Shown one piece after another: positions 1 through 64,000 of a stretch of DNA of 64,000 nucleotides. This stretch comes from Ypsolopha sequella (taxonomy: Eukaryota; Arthropoda; Insecta; Lepidoptera; Ypsolophidae): contig CAKOHE010000091.1 of NCBI GenBank assembly GCA_934047225.1, positions 372,001 to 436,000 of the forward strand. The letters are read 5' to 3'. The notes under the pieces were generated by a model. The model did no database searches and was not told the DNA's origin. It was given only the letters and a program-made list of their open reading frames with translations. A program made the position numbers and the translations under genes. Position 1 is the first letter of the stretch, and each line of letters opens with the position of its first letter.

Positions 1-1679
1 TGAATGGCAGCCACTCAGTTGGTGCACCGGTGAATGCTGGTAGGTCCGATGACTGGCGCGGGGGTGCTCGGCCACGGGACATTCTCTCCAGTGCCTCCAC
101 CAAGCGGTCGATGCCTTGACCGCGCTGGGAAGGCGTCGTAGAGCGGCGTCGTCGCTCCGCCGGTGGTGGCGAAGGTGACTGCCGGCGGCGGTGCTCCGTG
201 GGAGACCGCAGGTGGCGGTCCTCTGCTTGGAGTGGAGCAGCCAGTAGAGCCGGGGGCCGGTGCTCATGATAGAGCGCTGGCGGGCGGCGATTGGCTGTGG
301 CCTCGTCAGTGAGGCGGGGCACGACGGTTGGCGAGGTGTGGTGCCGGCGCTCACCAAAGAGCGCTGGTGGGAAGCTGTCGGCCGCGGCGCGTTGCTCAAT
401 GGTCGGTGGAGCATGGAGCTGGCGCTCATCGTAGAGCGCTGGCGGGCGGCGATCAGCTGCGGCTTCATCGTCGAACCGTGTGCGGCGGCTGGTGACTGGT
501 AACCGGGGCTGGTGGGGAGTCTCGGTGAAAGCCAGGGTCGTTGGTCTGGCTGTCGATGTGGATGGCAGCGCAACGTTGAGGTGTGCTGCGTTCTGCACCA
601 TCCATCTGTCGACCCGTGCGTCATCGTGCACAGAGTCGGCGTCGTGCGTGGATTCCTCGGCTTCGAGCGCCACGGCGTTGAATGCCAGCGTGCGCTGAAT
701 CAGCCTTTGTTGGAGCTGCAGGTCCTGGCGCTGAAGCTCGATAAGCTGAGCCTCCGCCTCGTGCTGCTCCTTCAGGATGCGGGCTCTCGGCCGTTGTTCG
801 GTGAGAGCGCTCAGAGCGCACAGGTGAGTGCGCGCGTAGGTCGGCAGCGCGGACGTCTCCCCCCGTAGAGATGGCTGGTAGCTGCATCCCGTAGGTGGTC
901 GTCGGGGCTGATGGTGACCGTGGCGGCTCGTGAAAGACCAAGCCACGGTAGGCGGGGTTCACCGGGAGCGCTGCGGTGGCAGCACGCTGTGCGTCCAGGG
1001 CTGCGGCGGAGGCAGCACGCTGTGCGTCCAGGGCTGCGGCGGCGGCAGCGCTTCGAAGCGTCAGGGCAGCCTCCAGTACTGCGCACCCCAGCGGGGTATC
1101 GGGCTGCGTGGCTGCGGCCTCTTGCAGCGATGCGGCAGCGTCCAGTATTGCAGAACACTGGGACGGAGCGGGCCGTAGTGCAGCGGCGCTCTGCAGCGCT
1201 AAAGCAGCATCTAGCGCTGCGGAGTGCAGCGGTGATGCAGGATGAAGCGCGGCAGCGTCACGTAGTGATGCAGCGGTCCCCAGCACTGCATGGGACAGCG
1301 GTGATGCGGACGGCGGTGAGGCGTGCGGCGAGGCAGCGTGCACCGGTGTTGCTGGCTGCGCTGTTGCCTGCTGTGCTGCGGCTTGCTCCGCTGTGGCTTG
1401 CTCCTCCGTGGTGCGGTCTCCGCTCTGGGACCGGGTGGTCACCATGGCTGTGCTGGCTCCTGGCGGCTGGCGGCTGGCGGCTGGCGGCTGGCTGCTGGCT
1501 GCTGGCTGCTGGCTGCTGGCTGCTGGCTGCTGGCTGCTGGCTGCTGGCTGCTGGCTGCTGGCTGCTGGCTGCTGGCTGCTGGCTCCTGGGTGGTCCGTGG
1601 GCAGCAAGGCGTCCTGAAGGTCGATTGCTGCGATCCGTCTCGAAGTTCCAAATTGTTGAGGTCCGGATCCGAAGTGGAC
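1..1679 (-). pseudogene. BEL/Pao retrotransposon gag, partial and frame-disrupted
   Basis: This is the capsid-precursor gene of a BEL/Pao LTR retrotransposon, running off the left edge of the window. An open frame on the minus strand from about 900 to 1 contains a charged, glutamine-rich coiled-coil-like stretch (motif EAEAQLIELQRQDLQ, near 690-760), an Arg/Pro-rich linker, and then DRLVEALERM and LPAFTG.PTEWLPF. The last motif matches the start of the gag domain usual in BEL/Pao elements (LP.F.G....W..F). The most upstream ATG-led frame (1709 to 621) carries Ala/Ser/Gln repeats and is in a different frame from the coiled-coil part, so at least one indel lies between about 640 and 950. GC content is far above that of the neighbouring DNA. 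Family assignment is fairly sure; activity is unlikely as it stands. Confidence 0.72.
1460..1587 (-). repeat. Heptanucleotide tandem repeat in gag
   Basis: Seen directly: a run of 7-bp units. TGGCGGC comes first (about 1460-1489), then CTGGCTG for about 14 units. On the minus strand three units (21 nt) encode one heptapeptide, PAASSQQ, which repeats. Because 7 is not a multiple of 3, the repeat is open and reads the same in all three frames, but gain or loss of a unit shifts the frame downstream. Confidence 0.9.
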
Positions 1680-1997
1680 TGTATTAAAACCAATATTCAA
1701 AACTTCCAACTTTTATTTAGAGAAACGATAGTAGAAGTGAAGTAGTGAAGTGAACTGAAGTGAATGAATTTTACAAAAATAGGGCCTTATATTTATGTCA
1801 CAAAACTACTCTTTTGTGTAGTGCATGTAGGCGCGATTTCCACAGAGCGCGGAGAGGTGAAGCGAGAAGAAGGACGCCTGAGGTAGGCCAGCCTGGACGC
1901 GAGTCAACATGTTGTCTTCTCGCTCCACCTCGTCGCTCCGTCCCTCGGTCCGCTGGCCAGCTTCCTTTCGGGTTATTTAGGCTTGTTGTCCGCAACA
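1680..1997 (-). repeat. Candidate 5' LTR of the left-edge BEL/Pao element
   Basis: Read on the minus strand it starts TGTTGCGGACAACAAG and ends GGTTTTAATACA. It holds a TATA-like ATAAATATAAGG and an AATAAA signal about 30 bp before its end, and it lies directly before gag. The other side (1998 onward) is LINE coding sequence that breaks off exactly here, as expected for an insertion boundary. The matching 3' LTR is outside the window, so the ends are inferred from TG...CA termini and context. Confidence 0.6.
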
Positions 1998-2600
1998 ATC
2001 TACATCAGTAATTTGCCTTATGCGTCTAACAGCGTATGTGGCCGAACTAAGTCTACCACATAGGGCTTCTATGTAGGGACCCCACTGAAGACGAGAGTCT
2101 ACCGTAATGCCCAAAAACTTAGTTTCGTTAACTAACTCCAGCTTGGACCCCTGCAAAAGCAAATTACCATCCACTTGAATTACATTTGGTAATGTGAATT
2201 TTATACATTTTGTTATTTTTGCGTTTAAAACTAAATTATTTACAGTAAACCAATCAAGCACCAGTGATAAAGTTGTATTCGCGTCGTCAAGGATATCTTT
2301 ACGTCTATTAACTTTAAAAATAAGTGACTTGTAAAAAGTAAAAAGTAGTAAAAAGGGGTATCAATTTACTAAACTTCATTAAGTCAGGAAAGATACCATC
2401 ATCTACACATTTATTAAAAATTAATGCCAAATAAGGAGCTATTAAATCAATAACAGAACTTATAACTTTCACAGATAGGCCCCATAAGTCCTCGTTTTTT
2501 TTCCCGCTAAGCGATTTAAATGCTTTAATTACAGTTAATGAATTAATATGTTTAAAAGCAAATACAGAAAGACACTGAGGTACGTTATCTATTAAAAGAT
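1998..2600 (-). pseudogene. Non-LTR retrotransposon reverse transcriptase fragment, internally deleted
   Basis: Two in-order pieces of a Jockey-like LINE reverse transcriptase. About 2600-2345 encodes the early palm (motifs PQCLSVFAF, LIAPYLALIFN, GIFPDLMK). About 2320-1998 encodes the part after the catalytic aspartates (LDWFTVNNLVLN, FLGITVDSRLQW). The segment with the YADD box is missing between them, so this is a deletion derivative. The right piece stops at the edge of the BEL/Pao LTR, so the LTR element inserted into it. Confidence 0.75.
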
Positions 2601-2609
2601 CCTGATATT

Positions 2610-3877
2610 CTAAGACAATAACCTATTTTTATAATGTTTATGCTTATCATAATACATTTGAGCATATTTTTTCATTGGGTCATCATTTCCCTTGTAGGAT
2701 ATTTTTTCTGACAAAATACGGTTCATTGATCTGCACCAACTATATATTAATATGTTTATAGTTGAATCTACGAATATTTTTTTAAAATCATCATTGTGGC
2801 GATCGCAACAAGACGGAAATATCACAAAAGATTCTATGAACATTTTAATGTTTTGCTTGATAAGATTCTTTTTAAGATTGGTTTTCAGAAAAGTGGTTGT
2901 AATCTCTTGGACTTCATTAAAGCTATTGGCTAATTGATTAGAAGGGTAGCAAAGCCATTTTTTATTTTTATTGTATTCTTTGGCCCTTATGTACTCATTT
3001 CCTGCATCCATTTTCTGTGACAATATAGAGGTTCGACACGCTTGGCACGACTTTATTATTTTACTCAGGCATTTAGATAAAACCCAGCCACACACATACC
3101 TTCGCTGTTGATGATCAGATGGATCGGCAACTGTTACGTCATTGTAAAGAACGTCAATCATTTTTTCAAATATTTCAACGTTACCTTCGATTGCCTTTTT
3201 TTCGTAAGTTTCTTTTTCTTTGATAAAAAAATCTAACGTTTGGAGACAGTTATTAAAATCTTCTTCACAATTCGCATTAATAGCTTGTACTGAACTAAAA
3301 TTATTTAATAGAGATGTTTTAAATGCACCTTCGAAAGCACGACAGTTGGGTGAAACATTTGTTACACCCAAACTACGTATATTGCCAAAAAAATTTTCTA
3401 CCGAGTCCTGATTCAAGTTCCTTGTAAGAAGGCAATCAAACGACCACTTTTTATGCAAAATGTTCCATATTTCTTGCACTCCTTCTCTAGATTTAATACA
3501 TTTTTTTAGAGATGGGGCAGACGTTTCGACTATACGTAATTTATTGCCTTCTTTTTTTTACAATAAATTTTACATTTTTTAGAAATTGTATACTGTCCTG
3601 CCACAATTTGTGATGCGGAGTGTTTTTTTTTACACCACCTCTATATATTTTTCCATTAACTATATTGAAATTACCGGCGTTTAGACTATCAAACAGCTTA
3701 TCTAACAAAAGCACCACCGGAATGAGTTGACGGCATTCTTCTGGCAAATTTTTTCTAGCAGTTAGATGCTCAGTCGCAACGGCCACGCTATGGCTGAAAA
3801 CTTCGGATGCCATCTTTACCCGCATTTTCTTTATCTTCTCCGGGTTAACATGCTCTTCTGTCAGTTTATGAAGATAC
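2610..3877 (-). pseudogene. P-element-type (THAP9-like) transposase, 3' coding part, one frameshift
   Basis: This resembles the C-terminal half of P-element transposases (DNA cut-and-paste recombinases with a GTP-binding insertion domain). A splice acceptor (TCCTTTTCAG, ending at 3878) opens an exon reading YLHKLTEEHVNPEKI, then VFSHSVAVATEHL and LIPVVLLLDKLFDSLN. A run of eight A's (minus strand, about 3551-3558) carries a 1-nt shift. The other frame then continues without a break through LTRNLNQDSVENFFGNIRS, a hallmark of the P/THAP9 family, to the stop at 2610. The N-terminal THAP zinc finger and upstream exons are not seen in 3880-4600. Apart from the indel the frame is clean, so the copy is either recently dead or carries a sequencing error in the homopolymer. 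Confidence 0.82.
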
Positions 3878-3908
3878 CTGAAAAGGATAAATTAACTATT
3901 ACTGTTTG

Positions 3909-4600
3909 CATAGTAAAACCAGAACAGTAGTTTAACTCACGCCCCGTACGAGACTTAAATACCTACTTTTGCAGGGTTGTCCCTTCTTTTAGTTTCGTAT
4001 CATTGTTCGTAGCTAATAAAAAATCAATACTTAAAATGTTGTGAAGCCGATTATGACAAATGAGCTATCAATCGACGATGTAGTGAAACATCCAAACATA
4101 CATACCTACTACAAACAAACATACATTCATATCATACATAATAAACATATAGACACTATAACTCATAAAGAAATCTTACTTGCTTATCTTAATTATTGGA
4201 AGAAAAAATATTGGCTCCTGAACTTTACTTTAAAAACATGGGCATCGTCATAGGGGGGAAGGGGGTAGCTGTCCCCCCCTAGAGATTCGAAAAACTTTCG
4301 AGATTTTAATAACAAAGTAGTCGAAAAATTCGCGAGGAACACGAGAAGATTATCTTAAAAACTTAAAATTAGTTTATTTTACCTACAATTTATGTCATCT
4401 TGCCCCCTCTGGCGATGCCTTTGCTTAAAAATCTTTGTGATTGTTATCTAAATTAATCAGTTAAATTCATTAGAGTACATAATAAAATTTAAGTATCTAA
4501 TCAAACATTGGCTCCTAGTCTAAAATTAAAAAATCTTTGCGATTTCAACCATATCAGCTCCACGTTTAAAAACACCTTGAATAATTAACAAACATAGCAT
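3909..4600 (+). repeat. Dispersed repeat, inverted partner at 49,420-50,047
   Basis: Starting at ATAGTAAAACCAGAACAG, this segment is matched in reverse orientation about 45 kb away, including the 70-codon shadow frame ATGACAAATGAGC.... Both copies keep the C-run (GGGGGGAAGGGGG) and the end AACACCTTGAATAATTAA. No terminal inverted repeats, poly(A) or coding domain were recognised. A non-autonomous element of unknown class is the best description. 4601-4675 is a separate AT-rich piece that recurs at 49,105-49,175 in the same orientation. Confidence 0.75.
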
Positions 4601-4675
4601 AGTTATGATCATAGGACCTGTGTTAAATGTGAACAAAGAAAATACGGTTTACATTTCACATTATTATTTATATAT

Positions 4676-4877
4676 TGTAGTATTTGGTGATTCGGTGTAC
4701 ATCCACGAAAACAGCCAGTAATTAATAATTGATTTTAATGAGCACCATGTACACGATAGGTTATTTTACATACACGTTGCAAGAAGGGTGGAAGGTCAAG
4801 AAGAAGTGACAGATAATTAGTTGCCACATTAATATTAAAAATATACTTAAAAACTAAATGTGGCAGTGTTGCCAACA
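4676..4877 (-). repeat. 3' LTR of the BEL/Pao element
   Basis: On the minus strand it begins TGTTGGCAACACTGCCACAT and ends with CACCGAATCACCAAATACTACA (TG...CA). A near-identical 201-bp copy stands alone at 19,924-20,124, which fixes both ends at 202 bp. The purine-rich CTTTGTGAGGCCGCAGCA just inside it is the likely polypurine tract. No gene lies between it and the end of pol, only about 140 bp of untranslated sequence. Confidence 0.85.
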
Positions 4878-5019
4878 TGCTGCGGCCTCACAAAGAAAGG
4901 TTACTATTCAACTAAAAGGTAAATTATACAAAAAAAAGTTTTTATGGAACTTAAGTTTACCGCTTACTACAAATTACTTACTAAAACATAATGTTTACAT
5001 TACAATTATAATGAATAAA

Positions 5020-8000
5020 TTACAAATTGTCATCGATTGGAAGTACACAAATTTTTGTCACAGATCTTGTATGGACATGCCCGTTAGGTTTTTTTACTTC
5101 TACAGCCCTTACTTTATTATCGTGACCAGGGAACACGTTCGTGACTCTGGCCATTGGCCAACTCATAGGAGGCAAATTATCATCTTTCAGAATGACAAGA
5201 GTGCCTACTTTGATGTTACATGTTTCATTGTGCCATTTAGGTCTATTTTGAAGTACATTCAAATATTGCTTATGCCACATATTCCAAAACGACTGTTTCA
5301 ATTGCGTACATATTTGCCAATACTTTAACCTATTTTGAGGCATATTGGATACATCTTTTTCAGGGTACATAGTCAAAGCGCTACCTATTAAAAAGTGACC
5401 TGGCGTTAAATAGCTGTAATCATTTACATCGGATGATGACAGTGGGATTAAAGGTCTAGAATTCAATACAGATTCAATCTCAGCTAACACTGTAACAAGC
5501 TGTTCATATGTTAATACATTATTTTGCAATATTCTCTTTAAATGATGCTTCGTGCTTTTAACTGCAGCCTCGGCAAGTCCTTGGTAATTAGGCGAGTATG
5601 CGGGCGCGAAGCGAAATTCTATACCGTTTTCAGCCGCAAAACTATGAACTTTGGCCTGATGACCTTGTGAAGACTGCAGTTCATAAAGCTCAGCTAGGAG
5701 ATTCCTTGCACCCTTGAAAGTGCTAGCATTGTCAGAGATTATTTCGGTGGGTTTGCCTCTCCGAGAAATTAAACGTTTAAGGCACGCGAGAAAGGTTTCA
5801 GTGGTAAGGTCCGATGCTAACTCTAAATGTATAGCTTTAGTAGTAAAACAAATGAAAACGCAAATATATCCTTTACCAACAAGGGACCGTCTCACGCGCG
5901 AGTTTTTTACATTTACGGGCCCACAAAAATCAACACTAACTCTCTCAAAGGGACGTGCAGTTGCAGTCACTCTGCCCTGGGGCAAGGAACCCATCAGCTG
6001 CTGAGCAGTCTTGGCCTTATGCCTGAAACATGTAACACATTTACGTGTGATTTTTTTAATTTCTAACATACCGTTAACTATCCAAAATCTTTGGTTCAAA
6101 TTAGCTAGTAGGAGCCTAGGCCCAGCATGTAATAATTTCTCATGCTCACTCCTAATTATCAAGCTAGTAATTTGAGATCGCTTGGGCAAAATTACTGGAT
6201 GCTTCTGAGAATATTGGATGTTTGCATGATGCAGCCTACCACCTACACGTAAAAGCCCATGATTGTCAATAAAAGGATGCAAGTCTTTTAAAGAACCTTT
6301 GATTATATTTCCCTTTTCAAGCGAGTCTATCTCATCTTTGTAATGAATTTTTTGCTCATTACTTATTAAAAACATTAATGCGTTATTTAATTCAGAACTT
6401 GACAAATATTTATGTTCAATCTTTGCCTTCTTAATATTAACATTGTTACAAAAACGCAATATATATGCTAGTACTCTAACCATTTTGGGGATACTAGAAT
6501 GTCTGTGCAAGTATCCGATAACTTCATTACCTTGTGTATCTGATGACACCTGGTTGCTGGAGAACACCGAGCTTGACTGCTGCTGTATTTCAGGTAGGTC
6601 TGTTGGTATGTCTAGAGAGGGACAAAACACATACTCACTGTCATGCAAGAACTTTGGCCCATGCCACCACAACACACAGGCTTCGAGCTGACAAGGATCT
6701 ACTCCTCTGCTGATAAGATCAGCGGGGTTGTCATTGGTGTTAATGTACAGCCACTGACAATTCACTGTGTGCTGGCAAATGACTTTTACCCTATTTGCCA
6801 CATAAGCTTTGAGGTTAGTAAGCCCACTCTGTAACCAAGCAAGCACAATTTTCGAGTCCGAAAATAAGTAAACAGCTTGTATATTTATCTTCAGTTTAAG
6901 CGTGCTGTTCACTTTTGCAACCAGCATAGAAAGCAGCAGTGCTGCATTTAACTCAAGACGTGGTACGGTCATGTTCTTGTTTAGAAGCGGGTTTATCCTC
7001 GACTTCGAGCAAAGCAAGTGCAAGTTTGTGTTACCTTTGTTATCTCTGACGCGCAGGTATAAGCAGCAACCGTAGGCTGTAGTGCTAGATGCATCTGAGA
7101 AACCCAAGAGTTCAACGGTGTCTGTGTCAGATACATGAATATTTCTGTTTATTAAAATGGGTTTCATGGTTGCTAGACTGGATGAAAATTCTAACCATTC
7201 TGTCTTAATGTCATCTGGAATTTGTGCTTTCCAATCTAGTTTATTTGCCCATAGTTTTTGCATGATTGCCTTTGCTTTAACAATTATAGGGCTGGCAAAT
7301 CCCATAGGGTCAAAAAATTTGCCTATATAGCTGAGGACGTCTCTTTTTGTAACTTTATTGGTATCAAATGACGCAGGGCAATAAATTTTAAATTGATCGT
7401 CTTTCATTACTACATGAAGACCTAAAGTTTTCATACTACATTCATTTTCTTGCAGTTGGACATTATCAAAATGCTGTTCAGTTGAAGGAATGTCAGACAG
7501 AATTCTAAAGTCATTAGAAGACCACTTATGTGTCTGAAAACTACCTAGTTTCAACAAATCACGAAGTTGAGTCTTAGCTTCGAGAATCGTATTTAAATCG
7601 TTGTGAGCGTACAAAATATCATCAACATATGTGTTGTTTTTTAATATCCACGACGCTAATGGCATATCATGCGCATGCAGGTTTGCTAGCTCTTCAAGAC
7701 AGCGTGATGCTAAGTAACTAGAGCTTTTTAAGCCATACGTGACAGTGTCTAACCTGATGCACTTGATAGGCTCACTAGGGTCATCTCTCCACAGGATGTT
7801 CTGAAGAGAAGTATACTCTGGGCTCACACGTATGTTTCTGAACATGCGTCTGATGTCTGCTGTGAATGTAAAGTCACCAAATCTAAATAACAAGAGAATA
7901 TCAAAAAGATCTCTTTGGACGAGAGGTCCATTCAATAATAAATCATTTAAAGAAGTCTTTTTAGAAATAGTTTTTAACGAACCATCAAAAACTGAGCGTA

Positions 8001-8289
8001 ATTTTGTAGTTTTACTATCAGCTTTAATGACTGCATGATGAGGCATAAAATAGACTGCATCTTTGTTCATGTCATATAATTCAATATCTACATAATGACC
8101 ATGATTCAATGTTAGATACTCGTGTATAAACTTTTTGTATTCTGCGAGTAAATAAGGATCTGAATGCAATTTTTTTTCTAAATTGAGAAACCTTTTAAGG
8201 GTTAAATGGAAGGAATCACCTACGGTTTCGTTAACTTGGCTGAGAGGCAACTTTAATGGTAGTGCTACTTCGAACTGCTGATCCTTCAA
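5020..8289 (-). CDS. BEL/Pao pol: reverse transcriptase, RNase H, integrase
   Basis: A 1,089-codon open frame. Residues about 80-225 hold the Pao-type reverse transcriptase palm: HHAVIKADS, KLRSVFDGS, then TADIRRMFRNI (first catalytic Asp) and YVDD at 221-224. An RNase H-like part follows (LLGFSDAS, YLFSDSKIVLAWL). Next come the integrase zinc-binding segment (HAGPRLLLANL, CVTCFRHK) and catalytic core (VDFCGP, IISDNASTF). The C-terminal tail (LPPMSWPMARV...VRAVEVK) matches the DUF5641 domain typical of BEL/Pao. It reverse-transcribes and integrates the element. The first ATG lies inside the RT region because the true upstream part was cut off by the insertion at 8310-9348. The frame being open over 3.2 kb suggests modest age. 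Confidence 0.9.
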   Translation of the reverse strand: MKDQQFEVALPLKLPLSQVNETVGDSFHLTLKRFLNLEKKLHSDPYLLAEYKKFIHEYLTLNHGHYVDIELYDMNKDAVYFMPHHAVIKADSKTTKLRSVFDGSLKTISKKTSLNDLLLNGPLVQRDLFDILLLFRFGDFTFTADIRRMFRNIRVSPEYTSLQNILWRDDPSEPIKCIRLDTVTYGLKSSSYLASRCLEELANLHAHDMPLASWILKNNTYVDDILYAHNDLNTILEAKTQLRDLLKLGSFQTHKWSSNDFRILSDIPSTEQHFDNVQLQENECSMKTLGLHVVMKDDQFKIYCPASFDTNKVTKRDVLSYIGKFFDPMGFASPIIVKAKAIMQKLWANKLDWKAQIPDDIKTEWLEFSSSLATMKPILINRNIHVSDTDTVELLGFSDASSTTAYGCCLYLRVRDNKGNTNLHLLCSKSRINPLLNKNMTVPRLELNAALLLSMLVAKVNSTLKLKINIQAVYLFSDSKIVLAWLQSGLTNLKAYVANRVKVICQHTVNCQWLYINTNDNPADLISRGVDPCQLEACVLWWHGPKFLHDSEYVFCPSLDIPTDLPEIQQQSSSVFSSNQVSSDTQGNEVIGYLHRHSSIPKMVRVLAYILRFCNNVNIKKAKIEHKYLSSSELNNALMFLISNEQKIHYKDEIDSLEKGNIIKGSLKDLHPFIDNHGLLRVGGRLHHANIQYSQKHPVILPKRSQITSLIIRSEHEKLLHAGPRLLLANLNQRFWIVNGMLEIKKITRKCVTCFRHKAKTAQQLMGSLPQGRVTATARPFERVSVDFCGPVNVKNSRVRRSLVGKGYICVFICFTTKAIHLELASDLTTETFLACLKRLISRRGKPTEIISDNASTFKGARNLLAELYELQSSQGHQAKVHSFAAENGIEFRFAPAYSPNYQGLAEAAVKSTKHHLKRILQNNVLTYEQLVTVLAEIESVLNSRPLIPLSSSDVNDYSYLTPGHFLIGSALTMYPEKDVSNMPQNRLKYWQICTQLKQSFWNMWHKQYLNVLQNRPKWHNETCNIKVGTLVILKDDNLPPMSWPMARVTNVFPGHDNKVRAVEVKKPNGHVHTRSVTKICVLPIDDNL

Positions 8290-8309
8290 TTGAACAGATT
8301 GTTTGAATA

Positions 8310-9348
8310 TACAGGGTGGAAAAAATTTAAGGGCCCTGGAGGGGAACTACCTTAAATCCTTTAGTTAGCTCATTTTACTGAAAGGAAACATTCTTTTATT
8401 TTTTAAAAGAAACAAAACTGCATTCAAAGATATTCTGAAATTTGCTTGTCTCACCCGGGAATCGAACCAACTAAAAATAAAAAAAAAATCCTCGCTATTT
8501 TATCATACGAATCGGTAGGATTATTGTTCAGAATAAAATTTGTCTAATAAACATTTGGTCTTACACTCATCTGTTGTACGAGATACTCATGAAATTAAAT
8601 ATTTATTACAAGTTCTTAGTTAACAATACCTAGTACTGTTCACTTGTAACAAGTAAATGACACGTTATAATTTTCTTATCTCTCTTACATCCAAAGACAT
8701 CGTATGAAGTACAAGCTTGCTAATGTTATTTATCTTAAGTACCTTGTTGAATACTTCAATAAGAAAATCGTTAAATGGTAATAATAAATATATGCAGGGC
8801 ACAACTACTTCTTGCACTAGGCGTACTGACGAAAAGTTTAAAAAAGGAACGTATTTTTTTGCAACGCGGAGCAACAAATTTGAAGTTCGAACCATAACTT
8901 TCAACATTTTTAAAATCGATAAAAGTATTCGTTCGATATTCAAATTTTGTTTTGTTTTGCTTTCATTCCGTGCTGTCATTGTGTAATAATGGCGTATAAT
9001 TATTACTTTACAAGTGAACAGTACTAGGTTTTGTTAATAAAGAACTTGTAATAAATATTCAATTTCATGGGTATCTCGTACAACAGACGAGTGTAAGACT
9101 TTAGTTTAGTAGACAAATTTTATCCTGAACAATAATCCTACCGATTCGTATAATAAAATAGCGAGGGTTTATTTTTTTAATTTTTAGTTGGTTCAGTTCC
9201 CGGGTGAGACAAGCAAATTTTAGAAGATCTTTGAATGCAGTTTTGTTTCTTTTAAAAAATAAAGGAATGTTTCCTTTCAGTAAAATGAGCTAACTAAAGG
9301 ATTTAAGGTAGTTCCCCTCCAGGGCCCTTTCATTTTTTCCACCCTGTA
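8310..9348. mobile_element. Long terminal-inverted-repeat (foldback-like) DNA transposon
   Basis: Ends are TACAGGGTGGAAAAA and its complement, with inverted repeats of about 340 bp (8310-8649 and 9009-9348) that match with few differences, around a unique core of about 360 bp. The flanks are TA on both sides (TATA if the element is drawn from CAGGG). The core has an open frame on each strand (104 codons minus, 8979-8665; 89 codons plus, 8717-8986) with no recognised domain. It sits inside the BEL/Pao pol gene. A single right arm of the same element is at 53,717-54,013. Confidence 0.85.
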
Positions 9349-9354
9349 TATTCA

Positions 9355-10145
9355 CAAAGCTCTTCTTCTGAAGATTTTTCATTAAAGATTTCAGGTATAC
9401 TCTCAGTTTTCCAAAATTGAGCCAAGACATCTTGAACCTCAGACTAACAAATTGTACATTTTAAGGATACCTTGTTGCAAGCGTTGTGTTGTAGAATATT
9501 TCCACCTACTACATAGCCGAAGAGTGTGTTGATCAGGGTGGGCAGCTGTTGCTCAGGCAGTTGTGGCAGCGTGGACTCCAAGCATCTTGTGCCCTCCGCC
9601 GGCAGCAGGACCTGAAAAAATACGTCAGCGCCCAATAATAAATCTATCTCGCTTGGGACATTAAACTGATCATCTGCCAATTTAATGTTTTTTGGTACCC
9701 GCAACCCTGAAATGTCAAATTTTGTCTGAGGCAGATTACAGGTTATTTTGTCGACTACATGACAGGTAGTGGTTGCTTTAAATGGTGTATTCAAAGAATG
9801 TATCTCTAATGGTAAGCAATATCTCACACTGCTTTTTGCATTAGTGATTCCAAGGATGTTTGTGTGGCTCTGAGTGGGCCGTAATCCTAGCAGCTGCACT
9901 GAATTGCTCGAAACGAATGACACCTGGGACCCACAATCAAGCAAAGCATTAAATATCATGACCGTGCCATCTCTTGCAACGAGTTTAACTTTAGCTGTGG
10001 GAAGAACATCATTATTTAAATTGCCTGCCAATAATGAAACAGGAGGTGCTTCAGCGGCCCGTGGAACATCTATATTTAAATTGCCTGCCAATAATGAAAC
10101 AGGAGGTGCTCCCACGCTTTGAAGTACATTTTCGCCAGTATGCAA
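9355..10145 (-). pseudogene. BEL/Pao aspartic protease region with premature stop
   Basis: The frame encodes a retroviral-type aspartic protease of the DUF1758 kind. The catalytic box is ALLDCGSQVSFVS, and LLLGADVFFQVLL corresponds to the second conserved loop. It continues from the second gag zinc knuckle (CNECKKPHNTLLH). Codon TAG at 9442-9444 interrupts it. The same frame then continues (SEVQDVLAQFWKTES...EEELCE), which is the usual link to the reverse transcriptase, until the TIR element cuts in at 9348. Upstream, a 30-bp unit around SLLAGNLN is duplicated (10,017-10,046 and 10,077-10,106). The role would be polyprotein processing; this copy could not yield a full product. Confidence 0.82.
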
Positions 10146-10600
10146 AAGCGTATTATGCGGCTTTTTGCATTCATTGCACCGGAAATGATACCTACATTTA
10201 CCTAAGTGCGGTCCGAGGCAAATGTTGCACAGCTTTTTTATTTAACCTTATCCTTGGACAGTATCAAGAGAAACTTTTTACAGGCATAAAGTTTGTGATC
10301 ACACTTACAGAATAAACATCTTGGTGGTTCTTGAGTCGCTATGTTGACAGCTGCCTTGGTCGAGGCAGATGAACGTTGTGTCTGATACTGCATTACCGTG
10401 ACAGGACCTCGCTCAGCATTCTCCAGTGCCAGGGCTTTCTTCTTCAAGAAGTTGAGGAAGCCATCAACCGTTGGCTCGATGCTGGTGTCACGCTCCATCT
10501 GGTATTCTCGTCCCGAGTAGTTATCTAGTTTACGGGATAATACACACACAATCATAGGATCCCAATGTTTTACTTTAGGTTCTAAATTATCTAAATTATT
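10139..10600 (-). pseudogene. BEL/Pao gag C-terminus with zinc knuckles, frameshifted
   Basis: The second half of gag. The first zinc knuckle is CLFCKCDHKLYAC (Cys-x2-Cys-x3-His-x4-Cys). The frame then hits TAA near 10,237 at an A-rich run. One frame over, reading resumes with KLCNICLGPHLGKC and FRCNEC, further Cys/His-rich nucleic-acid-binding units typical of BEL/Pao gag, and runs into the protease. The fault looks like a 1-nt indel in the homopolymer. It is separated from its N-terminal half (10,967-11,688) by a LINE insertion. Confidence 0.8.
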
Positions 10601-10966
10601 ATGGTCATCCAAAGAGCGCAAAATAAAATTCTACGAATTATATCAAAAGCACCATGGTACTCTCGAAACAGTGAGATTCATGAATATTTAAAAGCTCCCA
10701 CAGTAGTCGAAGAACTAGAGAATCGTGGGATAGACTATAAAAAGAGACTGATGTGGCATTCTAACCCACTAGCTACTGCACTGGTGGAGACATCAGAGGA
10801 TGTCAGACGGCTGAAAAGGGCACATATCATCAGTAATTGAAGAAGAGATGCCTGATTTCTGAATCAGCATGCTTAAATAAGAAACTCGCAGACCCCATCT
10901 GATTATAGTCTACAGGACCGATTGCAGATTATGAAAAAGAAAAAAAAAAAAAAAAAAAAAAAAAAA
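10589..10966 (+). mobile_element. 5'-truncated Jockey-like LINE inserted in gag, with target duplication
   Basis: The plus-strand frame 10,601-10,840 (VIQRAQNKILRIISKAPW ... RRLKRAH) is the extreme C-terminus of a Jockey-like LINE polyprotein. It is followed by a short 3' UTR and a poly(A) run ending at 10,966. The target sequence GGTTCTAAATTA occurs just before the element (from about 10,577) and directly after the poly(A). The 5' junction carries an extra TCTAAATTATT, a partial copy of the target, as often happens in target-primed reverse transcription. Removing the insert restores the gag reading frame. Confidence 0.88.
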
Positions 10967-11688
10967 GGTTCTAAATTAGATAACGCAGCTAACTGTTGCC
11001 TAACACTAGAAGCAAATTCTCTCAAACCACAGGCGGATGACCTTAAAAGGGGTTTCAAATCCAATATTTGATCTATGTGTGCTTGTACAGTTTTGTATTT
11101 GTTATCATAGCGTCTCTTTAACAAGTTCAATGCACTAGTGTAATTTTCTGGTATTAACGGTAAGTTCTTTACAAGTTCAAATGGTTCCCCTCGCAAATAT
11201 GAACGAAGGTAATATAATTTTTGTACAGGATCAATTGATTGGTTCTCGTCTATAACAGCTTTAAACAAATTTATAAATGGTATGTATTCAATAAACTTAC
11301 CATCAAACATTTGCACTTGAATTGGTGGTAACTTAAGCAGTGGAGTGGTTTGCATTTGTCCCGAAGGATGACATGGCGACACAGATTCTAATTCATTTAA
11401 TTTTCTAGTTAAAATTGATATAGCTTTGTAAAACTTTTCTTCATACTCATCGACGTTTTCCTTGTCAGTGTCGTCGAGGTACAGAATAACTTTATTTTGA
11501 GCATCGTATTGCTTGAAGATTTCGCGAAGACGTTCTCGTTTTGAAGACAAAATTACAGCATCAGCGTTGCCGCTGTTCGCCGAATCTAATTCAACACACC
11601 AGTCGTAAAGCCTGGTAATAATCGATTTTAGGTAGCCACGTTCCGCGACCGCTCTTTTAATTTCCGCCATACTAAGCTTACACTCCAC
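10967..11688 (-). CDS. BEL/Pao gag N-terminal part
   Basis: From ATG at 11,688 the frame reads a coiled-coil-prone head (LREIFKQYDAQNKVILYLDD) and then the gag domain seen in BEL/Pao (DUF1759): LPPIQVQMFDGKFIEYIPF, followed by KLYYLRSYLRGEPFELVKN. It forms the capsid of the element. It is intact up to SNLEP, where the LINE breaks it; the phenylalanine run at the end of the open frame is just the LINE poly(A) read backwards. The ATG is the first in frame after stops, with an A-rich leader. Confidence 0.85.
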
Positions 11689-12300
11689 TTCTCAATACAA
11701 CACCTATTTCAATTTCAATCTGAGTAACACTTGGAACAATATTCTTATATTTTTACTTATATATAGCACTTAGTTAAAATTAAAACTGCAAAAGTGTCTT
11801 GCGAGCACATGCGCCTGAGCATAGCCTCCTTTATTTCTCAAGCCGTGCTATGGAAATCTGGCAACATTGCGCGTGAATCGGTTTACGAAGTTTCATTTTT
11901 ACCTGTCGCCATTAAGTTAATACGACCAAGTTACAAATAAGCGAATGTTATGAACTTACCCACCGACTGGTAACCATTTTATTCTATCACATAATATTAC
12001 GCGACTAATTTATCATTGGCGGTGATGCTACTACATTTTGTACATGCTTCCATTCCAGTAGTGATAAGTTAGTCGGATACTACGTCACTTGATTTTGAAC
12101 GAGCAGTTTGTTGATATAAAAATCGAAGAATTTAATGGTTTTTCTTTACGAAAAGACGCTTGTGATTGTATCAACTGTTTATGCTATAAAACAAGGTAAG
12201 TATTTTACAGTACTTTCAAAGTTTTAATGATAATTTGTAGTTGCAGTTGGTTTACAAGCAAGACAAGAACAAAGCGTAACTCTTATCGTTTCTCTGAGCG
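11689..12300. other. Region upstream of BEL/Pao gag; no LTR found
   Basis: The expected 5' LTR (the 202-bp sequence at 4676) is absent. About 70 bp at 11,810-11,890 (motifs CTCAAGCCGTGCTATG and TGGCAAC) recurs inverted at 13,615-13,700, so it belongs to another repeat. Nothing else was recognised. Confidence 0.5.
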
Positions 12301-12321
12301 TAACTCATGTTTTATTTTCAG

Positions 12322-12519
12322 ATGCCATTTCAGATTTCAGATTGCATAGGTGATCCTTATTTTGACCATTTGCAAAGAGGAGGTCTGTCATTGCCTACAG
12401 ATTCCGTGAAATTTGTATGCTTTCATTTGCATGCCGACTTAAAAACCACTTTCTTTAAGTTGAATGATATCCGAGGAATGTTAGCATTGCTAACCATTTT
12501 AAGCTTAGAATCTGATTAA
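12322..12519 (+). pseudogene. Possible P-element-type transposase C-terminal fragment
   Basis: After a splice-acceptor-like TTTTATTTTCAG the frame reads IGDPYFDHLQRGGLSLPTD and ends at TAA after a short tail. The pattern (acidic, aromatic, RGGL.LP) resembles the C-terminal segment of P-type transposases and can be lined up loosely with the fragment at 2610-3479. Preceding exons were not found; 12,134-12,195 ends in a donor-like AAGGTAAGT but encodes nothing recognisable. This is a weak assignment; a chance frame cannot be excluded. Confidence 0.35.
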
Positions 12520-13350
12520 TTTTTTATTGATATAAATGGATGTTGTGAAGCAGGCCACTCATTGAAACCATTATTCTGTACACTTTGTAAAATAGTATCC
12601 AATATAATTTTAAATAATTTTACAAAAAATGTAAACAATTCACATAATGAAAAGAAAACTCAATGTATTTTTAAATAATTAACAACTTCACAACACAGTA
12701 TTTGTCCACTTATATCATACTTAGTTGGTTGTGGTTTATCTGAATAATGAAACCGTTTTAATAGTAAATTTTAATTCTAGTGGGGAGACGATTGATATTT
12801 CGAGTAACAACTGATTTTGACTGAAAAAACAGTCAAGACGAGAAATATCAACATTTTCATGTGAGTCAAACGACGTTTTTAATACATCTGCGAAAAATTA
12901 CATGAAAAAATGAAAAAATTATATGCCGCCATTTCAAGAGACTTTTTTGTGCCAAGGAAGTTGTCTGATACAATTTTACCATTGTTTTACCAATGTTACA
13001 AAACAAAAGAAATGTCCACTATATAATATCTAGTATAGCACATAATCTAGTATATTTTAAGCAGGTATATTAGAAAAGTAAGTAACACATCTAGCATACC
13101 TACCTACTTACATCTTATAATTATGTAAGTACCTATCAATGTTGCAGAAATAAATTATAAAATCTCATATATTTTATTTTATTGTATTAGTGCAATCGTC
13201 AAGGTTTCAAACATGAAATAATTTCAAGATCCCATCAACGAGGCAAGGTCCCTTTTAAATTAAATTTTCAATTAAATCTGCTGGTGGTCATGACATACCA
13301 ACCATAATTAATAAATATAAATAACAATTAATAATAAATAAAATGCAATG
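12520..13350. other. Gene-free AT-rich stretch
   Basis: No open frame of note. A local inverted pair GATATTTCGAGTAACAAC / CGAGAAATATC surrounds 12,790-12,850. Otherwise nothing recognised. Confidence 0.5.
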
Positions 13351-13583
13351 TGACTTTTGTTGATATAGCTAAATTCATACTGGAGGCTTGGTTAGTGATT
13401 AGTATCATGGACCGATAACACATTTTTGTATAATCGCAGAATAAAATTATGACCTTACATAGTAGATAACCCTGTCTGGGCTTGCGTTTTTACCTATTTT
13501 TTTTACGAATTCACTAAAATAACCTTGATACTGACCACTTACCAAGTCTCCAGTATGAATTTGGCTATATCAACAAAAGTCAC
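13351..13583. repeat. Inverted repeat with about 46-bp arms
   Basis: TGACTTTTGTTGATATAGCT (13,351) is mirrored at 13,535-13,583 with only a few mismatches over about 46 bp, around a 135-bp spacer. It could be a small MITE or a source of hairpin RNA; no target duplication was made out. Confidence 0.7.
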
Positions 13584-13725
13584 CTTGTATAAAGTTATAA
13601 ATTTTGACCACCAGCCGAGATGTAATCGGTTCACGAAGATCCTAAATGCGACGTTGCCAAACTTCATAGCACGGCTTGAGATAAAGAAGGCTGTGGCCTG
13701 AGTGTCAAACGAAGCAAAGTCCAAG

Positions 13726-13871
13726 ATGGCGGCGAATTCCGGCAAAGCAGGCAGCAGACGCCGCGGCACGAAGTCACGTGGTCTCGCTGCTCTGTGCACC
13801 GATCGCTTTCGTCTCGATCGAAAGTACGCGTTCCAATACCGTGCGAGTATGATGCGCAACGGTTTCGATTG
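13726..13871 (+). CDS. Candidate first coding exon in CpG-rich patch (unidentified)
   Basis: The ATG sits in a good context (CCAAGATGGCGG) and the frame reads a basic N-terminus, AANSGKAGSRRRGTKSRGL, then LCTDRFRLDRKYAFQYR, up to a strong donor GATTG|GTACGTTTC. The patch 13,680-13,880 is clearly richer in GC and CpG than its surroundings, as promoters and 5' exons often are. No family was recognised, no downstream exon was found, and repeat sequence (13,615-13,700) abuts it. It could equally be part of an unknown element. Confidence 0.3.
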
Positions 13872-13883
13872 GTACGTTTCTTT

Positions 13884-14044
13884 GTTCACCCAGCAATGGA
13901 TGTGAAGTCGTTGGAATTTTTCGTCTCCTTTGAACTGACACGTAGGTTATCTTTTCCAGCAGAATAAAATCTGATTACTTGCCTAGGTTGCAACTTCCCT
14001 TCGTTTTTAAGTTGCGTTGCGTGTTGTAATGTCCTCCGTTTGCA
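13884..14044. other. Spacer before the large inverted repeat
   Basis: No gene or repeat recognised. Confidence 0.5.
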
Positions 14045-15042
14045 TGCAGTAGATAAACAGGTATAGCTAGGTTTGTCTTGCCTTGGGGGTCGCCGTTTGG
14101 TATCGGATGAATTCACTTAGCAGATATGTATAATGGGTCAATCTTAGCAGATTTAGCCCGGTAGCCGTCCACCCCCCCATTGTGGGTGGGGGGGATATGC
14201 ACTCAAAGTCTTACGTCGCCGCGCTTCAGACAAAAATTCATATCATCTTCAATTTACCTACTATCTCAAGTTTGGTATCATTTTCGGCTAAACATAAAAC
14301 GAGGAATTCATTTTTAAAACATTTTGTGTACAGTTTCATACAAAAATCATAAGATATTGTCGAAAGTATGTTAGTTGGTCTGCTATTTTTTTTATTCAAA
14401 ATTCCGTATCCTTAAAAATAACAAGTTTTTTTAATAAAAAAAAATATTTTCTTAAAGTATATTTAATCAGCTTTAAATATATATATACATTTTATGTACT
14501 CACTATAGAACATCTACTTGAAAAAAAATCGAACATGGTTTGCGACGGCTGCGAAATATTTTTTCAATCCGCCTGTTCCACGCAAGCTAAGTTGTATGTA
14601 TATTTTTATCAATGTTAATGGTCAATGCCATTATGCTTTAGACAGCATTATTTAATTTAAATATAAAAAATAATTTAAACTGTGAATATTTTGGTTTAGA
14701 AGTGAGTTTCAAAGATAAGTTGGTTTTTAATACAGAATAAATAGAATACAAATTTAACTTTATCATTGGCCTTTGTTTATGGTCTGAAGACCAAGGGTGC
14801 AATTGTATAAGAAAATAGTATTCATTTGACAGCTGAAAACGTACGGTTTCAATTGACGAACTGCTATTACCAAATTACTGCTATCAAGCAAATTAGCCAG
14901 TTTGACAATTAAAATCGTACGTTTGCTTACACAGAATTCCAGGGCAGATCTCAGGACAACCAGGTAGCAAGTCCCCGCATAAAGTTCAAAGTCTAAAGTA
15001 TGCATGTGTATAGCACTGCGAGGTTGTCTTCCGTATGGATTT

Positions 15043-16274
15043 TTATGTCAATGTATATTTATTATAGTTTTTCATACTCGTTGCTAGAACCACAATTTCC
15101 ACCACAATGGCATAATTCGGTGCATTTTTTTTATAATTGTATCTAGCACCACACCGTGATTTGCACTTGCACCGAATTAATTCTAGACAAGCGGTATCAG
15201 CTACGGGTGCCGTGGTCCACGTTGGTATCCAGTCGTCATTGAAGTCTGTTTCCCACCCCCAATCCACTGGACAAGGAAGATTTTGAATTGGCACCATGGA
15301 TTGGCCCCATACGTGCACACTCTGGTAAACAGCTCTTAGGAGATTCTGTCGAAAACTGGCTTCGGTTGGTGGAATATTCTCTAGCAGTCGGTCTTTTTTA
15401 GAGAATAGTTATCTTCTGCATTCTTTCAACGCTGTGCACTGACAGGATCTGAAATGTAAATTAGGTAAGCAACTGTGGAGTTAAAAAAATGTTTTCTAGA
15501 CAGAATAATTTCTATCCACGCAGGTTTCGTTTAATTTATACTTACTTATCATATACATCGTTACGGTAAATTTTTTAATAATTGTATTCGCGTTTACAAC
15601 GTCTTCATCAGCTAGCATATTGAACCCGCTAGTTGTTGATGGAAAAACATTCCATGCTTCTTACGCAGTTTTTTTTCTTCTTCCACTAAACGCCGAAACT
15701 GTGTCACATCCAGTTAACGCATGGAATACTCTCAACGCTCTTGCTTTTTCAGGGCCTAAAATAAATTAAGATCAAGCTTTTTAAGTTAGTTAATTAAATG
15801 AACGTAAGAAGAAACATTCATGTAATTTAAATTAAAACCTAAAGAGGCTGCAATCTTGTCACATGATAAAAACTGGTGGTTTTTTCCTGTGCCGATATGG
15901 GTCCACAATTCAAGGCTGTTGTTGCTGTGGTAGAGCTTTGAAACACATAATACTGCCAGGACTACTACGTCTGTGTCAACTGTACGGATCATGATCCGAC
16001 TAAATCCGTGAGCTACAGCGTCAGACACATGCACCATTATCCTCGTGTCCGCCACTTAATGGTTGCATGGGTCTATGTTATCCTTAAAACGATCGCTGCT
16101 GCTAAGGACATTCATACCATCTTTACATTTAGTTATTTTTCAGCCGGTACCTCCATATTGTGACAGGCTATAAGGACAGCATACGGAACAGTTATTTTTT
16201 GTTCTCATTATCACAAAGAAAATTGGCCCATCCTTTTGGTATTTTTGTGTTTGGGCATCCTCGTATGCGTAAGC
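15043..16274 (-). pseudogene. Orphan TGCDTVS/cysteine-rich gene, left copy
   Basis: A decayed spliced gene. From its 5' side it reads AYEDAQTQKYQKDGPIFF, then VADTRIMVHVSDAVAHGFS and RTVDTDVVVLAVLC (acidic D.D pattern reminiscent of PIN/FEN-like nuclease cores), then CDKIAASLG. A short intron follows, then PEKARALRVFHALTGCDTVS and AFSGRRKKTA. After a second intron (donor AAGTAAGT, acceptor TTTACATTTCAG) come VHVWGQSMVPIQNLP, DWGWETDFNDDWIPTWTT and ACLELIRCKCKSRCGARY. I know this set of motifs only as a repetitive family of uncharacterised proteins in insects and other animals; function is not established. Stops (for example in place of the E before ADTR, and in exon 3) show it is dead. Confidence 0.7.
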
Positions 16275-17586
16275 CAATAGATAGATAGATAGATATTATT
16301 TATTTATCAAAAGACAATTACATGATCTTAATACAATTTTTAGCCAAACTGCTCAGCAGTTTATCGGCTATAGCTCTCGGTGTCTACATGTCTTTTTTAC
16401 AAAGGCTTTTAAATCTAAACTTATTTTAAATACATGTTTTATTTAAGATAATAAGTTATACATTTTTTCATATTTTATATAAAGCTGAGAAAACACTTTT
16501 TTAAAATATTTTTATATTTATTTTTACTTATTTTGCCATTTAAAGTTTCGTCAACCTCTACCGGTATTGTGTTAAATATATTCGGTATTAAATACGCGCA
16601 AGTTCTGGTTCCGTAAAAATTTTTGTACTTTGGCACAACATATCTTTGTATTAATTTAGATTTGCTCCGAGCTGGACAATAACGTGTTTTCTTAACCTTC
16701 AAATGAGACTTTTGAAATGTTTCCATTGCGATAAGATATTTTACTTTTACATCTACAGGCATAATTTTACAAATTTTAAATAATTTTTCGTACTGTTTTT
16801 TACATTTAAATTTTTCTTTTTTGCTTACTAGACATTTCAAAATTCTCACTTGTAACTTTTTAATTTCATATAAATATGTAGGAAAAGTTCTTCCATAACT
16901 ACTTAATCCATAGCTCAAAACCGGTTCTACTAGGGCGTGATAAATACAATATAGCACACCTCGGTTAACAAAATACTTGAGATTATTGAATTTAGCCAAT
17001 AATAGTCGTAATCTGCTACATACGTCTTTTATATGATATTTCCAGTTCATATCCTTGTCTATTGTTAGACCTAAATATTTAATCTTATTTTCTCTTTCAA
17101 TATTTAAACAGATGCAGTTCATATAATTTTGATGCAAACAGTCATATGTATGGCCAATTATTCGAAAATCTATCTCTTTTACACTAGCTTTCTGTGATCG
17201 TATGTGTATATATTTAGTTTTTTGTACATTTAGAATAATTCCATTGTCGTGTGACCATTTTAAAATATTATCAAAATCCTGCTGGACACATCTTTCTATT
17301 GTTTTCGAATCCGTCCCCGAATACATAATGCACGTATCGTCAGCGTACATATATACTTTACAGTTCTGAACGACATTACTCATGCTATTTACGTGCATTA
17401 TGTACCCAACGGGACCATACACCGAACCAGTTGGAACTCCAAGTTTTACATCGCACTCTTTGCTGTTGACATTATTTATTTTAACAGAGATTTTTCTTGA
17501 TTCCAAATAGCTCCTAAGCCACGAGCTCATTGGACCACGTATACCACACTCTTCCAATACCTCGCTTATAGGAAAAAACAAATAGT
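16275..17586 (-). mobile_element. 5'-truncated LINE with RT domain, (TAGA)n tail
   Basis: One open frame from 17,587 to 16,475 (about 370 codons) encodes the second half of a non-LTR reverse transcriptase. Motifs in order are GIRGPMSSWLRSYLESRKIS, GVPTGSVYGP, YMYADDTCIMY (catalytic YADD), KTKYIHIRSQ, KYLGLTIDKDMNW and YHALVEPVLSYGLSSYG, then a C-terminal tail ending at TAA. The 3' end is a TAGA microsatellite (minus-strand TATC repeats, 16,276-16,297), as in CR1-like or Jockey-like elements. It lies at the centre of the inverted repeat. The first dozen residues of the frame come from flanking sequence. A relative is at 20,498-20,920. Confidence 0.85.
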
Positions 17587-18348
17587 TTTTATCATGTGAC
17601 AAGATTGCAGCCTCTTTAGGTTTTAATTTAAGTTACCTTAATGTTTCTTCTTACGTTCATTTAATTAACTAACTTAAAAAGCTTGATCTTATTTTATTTA
17701 AGGCCCTGAAAAAGCAAGAGCGCTGCCGGTATTTAATGCGTTCACTGGATGTGACACAGTTTCAGCGTTTAGTGGAAGAAGAAAAAAACTGCGTACGAAG
17801 CATGGAATGCTTTTCCATCAGCAACAAGCGGGTTCATCATGCTAGCTGAAGAAGAAGTTGAAAACGCGAATACAATTATTCAAAAATTTATCATAGCGAT
17901 GTATGATAAGTAAGTATAAATTAAACGAAACCTGCGTGGTTAGAAATTATTCTGTCTAGAAAACTTATTTTTTTAACTCCACAGTTGCTTACTTAATTTA
18001 CATTTCAGATCCTGCCAGTGCACATCGTTAAACGAATGTAGAAGAGAACTAATCTCTAAAAAAACTAAAACAGCCTGGGGTGTGCACGTATGGGGCCAAT
18101 CCATGGTGCCAATTCAAAATCTTCCTAGTCCGGTATATTGGGGATGGGAAACAGACTTCAATGACTACTGGATACCAACGTGGACCACGGCAACCGTAGC
18201 TGCTACCGCTTGTCTAGAACTAATTCGGTGCAGGTGCAAATCTCGGTGTGGTGCTAGATGCAACTGTAAATTTTTTAAATTAAAATGCACCGAATTATGT
18301 CACACTGTGGTGGAAATTGTAGTTCTAGCAACGAGTATGAAAAATTAA
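17587..18348 (+). pseudogene. Orphan TGCDTVS/cysteine-rich gene, right copy
   Basis: Mirror of the left copy. It starts at CDKIAASLG, has a GT-AG intron of about 84 bp (17,617-17,700), then GPEKARALPVFNAFTGCDTVS, a second intron (donor AAGTAAGT near 17,910, acceptor at 18,008), and VHVWGQSMVPIQNLPSP, YWGWETDFNDYWIP, ACLELIRCRCKSRCGARC. The last reads NCKFFKLKCTELC, keeping more of the cysteine pairs than the left copy. About 70 bp before VHVWGQ is deleted and the frame is shifted there. The 5' part is missing because the LINE and inversion centre begin here. Confidence 0.7.
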
Positions 18349-18516
18349 ATAAAAATACATTGACATAAAAATCCATACGGAAGACAACCTCGCAGTGCTT
18401 TACACATGCATACTTTAGGCTTTGCTTAGACTTGCTACCTGGTTGTCCTGAGATCTGCCCTGGAATTCTGTGTAAGAAACGTACGATTTTTATTGTCAAA
18501 CTGGCTAATTTGCTTA

Positions 18517-19005
18517 ATATTTTTGGTTAGCATCTTATTTACAAGATCAACAAAATTAAAATAAATATTTATTTAAAGCCATTTTACATGTTTTGAAAAA
18601 TAAATTTTCTCTATACTGAAATCTGTAGTCTCTGCCTGCCCCTCTGGGAGACAGGCGTGAGTATATGTATGTATGTATGTTTGTTGAAAAAGAAAGGGTC
18701 TTATAATTACATTTTCTTGCAGTGAATTTTCTTATTTTTGTAAATTATTAAATTAGTAAATTTTCTTACGTCACACAGAGACAATCTTCGTTTTATCATA
18801 AAATTTTGTTACTTCGCATGTGTCGCAACTCGCGGCCTCTGACGGAAGATCAGCGTCACAGTTCTGCTGTGGCATTTTGCTGAGTCAGAGACCTTTTTGT
18901 TGGCTGCATCTTATAAACTACCTAGTTATATGTATAAGCCTTAAACTGTTTGTAATAGTGTAGCTCTCAAAATAAACGTATTTTCTTTGTTTCTTTCTAA
19001 TAGCA
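18517..19005 (+). mobile_element. Insertion in right arm, with LINE 3' end
   Basis: Absent from the left arm. At 18,620-18,655 it encodes VVSACPSGRQA-stop, the extreme C-terminus of a common lepidopteran LINE (same ending at 61,320-61,430), followed by an ATGT repeat tail to 18,680. The rest (18,690-19,005) is unclassified; ATTTGATAATAGCAG marks where the arm resumes. Confidence 0.6.
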
Positions 19006-19923
19006 GCAATTTGATAATAGCAGTTCGTCAATTGAAACCGTACGTTTTCAGCTGTCAAATGAATACGATATTCTTACACAATTGCACCCATGGTCTTCAG
19101 ACCATACACGAAAGCCAATGATAAAGTTAAATTAGTATTCTATATATTTTGTATTAAAAACCAATCTATCTTTGAAACTCTTTTTTCGACCAAAATATTT
19201 ACAGTTTAAATTATTTTTTATATTTAAATTAAATAATGCCGTCTGAAGCATAATGACATTAACCATTAACATTGATAAAAATATACAAACAACTTAGCTT
19301 ACGTGGGACAGGCGGATCGAAAAAATATTTCGCAGCCGTCGCAAACCATGTTCGATTTTTTTTCAAGTAGATGTTCTATAGTAAGTACATAAAATGTATA
19401 TATATATTTAAAGCTGATTAAATATACTTTAAGAAAGTATTTCTTTTTATTAAAAAAATTTGTTATTTTTAAGGATACGGAATTTTGAATAAAAAAAATA
19501 GCAGACCAACTAACATACTTTCGACAATATCTCATGATTTTTGTATGAAACTGTACACAAAATGTTTTAAAAATGAATTCCTCGTTTTATGTTTAGCCGA
19601 AAATGATACCACACTCAAGATAGTAGGTCAATTGAAGACGATATGAATTTTTGTCTGAAGCGCGGCGACGTAAGACTTTGAGTGCATATCCCCCCCACCC
19701 ACAATGGGGGGGTGGACGGCTACCGGGCTAAATCAGCTGAGATTAACCCAATATACATCTGTGCCAAGTGAATCCATCCGATACCGAACGGCGACCCCTC
19801 CATACATTGGTTGGCAAGACAAACCTAGCTAGTATAGATACAGCTACCAATGCTGTTGACGGCGGCAATGTAGGTAACCTCTTCAGCGTGTCTTCTGGTG
19901 CCCTCTCGTTGCTCGAAGGGCCA

Positions 19924-20124
19924 TGTAGGATTTGGTGATTCGGTGTACATCCACGAAAACAGCCAGTAATTAATAATTGATTTTAATGAGCACCATGAAC
20001 ACGATAGGTTATTTTACATACACGTTGCAAGAAGGGTGGAAAGTCAAGAAGAAGTGACATTTAATGAGTTGCCACATTAATATTAAAAATATACTTAAAA
20101 CTAAATGTGGCAGTGTTGCCAACA
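19924..20124 (-). repeat. Solo LTR of the BEL/Pao family
   Basis: Over 95% identical by eye to the LTR at 4676-4877, from TGTAGGATTTGGTG to GTTGCCAACA, with no internal element beside it. Flanks (GGCCA / GGTCC) do not form a clean duplication. It probably arose by LTR-LTR recombination. Confidence 0.82.
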
Positions 20125-20497
20125 GGTCCTTCGCACGGTGGAGCTCAGCGAGCACTGAAGGAAGTGAACAAAAGTGACAGCGCTATAGCCAGAGCGTACA
20201 GAGAAGCAGTAGCACACCGTGCGCGCAAATCTCGACCTTACCGTCATTTACCGCGCAATTCATGTAAAAAATCGTAAAAAAAATAACTAAAGCATCTGAC
20301 TGATAACTGATAACACATAATTTAAAATAAAATGTTTTACATTCAGAGAAAAATCGTGGTTAAAATACGTTGAACCATTGAGGAGTAAAATGAAAAAAAA
20401 GGAAATATAAGACGTAACTTTGGAATTATTTTCTATCGAGAAAATTTTATCCAATTGCGTTTTCCATAACACATAATTTGAAGAATATGCCCAAGAT
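20125..20497. other. Short GC-rich then AT-rich spacer
   Basis: 20,125-20,270 is CpG-rich without a recognisable frame. About 20,330-20,470 shares scattered words (CTCGATAGAAA, ACGCAATTG in reverse) with the 418-bp TTAA-flanked family at 30,810. No gene seen. Confidence 0.4.
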
Positions 20498-20920
20498 TCA
20501 TATAGTCTGAATCCAGATCTTTATATACTGTGGTTGTGTCATAAAATTAAATGAAAAACCCACTCCGATGTCGGTATATCCCCTTAACATGCTGCCGCCA
20601 AAATAGTTATTCACTTTTACAGTTTCATATTTCCCTTGCGCAGCAGCTCTCGTGTTGAGCCCATGCTGTTTAGGTATCTTATGATCTGGGGTGCTATGGC
20701 TATTTACTGCTATTATATATTTATATTTTAATGAAGCCGGTAGAATTTTACAGATTGAGTACAATATTTTGGTATTATTTTTGTGTTTTTTTCTAACATT
20801 TTTACTGACTAGGAATTTTAAAAATTTTATTTGTATATTTTCAATCTTATCCATGTATGTTTTGAATATAGATCCATAGCAGTCCAGACCATAAGATATA
20901 ATTGAATCAACCAAAGACAT
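20498..20920 (-). pseudogene. LINE reverse transcriptase C-terminal fragment
   Basis: Reads SIISYGLDCYGSIFKTYMDK, FLKFLVSKN and ICKILPASLKYKYIIAV, parallel to the C-terminal half of the LINE at 16,475-17,602 (YGLSSYG..., CLVSKKEKF, ICKIMPVDVKVKYLIAM). The last 50 codons diverge. It is truncated at 20,921, where the IS630-like element begins. Confidence 0.75.
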
Positions 20921-20921
20921 A

Positions 20922-22435
20922 TACAGGGTGTAATGATGACCTGCTCAGAAAATGAAACCACATGTAGGGAATACCTCTACAAAGCCATAAAAAAAATAAT
21001 TTCGAGAAAATATTTCTGTTTACAGAAATTTGTTTTCTCGAACAAAATAAATCGTGTTCCAAGTGTTCCCTTTCCAGTATTACTACATGTCAGTAACCTG
21101 CACGAAGCGGCAACATCGCATTTTTTAAGCCCATTAAAAAGAAAGCTTGCAATGAGTACCTACCTACATAAGGTGCTGCAACATACAATGACAAGGTTTT
21201 AATTTGTAAAAAGTAAATAAGTAAATGGAATTAGGTACCTACTTACCCATTATTTCAGCAGGTGCTCGAAATGTTGTCCATGCTGCAGGAGACACATACG
21301 ACACCGACGGCGAACCGACCGAATTACATTTTCCATGTCGCAGTCCCGTCGAACATCATCAAATGCTCGTATTATCCTCTCCCGCAGCTCTTCTCTGGTC
21401 TCAATCCGAGAAAAATAAACTTTTTCTTTAATTGTGCCCCAGAGAAAGAAATCGAGAGGCGTAAGGTCAGGAGAGCGGGGAGGCCATCTTTGGGTGGGTG
21501 AATTGTTACCGATCCAATTATCACCAAACATTTCATTTAATCGGTCACGGGCAATCCTGGCAGTATGGACCGGTGCCCCATCGAGCTGAAACCACAATCT
21601 TCGGTAAGCCTCAACCGACAAACCCTCGCAGTATTCTGCGATCTCACCGTTTAAAAGGTCTCTGAATCCGGTAGCAGTAAGAGTCCCTTGTATAAAAATT
21701 GGGCCGATGATATTGTGACCATGTATCCCAGCCCAAACGTTTATGGAAAACCGATACTAGTCATTATTTTCTCTCATGGCATGGGGATTATCGTAGCCAT
21801 ACACATGAAAATTTTTCCGATTCCATGCACCATTCCTTGTGAAAGTGGACTCATCTGTCCAAAAAACATTTTCCAAAAAACGTGGGTCATCTTGATCTTT
21901 CTCCAACAGTCATTGACAGTACCGTTGCCGAATAGGATAATCTCTGGCCAGTAACGTTTGTGTTGGCAATGTTTTAAAAGGGTGCTTGTCCCTTCTAATT
22001 ACCCTATTCACTGCACGGTGTGACACATGTACACGGGGATTTTCCCGCACGATCCTCCTGGTGCTGGTAGTCGGGTCAGCTGCGACATGATTTAAAATCA
22101 GCTCCTCTTGTCGGACGTCGATGTGCCGTGGTGGAACGTCATCACATCACCTCCACGTGGAACAATTGGCAAATTATCCCTCAGTCTTTGAACCGCTTGT
22201 ACAAACACCCTCGGATCTGTGGGACAAACGCGCTCCACACCGTACCTATCTCTACAACCACTGTAGCGTTCCCAGTAGGTGAACATTGCCCGTTCGGCAT
22301 TGCAACCAGCTTCCCCATAAATTAAAACCAATATGTCCACATACACCTCAGCAGACCAAAAGTGCGGCATTTTAAAACAAACACACGAAAAACAAAATTT
22401 CACTAAAGCGTCTTATCGCGATAAAGTAAAGTAAA
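20922..22435 (-). mobile_element. IS630/mariner-superfamily transposon remnant
   Basis: The left end reads TACAGGGTGTAATGATGACC at the point where a LINE frame is cut. The transposase follows on the minus strand. A matching inverted end was not found between 22,400 and 22,700, so the right boundary is a guess just upstream of the transposase start. Confidence 0.5.
21250..22403 (-). pseudogene. IS630/Tc1-mariner-type transposase, interrupted
   Basis: N-terminal helix-turn-helix region (AEVYVDILVLIYGEAGCNAE, FVQAVQRLRDNLP), then the catalytic domain: first aspartate in FWTDESTFTRNGAW, second in WFQLDGAPVHTARIARDRL, third in WPPRSPDLTPLDFFLWG. The gap between second and third aspartates is 42 residues, wider than the 34 of classic mariner and Tc1. 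C-terminal EELRERIIRAFDDV is typical. A TGA (21,910-21,912) where tryptophan is expected and at least one frameshift near 22,100 break it. It would catalyse cut-and-paste transposition; this copy cannot. Confidence 0.78.
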
Positions 22436-23335
22436 AGAGCGTCTTTCCGCAGGATTTACAAAGTTTTATTAATATTTAAAAAAGCACTTAACTAATTAAT
22501 AAACTACCTACCTAACTAATAGAATAACTAAATCAATTAAATACGAAAAAAACGTGAAAGTAGCTCAACGCAAACGAAAATCGAAGCGGCGCGAGTGACG
22601 CATCAAACGAGACTTGCAGCGCTACTAAAACAAAAAATCAAAACGACAGCTAATTAGGGTAAAGTCACCAATAATTGCATTAATAGTTTTTTTCACGTGT
22701 ACAGGTAGCGAGCGGTACGGTTTTTGACGTCTGACCTTGACTATGCTAGTATTTATTCTCTATCGCACTTGGTGGTTTTGTGCGCGAATAAACACATGCG
22801 CTAGACTTCCACCACTTTCACCGAGCAGTCGAAAATCGTGCCGCGACTTGTATTATGTATTATTCCCTGAAGGTCAAGGTACTACGTGTTCAAAACAATT
22901 AGACGAATGGCGAAGACTTTATTACTTTTTGGCACCACTGGCTTCCAAAGAACGTTTTGATAGAAAAGCAATGATTAGGTCAATTTTGACAATAAAAAAT
23001 ATAAAAAAATCAAGTTTGTAAGTACTTATGAAAATTTTCACTCTGGGGTAGACAATGTCTACCCTGCCGTCATATTTTTTTAAGTGATATAAATTTTTTT
23101 TCATATTTTTTTATCGTGTAACTTGATTTTCTTGTTGCTTTTACAGCAAAAAGTTCTGTTCACGCCTCTATTTGACAGGCGATTATTGGTAAGCCCATTA
23201 GTCTAATTGTCTTGGACGGGCAATGGTACGTAAGTTATTTATTGTGTTCTCAGTGTGAAATGGAATAGTGAACACTAAGTAAGGTCTAAAAGTCTAAATA
23301 CAAATACATCGTCATGAGATGGCACCTACAAAGAT
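22436..23335. other. Gene-free stretch
   Basis: A 94-codon plus frame at 22,737-23,021 (LYYVLFPEGQGTTCSKQLDE) has no recognised motif. No repeat ends found. Confidence 0.4.
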
Positions 23336-23515
23336 TTTAAACTAAGAGTTTTCGGTTTTCACAATACATCATGCATCAATGTGGACCCACATTTCCTTTT
23401 GAAACACATGCACCGACATAAATGTGTTACGAGATTTGAATCCGCGACCTCTAGATTAGTAGTCGAGTACTCAAACCACAAGAACACAAAGGTGGTCCGT
23501 CGAAAAATTGGTTTA
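23336..23515 (-). repeat. tRNA-headed SINE fragment
   Basis: The minus strand reads GTGGTTTGAGTACTCGACTA, then AGAGGTCGCGGATTCAAATC, corresponding to polymerase III A- and B-box regions. It matches the SINE at 28,805 (TAGTGGTTTGAGTACTCG ... GGTTCAAATCC) and carries the same downstream body. Confidence 0.65.
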
Positions 23516-23730
23516 TTACCTCATTTTGTGATTTTGAATTTGACAATATGGTTTCATCCTATTGTACATTTTGTTACTCCATAACAGCTCTTATTACAAA
23601 CAGTTTACGGTTGATCGAAATAGGTTTTAAAATCCTTGTTTTGGTTAAAATTTAAGCATACGTCTGCGATATCATATCATCTCTTTCACCCCTTAAACAA
23701 CATTCTTTAATAAGCTGGGAACTTCCCTGA

Positions 23731-24226
23731 CAGTGTTACCAACTCGGATTTTGAAAAATACGTAGTTCGGAATAGAAAATTACGTAGATTTAGTATAAAA
23801 GTTGCACAAGAAAAGTTCGTAGATCTACATACTTTTTAAAATCGAGGTTTAGCTGATATAATAACTCAATAAAACAAGTGTTTTACATAAATAAAAAAAA
23901 ATATGCTTTCAGTAAACAGACAGATTTAACAGAATGAGACAAAACGTTTCGTTTCAGATACGATCATACAACCACAATGAGTAATACAGGATGTCGAATA
24001 ACAGGTCGTGGTTCGTGCCGTGCTTTAGTATAAAACGGAACATTCATAAACGTTTTATCGAAGACAAAGGGAAATAACCCATTCAGTTCATTCAGAGATT
24101 ATGCAATTTTGTTAATTTAAATATTTGATAGAAAGTACGTAGATTCAGATACTGAAGTTCGTTCGTTCGCGGGAAAGACCCAAAATACGTCGATCTACGT
24201 AAAAAGACGTAGAGTTGGCAACACTG
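23731..24226. mobile_element. MITE with CAGTGTTRCCAACTC ends and CCTGA duplication
   Basis: The 15-bp terminal inverted repeats differ at one base. The direct repeat CCTGA (23,726-23,730 and 24,227-24,231) is a 5-bp target duplication. The interior repeats ACGTAGATCTACGT-like words and has no coding frame. The superfamily is not certain. Confidence 0.72.
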
Positions 24227-24231
24227 CCTGA

Positions 24232-26971
24232 GGGCAGACACGGTAGTACGCAAAAATTTTGTAGATGTCACCAGCAGCGTTGCAAGACGTACGGCAATGA
24301 TGCCAACTTAGCGCTTTTGAAGCTAGAACTAGCACTTACTTGGATCACTTACCTCCCTTTCTTACTAAACAATTCCTTTAGTCGAATCTTTAGAAAAAAA
24401 TGTAAATGAATAAATGGGAAAATGTTCATTTCCATACCCGTGTCAAATAAAGTTGTTGCCACGATTCCCTAGGCATACCTACTCTAGAACATAAAAAAGC
24501 GCTACATCTAGCTATAAGCAGGCGCTAAAATGGAAAAAATCGATTTTAATAATGGTTGATGATGGTTGTTGACTGACTTTTGAAATGTTATTAGTAAATA
24601 AGGGATGTGAATTTGTTAAAAATTCAAATATTTTTGATTATTTCTATTATTTAAAGACTTTCAACTGCAGATCTTATCGGTCGAACTGTTGAAATTCGCG
24701 CCCTCTAAAGAATGTCATGGTACGTTCGCAAAATCGCAACAAACATTGTAACTACTGAATGAGACAAAGTTGGTCATCTCACTCACACGCATTCGTTTGA
24801 AATCTGACGATTAACGTTATTTCACGACCTATCAAAGTTCTTATTGTCAAGGAGTAAATACGAAAATTTACGATCCGAAGAATCAACGAATGAAATGCAA
24901 AAGTACGGACCATGGTATAATAAAACAAGGTATGTTCCTTACTGATGTGTGGAGGTTTTGTGTTTCAAAATTATCGACGGTTCTCAAACTTTAAAAGTCG
25001 GGAATCGTGGAAATTTTTATTTCCTTAGAAATAAATTACTAGGAATGCATGTGGATTTTAACTTTTCAACTGCAGAGGGATGGGTGTGGCGGCTAAAGTA
25101 AAGCTTCTTACTTTTCTTGGCGAAGTATTCAATAAAATGTCCCTTAATGGCTTTATGTAGTCAGAAGTCGCAAAATGAATTGAACACACTCTCGCTGTGA
25201 AAGAAAATACTAGTGAAAATTCGCCATTCAAAGTAATAAAGCGTATGGAAAACACCACACTAACTTCTGCACGTAACGAAATTTAACGTGATCTTACAGC
25301 TTCATATAAATATTACATAAAATTTGTCACTATAACTTACTTTTCTTAGAATAAATACCACACATAGACCAAAATAATTACTACGAAAAAAAATGCAGCA
25401 AAAAATACGGATCGCACAACCGCCCATTCTTGCTTCATAAGATTATCAATTTATCATTAAATAATCAGCTCATCTGCAACTGGGAAACGCGCTTCAACCT
25501 TTGGGAATCTCTGTGTAGAATGAACAAGGATGACAACAAATGGAAAAAAATTTTTTTTTTTTTGATGGTTTGTTCGGCCTGGATGCTAGTCCTTTTGGCC
25601 ACATCTTTCTAATTTGTACATTTAATTTTGTACATATTTGAAAGAAACTGGTTCTTTTCCTTTCTATTTAGTTTCTAGATCTTCTTTATTTATTTCTCAT
25701 TAATTAAATTTCACTGTCAGTCGAAACTATAAAATCATACAAGGCAGGGAATAGTTCTTCTTTTGACAGAAGTTCATTGACCTGGCGGGGGAAATGGAAA
25801 AAACGCCATTAGATATTGCCAGTATTATACGCTTATTTTTACCCAAACGTTTCACACAACTTCTGCAAATCTGACCAAAAAGATAAGCAAAAAATCAAAA
25901 TTAAATTTGTTTATGTTTAATTTCAACAACAAAAATACTCATCAATGTTATGAATAGTATAAATCTTTTTGTAAACAAAATAACTTAAAACTATTTTCCT
26001 TATCATGAAATAATGACATAAATTAATGGCAAGCACGTAAGATGACGTCATCAGGGGCTGGTGCGTTCCAAATATTTAAAAATATCAGTGTCGCCGTACG
26101 AGCTCTCGTGTCATTCATCGCACTCATACAAAATTTTATATGCTATCCTGTTGTCAGGGTTCAAATTGTAGCAAGCTTATGTTTTGGAATGGAAACCAAA
26201 GGAACAGACGAACAGACCATGTTTTATTCGGCCATGGTACGGACAAACTTCATGTTTGTTTTGGTTAAAAAGTCGAAAAGTCGGTAAAATTTTGTGAAAA
26301 CAGTGAAAAAAGATATTGTGATGAAAAACAATGGTGAAAATTGTCACTTGTGAGGGTTTCAAGTGTGTTAAGTGTTAATCACGAGGAAAAGATAAAAACT
26401 TTGACTTCTTACATTTATTTCATTCGCTCAAGCAATAAATTGTCAAAGCCACCGAAGGTATGTAAATGTTGATATGTTTGTAAAATTCAATCTAGCAGTA
26501 GCATGCTTTCAGTGTGCTTTGGTAAGCTCGTCTAAGACAAGCAAGTACCTACATTTGAGACTGAAGATTGAAGGTAAGAGGGATTTACTTCATTTATTGT
26601 TAAAAAGCTTGTGTCGGGCTTGCCCTATTCTGAAAGCCTAGGCACGCGACTGTTTTTTGGCTTTTTGACATTATTTTTAACCCGAAACGAGATGAGAATG
26701 AGCTAAGTTAATTAGGTACCTAGTTTCGAATTTTTTGGAAAAAATAAAAGTCGGAAACGCAAAAAGCAGGATTGCGACGTTGCCAATTTTCAAGTCGCGT
26801 CCGTCAAGGTCAAGCACAGCTGACTATACGTCACGTGGTTAGTACGTTACACTTTTGAGCGAAACTAAATTAATTATTAATTTGTAGATGTATTAATAGG
26901 AATGTCGAAATGAAATTAAGTACAAAGAACCCTCATAACATCCCCTATACGTGGTTTCATTTTCTGAGCAG
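24232..26971. other. Long gene-free intergenic stretch
   Basis: No exon with splice signals and no domain recognised. About 26,130-26,190 (GCTATCCTGTTGTCAGGGT) recurs at 38,385-38,410, so a dispersed repeat is present. The remainder shows only AT-rich sequence and short chance frames. Confidence 0.5.
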
Positions 26972-27187
26972 CCCCCCTATTGTGTATCTGTAGTTGCCAA
27001 CTGCACGAGGTGCCTATCATCAAAAACATAGCTAAAAACTATGCTAGTGGGTATTGAACTATTAACAATCTGTGTCGTCACTTCAAGTGCGAAAATATCC
27101 TTAGGACATCGGAATTCGATAGTATATCTATGTTTTTGATGATAGACACCCAGTCCAGAAGGCAACTAGAGATACACAATAGGCCCG
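26972..27187. mobile_element. MITE, CWG-duplication family, copy 1
   Basis: Ends CCCCCCTATTGTGTATCT and AGATACACAATAGGCCCG form imperfect terminal inverted repeats of about 26 bp. Flanked by CAG on both sides (26,969-26,971 and 27,188-27,190). 216 bp, about 15 bp shorter inside than the copies at 50.2-50.7 kb. Non-coding. Confidence 0.85.
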
Positions 27188-27235
27188 CAGGTCATCATTA
27201 CACGGGGCAGCGATGGCCGTCTAGACAAAAAAAAA

Positions 27236-28253
27236 AGGGTTGGATTTAGTATCGTTTGGCAGTTTGTATGGGGGTAAAAGTGGTTAAAGCTGGTAGAGGT
27301 GGGGTCCCCGATTATAACGCTACCACACTTATTAAAAGGTAATGCACATATTTTGAGAAATTAACAAAAATTGTTTCTTACCTCAAATCAGGTAAAAGGC
27401 GAAAACGGAACGTTAAAATGGGCGTTTGACAACCAAATCTGCTCTAGTCTATTGTCTGTGGTGTAAAATATTGTGCAATATCGATGAAACGGAACGCAAC
27501 AAAAAAAAACTGCGTCATGTGTTACTGTCATTCGTAATTCGTTTATTGGTAATTTTGGATTGAAGAAATAAAAATTAATGAATATTTTGTTGCTTTATTT
27601 GTTTTTACCTAGAAATCCTGTTCAAAAGGAGGTTAGTATACCCCCATTTCATAGTTAAAATAGATTGAATCTGTTTCAAAACCGAATCAGAGCACCCCGA
27701 CTCTATACAGTCTTGTTGCTACTACCCCTAGAGTGTATATAAAAAGCCGAAGGCGCGAAGGGAGAGCAGCCCCCGCCCGCAGTAATAAAGCTTAGGCACC
27801 TGTGTGAGCCGTAGCTTCGGCGACCAACAAGCCGAAGCTGCGGAGGTGAGCACGGGTGCCTGTGCTTTGTTACGCAAGGGCGAAGGGGCTGCACTTCCCG
27901 CAGCGCCGTAGCCGATGCAGAAGTGAATTTGTCATATAAAAGCGACTTCAGTATTGATAGGTTCAAATGGTTCAAAAATTGACTTCTGCACTGGTAGGTT
28001 CAAGATTAAAAGAAGGGGGGTTTCTGCACTCCCCACTTTTTCATCAGTTTTTCCATCTCTCCCCACCTTTACTTTAAAAATATAACCTGAATTTGTTGAT
28101 TATAACCTCAAAAAAGTAAAAAATTTAACGTAAAAAAACGGTGGATTACCTTTTAATGGGGGGTGTACCAGGGGGTAGTAACCACCCCCCTTCACCCCTC
28201 CCTGACCCCCTCCCCCTCCTCCGCCTGCCAAACGATACTAAATTTTAACCCTT
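27236..28253. mobile_element. TIR element of about 1 kb
   Basis: AGGGTTGGATTTAGTATCG (27,236) is mirrored by CGATACTAAATTTTAACCCTT ending at 28,253. A second inverted word, AAAAGGTAAT/ATTACCTTTTAAT, lies further in. No transposase frame. A GC-rich hairpin sits inside (separate entry). Confidence 0.65.
27745..27920. repeat. GC-rich long hairpin inside the TIR element
   Basis: The inner stem GTAGCTTCGGC / GCCGAAGCTGC has a 9-nt loop GACCAACAA. It continues outward through GGCACCTGTG / CGGGTGCC and GCAGCCCCCGCCCGCA / TGCGCAAGGGCGAAGGGGCTGC-like segments, giving arms of about 75-80 nt with bulges. It is strikingly GC-rich against AT-rich flanks. It lacks a recognised RNA family. Confidence 0.7.
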
Positions 28254-28800
28254 AAAACTGTTATTTAGTTCAGAAGTTTGTTTCGATTTAAAAGTTCATC
28301 CTCTTTATAAATAAAGTAGGTGTTTTATATTTTTTTATTAATAATTTTTCGGATATGTGTAATTTTAGATTCACATAAAAGGTTTAAATTGTTTTTCTGA
28401 TTTCTAATAAAAGTTAACATATACAAACTAATTTCGTAATAACCTAAAGCGCGTTTGTGAAAATTGGTAAACATTCCAAATCGTTTAGTCATAGTCGAAT
28501 GATTCTAATTAAATTTTCATGTTTTGACCATGAGATTTTAATAACTTTTTTTACTTATGAATTTATACGACATACATTTAATCTTAATTTCGTACTGTGT
28601 TTTTTGAAGATATATGTTTTAAATATGAAAGATATATTGTTTGTTTCGTTGTTTTGCTTGCAATTGAATATTTTATTTGCTGTGAACGTAACTTAATATT
28701 AATTTAATGTTTTGTGTACTTTTTCAGTTATAATTTAAAATTTCATCTGTTATGTCAGTAAAGTATTTTAGTAGTAATTAAATAACAAAAACAATATGAC
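28254..28800. other. Gene-free AT-rich stretch
   Basis: A 79-codon hydrophobic plus frame (28,457-28,696) looks like chance in AT-rich DNA. Nothing else seen. Confidence 0.4.
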
Positions 28801-28804
28801 CAAG

Positions 28805-29806
28805 ACCACCTCATTCTAGTCTAGTGGTTTGAGTACTCGAACACTAATCTGGAGGTCGCTGGTTCAAATCCCGAAGGGGCACCTTTGTGTTCAATATGTG
28901 TACTTCGGAAATTAGTTCAAATGTGTCCGAAACACGTTGATAGGGCTAACTGACTACCCATCTCGCTGTGGGACGTAATCATCGTCGGTGCAGTTAAGGC
29001 CCTTAATACCGCCAAATGGGTACTTTCTAAAGCCTACTCCTCTTTTATGGCCAAACCAAAAATATTGAAAAAATGTATTATGGATTATCAACTTTAGGAC
29101 AACATATGCAACATTTTTCTTTTTCGTACCACCAAAACTTCTATATGAAAAATTGTTTCAACTGAATGGTGTTTTTTGGCTTGAATTTCCTACTGCTCCT
29201 AAGCGGCTTAGGTGATTTAATTCATTTATGCTTTGATAAATAGATAAACTTGATAGCTATAAATATAACATGAAATTATTCAATCGAACAATGACGCCCA
29301 TGTGAAAAGTATTATTTTCTCCTATTTTGCCCTTTCAAGGACGCAGCGAGCGTCGTAACAGCCACCACGCATTGTGCACTGATTTGAACGTTATTTCAAT
29401 GTCGTTTCCGTCGATATTCATACAGACAAACATCGAGCTGCTAATTTGGCGACGGTAATCACCTTAATGTGGGTATACAAGTGTGGACTGTGCTTTGCAT
29501 TTCATAGTCCATACTTGGAAATATCTCTGACACCGTCTCGGGGATTCATAGCTTGGGTGGGAGATGCATTGCATGTATCTTTTTTACAGCCAAATATTAT
29601 AAAGCAAAAATTGTGCCTCTGGAACACAAACAATGAATTGGAAAGTTGTGTTGGAAATTGTGTTGGAAAGTCTGTTGATCAACCAGGAAATGTAAGTTGT
29701 CCTCTTTTTTTAACTATAAACTACATCTAAATGCACCGTCCTAGGAATAGGTCGATCGTTGAACTAAGTCACGCCTGAGTGTTTTGACATTCCACGTCAC
29801 ATCCGG
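28805..29806 (+). repeat. tRNA-headed SINE, split by a MITE
   Basis: The head at 28,812-28,878 (TAGTCTAGTGGTTTGAGTAC, then GGTCGCTGGTTCAAATCC) contains A- and B-box promoters. The body continues to GTCGGTGCAGTTAA (28,997), is interrupted by a 466-bp MITE, and resumes at TTAATGTGGGTATACAAGTG (29,464). A related body without a head is at 31,340-31,545, which supports the join. Confidence 0.72.
28998..29463 (+). mobile_element. 466-bp TTAA-flanked MITE, copy 1
   Basis: Inside TTAA (28,994-28,997 and 29,464-29,467). Ends GGCCCTTAATACCGCCAAAT and ATTTGGCGACGGTAATCACC are imperfect inverted repeats. TTAA duplication is the signature of piggyBac-type transposases. Non-coding. Confidence 0.87.
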
Positions 29807-30470
29807 CACGGCGGTAGCTCAAGCGGTAGTACGCTGGCCTGTCAATCTCAAGAGCTAGGTTCAATCCGCGGTCAGGCATGCATTAAGGCGATTACCATCG
29901 CCAAATTAGCAGCTCGATATTTGTCACTACAAATATCAACGGAAACGACATTGAAATAACGTTTATATCAGCGCGCAATGCATAGTGGCTGTTACGACGC
30001 TCGCTGCGTCCTTGATAGAGCGAAATAGGGGAAAATTATACTTTTCACTTGGACGTGATTACTCGATTGAATAATCTTATGTTATGTTTATAGCTATAAC
30101 GTTTATCTATTTATCAAAGCATAGATGAATTCAATCGGCCAAGCCACTCAGGAGCAGTAGGGAATTTGAGGTCAAAAAACACCATTCAGTAAAAAAAAAA
30201 TTCATGTAGAAGTTTTGGTGGTATGAAAAAGAAAACTGTTGCATATGTTGTCTAAGAGTTGATTATTCATAATACATTTTTTCATTATTTTTGGTTTGGC
30301 CATAAACGAGGAGTAGGCTTTAGAAAGTACCCATTTGGCAATAGTAAGGGCCTTAAGGTTTCTCCCAACGCCAACGACCTTGAACTGAGTAACTTTGTAA
30401 CCATTTTATACTGTAACTATAGCATTTTTTAATAGAAGAAAAATACATAGTAATCTACACGATACAAATA
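29807..30470 (+). repeat. tRNA-headed SINE of a second type, split by a MITE
   Basis: The head GGCGGTAGCTCAAGCGGTAG ... GAGCTAGGTTCAATCC has A- and B-box spacing but no acceptor stem partner, so it is a SINE rather than a tRNA gene. It is cut at GGCATGCATTAA (29,886) by a 466-bp MITE and resumes at TTAAGGTTTCTCC (30,353). The 3' end is approximate. Confidence 0.62.
29887..30352 (-). mobile_element. 466-bp TTAA-flanked MITE, copy 2 (inverted)
   Basis: Same length as copy 1, opposite orientation, flanked by TTAA at 29,883-29,886 and 30,353-30,356. Together with copy 1 it forms a large inverted pair around a 420-bp spacer. Divergence by eye is around 10%. Confidence 0.87.
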
Positions 30471-30701
30471 GTGATGTGGTTTTTCCTGAATTTCATTATA
30501 ACATACAAAAGTGAAGCAATAAAATTCTAAGTTTACCCTTATTTCTCGATTTTTTGTTCACTTGTAACAACATAACTGCTGCAGTTTTTATCGAAACAGT
30601 ATGAAAATTTATAAACTTCTAGACAAAATAATATAAAATGATTTGGTTTTCTCAGTTCTTGGAAATTAATTTTATTTTGGATAAAATAAATTAAACGTAA
30701 C

Positions 30702-31227
30702 AGCCATGGTGCAGTGCGAGCTGATAAGGACTTGATTTCAATATGGTTTTGTTCGAAATTTCAACCACCACGAATCGAGTTGCTAATTATTCCGACGAAG
30801 CCACCTTAAGGCGCTACGGAAAAAAAATCGACACTTTAAGGACTTGCATATCTACTTCAGTAAATAATGTACTATTTTGATAAAATAGTATATTATTTTT
30901 GGATTCTTTTTCTAGGCATCTGTTAAAACAGAAACGCAATTAGAGAAATTCGGCTCGATAGAAATATTTATTGAAATTAGGTCCTTTTCGACACCAATTC
31001 TCCTGGTTTGACAATCAAGAATGACATATAGACTGCAACTATATTTTATTAGATAGGTTTTAACGGTATCTAGGACCTGGTTAAACGAAATTTTGATAGC
31101 AACTTTAGTACATTTTTTATTCATATAAAACCGACTTTTTGCTACTTTTCCACGAATCCGTCCCTGTCGCACTGAGGATTTTTTCGCATATGGAGTAACA
31201 GGGACGCTTAAACTTTTACATATCGCT
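30702..31227 (+). mobile_element. 418-bp TTAA MITE abutting a relic of the 466-bp family
   Basis: 30,702-30,805 is a diverged right end of the 466-bp family (ATCGAGTTGCTAATT...CCACCTTAA). At that very TTAA (30,806-30,809) a different element begins, GGCGCTACGGAAAAA, and runs to ACATATCGCTTTAA (TTAA 31,228-31,231). Further copies of the second element: 56,956-57,376, a split one at 50,058-50,720, and end fragments near 36,000-36,027. Confidence 0.72.
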
Positions 31228-31339
31228 TTAATGTTTTTCGGAATTTATGTGCATAGTATAGTATTACTTAATACTTCCCACTTGCTGAACGGTGAAGGAA
31301 AACATCGTAACTTCGTAAAACCTGCAGCATTACCTAAAA

Positions 31340-31545
31340 AGCGTATTTTTGTGCCCGAAGAAAGGTGATAGGGCATACCACTACCACCCTTCACGTCGGG
31401 ACGTAGGTAATAATCGTAGTGAAACGCGGGTGTACGGAGTGCGGATTGTGTCTTGCATTTTCACAGTTCACACAAGGCAACACCTCTGACACCCCTCGGA
31501 AATTCATATCGTGACAGCGATAGTGATAGTAGGTTATAATTTAAA
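31340..31545 (+). repeat. SINE body fragment
   Basis: GTGTACGGAGTGCGGATTGT ... CACCTCTGACACC matches, with divergence, the tail of the SINE resumed at 29,464. No tRNA head. 31,228-31,339 and 31,546-31,753 hold nothing recognised. Confidence 0.5.
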
Positions 31546-31753
31546 TAAGTAGTAAAAGGAGACGGCCAGTTCTCCATAAGCAAAATGCCTTAAGAGTGTA
31601 CACAAATATATTGTGGTCAATGATAAAGAACAAATTCAAAATAACACTTATAGACTATCCATTTATAACGGACACCATCTTTTAATAACTTTTCATGATA
31701 AATCGTTTTTATTTTGAGGTTATTCTCATATGGCATTGCGAAAATAAACTTAA

Positions 31754-32165
31754 GGCCCTGCCATTCCAAAATGAGCATTTTGTTTAATTAATATTGTCAG
31801 TTCGATATCTCCTTCATATACAAGTTAAATATATGTTACAAAAGAGGATATACTCTAAACACAAGTTGATCTAAAAACGTAATTGAGTTAACTTCACTCA
31901 ATAGAAAAAAATCACAAAGTAAGCTCGTCAAATTGCGAATAAATGTGTTTATAGCAAAGGTGTTCAACGGAGAGAATTAAAACTTTTCCTGAATTTTCTT
32001 TACAGATAACTAAAGACACTTATTGACCCATTTTTATTTATTTCTCAATACTTTTTCAGAAATTCCAGAACAACCTCGCAAATTCACCGATTATGCGTGC
32101 TCGCAGCGCACGAAGCGAGCGTTCTAATGTAGACTTTCTGACAATATCATTGAGTTCAAAATTAC
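31754..32165 (+). mobile_element. TTAA-bounded repeat, inverted partner at 34.5-34.9 kb
   Basis: Begins TTAA-GGCCCTGCCATTCC and ends at TTAA (32,166-32,169). The same sequence reads in reverse at 34,520-34,896 (GACAATATG / GTCAGAAAGTCTACATTAGA, TTGGAATGGCAGGGCC). The two ends do not form a clear inverted repeat, so class is uncertain. Confidence 0.6.
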
Positions 32166-32169
32166 TTAA

Positions 32170-34379
32170 TACGATTATTGTGTTGGATGCGTAGGGCCTT
32201 AAGCGCGTTTGAAACGTTCATAGTTGTAACAATGTTTCACGATAATTCTGATATATTTAAAAGAGTATGCTCGAATGTCAGTTGTAATATAATCTCTATC
32301 AAAATCCTGAAGAAAAGCATGAATCGTGAAATAAAAAGCTGGGACTGCCGATTGCGTCACGCATGATTCTTATCACGCACGCTGGAAGCGTAGTTTGTGG
32401 ACTACTTGGTAGATGGCGCGCGCTTTCGTTTCGTTCGGTGTTCGCTCTCATGACCGGCTGCAACATTAAGTACTTATTTATTTTAATATATGTGTCCGTG
32501 TTATTATAAAAGTGAAACTAGCTACGAAAAAATCTAACAAAAATTATAGTATAAATTTATTTCATGTACGCGGTTAAGGCCGATTCTGACCATTTCCTTT
32601 CCTAACTAATGATTCCTCTAAGGAGTAAACATTAATTAATTACAGACTGTAAAAGGAAATAGATTATATGAGACATGTACATATACAAAGATATATATGT
32701 TTTTCTTTTTTTCAATAACCTGAATTCCTGCTGTCTTGTATTTTCTTATCCCTTAGTTAAAGTAAATATAAGTCATTTGTATAGTATAAGTTTTAGGATG
32801 AAAAAAAAGACAAGATCTTGGAAAACATGTTTGGACAAATTTTCCTCGATAGAAATAATTGTTAAAATGAGGTCTTCAAACACACTTTTTTCCCCGTTTG
32901 ACGAATAGGAACCATATAGAGAACTCAAACATATTTTATTAGGTGTGTTTTAACAATATCTAGAGATTTGATATTTAAAATTTTGCTAGCTATTTTAGTT
33001 TTTTTAATAAAAATATAAAACCAACTTTTTTCCCTTTTGCCCTGAATCCGCCCCTCTCGCACTGCGCGATTTTTCGCTTGGAGTGACAGTATGTACAAGT
33101 ACTTCTTTATCGGACAGAATAGGGGCCAAGAATAAGTTATTTAAAGAATCGTTTAGCAATTTCATTGAAGATTCATTTCATTGACCTTAGAGTATAAATC
33201 AGACAACTTTATTGATCGTTCGGAACATTACGGGAATCATAACTTGAGTTATGAATAGCTGAATGGGAAAAGTTGATAAAGTAATATTTAATAAACGTTT
33301 TACCAAGATAATGAAATAAATAACATACAATTTTGTGATAAAGTATAATAGGTAGTTAACGTATAAGTATAAGTAAGAACGGAAGGTCTATTTCAAACGA
33401 ATCTCTTTTACAAGCACTGAAATGAAAAAAACTTGAGAGGATTTAACTAGAACAACACGTGAAATGACAAAATAAATCATCTTTACATATTATAGAATAT
33501 GTTCGTTTATAACTCGAGAACCACTAAACCGGGGGTTCTTGAACTTTTAATAGCCACGGACCCCTTGCACAATTTCAAAAACTGATGGACCCCTTCCAAA
33601 TCTTATTACAAAGAAAGCAATTACTAATTTTTAATAAATAATTAAATAAATGAAGTAATAATGTTTTAAACTTACATTCCTATTGAATTGAGCACGAACA
33701 ATAACGAAAAGCAATATTTACTGTCACTTGTCACCGAAAAGTAACAAAGGCATTTTGCAATCAAAACAAAACTGTTTGCTGTGGATTAGAGCAATCTAAC
33801 TGCACAGAAGACACTCGTCTTCAGCAGCACTGAGCACACCTAGCAAATGCAAGCAAACACGAGCTATGACTACTTTTCTTCAGAAAAAGAGACCAAGCTT
33901 TGAGAATACATGAACTAAGGCAAGTAATGAGAAATATAAAAAAAGATTGCAAAGCAATACAAAATAAAGGACTTTTACGGCAGAATAACGTTAAAACTTA
34001 GTGGGCTATTTGTGGTATGTCTTTCTTTATGTATTCTGTCAGTATTGTGAACCCTGATAGTTGCAGATGACTCAAAAAGAAAATCATCACCCAGGGATTC
34101 GGTTTAAGAACAGACGCACAAAAACATAGGCATTCCAATTCTTCCAGAGGTCAAATCTGAAACCGCAGACAGTATCTCCATAGTTTCAGGAGAGTTTGTT
34201 TTCCTTTGATTCTCATAAAGTTGCTAGGCGGTGGGTGTACAGCTTATTTATTTACATATCTATCGAGTTGGTGAAAGTACCAGCTAACTTAGTCGGAAAA
34301 ACTGGACTCTGAATCAAGACTATGCTCCCTAAATTGCAGAGTTTTTGTATAAATATGCTGACTCAACAACATAAAATAA
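32170..34379. other. Intergenic stretch with degraded repeats
   Basis: About 32,820-33,100 is a distant relative of the 418-bp family (CTCGATAGAAATAATTG, CTGAATCCGCCCCTCTCGCAC). At 33,527-33,600, GGGGGTTCTTGAACTTTTAA ... CACGGACCCC resembles a hAT-type transposon end, but the other end was not found. No gene. Confidence 0.5.
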
Positions 34380-34445
34380 TCGACTTTCTGTTCGGTTTTG
34401 ATGCATAAAAAGTGGGCCTTTACGAGCACTTGCATTGAAAAGATA
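34380..34445 (-). repeat. Partial copy of a 390-bp dispersed repeat
   Basis: ATCGACTTTCTGTTCGGTTT ... GTGGGCCTTTACGAGC matches one end of the repeats at 48,393, 56,259 and 61,946. Confidence 0.75.
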
Positions 34446-34519
34446 TTTCTCTTAAACGGTATGTTTAAAAATTATGAAAAATATATATGACTGAATAATA
34501 TATATTAAGTGACCTTAAA

Positions 34520-34896
34520 CTCCAGTATATTGTCAGAAAGTCTACATTAGAGCGCTTGCTTCGTGCGCTGCGGGCGCAGTGAATTTGCGACGTTTTTCTG
34601 GAATTTCTGAAAAAGTATTAAGAAATAAATAAAAAATGGGTCTATAAATGTCTTTGGTTATGCGTAAAGAAAATTCAGGAGAAGTTTTATTTCTCTCGGT
34701 TGAACATCTTTGCTATTATAATACGTTCATTCGAAATTTGAGGAGCTTACTTTGCGATTTTTATCTCGTTTACAAATCTAGTTGTGTTTGGAGTATATCC
34801 TCTATTGTAACATATATTTTACTTGTATTTATAATACGATATTGCACTGACAATGTGAATTAAACAAAACGCTTATTTTGGAATGGCAGGGCCTTG
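34520..34896 (-). mobile_element. Inverted copy of the repeat at 31,754-32,165
   Basis: Ends TTGGAATGGCAGGGCCTTGA, with TTAA mutated to TTGA. The 71-codon plus frame inside is not conserved in the partner and is not a gene. Confidence 0.6.
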
Positions 34897-34899
34897 AGA

Positions 34900-37190
34900 T
34901 AAAGTCGCCGAAGCCGTTCTTATATGCATCCCAATTATAGGTAGAACCATCATTCATATTTCGTAGAACAGAAAGCAGTTACAAAAAGGAGACTTACTAA
35001 AGGAAAATTTCATCTTATATATCTAACATGTATTAATAAAGTATAAAAAGTTAATTACAATTTAAGTCCTTAAACCTAAATGATGATATTTACATACCTA
35101 CCTCATAATAACTATGTACAAAAAAGTACTTTTTTATAAACAAACATGCTACCTAAATTAACTATACAATAATAAGCAAGGGGAATTAACAAATGTATCT
35201 ACGGAGAAACTGGGCTTGAAAAAAAAACTGGAGTATATGAGACGAGACCTTAAATGATAAAGCAATGCTGGATGTCAATAACCAGTTATTTTCGTGTAAG
35301 TTTATTTATTTAGGAACACCAATAAGAAATACAATAAACTTACTTAAATGGAATAATCTTTAAAGTTATATAACTATTTGTTTTGTTAATTAAAAGCATC
35401 CACATCATGCACCAGTGAAGACAATTATGAAAAATTCTTATACTAATAGGAGCATTTACTATTCGTATATCATATAAAATATGAAATTAAAACTAGGTTA
35501 ACAATTCTGTGCGAAGAAATTTTAAAAATAACAGGGTATTAGTTTTTATTTAATATACAAGTAAAAATAATCAAGACCAAGTTAATTATATGAATAAAGA
35601 TATTATATTGCTCTTTTTAGGCTTTATCTATTTTTTTGGAATAGTAAATAATTATAATAAACAATAAAACATACTCGTATTTAAACTCTTTATATTTCGG
35701 CCCACAGTATGGGGCCGTCAACTGATCATCCTCAGCTGTCATATTCTATTCGGCTGATGACGGCCCCATACCATGGCCCGAGATATACGGAGTTCATTTT
35801 ATTGTTTTTTATATATGAGGCATGTGCTTGAACAACGCTGTATGTTACATTTTGGCAAAAGTTATCTAACGATAGAAAAAAACTGTACTTCAACACTGGC
35901 ATTGTTTGGAACTCAGTTTTGTTTGACAATCAAAGCAGCAGTGAAGTTTAGCAGCAGTAAAACGTTGGCATACAGTTGAACAAATATGTTCCAAAGATTT
36001 GCATTGATTTTTTTTCCGTAGCGCCTTAACAAAAACACCAAAACAGCATCGTACGATTGGTTGTCATTTGACCCATTTGTAGTCTTGAGTGCAATGGAAG
36101 AAAAACATTGAATCACTTGCAGTCTGCATGACCATTTGATCACCAGATCAATACAGAGCTATCTTCTAATTATATTCTAATTCAGAGCTAAATATGTAAC
36201 TGGAGACCTGCCAAATTATATTTGTAATTTTTGTTGATAATAATGCCGATTCTGAAGGCTTTCATTTTAGTTTTAGTGCTCTCAAAACTAAAATGTTTCC
36301 AAAGTAATTAAAGGCAAATATGCTGCCACCTTAGAAAAAAAAAAACATTTACTTACTAGAATAATTATTGAAAATCTGCTCAAATGCATAGATATAGCAA
36401 TGAACTATTTTTAAATGGTATACTTTTCATAGACAACGTCTTTGATGAGCGAAAATTTTAACTTTTGCTAAAAACGGCCGCTTTTGGCACAAGTAAAGAT
36501 GTTTCACTCAAAAAACCTTTTAAGGTGAAATTCTCATTAAACTATTCGGAACAGTACTTACTAAATTACCTTTTCCTTAATTTCCTGTAATTTTCATAGA
36601 ATTTGATATTGTAAATTTAACATGATAAAACGAAAAAAACATAAAAATACGACCAAGTTTCGGATTTTTTTTCGGTCAAGCAAAGTATTATTTATAACGT
36701 ATCGCTTTTCGAACCGCAAAAAAATCTGCAAAAAGGATGTATGTAAAACATATATTTTTTTAGACATATAATATTACAATTTCATGATTGTAATATTTGA
36801 TTGTAATATGTTTGTTATTTTTATACGTTCTCTTAGCTAGGCGACGCTCGCGGAAGACTTTCCATTTAAATTGAAAGACCTTATATATACCGGCAACAGT
36901 GGGGCAACAAAGCCTTGTCAAGCAGGTTGACTTTTAGGGAACTATGTCCAGCGCGTTCCCTCTTTTACAAATTATTTGTTCCTATATTGGCATAAACCAT
37001 CCATGTTCTTTAAAACGCTTTATGTAAGTATATAACCACTTAGAAAATATTTTACAGGTTATCGGATCTTTTGCCGCCGCACTTGCGAGAGGAACGAATA
37101 TCAGCCTCAATCACAGGTTGGGTGAACACCTTCAAAGCCAAGTAAGATTTGTTTTCAAAATTGGCCACTTAAAATTTCAAATTTTACATA
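34900..37190. other. Gene-free stretch with one hairpin
   Basis: 35,687-35,797 folds back on itself (TATATTTCGGCCCACAGTAT... / ...CATGGCCCGAGATATACGGA). It belongs with similar hairpins at 47,965 and 59,385. 35,995-36,027 is an end of the 418-bp TTAA element. No exon recognised elsewhere. Confidence 0.55.
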
Positions 37191-37194
37191 CATA

Positions 37195-37821
37195 CAGTGT
37201 GTCCCTCGTAAAAGTGCACATCCGAAAGTGGGTGAAACTAGATCTAAATATATCGACAAAAACAAAGTTTTTTATTTTTTTTTTTAACTTTTTTTTTATC
37301 TTGAAAAAATTATCCACCTGGGTATCTTTGTATGGGACGCGAGCGCAGAGCCTTTGGTTAACCGCTCGTAGAAAATATTGTATTTATGATAGAATGTTGT
37401 ATTTTTTTTTGTTAGAAAGATAATGGAATAGGCAATGATAAATAGGAATAAAAGTATAGTGAAATGGGGACATTATTTTGAAAAAATTGACTATTATTGA
37501 AAAAAAAGACGGAAAAATTAAAGAAATCATCTTTTAGGATATTATTTTTATGGTAATGGTAGTTGATTATGTTTTGTTTTTGATTTGGCATGGGACGTCT
37601 ATTTTTTAAGGATTATAACAGTTTTATTTCATTGCATTACTCGCGGTAGATCAAAAGTTATGACATATTTTATACATAGTCTCCACGGTAGGCAAAAAAA
37701 ATTTTAAAACGTAAATTTACAAAACAAAGATTTTCAAAAAAAAAAAAAAACATTTTTTGTCGATAAAATAAGGTCTAGTTTCACCCCTTTTCGGATGTGC
37801 ACTTTTACGAGGGACACACTG
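37195..37821. mobile_element. Mariner-type MITE, 627 bp
   Basis: CAGTGTGTCCCTCGTAAAAG and its complement end the element. The inverted repeats extend about 75 bp (through TGCACATCCGAAA and GGTGAAACTAGA). TA on both sides (37,193-37,194; 37,822-37,823) is the Tc1/mariner target duplication. No transposase inside. Confidence 0.85.
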
Positions 37822-38481
37822 TATATGTTGTAGGTTTTCGTAGCGTTTTTGAATTAAATTTATGCTAAAAAACAATTATATGAATAGAAAATGTAAAATT
37901 CTTATAGCTTTTAATTGTTTGTAAGCAAAACAACAAGTTATTTTAAAAAAAAATGTTTGCATGGCCATAGACGAACAATACGAGAAGACTGACAACCCCA
38001 TACAAAAAAACGTACTCTGCTAGAAAGCCAAAATCCTGTATTATTCCTAGATGTCACTACTATCTCGCCCGCTAGCTGTACATACAATGGATGCTTGGTA
38101 CTAAGGCAGAAGGCGTAGTATAATTCATCGTAATATCCACGAGTAATCAGAGATGGCACTTTTACTATTTCATGTTGTTTACGAGCGAAACATCGCACAC
38201 ACATAAGTGTAGTAGACAATACAAATGCATGTGCACGTGAAGTGTTGCATCGCAGGTATAAATGCGCAAAGAGAATGGGATAAAGATAAGATAAAAGAAT
38301 AGCTTAGGTTACGTTCCAAAACTAGTTAATATAAATTTACCTCACAAGAGTCTGTCCCTTTCACACTTTATACATTTACCATACGCTATCTTGTTGTCAG
38401 GGTAAAAATTACTCTCCTGGATGTCTTTTGGAACGGCTTCCAAATTGAAAATTACAGTACTAGAACGAAGTGGGTTACTAA
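37822..38481. other. Gene-free stretch
   Basis: Contains the dispersed word CTATCTTGTTGTCAGGGT (38,385) shared with 26.1 kb. No supported gene. Confidence 0.4.
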
Positions 38482-38887
38482 GAGCGGTTTTGCAGCCGGA
38501 TTGTGAAAAACCCGCCCTTTTCTAATTAGTCGAAACAAAACACGTAAATTCAAAATTCACTCAATAGTTATTCAACAAAACTTTATTACCATGTATTGTG
38601 TATGTTGCCATCGCCATAGATAAAATAATTTATTTATCTATGCCATCGCAAAGTTTCCATTTGTAATCAGAATATTTGAAGTCATAAGTAAATAAGAATT
38701 TTAGAATTTCCAAAATTTCGAGGTTCCAATTTATAGAAACCAATGGAAACTTTGCGATGGCAACATACACAATACATACGTAATAAGGTTTTGTTGCATA
38801 ACTATTGAGTGAATTTTGAATTTAAGTGTTCTGTTTTGATTAATTAGAAAAGGGCGGGTTTTTCACAGTCTGGCTGCGAAACTGCTC
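38482..38887. mobile_element. Palindromic MITE, arms about 170 bp
   Basis: GTGAAAAACCCGCCCTTTTC near the left end is mirrored at 38,840-38,870. Arms continue through ACTCAATAGTTAT, ACAAAAC and TGTTGCCATCGC almost to the centre. The left arm alone carries the 35-bp footprint insertion (next entry), so the two arms allow a before/after comparison within one element. Confidence 0.82.
38608..38649. repeat. Transposon excision footprint: duplicated target around 28-bp palindrome
   Basis: CCATCGC (38,608-38,614) is repeated at 38,643-38,649 (8 bp, GCCATCGC, if one end base is counted differently). Between them is a palindrome starting CATAGATAAA and ending TTTATCTATG. These 14-bp halves equal the outermost bases of the terminal inverted repeats at 42,065-42,791. 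The opposite arm (38,750-38,765) has the uninterrupted sequence TTTGCGATGGCAACATAC, so the insertion is real. Confidence 0.85.
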
Positions 38888-39913
38888 ATAAAGAAGTTAT
38901 AATTTTTAACATTTATTTATTTGTACCATATTTACTCATACTAAGTAATATATTAGGACTTTGACAGAATCGCTAGCCTCTTTCTCGGGGTATCAAAATA
39001 TATTTTGTATTATATAGGTACCTATATATAGGTATTAAAATGCTTATTGTAAAAATATATAGTATGGCATTTTATTACACCTTTTCGAGAAATCCTTGAA
39101 AATATTATGTTCCCCTCCCCTTATCTCCAAAACTGGTGGACCGAAAATATGACAAAAGTCATGGTAATATGTGTTTACGTAAAGATTACAGGAAAATAAA
39201 ATGGTTGAGAAATTCACGAAAAAAAAATGACAAAATTCGTGAGTCTGACTTGCACTTGACCGGTTTTTTTAAACTGTGATCTCCACCCAGTTGAGGTACA
39301 TGGGATTACTTCGGGAATAAAGTAAACTACCAAATTGGTTGAGCCGCGTCGAACTTAGTACTACCAACATCTGTTTTTGAATTCTGACAAAAATCGGAAC
39401 ATCGATACTTCTCTGCGTGTTTTATTACTTTTACAGTAGGCGCACTTTGTGTAACTCATTTTACACGGTCGGAAATTAAGAGGATATGTTCCGCTTGCAT
39501 ACTACCCTGTTACTCCGTGCGGAAAGACCCGCAGTACGAGAGGGACGGATTCTGGAAAAAAGTCAAAATGACAACTTTTTTCACTAATTTTATTATTAAA
39601 AAAAAAAAAGAAAAGTTGCTATAAAATATCTGTCTCGTTAAGAGTTTAATAAAGTTTATACAGAATTTAATCCATAAATAATATGAACGGGTTTTTACTT
39701 TAATAAATTTAAACCTCGACATGAAAACTTTTTTTAGAGCCATCTTTGGCACTTTATTTCTCAATATTCAAATGACTTCTTAGGATTCTGTTTCGATATG
39801 AGTGTGTATTATATTCCCGAAAGAAATACATATGTTTTCTTTTTTATGTAGTATTGCTAGATGCTTCAAACCAGGAAGAATAAATTATGGTTTTGCAGAA
39901 ACTATCCTCTTAA
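38888..39913. other. Intergenic, with repeat fragments
   Basis: 39,230-39,265 is a fragment (reverse) of the repeat at 55,595. 39,490-39,570 is related to the 418-bp TTAA family end (GAGAGGGACGGATTCTGGAAAA). No gene. Confidence 0.5.
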
Positions 39914-40606
39914 GGGTCCGTTGCGCCAAACATGCTCTCGCATTTGGACAATTTAACATATTAAAACAAAATATTTTCAAGAAATAAAATTTATGTTAAT
40001 AGTTAAGAAGTTGAACTACATTATAATTTTTCAGATTTGACACAAGTATCAGAATCATCGAGAAAAAAAATCGGAAAAATCACTAAAATCACGAAAAACG
40101 TAATTTGGCGTTGCAAACAAAAAAAAAAACATTTTTTTTTTGTTGCAAATTGAAATATTCATTTTTTCGTAAAGAGATCAAAGCACCTTTTTTCTTTTCG
40201 TTATTTAAAAAGAAATACACAAATATTCAAATTCTTTTTGCGTAATTTTTCAGTACAGGAAAAATATAGAATGTTGGAGTATTTCTTTTAAAATAACAAA
40301 AGGAAATACAAAATAAAAAAATCTGTAAAGGCTACTTTTATTTCTTTACTCTATAAAAAAATATTTTATTTTGTAGTTAGAATAGTAGACTGATCATACT
40401 AGTTCCAAAGCCAAGTTACGTTTTCCGTGATTTTAGTGATCTTTCCGATTTTTTTTTTTAGATGATTGTGATACTTGTGTTAAATATGAAAAATTATAAT
40501 GTAGTTCAACTTCTTAACTACTTACACAAATTTTATTTGTTAAAAATATTTTGTTTTAATATGTTAAATTGTCCAAACGCGAGAGCATGTTTGGCGCAAC
40601 CAACCC
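39914..40606. mobile_element. TTAA-flanked MITE with about 190-bp inverted repeats
   Basis: GGGTCCGTTGCGCCAAACAT at the left is mirrored at the right (GTTTGGCGCAACCAACCC). TTAA on both sides (39,910-39,913; 40,607-40,610). Arms extend to CACGAAAAACGTAATTTGGC / ACGTTTTCCGTGATTTTAGTG. The short frames inside are not genes. Confidence 0.82.
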
Positions 40607-40610
40607 TTAA

Positions 40611-41280
40611 CTCTGAATCAAAAGTTCTAGCACAAACACAAGCACTGCTGACCTCTCATAAACAACTAGAAAAACACACGGTTATTTGCTTGTCGCTAAG
40701 AAAAGTTCATCAGGAAACCATCCGAAAACGGCGATGTTCGTAGGTTTATTACATTACATTATCATAGGTAAGTATATAAGTAGATATAGCAAAAATGCAT
40801 TCAATCAAATTAAGACGTTATTTCGTCAAAATAACATTCAATGTCAGTTGTATACAATCGTTATTACATCGACATCATAAACAAAGACAGTGTGATCAGA
40901 TCTAGTATTATTAATCAAAGGTAGGTATTATGTTACCTTTTTAGATGTTCCGAACAGTACGCGCCATTTCTCGTATATAGCTATGCCTATCGCCATTGAG
41001 TACGCGCGTGCGAGCGAAGTTAGTTTCATTCAAGTATTTGATTACCGAAAGAGAGGTACGATAAAACGGGCACTGTCGCGGTGAACAAGTTGTTTGTTCT
41101 TAGGAAATCAAATTGATTTAAACAAAATCTTGAATGTCAAAAGTAATAGATAGATTACATTTAGTAATGTTGAAAGAATAGGCAGCGGTGCAGCGGCTGA
41201 GCGCGAACCGAAGGGCGCGCGCGCTTATACCGCCATCTTTCCGAAATTAAGCGGAACTACTATGAACCTACCCTTACTAT
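40611..41280. other. Gene-free stretch
   Basis: A GC-rich patch at 41,165-41,235 (GCGCGCGCGC) without an open frame. Nothing else recognised. Confidence 0.4.
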
Positions 41281-41986
41281 AGTCGAGTCCAGAATTAGGC
41301 GAACTAACTTGACAGTTCATTGTACACTAATGTTGCCACAGTTTGGCTAGTGCTGTTTATATCGATGTTTAAAAAGTCTAGTTAATCATTATTATTGTGT
41401 TTGGAATCAAACTAATAATTTTACTAATCAAAATAATAATAATAAAAATTGATTAAATTAATTAAAATCGAACACATAACGGATTTTGAATTATCATCGA
41501 CGATATAATAGCGTTTGTCTCTATCGCACTGTCATATTTGCCAGAAAGAAAGGGATGAATTCTATATGTATGGTACATGAAATGTACTAGCATGAAAGCT
41601 ATGTGTATGAAATGTAATGTATTATAGTAGCCTGACAGATACCACCTAAAAGGATCACAATGGCCTGTTGTAATAACATCATTATTTTTGTATTTTATTC
41701 CTAATTTGAGGAGAAAGTATCGTAAATATCCGCTTTAAACAGTACATCCTTCAGATCATATTATATCATATAAATTGCTGTAGTTCGTCCCTATTTGGCA
41801 AGTATGTATGACTGTGAAAGTTTCGACGAAAATTACTTGATAAAACATAAATAGAATCAGATTTATAAAAGGCACAAGGTTATATCGACATATTTGTGTC
41901 GACATAAACCTATCACTATTTATTTTTTCCTATGTCTGGCAACATTTTCGGCTGTCAAGTTAGTTCGCCTAATTTTGGACTCGACT
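41281..41986. mobile_element. MITE with AGTCGAGTCCARAATTAGGC ends
   Basis: The first about 38 bp (AGTCGAGTCC...GCGAACTAACTTGACAG) is mirrored at 41,945-41,986 with few mismatches. TGTTGCCA/TGGCAACA follows on each side. No target duplication could be fixed. Confidence 0.78.
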
Positions 41987-42064
41987 TTAGGAAAGAAAGT
42001 AATCTCCACTTGAGCCGTGAATCCGATTGAATTCGATTGTTTTGAACCAGTAGCTCTATCTAGC

Positions 42065-42791
42065 CATAGATAAATAAAGGAAGGAAAGATTGCTCACTCC
42101 ATACATTAGAACAAAGCCCGCGTAAAACTTATTATTTTCGCCGGTACCTAGTAATTCGACTTATTATTTGTGATGTCGCTACTATACTAGATAAATTGTG
42201 AATTACCTAGTGTCATCTACCGAACAGTTGATGAAACTAAATTCGATGTGTGTGTGTGTGTGTGTGTAGCAACTATACTGCACCCACAAAAACAAAAAAT
42301 TGCTAGAATACGACAATACGCGACACATGGCATACGATAAATCTGAGGATATCGCTCAACCGTGCATGACAATTGAGTCAAAGAGTAAAGTTATATACCG
42401 GTATGTATGAGTAGTGTGTGTTAGGTAAATAAAGCGTATTTTAATGCACATATTTTGTTTAATTGATCGTTGTGCGCCATCTACCGGAATCCAGAATAAC
42501 CATCTGCACGCTTAGTTAGATTGCCAGCTTACCACCGAAAGTTTAGTGAAAAAAATGTTAAAAACACCTGATTAAGAATTTACTATTTTCTGATGCGACG
42601 TTATGAAATTTTTGTGTTTTTATTCATAAAATAAATAAATATGATGAACCAGAACAGTAAAATGCTATATTTCGTCGATTTCAGACAAATTTTATTTCCA
42701 GCGAGACAAGTAACGCCATCTAGCAACGTTATTCTTAGTATTGCGAACAGTACAAGGAGATAGCAATCTATCCTTCATTTATTTATCTATG
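42065..42791. mobile_element. Non-autonomous element with CATAGATAAATAAA ends, 7-bp duplication
   Basis: Terminal inverted repeats of about 36 bp: CATAGATAAATAAAGGAAGG with subterminal AGATTGCT, mirrored at the right with a few changes. ATCTAGC (42,058-42,064 and 42,792-42,798) is an exact target duplication. The interior contains a (TG)n run at 42,246-42,268 and no transposase. The end sequence begins CAT and is A/T-rich, as P-element ends are; assignment to the P superfamily is inference. Confidence 0.82.
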
Positions 42792-42798
42792 ATCTAGC

Positions 42799-44147
42799 TA
42801 CAACTTTGAAACTAAAAATCGAATTACGCTCCAAAGTATGGCGGTTGTCAGTCCTCTAGTATTTCATCCATGGTATGGCCAATACTTTATATTCTCTGGC
42901 ATGGCGCTGTTTTTCCCTACATATGGGGAAAATAGTTGCGCCATCTAGCGGTAAGTTTTGTTACCAATAAGCAACTCACGAATTAATTTAGCACTGTAGG
43001 TTGCAAACTTTCTGATAGTATTTTATAGCCACCCAAAAGATGGCGCTGCATGTACTGTAAAGAAAATAGCCACGTGAAAATGGCTTTCCGGCAGGTTTGC
43101 GCAGCGAATACTGGAAGCACGAAAGGAACTGTATTTGCCTGATGAAACCAACAACTCGGTAGTACCACCTTGATCGTCGTAGGGTGCGTTGCCCTTTTAC
43201 CGCTGTTCGGACCTAACGCCGCGCGAAGTTTTCAGACGGAAAAATATATGGGAAACTATTCCAAAGCGTTTGTGATGTTGAAACTTATATTGTAAAGTGT
43301 TAGCTAATAGTGAGTTTGATGTTTAGGGGTATCTTAAGTGTAGTTCGTGTAATATTTACTCTTTAAAAAACTCCAAAAACCCTAGAAGTGAAATAAATAT
43401 GATTTCAAATAAAATTTGCGATTTGTTGCTTTTCAAACCTAATATTATATATCTAGAGACAGAGAGTAATCAATTATAATATCAATATATATTTTTAATA
43501 ACAGATTTCATATGTGTACCATGTGTGATTGTGTATGTACAATTGTACAAATTTTGCATTTAATGTGATATTTATATTAATAATAACTGACAAACCTTTT
43601 ATAACGGACTTTGTTATATGGTGAATAAATATCTTATATCTTATATCTTATAAAGGTATAGGTAGGTAAAACAGGCATTAGGTTAGGACTCTATTCAAGT
43701 CAGGTAGGCCCAGTTTTAATGAGGTGCTGGCTTGTGTTAATTGGACACCCCGAGGTAGCTAGGGATTAGTTAACTCCTTCCGGGCATTTTCAACCGTTAC
43801 TTCCTGTAACATGTGCTGGTTAGGAAAACAGAGCCTTTAAATTGTTCTTTTTTCTACCTACCTAGGTACATATAAAACTAAAATGAATTTTATCAAATCC
43901 CTAACACAGAAAAAACAAATTTTCCAGATTATAAACTCTTTGTAAGTACTAAATTGAAGTGTTAAAAAATTCTAGTTCTGTACAATAAATAAATTTCAAC
44001 AGGTGCATCTAATAAAATAATCCATAGGTACCTACAACTTACATTACGTATGCATGTGCTATGAAAACTCTAAAAACTGTACTAAAACCTAAAAAATTTA
44101 GTTAAAGAAAAATGAATGTAAAATCGAAACCCCACCTTTAGACCACA
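42799..44147. other. Upstream region of the K2P exon
   Basis: No transposon ends recognised. 43,140-43,260 is moderately GC-rich and might hold a promoter or untranslated exon, but no TATA/initiator combination is convincing. The coding start context is CACAATGTC. Confidence 0.4.
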
Positions 44148-44382
44148 ATGTCTTCTGAAATATCATTGGAAGACCGCGAGAGGCCGAGTTTGGTGAAACG
44201 TGCGGCCATTGGGTGCGAACGCGCCGCTTGTTCGCAAGTCGGGCTGATTATCCTTGTTGTAGTGTACGTCCTACTTGGTGCTTTGCTGTTTGAGTACCTG
44301 GAATCAGGACTGGAGGTGCCCAAGAGGTCAGCAATCCAGCGGTCCAGGGAGGAGTGCTTGAAGGAGCTGTGGGCTATTACAG
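44148..44382 (+). CDS. Two-pore-domain potassium channel (K2P), first coding exon
   Basis: K2P channels are dimeric membrane leak channels that set resting potassium conductance; each subunit has four transmembrane helices and two pore loops. This exon supplies the cytosolic N-terminus (MSSEISLEDRERPSLVKR), the first transmembrane helix (VGLIILVVVYVLLGALLFEY, about residues 31-50) and the start of the extracellular cap helix (LESGLEVP...REECLKELWAIT). The pattern LLGALLFEYLE matches the conserved end of helix 1 in this family. It ends at ACAG|GTATGT, a good donor, after 78 codons plus one base. No later exon (pore TIGYG-type motif) was found to 64 kb, so the gene probably continues to the right across a long repeat-filled intron. 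Confidence 0.78.
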
Positions 44383-44930
44383 GTATGTTTTAGTTGGGGA
44401 TGTAGAGTCTAATGATTTGGCTGAAGTGCTATGTAAGGGTAGTTTCTTCGGATTTGTAGCGGAATTTAAATTTATTTAAACTTAGCCACACATGTACATA
44501 GTTAAAAGGTGGACGGAATTTCGCTAACCAATAACTGAAGCACTAGTTACCCCACTCGCTTATAAGCTCGAGACCGGCACGTACACATTCACATAATAGT
44601 AAGCCTATGATCCATAGTAAGTCCACTAACACACTTACAAACCGCCTCCGTCTTTTTTACGTCTATGCAGCCACATTGAAGAATGATGCTCAGCTAGCAT
44701 ACTATATATAAAAACTGACTTTTTTACTCTTATTGAAGTAGTTTGAAAATTTTTGGATTTTTAACAATACTGAAGTATTTTTTTGTATTCACAGCGACGA
44801 TGCTACAGTGTTATAAATAAATTAGTTTTAGGATGTTATACACTACTTATGCGTGTAATACTGGAACAATTTTTTGGCGTTATAGATAATGTCTGTGATT
44901 TTACCCGAAATCAAAGGAATATATCCTTAA
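44383..44930. other. K2P intron 1, start
   Basis: Begins with the donor GTATGT. No further exon recognised; AT-rich. Confidence 0.45.
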
Positions 44931-45348
44931 GGGGCTCCACAATGCTAAACATCAGTTTTGCATTGGATTCAGTTCCATCAACGTAGTTGGTAAAAATTTG
45001 AAAAAAATATGGCGTACTTTTTACTCAAGACAATTATTAATTACACTTCATAAATAAACAAACTTACAGTCTTCTTTTAATTATAATACTTTTAAAAAAG
45101 CATGAATTTCACTAAAAAAGCGATTCAGTTTCAGTGTATCAAAACCGATTGAAACGAAACCAACACAAGCTGATACTTAGTAGAAAAAAACATATTTATT
45201 ACATAAATAAATTATAGGTAATGTCCTCATGTAGCCGTGATTTCAAAATAATTGAAGTTTTGCGTGCGCGGCATCTGATTAGAGCAGGATAGACAGTTAA
45301 AGAACAAAAGCGTTAGAGCAAGACTGAATTTTAGCATTGTGCAGCCCC
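44931..45348. mobile_element. TTAA-flanked MITE, 418 bp
   Basis: GGGGCTCCACAATGCTAAA and its mirror TTTAGCATTGTGCAGCCCC end the element, with TTAA at 44,927-44,930 and 45,349-45,352. This is a different family from the other TTAA elements in the window. Non-coding. Confidence 0.87.
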
Positions 45349-45705
45349 TTAACCAACGAACCATATCTCTGAGCTTAACCCTTACTAATGAAAAAAATAT
45401 GTAACAATGGAAATCTATTGTTACGCTGGACGAATTCGTCCTCTTGGAGGCAAACAGGTTAGTTGGAACTGATTTCATACATAAACATCTGAGCCTACGA
45501 ATACGCCTATAACCATAGTTACATACATAATACAACAAAAGAAACACGAAAGCATTTCAAAAAAGAAAATTAAATAATAACAACAAAGAAACAGAAATAA
45601 TGTTTCCAGTACATTTTCATTGAAATTGAAATCAATGAAGTTATTGAAATTGTCGTAGGCGTAATTATTAATCCACTTACTCGGAATTATAACTGTTGAC
45701 AAATG

Positions 45706-46029
45706 TCACAAATGTGTCAAACGGGCACTGGCAGCCGCCGATCGGCGAGCTGCACGCATTGCTCGTGCGCTGAGCGTTGGCTGCGTCGTCGATAGGGGTG
45801 GGATGGTGGATGCACTTGATTCCTTTGATTGTTCCAATTGTTTGTTATTAGGGGCGGTTATTAAACAAAACGAACTCACAACATCGTCACTGTCACTGGG
45901 CACTGTCCTAAAGTTGCTCGATCCATCGAGAACCGGTTTCCAAGACGGAGCCAGCTGCCAACCATGAACGACACTCGCCTTGATAATGCCGAAATTGTAT
46001 CGGTGAAACGGTTGGCATATCAACAACAA
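45706..46029 (-). CDS. Unidentified open frame in GC-rich patch
   Basis: A 107-codon frame with a Ser/Asp-rich middle (TVPSDSDDVVSSF) and an Ala/Arg-rich end (ARAMRAARRSAAASARL). Base composition is unlike the AT-rich flanks, which suggests an exon or a mobile-element remnant. No family recognised. The plus strand also has a short frame with a donor-like CACGTGAGT at 46,036. Low confidence that it is translated. Confidence 0.25.
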   Translation of the reverse strand: MLLICQPFHRYNFGIIKASVVHGWQLAPSWKPVLDGSSNFRTVPSDSDDVVSSFCLITAPNNKQLEQSKESSASTIPPLSTTQPTLSARAMRAARRSAAASARLTHL

Positions 46030-46641
46030 GAATCACACGTGAGTGTTCCATCCGTATGTAATAATAATTTAGTATATCAGCTCACGCGAATTTTAATAAT
46101 GTCACAAATGTGGTTCATATTGTTTCATATTTCAAAAGTAAAGATAGGTCCTTATCGTAATATGATAGCACCAAAATGTTTTCATCTTTAAATGAGTGAC
46201 GCTCACACGTTTGGAATCAGTGCTCATCTGAACATAGTGATAGTTGGACGCCTTTTACGAGAAAAGGGTCTCAATATGACGTCGTGTGCATTTTAAAGTG
46301 CACTAACATTTCAAGGAATACGAATTAAGCCAAAAGTGTGACATTTCACATTTAAAACATATTCAAAAACAATGCTTAGATTTTAGGTGCCAGGGCTTAT
46401 CTAGACTTTTGAAATCTTTGTTGTAAACAGGGTTTCTTGACTTGAAATACCTGTAACAAATAATTCCATCGATGGTATTGTTTCTAATACAAACAATGTT
46501 TTTCCGAACCCAGATTTCTTCGTGTAACATGTCTGAATAAAAAATGAAGCTACTTAAAGAGGAAAAATCATTTATTTACGTACATTTAGTGCTATTCGTA
46601 GTTATGGCGAGAGTACAATTTAACACGTTATGTGACTAACT

Positions 46642-47816
46642 AGTAAATTTATTGTTTACTAGTTGAATGAATGAATGAATGAATGAATCAATTGACACTT
46701 TATTGTACATAAAAGACATATAAAAGAAAACAGAGTATTGTAAACATAATTTTGTACAAAGGCGGACTTATCACTTAAAGCGATTTCTTCCAGCCAACCT
46801 TTGGTTGGTGAAGAAAAAGTCACTAGAAAAGTAAAAATAGGGGGATAGACGTAATAGATAGAGTAAATTAAATGAAAATCAATAAAGTGTAAATACAAAT
46901 AACCTACCAAATTAAACTTAATTTTAATAGATATCATAGACTTACATAAACAAATACACAAGAATATATTAATAAATACATCTATAATATATATATGTAT
47001 ATACATTTAAATATCAATATAATAAGGGTAAATAAATGATGAGACTACCAACCTAATGAAACTTCATAGTGAGACCTGACTTTCCTCTTAAGGCCCTTAA
47101 TATCGCCAAATGGGTACTTTATAAAACCTTCTCCTCTTTTATGGCGAAGCCAAAAATGTTGAAAAAATGTATTATGGATTATCAACTCTAGGACAACATA
47201 TGAAACATTTTTCTTTTTCGTACCACCAAAACTTCTATATGAAAAATTGTTTCAACTGAATGGTGTTTTTTGGCTTGAATTTCCTACTGCTCCTAGGCGG
47301 CTTAGATGATTTAATTCATTTATGCTTTGATAAATAGGTAAACTTGATAGATATAAATCTAACATAGAATTATTCAATCGAACAACGACGCCCATGTGAA
47401 AAGTATTATTTTCTCCTATTTTGCCCTTTCAAGGACGCAGCGAGCGTCGTAACAGCCACCACGCATTGTGCACTGATTTGAACGTTATTTCAATGTTGTT
47501 TCCGTCGATATTCATACAGACAAACATCGAGCTGCTAATTTGGCGACGGTAATCGCCTTAAATATCGCCAAAGAAGACGACATACGAATCTCAGTAGGTA
47601 ACTCGTTCCAAAGAAACACAGCCTTGACCGCAAAACAATTCCCATATGCAGTAGAAGTGTGCTTAGGGATACTAAGCAGGTGACTTTTCCTGCAGCGTAA
47701 GGAATTGACGTATTTGAATTTGTCACGAAGATATTCAGGAGCAGAGGAATCGTTTAGTTTATTAATAACTAGTTTATTATATTATTTATTAACTAGTAGA
47801 TTTATTATTTACTAGT
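46642..47816 (-). mobile_element. 5'-truncated LINE with TGAA tail and target duplication
   Basis: Minus strand. The C-terminal piece (NDSSAPEYLRDKFKYVNSL, GNCFAVKAVFLWNELP, EIRMSSSLAIF) is of the CR1/Jockey kind and is interrupted by a MITE (47,092-47,557). The 3' end is a TGAA microsatellite (46,663-46,688). A 23-bp direct repeat with two mismatches, TAGTARATTTATTRTTTACT.. (46,641-46,663 and 47,794-47,816), looks like the target duplication. Removing the MITE joins SLAIF directly to KRKVRSHYE. Confidence 0.78.
47092..47557 (+). mobile_element. 466-bp TTAA-flanked MITE, copy 3
   Basis: Exactly the same length as copies at 28,998 and 29,887. TTAA at 47,088-47,091 and 47,558-47,561. Inserted in a LINE coding sequence. 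By eye it is the closest relative of copy 1. Confidence 0.88.
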
Positions 47817-47964
47817 ATAATGTGTGCCTTTCCTTGACATTTTCTGCTCTCTGTTATTTTATTGTTAAAAAAATTACTAATATTAAAAGTTGATAAGCTA
47901 GAGATTTAGTTAATATAACACTTTTTTATTATTTATTTATTAGTGTTAAAACAATTAAAAAAAA

Positions 47965-48366
47965 TTATAACTCCATATATTTCGGCCCTCGGTATGGGGC
48001 CGTCATCAGTCGAATGTAAAAAAACAGTGACATACAATATCATAATAGAAAAGTAAAAAAGTAAAAGTGACACTTGTAAACAATTTTATAAAAAATAAAA
48101 ACTAGGTTTCTGTACAGATGGTGTTTGTTACTTTTGATATTATTTAATCACTGCTCTTCTTGGATCATCATCATCATCCAAGAAGAGCAGTGATTAAATA
48201 ATATCAAAAGTAAACAACACATCTGTACAAAAACCAAGTTTATATATTTTTTTTTAAAGTTTAAAACTAAAATTCTTTACAAGTGTAACTTTTACTTTTT
48301 TATTATGATATTGTATGTTACTATTTTTTTAAATTTGTCTTTTTCATCAAAATGTAATCGACTGAT
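47965..48366. repeat. Near-perfect long hairpin, arms about 175 bp
   Basis: TCAGTCGA...AAGAAGAGCAGTGATT is followed, after about 12 nt of ATC repeats (48,168-48,176), by its mirror image ending CGACTGATGA. Only small indels and A/T-run differences separate the arms. The outer left border carries TATATTTCGGCCC...GGGGCCGTCATC, shared with hairpins at 35,687 and 59,385; the right border has lost it. Confidence 0.88.
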
Positions 48367-48392
48367 GATACTAATAATAATAAAATTCTTTT

Positions 48393-48746
48393 CAATGCAA
48401 GTGCTCGTAAAGGCCCACTTTTTATGCATCAAAACCGAACAGAAAGTCGATTATTTTGCCCAAGGGCAAAATTTATTTATTATTTTTTTTTTATTTATTT
48501 ATTCACAATGGTTGTCTAGCCTGCAGCCTTTCCGGTGTACCATAAATGTTATACTTTTTTTTCCACGGCTCTGGATACAGTCCTTTTGAGCCAATTATAA
48601 TTTAAAGTTCACAAGATTATATTTGTTTTATTTCCTCACACTATGCATTGAAAAACGTAGATGATGTACGGGCGTAAGAGCAATAAATTACTCGGTTACG
48701 TTTAAATTTATTCCTTTGCGCCCTTGTAGCATAAACTACTATTATC
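48393..48746 (+). repeat. 390-bp dispersed repeat, copy 1
   Basis: CAATGCAAGTGCTCGTAAAG ... CCCTTGTAGCATAAACTACT. The internal CGAGTGTTTTAAA segment present at 56.6 and 62.0 kb is shortened here. No coding frame; class unknown. Confidence 0.75.
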
Positions 48747-49419
48747 GTGCAAGTTAAATTTCTCTACACAGGATTTTCTACCAGCTAACCTTTGGCAATG
48801 GGGAATTTAAGGAAAATAAATGTTGGGTTATTGCCATGATTTTCAAATGTTTACAATGGTATGAATAGATATATATACATATTATACTTAAATACTTAGT
48901 AAATTATATCATACTTCATGCTATTAAACAAAATACATTAATAATTGATAAGTTCAAGTACTTATACTATCATGATGATTTTCAGCGAATAACCATTTTA
49001 TTTAAAACAACAAAAGGACTCTATTTTAATTTTGGTTTAAAAATAAATCTAAATATAAATAAAATGGGCCGTAAAATAACAAGACAAGATAAAATATATA
49101 TAGGTACCTATGTTAAAATGTGAGCAAAGAAAATACTTACGGTTTACATTTTACATTATTATTTATTATATACCATCAATTCTTATTCACCTTTCTTGTT
49201 GAGTAGGTATTGAGAAGAACGATAATTCTGGATTTGAGGAATTATTATTGAGGCACCCGAGGACAGTACAATATGTTCGATTGCGTACTGTCAACATATT
49301 TGAATTGGTCGGTGACGCGCGGCGCGCGGCGTGGCGGCTTGTTCGAGAGAATTGACTAAGCGCGATCGCGGCGTGACCTCGATACTACTATATTATATAT
49401 ATTTGTTAATTATTCAAGG
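48747..49419. other. Gene-free stretch
   Basis: 49,105-49,175 repeats 4612-4675 (AAGAAAATAC...GGTTTACATTT). 49,300-49,385 is a small CpG-rich patch (GACGCGCGGCGCGCGGCG) without a frame. Confidence 0.45.
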
Positions 49420-50047
49420 TGTTTATAAACGTGCAGCTGATATGGTTGAAATCGCAAAGATTTTTTAATTTTAGACTAGGAGCCAATGTTTGATTAGATA
49501 CTTAAATTTTATTATGTACTATATTGAATTAAACTAATTAATTTTGGTAACAATCACAAAGATTTTTAAGCAAACGCGTCGCCAGGAGGGCAAGATGACA
49601 TAAATTTTTAACACAATCTTCTTGGGTTTCTCGCCAATTTTTCGACTGCTTTATTATTAAAATCTAAAAAGTTTTTCGAATCTCTAGGGGGGGACAGCTA
49701 CCCCCTTCCCCCCTTTGACGTTGCCCATGTTTTTAAAGTAAAGTTCAGGAGCAAATATTTTTTATTACAATAATTAAGATAAGCAAGTAAGATTTCTTTA
49801 TGAGTTATAGTGTCTATATGTTTATTATGTATGATATGAATGTATGTTTGTTTGTAGTAGGTATGTATGTTTGGATGTTGCACTACGTCGTCGAGTGATA
49901 GCTCATTTGTTATAATTGGCTTCAAAGCATTTTAAGTATTGATTTTTTATTAGCTGCGAAACTAAAAGAAGGGACAACCCTACAACAGTAGGTATTTAAG
50001 TCTCGTACGGGGCGTGAGTTAAACTACTGTTCTGGTTTTACTATGAC
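49420..50047 (-). repeat. Inverted partner of the repeat at 3909-4600
   Basis: Reads in reverse the sequence from AACACCTTGAATAATTAA to CCAGAACAG, including the same C-run. By eye about 90% identical. Confidence 0.78.
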
Positions 50048-50208
50048 ACTAGTTTAAGGCGATATGTAAAAGTTTTAGCGTCCCTGTTACTCCATATGCG
50101 AAAAAACCCTCAGTGCGAGAGGGACGGATTCGTGGAAAAGTACCAAAAAGTCAGTTTTTTATTAATATAAAATGTTCTAAAGTTGCTATCAAAATTTAGT
50201 TTAACCAG

Positions 50209-50439
50209 CCCCTCTATTCTGTATCTTTAGTTGCCAACTGAACGAGGTCCCTATCATCAAAAACATAGATAAAAACTGAAATTTCAAAATAGCCTTTAGT
50301 GGGTATTGAACTATTAACAATCTGTGTCGTCACTTCAAATGCGAAAATATCCTTAGGACATCGGAATTCGATAGTATATCTATGTTTTTGATGATAGACA
50401 CCCAGTCCAGAAGGCAACTAGAGATACATAATAGGCCCG
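50209..50439. mobile_element. MITE, CWG-duplication family, copy 2
   Basis: CCCCTCTATTCTGTATCT ... ATAATAGGCCCG. Flanked by CAG (50,206-50,208) and CTG (50,440-50,442). 231 bp. Confidence 0.85.
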
Positions 50440-50442
50440 CTG

Positions 50443-50673
50443 CCCCCCTATTGTGTATCTTTAGTTGCCAACTGCACGAGGTGGCTATTATCAAAAACAT
50501 AGCTAAAAACTGAAATTTCAAAATTGCCTTTAGTGGGTATTGAACTATTAACAATCTGTGTCGTCACTTCAAGTGCGAAAATATTCTTAGGACATCGGAA
50601 TTCGATAGTATATCTATGTTTTTGATGATAGACACCCAGTCCAGAAGGCAACTAGAGATACACAATAGGCCCG
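50443..50673. mobile_element. MITE, CWG-duplication family, copy 3
   Basis: Directly follows copy 2, sharing the CTG between them and bounded by CTG (50,674-50,676). 231 bp. Same orientation as copy 2. Short frames inside are copies of each other and not genes. Confidence 0.85.
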
Positions 50674-50983
50674 CTGGTCCTAGATACCGTTAAAACAATA
50701 AGTTACTATGGTGGTTTAAATTATATTTTGAAATATTCCGACTACCCGTAATGGGTTTAAGAGGTGTATATTTTAAATATGTTTGTGCAACTGTATTTGT
50801 GTAAGTAAATAAATAAAATAAAATAAATGTGGAGAACACGGATACCTTCAATAAGTACTATAGTCTTAAAGGGTGGTGAAGAAATAGTAGATAGAAAAGG
50901 AAGCGCCCGCGCATAGGCGTCACAGAGAGCAACTCCGGCGCAGCGACTAATAGTAGGTATATAGTACAAAAGTTGATCTTGAT

Positions 50984-51238
50984 GTGCCAGATCCGGACAA
51001 AATTCTGAAGGAAAAGAGGAAAGAGTATGAAAAGAGGAGAGGAGCTACTGAATCGAATTTGAGTGTAGGAGATAAGGTCTATTTCAAGAATATGTGGAAG
51101 GTAAATAATCTTAGCTCAAACTATAACCCAACACTGTACAGAATACCAACCAAACGGGACAACTGTTGGGAAGAAATGTTGTTTATCTACAAAGAGCAGA
51201 GGGACAATGGAAAACGGTTCAGGAAAGGGATCAGATAG
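50984..51238 (+). pseudogene. Ty3/gypsy integrase C-terminal fragment
   Basis: KILKEKRKEYEKRRGATESN then LSVGDKVYFKNMWKVNNLSS and YNPTLYRI resemble the tail of Ty3/gypsy integrases (KRRGA...GD.V......L...Y.P..Y.I). It is orphaned, on the opposite strand to the gypsy fragment at 51.9-53.7 kb, and no LTR was seen. Confidence 0.6.
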
Positions 51239-51444
51239 AAGAGGCTGACGAAGAAGGAAATAATAATGAAAACAAAAAATGAAACTGTGATTTATTGAGT
51301 ATTTAATCGTAACTACTTATTCTACTTAACCTGATTTCTTAATACTAATATGTTATTAACTAGAATACCACAAATAGATATCCAATGTTCAATACTGTGT
51401 AAATGATAAAAATGGAAAGGACCAATAAAGCCCTACAAATAAGA

Positions 51445-51790
51445 ACTGCCTCCGTGGTCTAGTGGTCAGGGCCTTGATGGGCTCTCACTGTGGTTCAATT
51501 CCCGTGGGGAACACATATAAGGTAGTGAAAAGCCACTTTGTAAGTTGTTCTCAGTTTGGTTCGGAGACTGTAGGCTGAATCACTTGATTGTTCGAAAAGT
51601 AAGATAATTCCGTGCCTCGGAAGGCACGTTAAGCCGTTGGTCCCAGTCACTGTCTAGTGGTCGTTACGTAAGCCACGTCAGAGGCCATAAGGTGGTTTAA
51701 AAACTGCCCCATTCAATCTGGCCCATTCAGACGTAATACCCGCCATTATGTCGATTGCTGTTAAAGTGTGGTGTTTTTTTTTTTTATGTG
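51445..51790 (+). repeat. Lepidopteran tRNA-derived SINE
   Basis: The head CTCCGTGGTCTAGTGGTCAG ... GTGGTTCAATTCCC gives A and B boxes of RNA polymerase III. The body includes CTCGGAAGGCACGTTAAGCC and GTCACTGTCTAGTGGTCGTT, words I recognise from moth SINEs. It ends in a T-rich run before TGTGTGTG. Nearly full length. Confidence 0.82.
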
Positions 51791-51884
51791 TGTGTGAATA
51801 TGAGTGTTGCAATAATAAAAGCAAATATGGCGCTCCTAAAGCAGATTTTTTATTTTCCTGGTCAGGCTTTATATAAATATATTA

Positions 51885-53690
51885 TTTCACTTTAAACTGT
51901 AGAGAGCCACGACCAGGCACATAGAAGGCTGTCTTTTCCCTGTCAGGCTCGTCTATCAAAATTTGCCAAAAAGACTTTGACAGATCAACACTTGATAAAT
52001 ATTTAGCATCCTTCAAGTTGTCAAGGATTTCAGAAACGTATGGCAAGCTATAGGCATCTTTCTTGGTGACGGAATTTAGTTTCCGGCTATCCAGACAGAA
52101 ACGAGGCTTTCCATCCTTCTTGCCAACAACCAGTACAGGAGAGGACCAAGGGCTTTCGCAAGACTCTACATCTACAACATCCAACGCAATCATATCATCA
52201 ACCTGTTCAGTAATAATCCGCTACTTTTCCGGTGATATTCTATAATAACGTTGTCGGATAGGCTCAGCATCACCAGTATTGATGCTATGTTTGATCAGAT
52301 TAGTTCTACCCAAGCCTTTTCTTTCAAAAGATGTCTTTGAATTGCTCGACAATATTATCAGCAATCTGTTTCTGTGTGTCATCTAGATTTTCATAGGCTA
52401 GCATGACTTTCAGAAGGCTCTAGGATTATTGACAAACAAGGATCATTATCAAACAAATTCTCAATGTTAGATAAATATTTTGGGCAAAGGTTAAACTTAC
52501 TCCAGAAATCAATCCCTAATAGTAGCGATGTTTCAATTTCAGGAATAACATGTGACTTAATGATTGAAAATTTGCCCTAAAATGTAATTGGCAGAAGTAT
52601 ATACCAAAGGGAAGATATCCTCTGGCCACCGGCAGCAGTAACTGTTATTCTTTCTTCAGCACATAACACAAAATGTAATTGGCAGAAGTATGTACCCAAG
52701 GGAAGATATCCTCTGGCCACCGGCAGCAGTAACTGTTATTCTTTCTTCAGCACATAACACAAAATGTAATTGGCAGAAGTATATACCCAAGGGAAGATAT
52801 CCTCTGGCCACCGGCAGCAGTAACTGTTATTCTTTCTTCAGCACATAACACAAAATGTAATTGGCAGAAGTATATACCAAAGGGAAGATATCCTCTGGCC
52901 ACCGGCAGCAGTAACTGTTATTCTTTCTTCAGCACATAACACAAAATGTAATTGGCAGAAGTATGTACCCAAGGGAAGATATCCTCTGGCCACCGGCAGC
53001 AGTAACTGTTATTCTTTCTTCAGCACATAACACAAAATGTAATTGGCAGAAGTATATACCCAAGGGAAGATATCCTCTGGCCACCGGCAGCAGTAACTGT
53101 TATTCTTTCTTCAGTACATAACACAAAATGTAATTGGCAGAAGTATATACCCAAGGGAAGATATCCTCTGGCCACCGGCAGCAGTAACTGTTATTCTTTC
53201 TTCAGTACATAACACAAAATCAAACTGAAGTAAACGTTTATGAGAGTTTCCTCCTAAAATCGACACGACTGATCCAGAATCTAGTAATCCGAACATGTTG
53301 AGGTTATAGTGTTATTGATTTTGACTTTAATATAAGGACGAGGGTCGTCACTCGGTTTTGAATTGAAAACTGCGGAAGTTGAATAAGTCGAAAAGAAATT
53401 CTTAAGAGTCAACAGCCAATCATTCCAATCCGAGCTATCAAAATGATTGGCTACTGATTTTTCGCAATTTTCGTTGGTTAGTTTTTTGAAACAGAGTTTT
53501 TAGTTTGTCCACAGTTCGGACAATCAGGCACACGCACATCTTTCATTCCACATTTGAAACAAAATATTGTTCGCTCGGCAGTACAGTCCCTCATAGTGTG
53601 TGTGTCTACACGGCAGCGGTAACAATAAGTCTTATTTTTAAATATTTCGAAAGTAGGATTTTCCTTCGGTTTATTTGAGTTAGGAAAGCA
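51885..53690 (-). pseudogene. Ty3/gypsy retrotransposon fragment: gag zinc knuckles, protease, RT start
   Basis: Minus strand, 5' to 3'. CYRCRVDTHTMRDC and CFKCGMKD...CPNC (53,515-53,640) are nucleocapsid zinc knuckles. MFGLLDSGSVVSILGG (from 53,296) holds the protease active-site Asp-Ser-Gly. Then KHSINTGDAEPIRQRYYRI and the start of reverse transcriptase (SPWSSPVLVVGKKDGKPRF, LDSRKLNSVT, YLSSVDLSKSFWQI, the last with the first catalytic Asp). It stops at 51,885 before the YxDD box. A 91-bp tandem array expands the protease region, and in-frame stops (for example TAG after RISPEK) occur. A dead fragment. Confidence 0.82.
52581..53217. repeat. Tandem array, seven 91-bp units
   Basis: Units start at 52,581, 52,672, 52,763, 52,854, 52,945, 53,036 and 53,127 (AATGTAATTGGCAGAAGTAT...). 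Variant bases (TATACCAAAGG, TGTACCCAAGG, TATACCCAAGG) run A-B-C-A-B-C-C, and the last two units share CAGTACAT in place of CAGCACAT. It lies over the protease coding region. Confidence 0.95.
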
Positions 53691-53716
53691 TGGTTTGAAG
53701 TGCTGATAAGACTTTG

Positions 53717-54013
53717 TAATAAATATTAAATTTCATGGGTATTTCGTACAACAGATGAGTGTAAGACTAAATTTTTAATAGACAAATTTTATCCTGAACA
53801 ATAATACAACCGATTCGTATAATAAAATAGCGAGGGCTTATTTTTTCAATTTTGGTTCAGTTCCCGGGTGAGACAAGCAAATTTTAGAAGATCTTTGAAT
53901 GCAGTTTTGTTTCTTTTAAAAAATAAAGGAATGTTTCCTTTCAGTAAAATGAGCTAACTAAAGGATTTAAGGTAGTTCCCCTCCAGGGCCCTTAAATTTT
54001 TTCCAACCTGTAT
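53717..54013 (+). repeat. Single arm of the long-TIR element
   Basis: Matches the right arm of the element at 8310-9348 from TTGTAATAAATATTAAATTT to the terminus (TCCAACCTGTATA). No opposite arm nearby. It borders the gypsy gag fragment. Confidence 0.82.
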
Positions 54014-54133
54014 ATGGTTTCATCATGTTTCCATGTTTCCATTTATGGTTTCATCATAGGCTTTGTAAATTTTATGCAGAGTCCACACAAAAGTGCCCAT
54101 GGTCCTTTGTTTGTCTATTAAGGTCCTCCTTGT

Positions 54134-54496
54134 CAGTGGCGTATTTACCCTAGGGCCAAAAGGGCCATGGCCCGGGGCGGCAGGCTGCGAGGGGTGGCGC
54201 AAGTCGCACCTGGCGCTCAGCTTATAATATAATATATTTTCACAATCAATCATTACAATGTACCTACCTATCTTTTAATTTATAGTGCTTTTTGACATTA
54301 TACTTTTATTTGGAAAAATGGTGTGTATCTTTGTATGGCCTTTTGAGTTTTACATTATCATCGTTCTCAGTCCAAATCAACACACGGCTGGGTTTAATTT
54401 AATTTAATTATTGAAATATTTTTGCTTTTTTCTCGTTCATTCATGGGGCAGCAAACCTTACAGGCCCAGGGCGCCAAATTTTAAAATACGCCACTG
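54134..54496. mobile_element. hAT-type MITE with exact 8-bp duplication
   Basis: CAGTGGCGTATTTACC and its mirror TAAAATACGCCACTG end the element. CTCCTTGT occurs at 54,126-54,133 and 54,497-54,504. Eight-base duplication and CAG..CTG ends fit the hAT superfamily. 363 bp, non-coding. Confidence 0.88.
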
Positions 54497-54504
54497 CTCC
54501 TTGT

Positions 54505-55460
54505 GACCTAGAATCACCAACTTTTAGCTATTGCGGGAACTGCTGTTCAAATATTTCTGTACTAAGTTAACAACACTACCGCGCCGACAGACTCATTAAT
54601 TAAAAACCGAAACCTGCTCTTCCACTTAATTGTTTTAAACATTTAAATTTGGTTTGATCGTTGATTGGGACCACAAATAAAAACAAGTTTAGTGACTTTT
54701 TTTATAAGCACCGCGCCCATTTTTTTTTTCATGAGTACTCGCATGGGGCGTAGTATAACAGGTATTTTATAATATGTTTATTTTGTATTAAGGGCATCGA
54801 ATAAATAAAAGAAAAGTTACTCTCAGTTCTTTTTTAAATATACTGCCTTAAAAGGGTTTGCGGTAAATACCGAAAACCCTCTTATTTTGGGAAGATTAGC
54901 GAATAAAAAAATCGGGACTAAAATTTTTAAAACTGTGGCAACCCTTAAACTTTGTGAAATAAAAAAAATATCCGTACAGAGCTACATAGAACACAGTGAG
55001 GGGGTGCCCTATAATAAAACAGAAAATAAATATAAGAACCACCCTACAGTATATTATATTTTATAATTTTTGTGATTCAATAACTATGTACATTGTTTGT
55101 TTTTCGTTTGAAAGTTGATTTCATTTTTGTTTTTATTGTCAGTTTGATCTCAAATGTAATTTTCAAAAACAGTTCGTCCCGAATGCCATCCGATTCCATG
55201 ATTCGTAATAATTTTTTACAGCACACACTTTACAATTTTTTTTATCAATTAATACTTTATATTCTCTGCTGTTAGCTTAATGTTGTCTCATTTATACACA
55301 GAATAAATTATAAAATTTGGATATATCGTTCCTAAGAAAAATGCAATAATGTTAGTACTGAAAATTGAGTTTCCTTCAAATTCTCCATAGAAAACAGCAA
55401 TTTTATAGGTAATGAACTAATTTAATGTGTACGACATATGTTTTCGAAACACTGAAATGC
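54505..55460. other. Gene-free stretch
   Basis: AT-rich; no repeat end or coding motif recognised. Confidence 0.45.
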
Positions 55461-55469
55461 GCTCCAAAA

Positions 55470-55605
55470 CTCGAATTGCTAACGTCGGTTTGCAGATAGC
55501 AAAACTAAAATTGAACTAATCTGGCCACGTTAGACAAATGCACCCGGATATGTGGGCGAATATCGCTACCGAATGGGTGTCCGGTAGACCAAAAAACCGG
55601 CCAAG
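55470..55605 (+). pseudogene. LINE polyprotein C-terminal fragment
   Basis: RIANVGLQIAKLKLN, TAA, SGHVRQMHPDMWANIATEWV. This is the segment that in many insect LINEs reads ...LKW.W.GH..R...DRW...EW. The stop stands where tryptophan is expected. Neither end of the element is preserved. Confidence 0.65.
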
Positions 55606-55665
55606 TGCATGTCGGGCCACGCGCAGTGTAGGGTTCCGTAGTTGCCCTGCAAAATATGCGATAAT
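55595..55665 (+). repeat. Lepidopteran dispersed repeat end (ACCGGCCAAGTGC)
   Basis: AAACCGGCCAAGTGCATGTC ... GTGTAGGGTTCCGTAGTTGC is a sequence found very often in moth and butterfly DNA. A shorter reverse copy is at 39,230-39,265. Confidence 0.7.
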
Positions 55666-56258
55666 ACAGATCGCGCCAAACTTTTAGTTCGCTCGGAAGT
55701 TAGTTTATTCTTCTTTAAAAGATCTGGTTTTAGGATTTCATAATATTGCTTCTTCTCACTTATAATAAAATTGTTTTATTTTTATTAAAATCTGAACATT
55801 TCGACACATATTTAACCGGGTGCCGGAGTAGATAAATGAATTATATCGATAATATCAACAAATGAATATATACAGAGTGTTCAAAATATAAAAAAGATAT
55901 TGTACCTACTTGGTTTTTATTTTGTTTTTATAATTTTTTTTATTATTATTTTATTTTCTTATCCCCATATCTTTTTTTACCCCGGATAGATTTTTTTGGT
56001 CCCATAGTAAAAGTTGCTGTTGGCAATAACTACTATCGTTTGGCATAGGTTTTATTTGTGGGCAATTAAGTTGAAAAATTTGGACCAATTAGTTGCATTA
56101 TCCTTTGTATTTTATGTGCTCACAGACGATACAATCAAAATGTAATATTAGCGAGTATAGGTTATTAGCAAGCAAAACTAGCTAGTTAAATGTTCACCAA
56201 GATATAGCATGTCACAGCTAAGAGCACAACTTTCATAAATATGAAATATATTTATTTT
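55666..56258. other. Gene-free stretch
   Basis: Nothing recognised apart from T-rich runs. Confidence 0.45.
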
Positions 56259-56651
56259 CAATGCATGTGCTCGTATAGGTTCACTTTTTATGCATCAAAA
56301 CCGAACAGAAAGTCGATTATTTTGCCCTAGGGCTTTATTATTATTATTATTTTTAATTTGTTTGCAATGGTTGTCTAACCTGCAGCCTTTCCTGTCTACC
56401 ATAGATGTTATACTTTTTTTTCCACTGTTTAACGGCTCTGGATACAATCCTTTTGAGCCAATCATAATTGAAAGTCCACAAGATTATATTTGTTTTCATT
56501 TCCTCACACTATGCATTGAAAAACGTAGTATGATACACGGGCGTAAAAGCAATAAATTACTCGGTTACGTTTAAAACACTCGCTACGCTCGTGTTTTAAA
56601 TCGTCCTCGTAATTTATTCCTTTGCGCCCTTGTAGCATAAACTACTATTAT
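56259..56651 (+). repeat. 390-bp dispersed repeat, copy 2
   Basis: From CAATGCATGTGCTCGTATAG to TAGCATAAACTACTATTA. Contains AACACTCGCTACGCTCGTGT, a local palindrome shared with 62.0 and 63.2 kb. Confidence 0.8.
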
Positions 56652-56955
56652 GTAATGTATCTAGGTATAACAGATACACTTATTACAGGTCAGTTTTAAT
56701 GTAATACTTATAAGTAATTAAATAATATAGGTATGTAGGTAATGGTTTTATGACAGAAATAATAATTTGGGGAAATATGCAGGGGAATAATAAAGGTTGG
56801 GTTTACTTTAATTAATAAAAAATACACTTGAATAAAATAAAAATACAGGCATAAGGAATAAATAATATTATAAATTTATGCAATACATATTATGAATGTG
56901 TGCCTAACTCCGCCCTTTTGATTAGTCTTGCTAAGAAGAAGGGCAAGAAACTTAA

Positions 56956-57376
56956 GGCGCTACGAAAAAAAATGGACATTTTAAGAACTTGCATATCTAC
57001 TTCAGTAAATAATGTATTATTTTGATAAAATAGTATATTATTTTTGGATTCTTTTTCTAGGGACCTGTTAAAACAGGAACGCAATTGGAGAAATTCGGCT
57101 CGATAGAAATACATATTTATTGAAATTATATTTATTTCGACACCAATTCTCCTAGTTGGACAATTTAGAATGACATATGGACTGCAATTATATTTTATTA
57201 GATGGGTTTTAACAGTTTCTAGGACCTGGTTAAACAAAATTTTGATAGCATCTTTAGTACATTTTATATTAATAAAAAACCGACTTTTGCTATTTTTTCA
57301 CGAATCCGTCCCTCTCGCACTGAGGGTTTTTTCGCATATGGAGTAACAGGGACGCTAAAACTTTTACATATCGCCT
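56956..57376 (+). mobile_element. 418-bp TTAA MITE, most complete copy
   Basis: TTAA (56,952-56,955) then GGCGCTACGAAAAAAA ... ACATATCGCC, with the right TTAA changed to TTCA. Used as the reference for the split copy at 50,058. Confidence 0.75.
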
Positions 57377-57658
57377 TCACAAGATCATGTCTTTTTTTCA
57401 TAAAGTTCAGGAAACATAAAATATGTTAGTTTTGACGCACATGTTCTTTTTTCGCAAATTGTTCACGGTCGAGTGTTCGAAACTCACGGAATAGGCATCG
57501 ACATAATTAAACAATTATCCCTTAATACGCTTTTTTAAATGCAACAGCAAAAAAATATATATTTTTGCGCAAAGGATTGCCCCACAATGGCCCCACACGA
57601 TAATCAAATAGGCAAAAATATTTTCGAAACCCCTTAAATAGATGTGGCCAAGTAAGCT

Positions 57659-58290
57659 TTATAACTGTTTCCAGTCGATACGTTTATCCATTTCGGACAG
57701 ACAGACAGCTAGCTGGACACACGCAACAGCCAGACAAAAAGGGATCTTTTTTCTCATTTTTGAGTTCATGTTGATCATACATACTCGATTAGCAAGAATC
57801 GGATTCTCAGGGAACGTCATATAAAAGACAAAAGTAGATATCAATTCACATTCTTTTATGTCATTTGGTAATTTGTTATAAAGTTGCACTCCCTCCACCA
57901 TATAGTAAATTTCTTTTTCCATACTCAGTCCTTAAACAATGTGATTTTAGTATATTTTTTCTTCTGAGATTATGTTTAAATGTGTTTTTCTCCAGGTAAA
58001 TTTCTGTATGAATTTGTTTATTTAGAATTTTTCGTATAAGGATACAAGTATTATATGTGCATATTTGTTTAAGACTGAATAATTTGGTCTTTTTATATAA
58101 GTAAAGTAGGTGTTAAGTATTCAAACTGTAGAAAAACCTTTATAAGTTTATTTTGTGTAGTTTGAAGGCGTTTAAGGTTAGATTCTGCAGCACAACCCCA
58201 TATTTCAATTAGATAGTCTAGTTTTGATTTCACCAGCGTGTTATACAGTGTATAGCGTATTTCCCTTGGTACACAATGTACCATTCTGTG
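57659..58290 (-). pseudogene. LINE reverse transcriptase C-terminal fragment
   Basis: VPREIRYTLYNTLVKSKLDY, LIEIWGCAAESNLKRLQTTQ and, further on, GVQLYNKLPNDIKE are the thumb and C-terminal segments of a CR1/Jockey-like polyprotein. Frame changes occur near 57,900-58,100. Upstream catalytic parts are absent. Confidence 0.75.
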
Positions 58291-58403
58291 TGTACCATTT
58301 TTCCACTTTTTACCTAGCTCTTAATTATTATTAGAGTGCATTACAAACTAGAAATCGATTAGAAACAAATTTAAAAGCACAAATATTTTGAAAAAGTTCC
58401 TTT

Positions 58404-58474
58404 GGCCAGGATTCGAACTTGTGACCTCCTGTTTACATGACAGGCGCGCTACTGACTGCGCCACCGAAGTTCAT
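58404..58474 (-). repeat. tRNA-like sequence (SINE head or tRNA pseudogene)
   Basis: The minus strand reads GGTGGCGCAGTCAGTAGCGC, CCTGT-CATGTAA-ACAGG (anticodon arm) and AAGTTCGAATCCTGGCC. The acceptor stem CTTCGGT/GCCAAAG has one mismatch. The base before the would-be anticodon is A instead of the invariant T, so a working tRNA is unlikely. Confidence 0.55.
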
Positions 58475-58677
58475 ATCTGGAACGACGAATTTTTCTCAAT
58501 GCACAAGGCGTGAAGTAATATAACGCCCTCGTGAGCGTTCAGTACGTGCATTACAAGGAGGTATATCGAGCATATCAGGTATATTTAGAATCTAAGTTAG
58601 TATTACTTATTTACGTAATAATTGGTTATCTATCATCATTTATTTGGAAGCACTAATTGCAGTTACTATGTATACAA

Positions 58678-58933
58678 GGTGTTACAGAAAGGTGTAACCA
58701 TATTTGAAGAGCTTATTCAGTCAATGGTATAGAACAACTATTATTATGGAACAAACCCTGCATCTCGAAAAAAAAAAAAAAAAAACTTTTTCATAGAAAA
58801 ATGTAATGCCGCTCGGCTGAAATGTAAGGAAGGGCAGATTTTTTTTTTGAGATTTCAGGGTTGGCTCCACAGTAAAAGTTGTTCATACTATTGACTGAAT
58901 AAGCTCTTTAAATATGGTTACACCTTTGTAACA
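58678..58933. mobile_element. MITE with about 58-bp inverted repeats
   Basis: TGTTACAGAAAGGTGTAACC ... CAGTCAATGGTATAGAACAA is mirrored by ...TTGACTGAATAAGCTC and GGTTACACCTTTGTAACA. It includes an A18 run (58,770). The right end overlaps the first bases of the LTR below. Confidence 0.8.
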
Positions 58934-59339
58934 GCGAGGTTACAGGAATGCAGAGCTGATGGGATTTGAGTATTGACACGGGAGAATTGTGGGCGAACCA
59001 ACCTTTGTTCTGGATGGGCCGGCGAATGCGCCGCGTGGCTTCCCTCCTTGTTGGGCTGATTGAGCTGGCGCCTTGGGCAGGGATGTGCAGGATGTCTTGG
59101 TTCGTGGAGTAATGTGAACACAACACTGGTATATAATGTGAACACAACACTGGTAGGTACGCGATATTTGTTGTGTCGGCGGCGCGAGTGTGCACACGTG
59201 TGTTTCGGGAGACGTCTCGCGCGGAACAGAGAGAGCGCTGGCGCACGCACGATCGAGTTGGCGCCAGGCGCTGTGTCGCGAGTTACTCATGCGCATGCGC
59301 GAACGTCACGCTGGTGGCGTGAACAACCTTTCTGTTACA
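58927..59339 (-). repeat. Probable solo LTR, GC-rich
   Basis: On the minus strand it begins TGTAACAGAAAGGTTGTTCA and ends CTCGCTGTTACA, so both termini have TGTAACAG/CTGTTACA inverted ends as LTRs do. About 413 bp, far richer in GC than the flanks. It contains a tandem pair of GTGTTGTGTTCACATTA (59,106-59,155). No retroelement gene is adjacent and no clean target duplication was found. Confidence 0.45.
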
Positions 59340-59384
59340 CGTTGTATATATAATACATAAAAGAAAATTTAATACTTAAAATAT

Positions 59385-59445
59385 ATTTCGGCCCTTGATG
59401 ACTGATGACGGCCCACTAAGGGCCGAAATATATTCCAAGTTTTAA
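59385..59445. repeat. Short hairpin of the TATTTCGGCCC family
   Basis: AAATATATTTCGGCCCTT and its mirror AAGGGCCGAAATATATT around a 25-nt loop GATGACTGATGACGGCCCAC. Confidence 0.75.
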
Positions 59446-59483
59446 ATTTTCTTTTATTTATTATATATATTTAAAGTTATATA

Positions 59484-61213
59484 CAGTTGTGGTCATATAA
59501 TTAGGAACGACTAATACCAAAGTAACTTTCAGAAAAACAAGTTGCTGTAACTTTAGTTTATATTACTGTTACTACCTTCAAACGACATGATAATATAACT
59601 ATGTAAGCAGGCTTTTATACTACATATATAATATGTAAAATTGTTGAATTCAATTGATAATTTAATTAAAGTTCCATTTGAACTATTTATTTGAAACTTT
59701 CTAGCTATGGACAAATAATTAGAAACGGAAAAAATAAATTAATTTATTGAACTGTATCAGAAACCATTTTAATGAAATAAGCAATATTTATTACAAAACT
59801 TTTAACACAGCTTACAAAAAGCAGTATTAGTATTCTGTAGGGTGGCCCTTTCTTACAATAACTGCTCTGCAGCGACGGGCCATGGAATCTATTAAGTTTT
59901 TACAGGTTTCATCTGAAATAGTGTTCCACAATTCGACAAAGGCATCATATAGATCGTTCAAATTGCTCGTCTTTTTCGCAGCCACGCTTTTTTTTACTTC
60001 TCTCCAAAGATTTTTGATCGGATTAAGATCTGGACCATTTGCAGGCCAATCTAACACAGTAATTTTTTGATCACTAAGAAACCTTTTAACTGAATGAGCA
60101 GTGTGTTTGGGGTCATTATCTTGCTGAAATATCCAGACTACAGGCAACCTCTCCTCAGCATAAGGAAGCATAGTCTCCTCCAATATTTGCTTGTATTTAA
60201 ATTGGTCTAGCATACCTTCAATCTTTTTAACTGGCCCGACACCATGACCTGAGAAACATCCCCAAACTTTTATGTTTTCTCCCCCATGCTTTACCACTTT
60301 TTTCGTGAACTTACGATTCAAAGCTTGCTTAGGCGGTCTACGCACATACTGTTTACCATCAGACCCTAGTCTATTTATTTTCGTTTCATCAGAAAATAAC
60401 ACGTTTTTCCATTGACTTGCTGTCCAGTTGCCATATTTTTTCTCGAACTCTAACCTAGCTTTTCGGTGCACCTTCGTGAGAAGCGGTACACTCCGAGCGA
60501 TTCTTCCAAATAACTTTGCATCAGTTAAGCAACTTCGTACTGTACGTGTAGATACTCCTCCGTCGTCAAAAACTTCCCTCTTTATATTTTCTGAACTCTT
60601 GAAAGGATCAGCCTTTGCTGCACGAACAATCAAAGCATCTTCACGTGATGTTGTTTTTCTAGATTTAGGCTTTCGAGGTACATTATTCGTAGTATTAAAC
60701 TTTTTGACGTGATTTACAGCATTAAACAACTTGGTTTTAGAGCACTTCAAATGATCAGCAATCTTTTTATACGACCAATTACGTTCATATAGAGCCATAA
60801 TAATTTTTCGGGTCTATGGAACACAACTCTCCTTTTTGCCCATGATTTTGGAATAATTATGCACTTTCAACTTAGTCAATATAAAACGATGTAACCATAG
60901 AATACGCGGGAAACAAAAAAAATGCGATATTCGTTTTCAAAATTCAAAATTAAGAATGATTTTTTTCCGTTCCTAATTATTTGTCAAGCGGACAGTACAT
61001 TTAAAATACAATAGCAATTTGAAGATGATATGAACTTTTGATAGCAGTGCAATTGTTTTGCATATTGGGTATAAATTATTAAAGCCTACTAATATAACTG
61101 TTATTTTGTGTGGTTTAAATTTGTTATCAATAAGTTAATACAAAAGTAACAGCTACTTGTTTGTCAAAAATCGACTTTCTTACCAGTCGTTCCTAATTAT
61201 ATGACCACAACTG
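59484..61213 (-). mobile_element. Tc1-like transposon with intact ends
   Basis: CAGTTGTGGTCATATAATTA at the left and its exact mirror at the right, flanked by TA (59,482-59,483; 61,214-61,215). 1,730 bp. Inverted repeats run about 32 bp (to TAGGAACGACT). One transposase gene on the minus strand. Confidence 0.95.
59827..60798 (-). pseudogene. Tc1-like transposase, catalytic Glu replaced by Lys, N-terminal stop
   Basis: Tc1 transposase cuts and joins element ends through a DD34E metal-binding triad. Here a helix-turn-helix head (MALYERNWSYKKIADHL, TSREDALIVRAAKADPF, VSTRTVRSCL) leads to LFSDETKINRLGSDG (first Asp), FQQDNDPKHTAHSVKRFL (second Asp) and NGPDLNPIKNLW. There the expected Glu, 34 residues after the second Asp, is Lys (AAA, consistent with GAA to AAA). 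The frame is open for 323 codons from ATG at 60,798. However, the same frame extends upstream to an earlier ATG at 60,843 (MGKKESCVP) with a TAG at 60,814-60,816, so the usual N-terminus is also cut. Probably inactive, though its ends could be moved by a relative. Confidence 0.92.
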
Positions 61214-61319
61214 TATGTGGTACTTCTAAATAAAAAGCTAATAGAGGCATATTATATATTTAAAAAAGTTATTTGTACTATAACATAATGTGCCCGTTTG
61301 AGTTACACTTTTAAGATAC

Positions 61320-61430
61320 ATACATATATATACTCACGCCTGTCTTCTAGATGGGTAGGCAAAGACTACTACAGTTTTGCATCTGCTACGATCCTGATAC
61401 ACCTCTTTCGCCTCTTCCACATCCATCAAT
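61320..61430 (-). pseudogene. LINE 3' end, C-terminal codons and tail
   Basis: VEEAKEVYQDRSRCKTVVFA then YPSRRQA-stop, followed by a TATATATGTATGTA tail. The same ending occurs at 18,620-18,680. Upstream parts (61,430-61,560) are only weakly LINE-like. Confidence 0.65.
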
Positions 61431-61589
61431 CTATTCATACAAGCTCTTCTATTTCAGGTACTTTTGAACATTTTTACATTTTACATGAATTGTTATCATC
61501 GATTGTACAAATACCCCATATATTTTGTGGGGTCGGTCGGGTGAAGCGCATTCTTTAGAAGTGTCGAGATTCACAGTACGTAAGACGAC

Positions 61590-61660
61590 TGAATGAATGA
61601 AATTGCTTTTATTGATACCTTCAACATGCGTATCTCCCGGAGCGCCATGTTCCTAACGGC
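61590..61660 (-). repeat. LINE 3' tail fragment
   Basis: The minus strand ends AAAGCAATTTCATTCATTCA, the TTCA-type microsatellite tail of CR1-like elements, as at 46,663. Confidence 0.5.
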
Positions 61661-61724
61661 GACATCCTCCTCCGTTTAGAGGAACTCTTGATGGCGACGA
61701 GCTGACCCGTGTCCTTCAGAGTAC

Positions 61725-61846
61725 CTCGTCGCGATGGTGACAGCCTTAGTCAAGTAGTTGAGCATGTCGAAAACAATCACCACCCTCACGAACATCATGG
61801 CTCCATAGTTCAGCTTACTGTGATGTGACTTTACATACGTGCCATC
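61725..61846 (-). CDS. Peroxisomal acyl-CoA oxidase exon (downstream of the two)
   Basis: Acyl-CoA oxidase is the FAD enzyme of the first step of peroxisomal fatty-acid beta-oxidation. The exon begins after the acceptor ATTGTCCCCAG and reads DGTYVKSHHSKLNYGAMMFV, RVVIVFDMLNYLTKAVTIAT, ending ACGAG|GTACTC (donor). DGTYVK....KL.YG.M.FVR and A.TIA.R are conserved in the family. Phase fits the exon at 62,961, giving VLD-DGTYV. The C-terminal exons were not found to the left, where repeats fill the DNA. Confidence 0.75.
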
Positions 61847-61945
61847 CTGGGGACAATATTTGAAAATCTTAAAATAAGAATAAGAATAAGAAACATTTAT
61901 TGCCAAATACACACAAAAAAGAAAAAAATGAGTACAATAAAATAT

Positions 61946-62338
61946 TAATAGTAGTTTATGCTACAAGGGCGCAAAGGAATAAATTACGAGGACGATTTTA
62001 AACACGAGCGTAGCGAGTGTTTTAAACGTAACCGAGTAATTTATTGCTCTTACGCCCGTGTATCATACTACGTTTTTCAATGCATAGTGTGAGGAAATGA
62101 AAACAAATATAATCTTGTGAACTTTAAATTATAATTGGCTCAAAAAGACTGTATCCAGAGCCGTTGAACAGTGTAAAAAAAAGTATAACATCTATGGTAC
62201 ACAGGAAAGTCTGCAGGTTAGCCAACCATTGTAAATAAATTTAAAAAAAATAATAATAAAGCCCTAGGGCAAAATAATCGACTTTTTGTTCGGTCTTGAT
62301 GCATAAAAAGTGGGCCTTTACGAGCACATGCATTGAAA
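61946..62338 (-). repeat. 390-bp dispersed repeat, copy 3
   Basis: Reverse copy from AATAGTAGTTTATGCTACAA to GCACATGCATTG, inside the intron between the two oxidase exons. Confidence 0.8.
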
Positions 62339-62960
62339 AATATTAAAACATAAAAAGTTAAAAACACAAACAGTTCGTACACAGAATATAAACATTTAAA
62401 CAAAACATTTATTTGGACAAATGGGAATAACTCAGCATTTGCTGACGCTGTCATACAGTGTGCAGCGCTGGTTTTCAGTTATCCCCAGCTCTAAGGGTAG
62501 TGTTCAGAGCAGAAAGTAATAAGGGTAAGTACACAATAAGAGAAGGGCTGTACATAAGTGTGTAAGGTTTATGTTGTGTCTGATGTGTAGTGTTATGTAT
62601 GATGATGAAATAGTAAATTTATTTTAAATCCAAAATATGATGAATGTAATGTAGTGAATGTTGAGTTTTAGATGAAGGAATTTTATCTATATATAGGTTT
62701 ATTATGTTTTTGGTATAGAGATAAAAGGTTTTAATCAATAATATGTATTGAAAAGAAAATTAACCTTATCAGGATGCTTCAAATTTTCACCCTGTTTTTG
62801 CCGCTGCAGGAGCAGCTTTATCTTATGATAAAGACTTCCATACTTTTAAATTGACGCGTTTTCTAAGAAGGATAACCCAAAATTCCTAAACAGGAATATG
62901 TTAGTCACTAGAATAAAAATAGGTAAATATCTATATATGTATAATGTTGTCTATACGTAC
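62339..62960. other. Oxidase intron, remainder
   Basis: AT-rich with TGAT/TGTA-rich runs. No further element or exon recognised. Confidence 0.45.
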
Positions 62961-63178
62961 ATCCAAAACTTGAGCATGCCTCATCAGGATATTCATTCTA
63001 GGTATCCTTACATTATCTAGTACCAAGAACCCATTGTCCACCGCATTGAGTCCCAACTTAGCGCCAATATTTCCGATCTTTATTCCAGGGAGGGGCATGT
63101 GGGTCTCTTCATTCCTGATCTGGACTATGAAAGTAAAGTCGCCGCCGCGCGTCCGGCCCCCGCGGTCCGAGGGTCTCT
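62961..63178 (-). CDS. Peroxisomal acyl-CoA oxidase exon (upstream of the two)
   Basis: Reads GGDFTFIVQIRNEETHMPLP, GIKIGNIGAKLGLNAVDNGF, LVLDNVRIPRMNILMRHAQV, then TTGGAT|GTACGTATAG (strong donor). HMPLPGI.IG.IG.K.G.N.VDNGF..LDNVRIPR.N.LMR is the hallmark of the acyl-CoA oxidase middle domain. The left border of the exon is uncertain: 63,140-63,178 is GC-rich and codes an Arg/Gly-rich stretch that may be exon, intron or a repeat edge. Substitution pattern and open frame argue for a live gene rather than a relic. Confidence 0.78.
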
Positions 63179-63202
63179 CTCTACGCCAAATAGCATAATT
63201 AA

Positions 63203-63285
63203 ATTAATTACTCGCTACGCTCGTGTTTTAAATGCGTCCTCGTAATTTATTCCTTTTCGCCCTTGCAGCATAAACTACTATTGCG
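63203..63285 (+). repeat. Partial 390-bp dispersed repeat
   Basis: TACTCGCTACGCTCGTGTTT ... CCCTTGCAGCATAAACTACT, one end of the family at 56,259. Confidence 0.75.
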
Positions 63286-63334
63286 GTTGTATCTCTGACA
63301 CACACAAATCGCTGCTATTTTTTAATGATTGAAT

Positions 63335-63480
63335 GTCTGGCCACTCGACTCAATAACTTGCCATTAGAAATAAGAAAGTGCAATTTAAACATATTTAGGA
63401 ATAAATTAAATAGAATATTGACAAATAAATGCTATTACACTACAAAGGAATTTTTAAATGATAAATTTATGATTGATTAA
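63335..63480 (+). pseudogene. LINE C-terminal fragment
   Basis: TRLNNLPLEIRKCNLNIFRN and KCYYTTKEFLNDKFMID-stop resemble the tail of CR1/Jockey-like polyproteins (W..LP.EIR........FK..L..YL). A short relic. Confidence 0.6.
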
Positions 63481-64000
63481 TTGTACTATTTTAATTATTG
63501 TTAATTTTTGGTCTGACTTTTATATTTGTACGCTGTAAGGCAAACATGAAGAACATTGTATTTTAACACTTGACAGCTGTATGTAATTCTACTCGTGTTT
63601 TTTATAAATAAATAATATTTTGATTTTGATTTTGACATTTGAAATTGAGCTTTTTCTAGTTGCTGCTTAACAATAGCAAAGTAAATATACTTATATCTCA
63701 CAATAGTGTAGTAGTTATACTGGACATCTTCATCAATGATGCCATCTTACAACATGTCACCTTGCATGTGAAGATAAATGCGTATACATAATCTTGTATT
63801 AATGAGAAAAACTGGATACTCGTCTCAGCTGGTCTAGTTAAACTTTTTACGTGTAGTCTGATGTAAAATTGCGCCACACTCTGGTCCATAGAGCAAGATC
63901 TAACTGCATGCATAATATTGCATCGTTTATACCTTTTCGTGTAATTCCTTTTATTGTACTCAATATTATTGGACTCTGTGTAGCTGTGTTGTATCATTGC
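63481..64000. other. Right edge, no gene recognised
   Basis: A 99-codon minus frame (63,698-63,997, containing HAVRSCSMDQSVAQFYIRLH) has no identified family. Otherwise AT-rich. Confidence 0.4.

Follow-up and report, generated by a model that had tools for sequence, protein, structure and literature searches.

A 28-bp palindrome between target duplications as the probable excision scar of a P-type element family in Ypsolopha sequella

The window, that is, the whole 64,000-nucleotide stretch of DNA analysed here (C121:372001-436000 of an 866.8-Mb assembly in 151 contigs), carries several mobile elements. A broken P-transposase gene (2610-3557 and 3667-3879) and the long open frame of a Pao-type retrotransposon polyprotein (5020-8346) lie on the minus strand, and a Tc1-type element with a 328-aa open frame and exact 32-bp inverted repeats, at 59481 and 61216, spans 59481-61216. 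The P-transposase fragment has named relatives in Lepidoptera (Colias, Euphydryas, Brenthis, Spodoptera). The GTP-binding-domain piece of the window recurs on C121 at 162152, 242531, 312072 and 375667 and on several other contigs; therefore, the window seems to be part of a large repeated unit of roughly 65-80 kb.

The feature under study lies within an inverted-repeat element of the hairpin type (38479-38890; arms of about 150 nt), itself inside a larger dispersed repeat. Here, on the plus strand, a 28-bp insert, CATAGATAAAATAATTTATTTATCTATG (38615-38642), is bounded by two copies of the heptamer CCATCGC (38608-38614 and 38643-38649). The insert is a near-palindrome in which 12 of 14 pairs match. 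The mirror arm of the host element presents the same target once, without the insert, at 38754-38760 on the minus strand (GCGATGG on the plus strand), and the two arms align gap-free through the site once the insert and one duplication copy are taken out. L084 and L077 each contain another copy of the host element, and both of these are free of the 35 bp. Direct reading and the arm alignment thus confirmed the arrangement that the earlier note had described, including the empty mirror-arm site. A copy of this hairpin element at L084:4326-4661 lies inside a P transposon.

At 42065-42791 lies a 727-bp non-autonomous element, whose 36-bp terminal inverted repeats (42065-42100 and 42756-42791) are identical at 32 of 36 positions. 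Reading both copies of its target duplication (ATCTAGC, plus strand, 42058-42064 and 42792-42798) bore out the claim that it carries an exact 7-bp duplication of its own. We assign the 28-bp insert to the family of this element, hereafter the CATAGATAAATAAA family: the outer 10 nt of the family end stand on its left, 14 nt on its right and 4 nt in between. The earlier note had equated both 14-bp halves with the outermost bases of the element; this holds for the right side, which keeps 14 nt, but in the left half (CATAGATAAAATAA) only the first 10 bases are identical.

A palindrome arising by chance in AT-rich DNA has a negligible probability as an explanation. The core of the palindrome is indeed AT-rich, and the real window holds, besides the scar, one low-complexity match of the same geometry at 40111-40149. 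Nevertheless, this geometry (a 7-bp repeat, 8 perfect outer pairs and an insert of 16 to 80 bp) arose one time in 200 Markov-resampled windows, the site is empty in other copies of the host element, and the genome-wide search described below returned 164 sites against none for the reversed controls. The locus also has a twin: L107 (C16:6695342-6695389) has the same 48 bases as the window scar, both CCATCGC copies included, and the surrounding 912 bp, which belong to a many-copy repeat, are 95% identical to C16 over their full length. Since the same scar sits in a 95% identical paralogue, it is an old scar and one event rather than two, and it predates the duplication behind the C121 and C16 copies.

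Matches to CATAGATAAATAAA number 830 and 826 on the two strands of the assembly, in comparison with 79 and 94 for the reversed pattern. Contig C1 has 71 such sites, among them 24 facing pairs; in 18 of these pairs the span is 682-739 bp, and the palindrome pattern with gaps of 0-30 bp finds 6 scars on this contig. Among 12 full elements that were read, chosen without regard to their flanks, the target duplication is an exact 7 bp in 8 and an exact 8 bp in one (L066), has one mismatch in two and is missing in one (L011). Two sequences, TTTATTTATCGTAG and CTACGATAAATAAA, noted at L082:4888-4923 and L083:106-119, resemble the family end with the outer part changed; in L082 they face away from each other.

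Genome-wide, we counted 164 palindromes of 20-58 bp that keep at least 10 nt of the CATAGATAAATAAA end on each side, with gaps of 0-38 bp, and none with the reversed pattern. They divide by gap into 32 (0-3 bp), 36 (4-5 bp), 42 (6-7 bp) and 54 (8-38 bp), the control being 0 in each class; a search restricted to gaps of 0-30 bp gave 159, again with a control of 0. At gaps of 39-69 bp, there are only 6 palindromes (control 1), three of which share an end with a shorter palindrome; thus, the short class is discrete. A scan of viral_contigs for the scar pattern gave no match. One scar, at C17:14020643-14020669, lies about 1 kb from a P-transposase match with a 447-aa open frame (C17:14021674).

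Flanks were read for 116 palindromes, namely 115 of the 160 listed (164 counted) and the window's own, comprising 32 of 32, 23 of 36, 24 of 42 and 36 of the 50 listed in the four gap classes in ascending order. In these counts, the window scar and L107 are one event entered as two rows, and more such repeat-borne pairs may exist. An exact duplication flanks 85 of the 116 (7 bp in 80, 8 bp in 4 and 6 bp in 1), a proportion that may slightly flatter the whole set, as the 14 palindromes omitted from the 8-38-bp class include about six that are long or of simple sequence and unlike scars. A 7-bp duplication with no more than one mismatch is present in 97 of 116. Shuffling of the partners gave an exact 7-bp duplication in a mean of 0.86 and a maximum of 5 cases over 2000 shuffles. 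Among the 31 palindromes without an exact duplication of 6-8 bp, 17 show a 7-bp repeat with one mismatch, and at least one palindrome of the sampled set, L047, looks unrelated. The earlier note had staked its reading on scars elsewhere being flanked by duplications as well, and in the sample they mostly are.

The 80 exact 7-bp duplications comprise 69 distinct sequences, and all 80 carry a pyrimidine (C or T) at position 2 and a purine (A or G) at position 6. This NYNNNRN rule was noticed on the same data that it describes; it also holds, by eye, in the 8 exact 7-bp duplications of the full elements. Position 1 is G in 46% and C in 31% of cases, both strands counted. Obeyed alike by full elements and scars, the rule ties both to one insertion machinery. 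Both the 7-8-bp length of the duplications and their palindromic target motif, which is of the Galileo type, agree with the P superfamily.

We consider it unlikely that another superfamily, hAT or an unknown type with a long stagger, moves the CATAGATAAATAAA family. A hAT element duplicates 8 bp of target, with a target rule of its own, and NYNNNRN loosely resembles that rule; furthermore, the part of the genome examined yielded no autonomous partner. On the other hand, the duplications are exactly 7 bp in 80 of the 116 scars and exactly 8 bp in 4, and to our knowledge neither hAT nor Tc1 footprints retain 10-18 nt of both ends. Membership of hAT was rejected on the length of the duplication, 7 bp prevailing over 8 bp by 80 to 4. 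Membership of Tc1/mariner, which calls for a TA duplication and a footprint of 2-3 nt, was rejected likewise, the duplications being 7 bp long and the Tc1-type control family free of scars. That family, represented in the window by the Tc1-type element at 59481-61216, has 84 and 74 end matches (158 in total, some of them in tandem on C17) and 0 palindromes; the ratio seen in the CATAGATAAATAAA family (164 per 1656 end matches) would predict about 16.

The lengths retained, scored against the family terminus CATAGATAAATAAAGGAAGG over the 232 ends of the 116 scars, point to a long internal cut as in the P superfamily. Ends with 10, 11, 12, 13, 14 and 15 nt number 16, 53, 27, 64, 40 and 12, respectively, making 212 of 232 within a search pattern that shut out retention below 10 nt. 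Beyond these, 16 nt are kept once, 17 nt twice, 18 nt 13 times, 19 nt once and 22-23 nt three times; thus, only 4 of 232 ends exceed 18 nt. Ends of 18 nt occur at 12 loci and in 7 types of junction, including six 18+13 joins and one 18+18 join. Since there is a spike at 18 nt and only 2 ends at 17 nt, the cut likely falls 18 nt inside the element end, where a lucky base match can lengthen apparent retention by a nucleotide. Most ends keep 11-14 nt, not 18, and the modal 13-14 nt would reflect trimming before ligation.

The joins themselves are diverse. The 20- and 22-base scar forms can be depicted as two identical tails paired through AT and TA, and filler stands at the junction of 30 of the 116 scars. 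An excess of microhomology over blunt joins was not supported, as overlaps of 1-2 nt occur in 44 of 116 scars in comparison with about 39 expected. Altogether, the 116 scars hold 49 different inserts, of which one 23-mer occurs 16 times and one 24-mer 15 times.

These lengths bear on the possibility that the palindromes are remnants of internal deletion, in which gap repair templated by a sister copy aborted and the element shrank to its extreme ends, with neither release nor end-joining. P-type excision often gives products of incomplete repair synthesis, according to the accessible parts of two reports (PMC2895639, PMC4168063), and the three ends with 22-23 nt and the occasional long filler could be read in the same way. 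Internal deletion should, however, leave a smooth tail of lengths, in contrast to the fall from 164 palindromes at gaps of 0-38 bp to 6 at 39-69 bp (control 1) and to the spike of retention at 18 nt with so few longer ends. We therefore hold this explanation to be quite improbable.

An all-against-all comparison of 56 scars with longer flanks and the 12 full elements found no full element at a scar site. The same comparison did find two scars, L015 and L018, at one position in two copies of one repeat (83% identity over 137 bp, both with the duplication GTATTAG), whose palindromes, of 26 bp and 24 bp, have different junctions. Different junctions are expected if one inserted repeat was copied and the element was then lost twice, and such a history is the simplest explanation of the pair; alternatively, one preferred site may have been hit by two separate insertions. 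The pair also bears on the notion that the 20-31-bp palindromes are micro-elements, mobile by themselves and inserting with 7-bp duplications. The recurrent 23-mer and 24-mer would suit such units, as would the many distinct sequences among the exact duplications. Nevertheless, the variety of the inserts and the differing junctions at the L015/L018 site speak against them, and the CTTAGAATAA ends described below show a like pattern. Furthermore, to judge from the available part of PMC7776569, a unit of this size would be too short for the inner transposase-binding sites of P ends, if these extend to the CATAGATAAATAAA family. Self-standing micro-elements are thus very improbable.

The P superfamily is well represented in this genome, with 150 scored matches to the GTP-binding domain of P transposase. 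RNase H, GTP-binding and HTH domains are present in all eight fetched open frames of 740-822 aa. Three of these loci (L083, L084 and L086) are P transposons 4.5-4.8 kb long, whose termini are CTCGGA or CTTAGAATAA and which have inverted repeats of their own, long open frames and exact 8-bp duplications; L086 encodes an intact 797-aa P transposase and has the ends CTTAGAATAATAACGCCTAGAA with an 8-bp duplication. In another P family, with frames of 824 aa, five copies score identically. L083, L084 and L086, with their intact P transposase domains, differ from the CATAGATAAATAAA family in their 8-bp duplications, length and termini, and yet the L086-type CTTAGAATAA ends behave like the CATAG family, in that a count of palindromes by pattern gives 149 similar ones with these ends (control 1). 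Some of these palindromes contain the L086 terminus in a 15+15 form; others have an inner GGAA and, from their sequence, may come from a subfamily related to L086.

The earlier note had proposed a search for an autonomous copy with a P-type transposase bearing the CATAGATAAATAAA ends. Five long CATAG pairs on C1 and C2 (3309, 2611, 1825, 1421 and 6829 bp) gave no tblastn match to 24 P-related proteins in a comparison run without a positive control. The eight fetched P-transposase loci showed no CATAGATAAATAAA ends within 5.3-5.4 kb, and five of them (L082, L085, L087, L088 and L089) no credible ends within 5.4 kb. Comparison by eye showed no exact 14-base CATAGATAAATAAA end near the P matches of C1 or near those in the first 23.28 Mb of C2. 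The check covered these five pairs, these eight loci, C1, and C2 to 23.28 Mb, a minority of the 150 P matches. Thus, the part examined held no such partner, and what the same genome does hold is a P-type element with CTTAGAATAA ends that gives like palindromes.

The closest known counterpart is the P element of Drosophila melanogaster, whose transposase places its second-strand cut 17 nt inward of the end and creates 17-nt 3′ tails (PMC7776569, in the accessible text). Many of its excision junctions keep the 8-bp target on both sides with up to 17 nt of each end and AT/TA overlaps or filler, whereas others have longer microhomology and lost ends, as far as the portions available describe them (PMC2895639); the latter class is invisible to our search pattern of at least 10 nt. 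The CATAGATAAATAAA scars resemble the P-element junctions in their two target copies, long end remnants and filler (PMC2895639, PMC7776569, both in part), and the ends start with CAT in both. The P element, in contrast, has 31-bp rather than 36-bp inverted repeats, an 8-bp rather than a 7-bp duplication and a 17-nt edge where the CATAGATAAATAAA family has an apparent 18-nt edge. Galileo, also of the P superfamily, makes 7-bp duplications with the consensus GTANTAC and a minority of 8 bp, according to the available parts of PMC4168063 and PMC2775673. The CATAGATAAATAAA family matches it in both lengths, and the palindromic GTANTAC is a subset of NYNNNRN. However, Galileo has long inverted repeats in place of 36-bp ones, and the CATAGATAAATAAA rule, unlike that of Galileo, tolerates either pyrimidine at position 2 and either purine at position 6.

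Taken together, we find it highly probable that a non-autonomous element of the CATAGATAAATAAA family, about 700-730 bp long and mobilized by a P-superfamily transposase, was once excised here, and that the 28-bp palindrome is its donor site after repair. Such a transposase would have put the element into CCATCGC, making the 7-bp duplication. At a later excision, one strand would be cut at the element boundary and the other about 18 nt inside each end, leaving two identical 3′ single-stranded tails. The host would trim these by a few nucleotides and join them, sometimes with filler, into a product in which the two copies of the target survive together with 10-18 nt from either end. The P-type interpretation of the earlier note is thus supported by the duplications, the Drosophila-like junctions, the CTTAGAATAA palindromes and the scar-free Tc1 control. 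What assigns a P-type mover to the family is the anatomy of the scars, the target rule and the controls rather than the enzyme; we infer which transposase acted, that the tails were 3′ ones and by what route they were repaired.

Among the papers listed in searches of the open-licence literature, mostly at the level of titles and abstracts, we found neither a genome-wide survey of P-type scars nor a paper with the full terminal 14-mer. On balance, we favour the broader view that a P lineage whose transposase staggers its donor cut by 18 nt and targets 7-bp NYNNNRN sites has left so many scars as to make one reference genome a natural, germline-scale assay of transposase cutting and of moth and butterfly repair, for several P families at once. 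If this is true, the cut position, target rule and end-joining of other P lineages would be readable from assemblies alone, with no need of an active transposase. Hundreds of natural scars would become usable, where the P-type excision junctions described so far, in the literature examined, are those of Drosophila. The same approach would offer a way of testing whether orphan MITE families belong to P-type transposases. Besides, the scars would reveal former insertions that probably escape ordinary repeat annotation.
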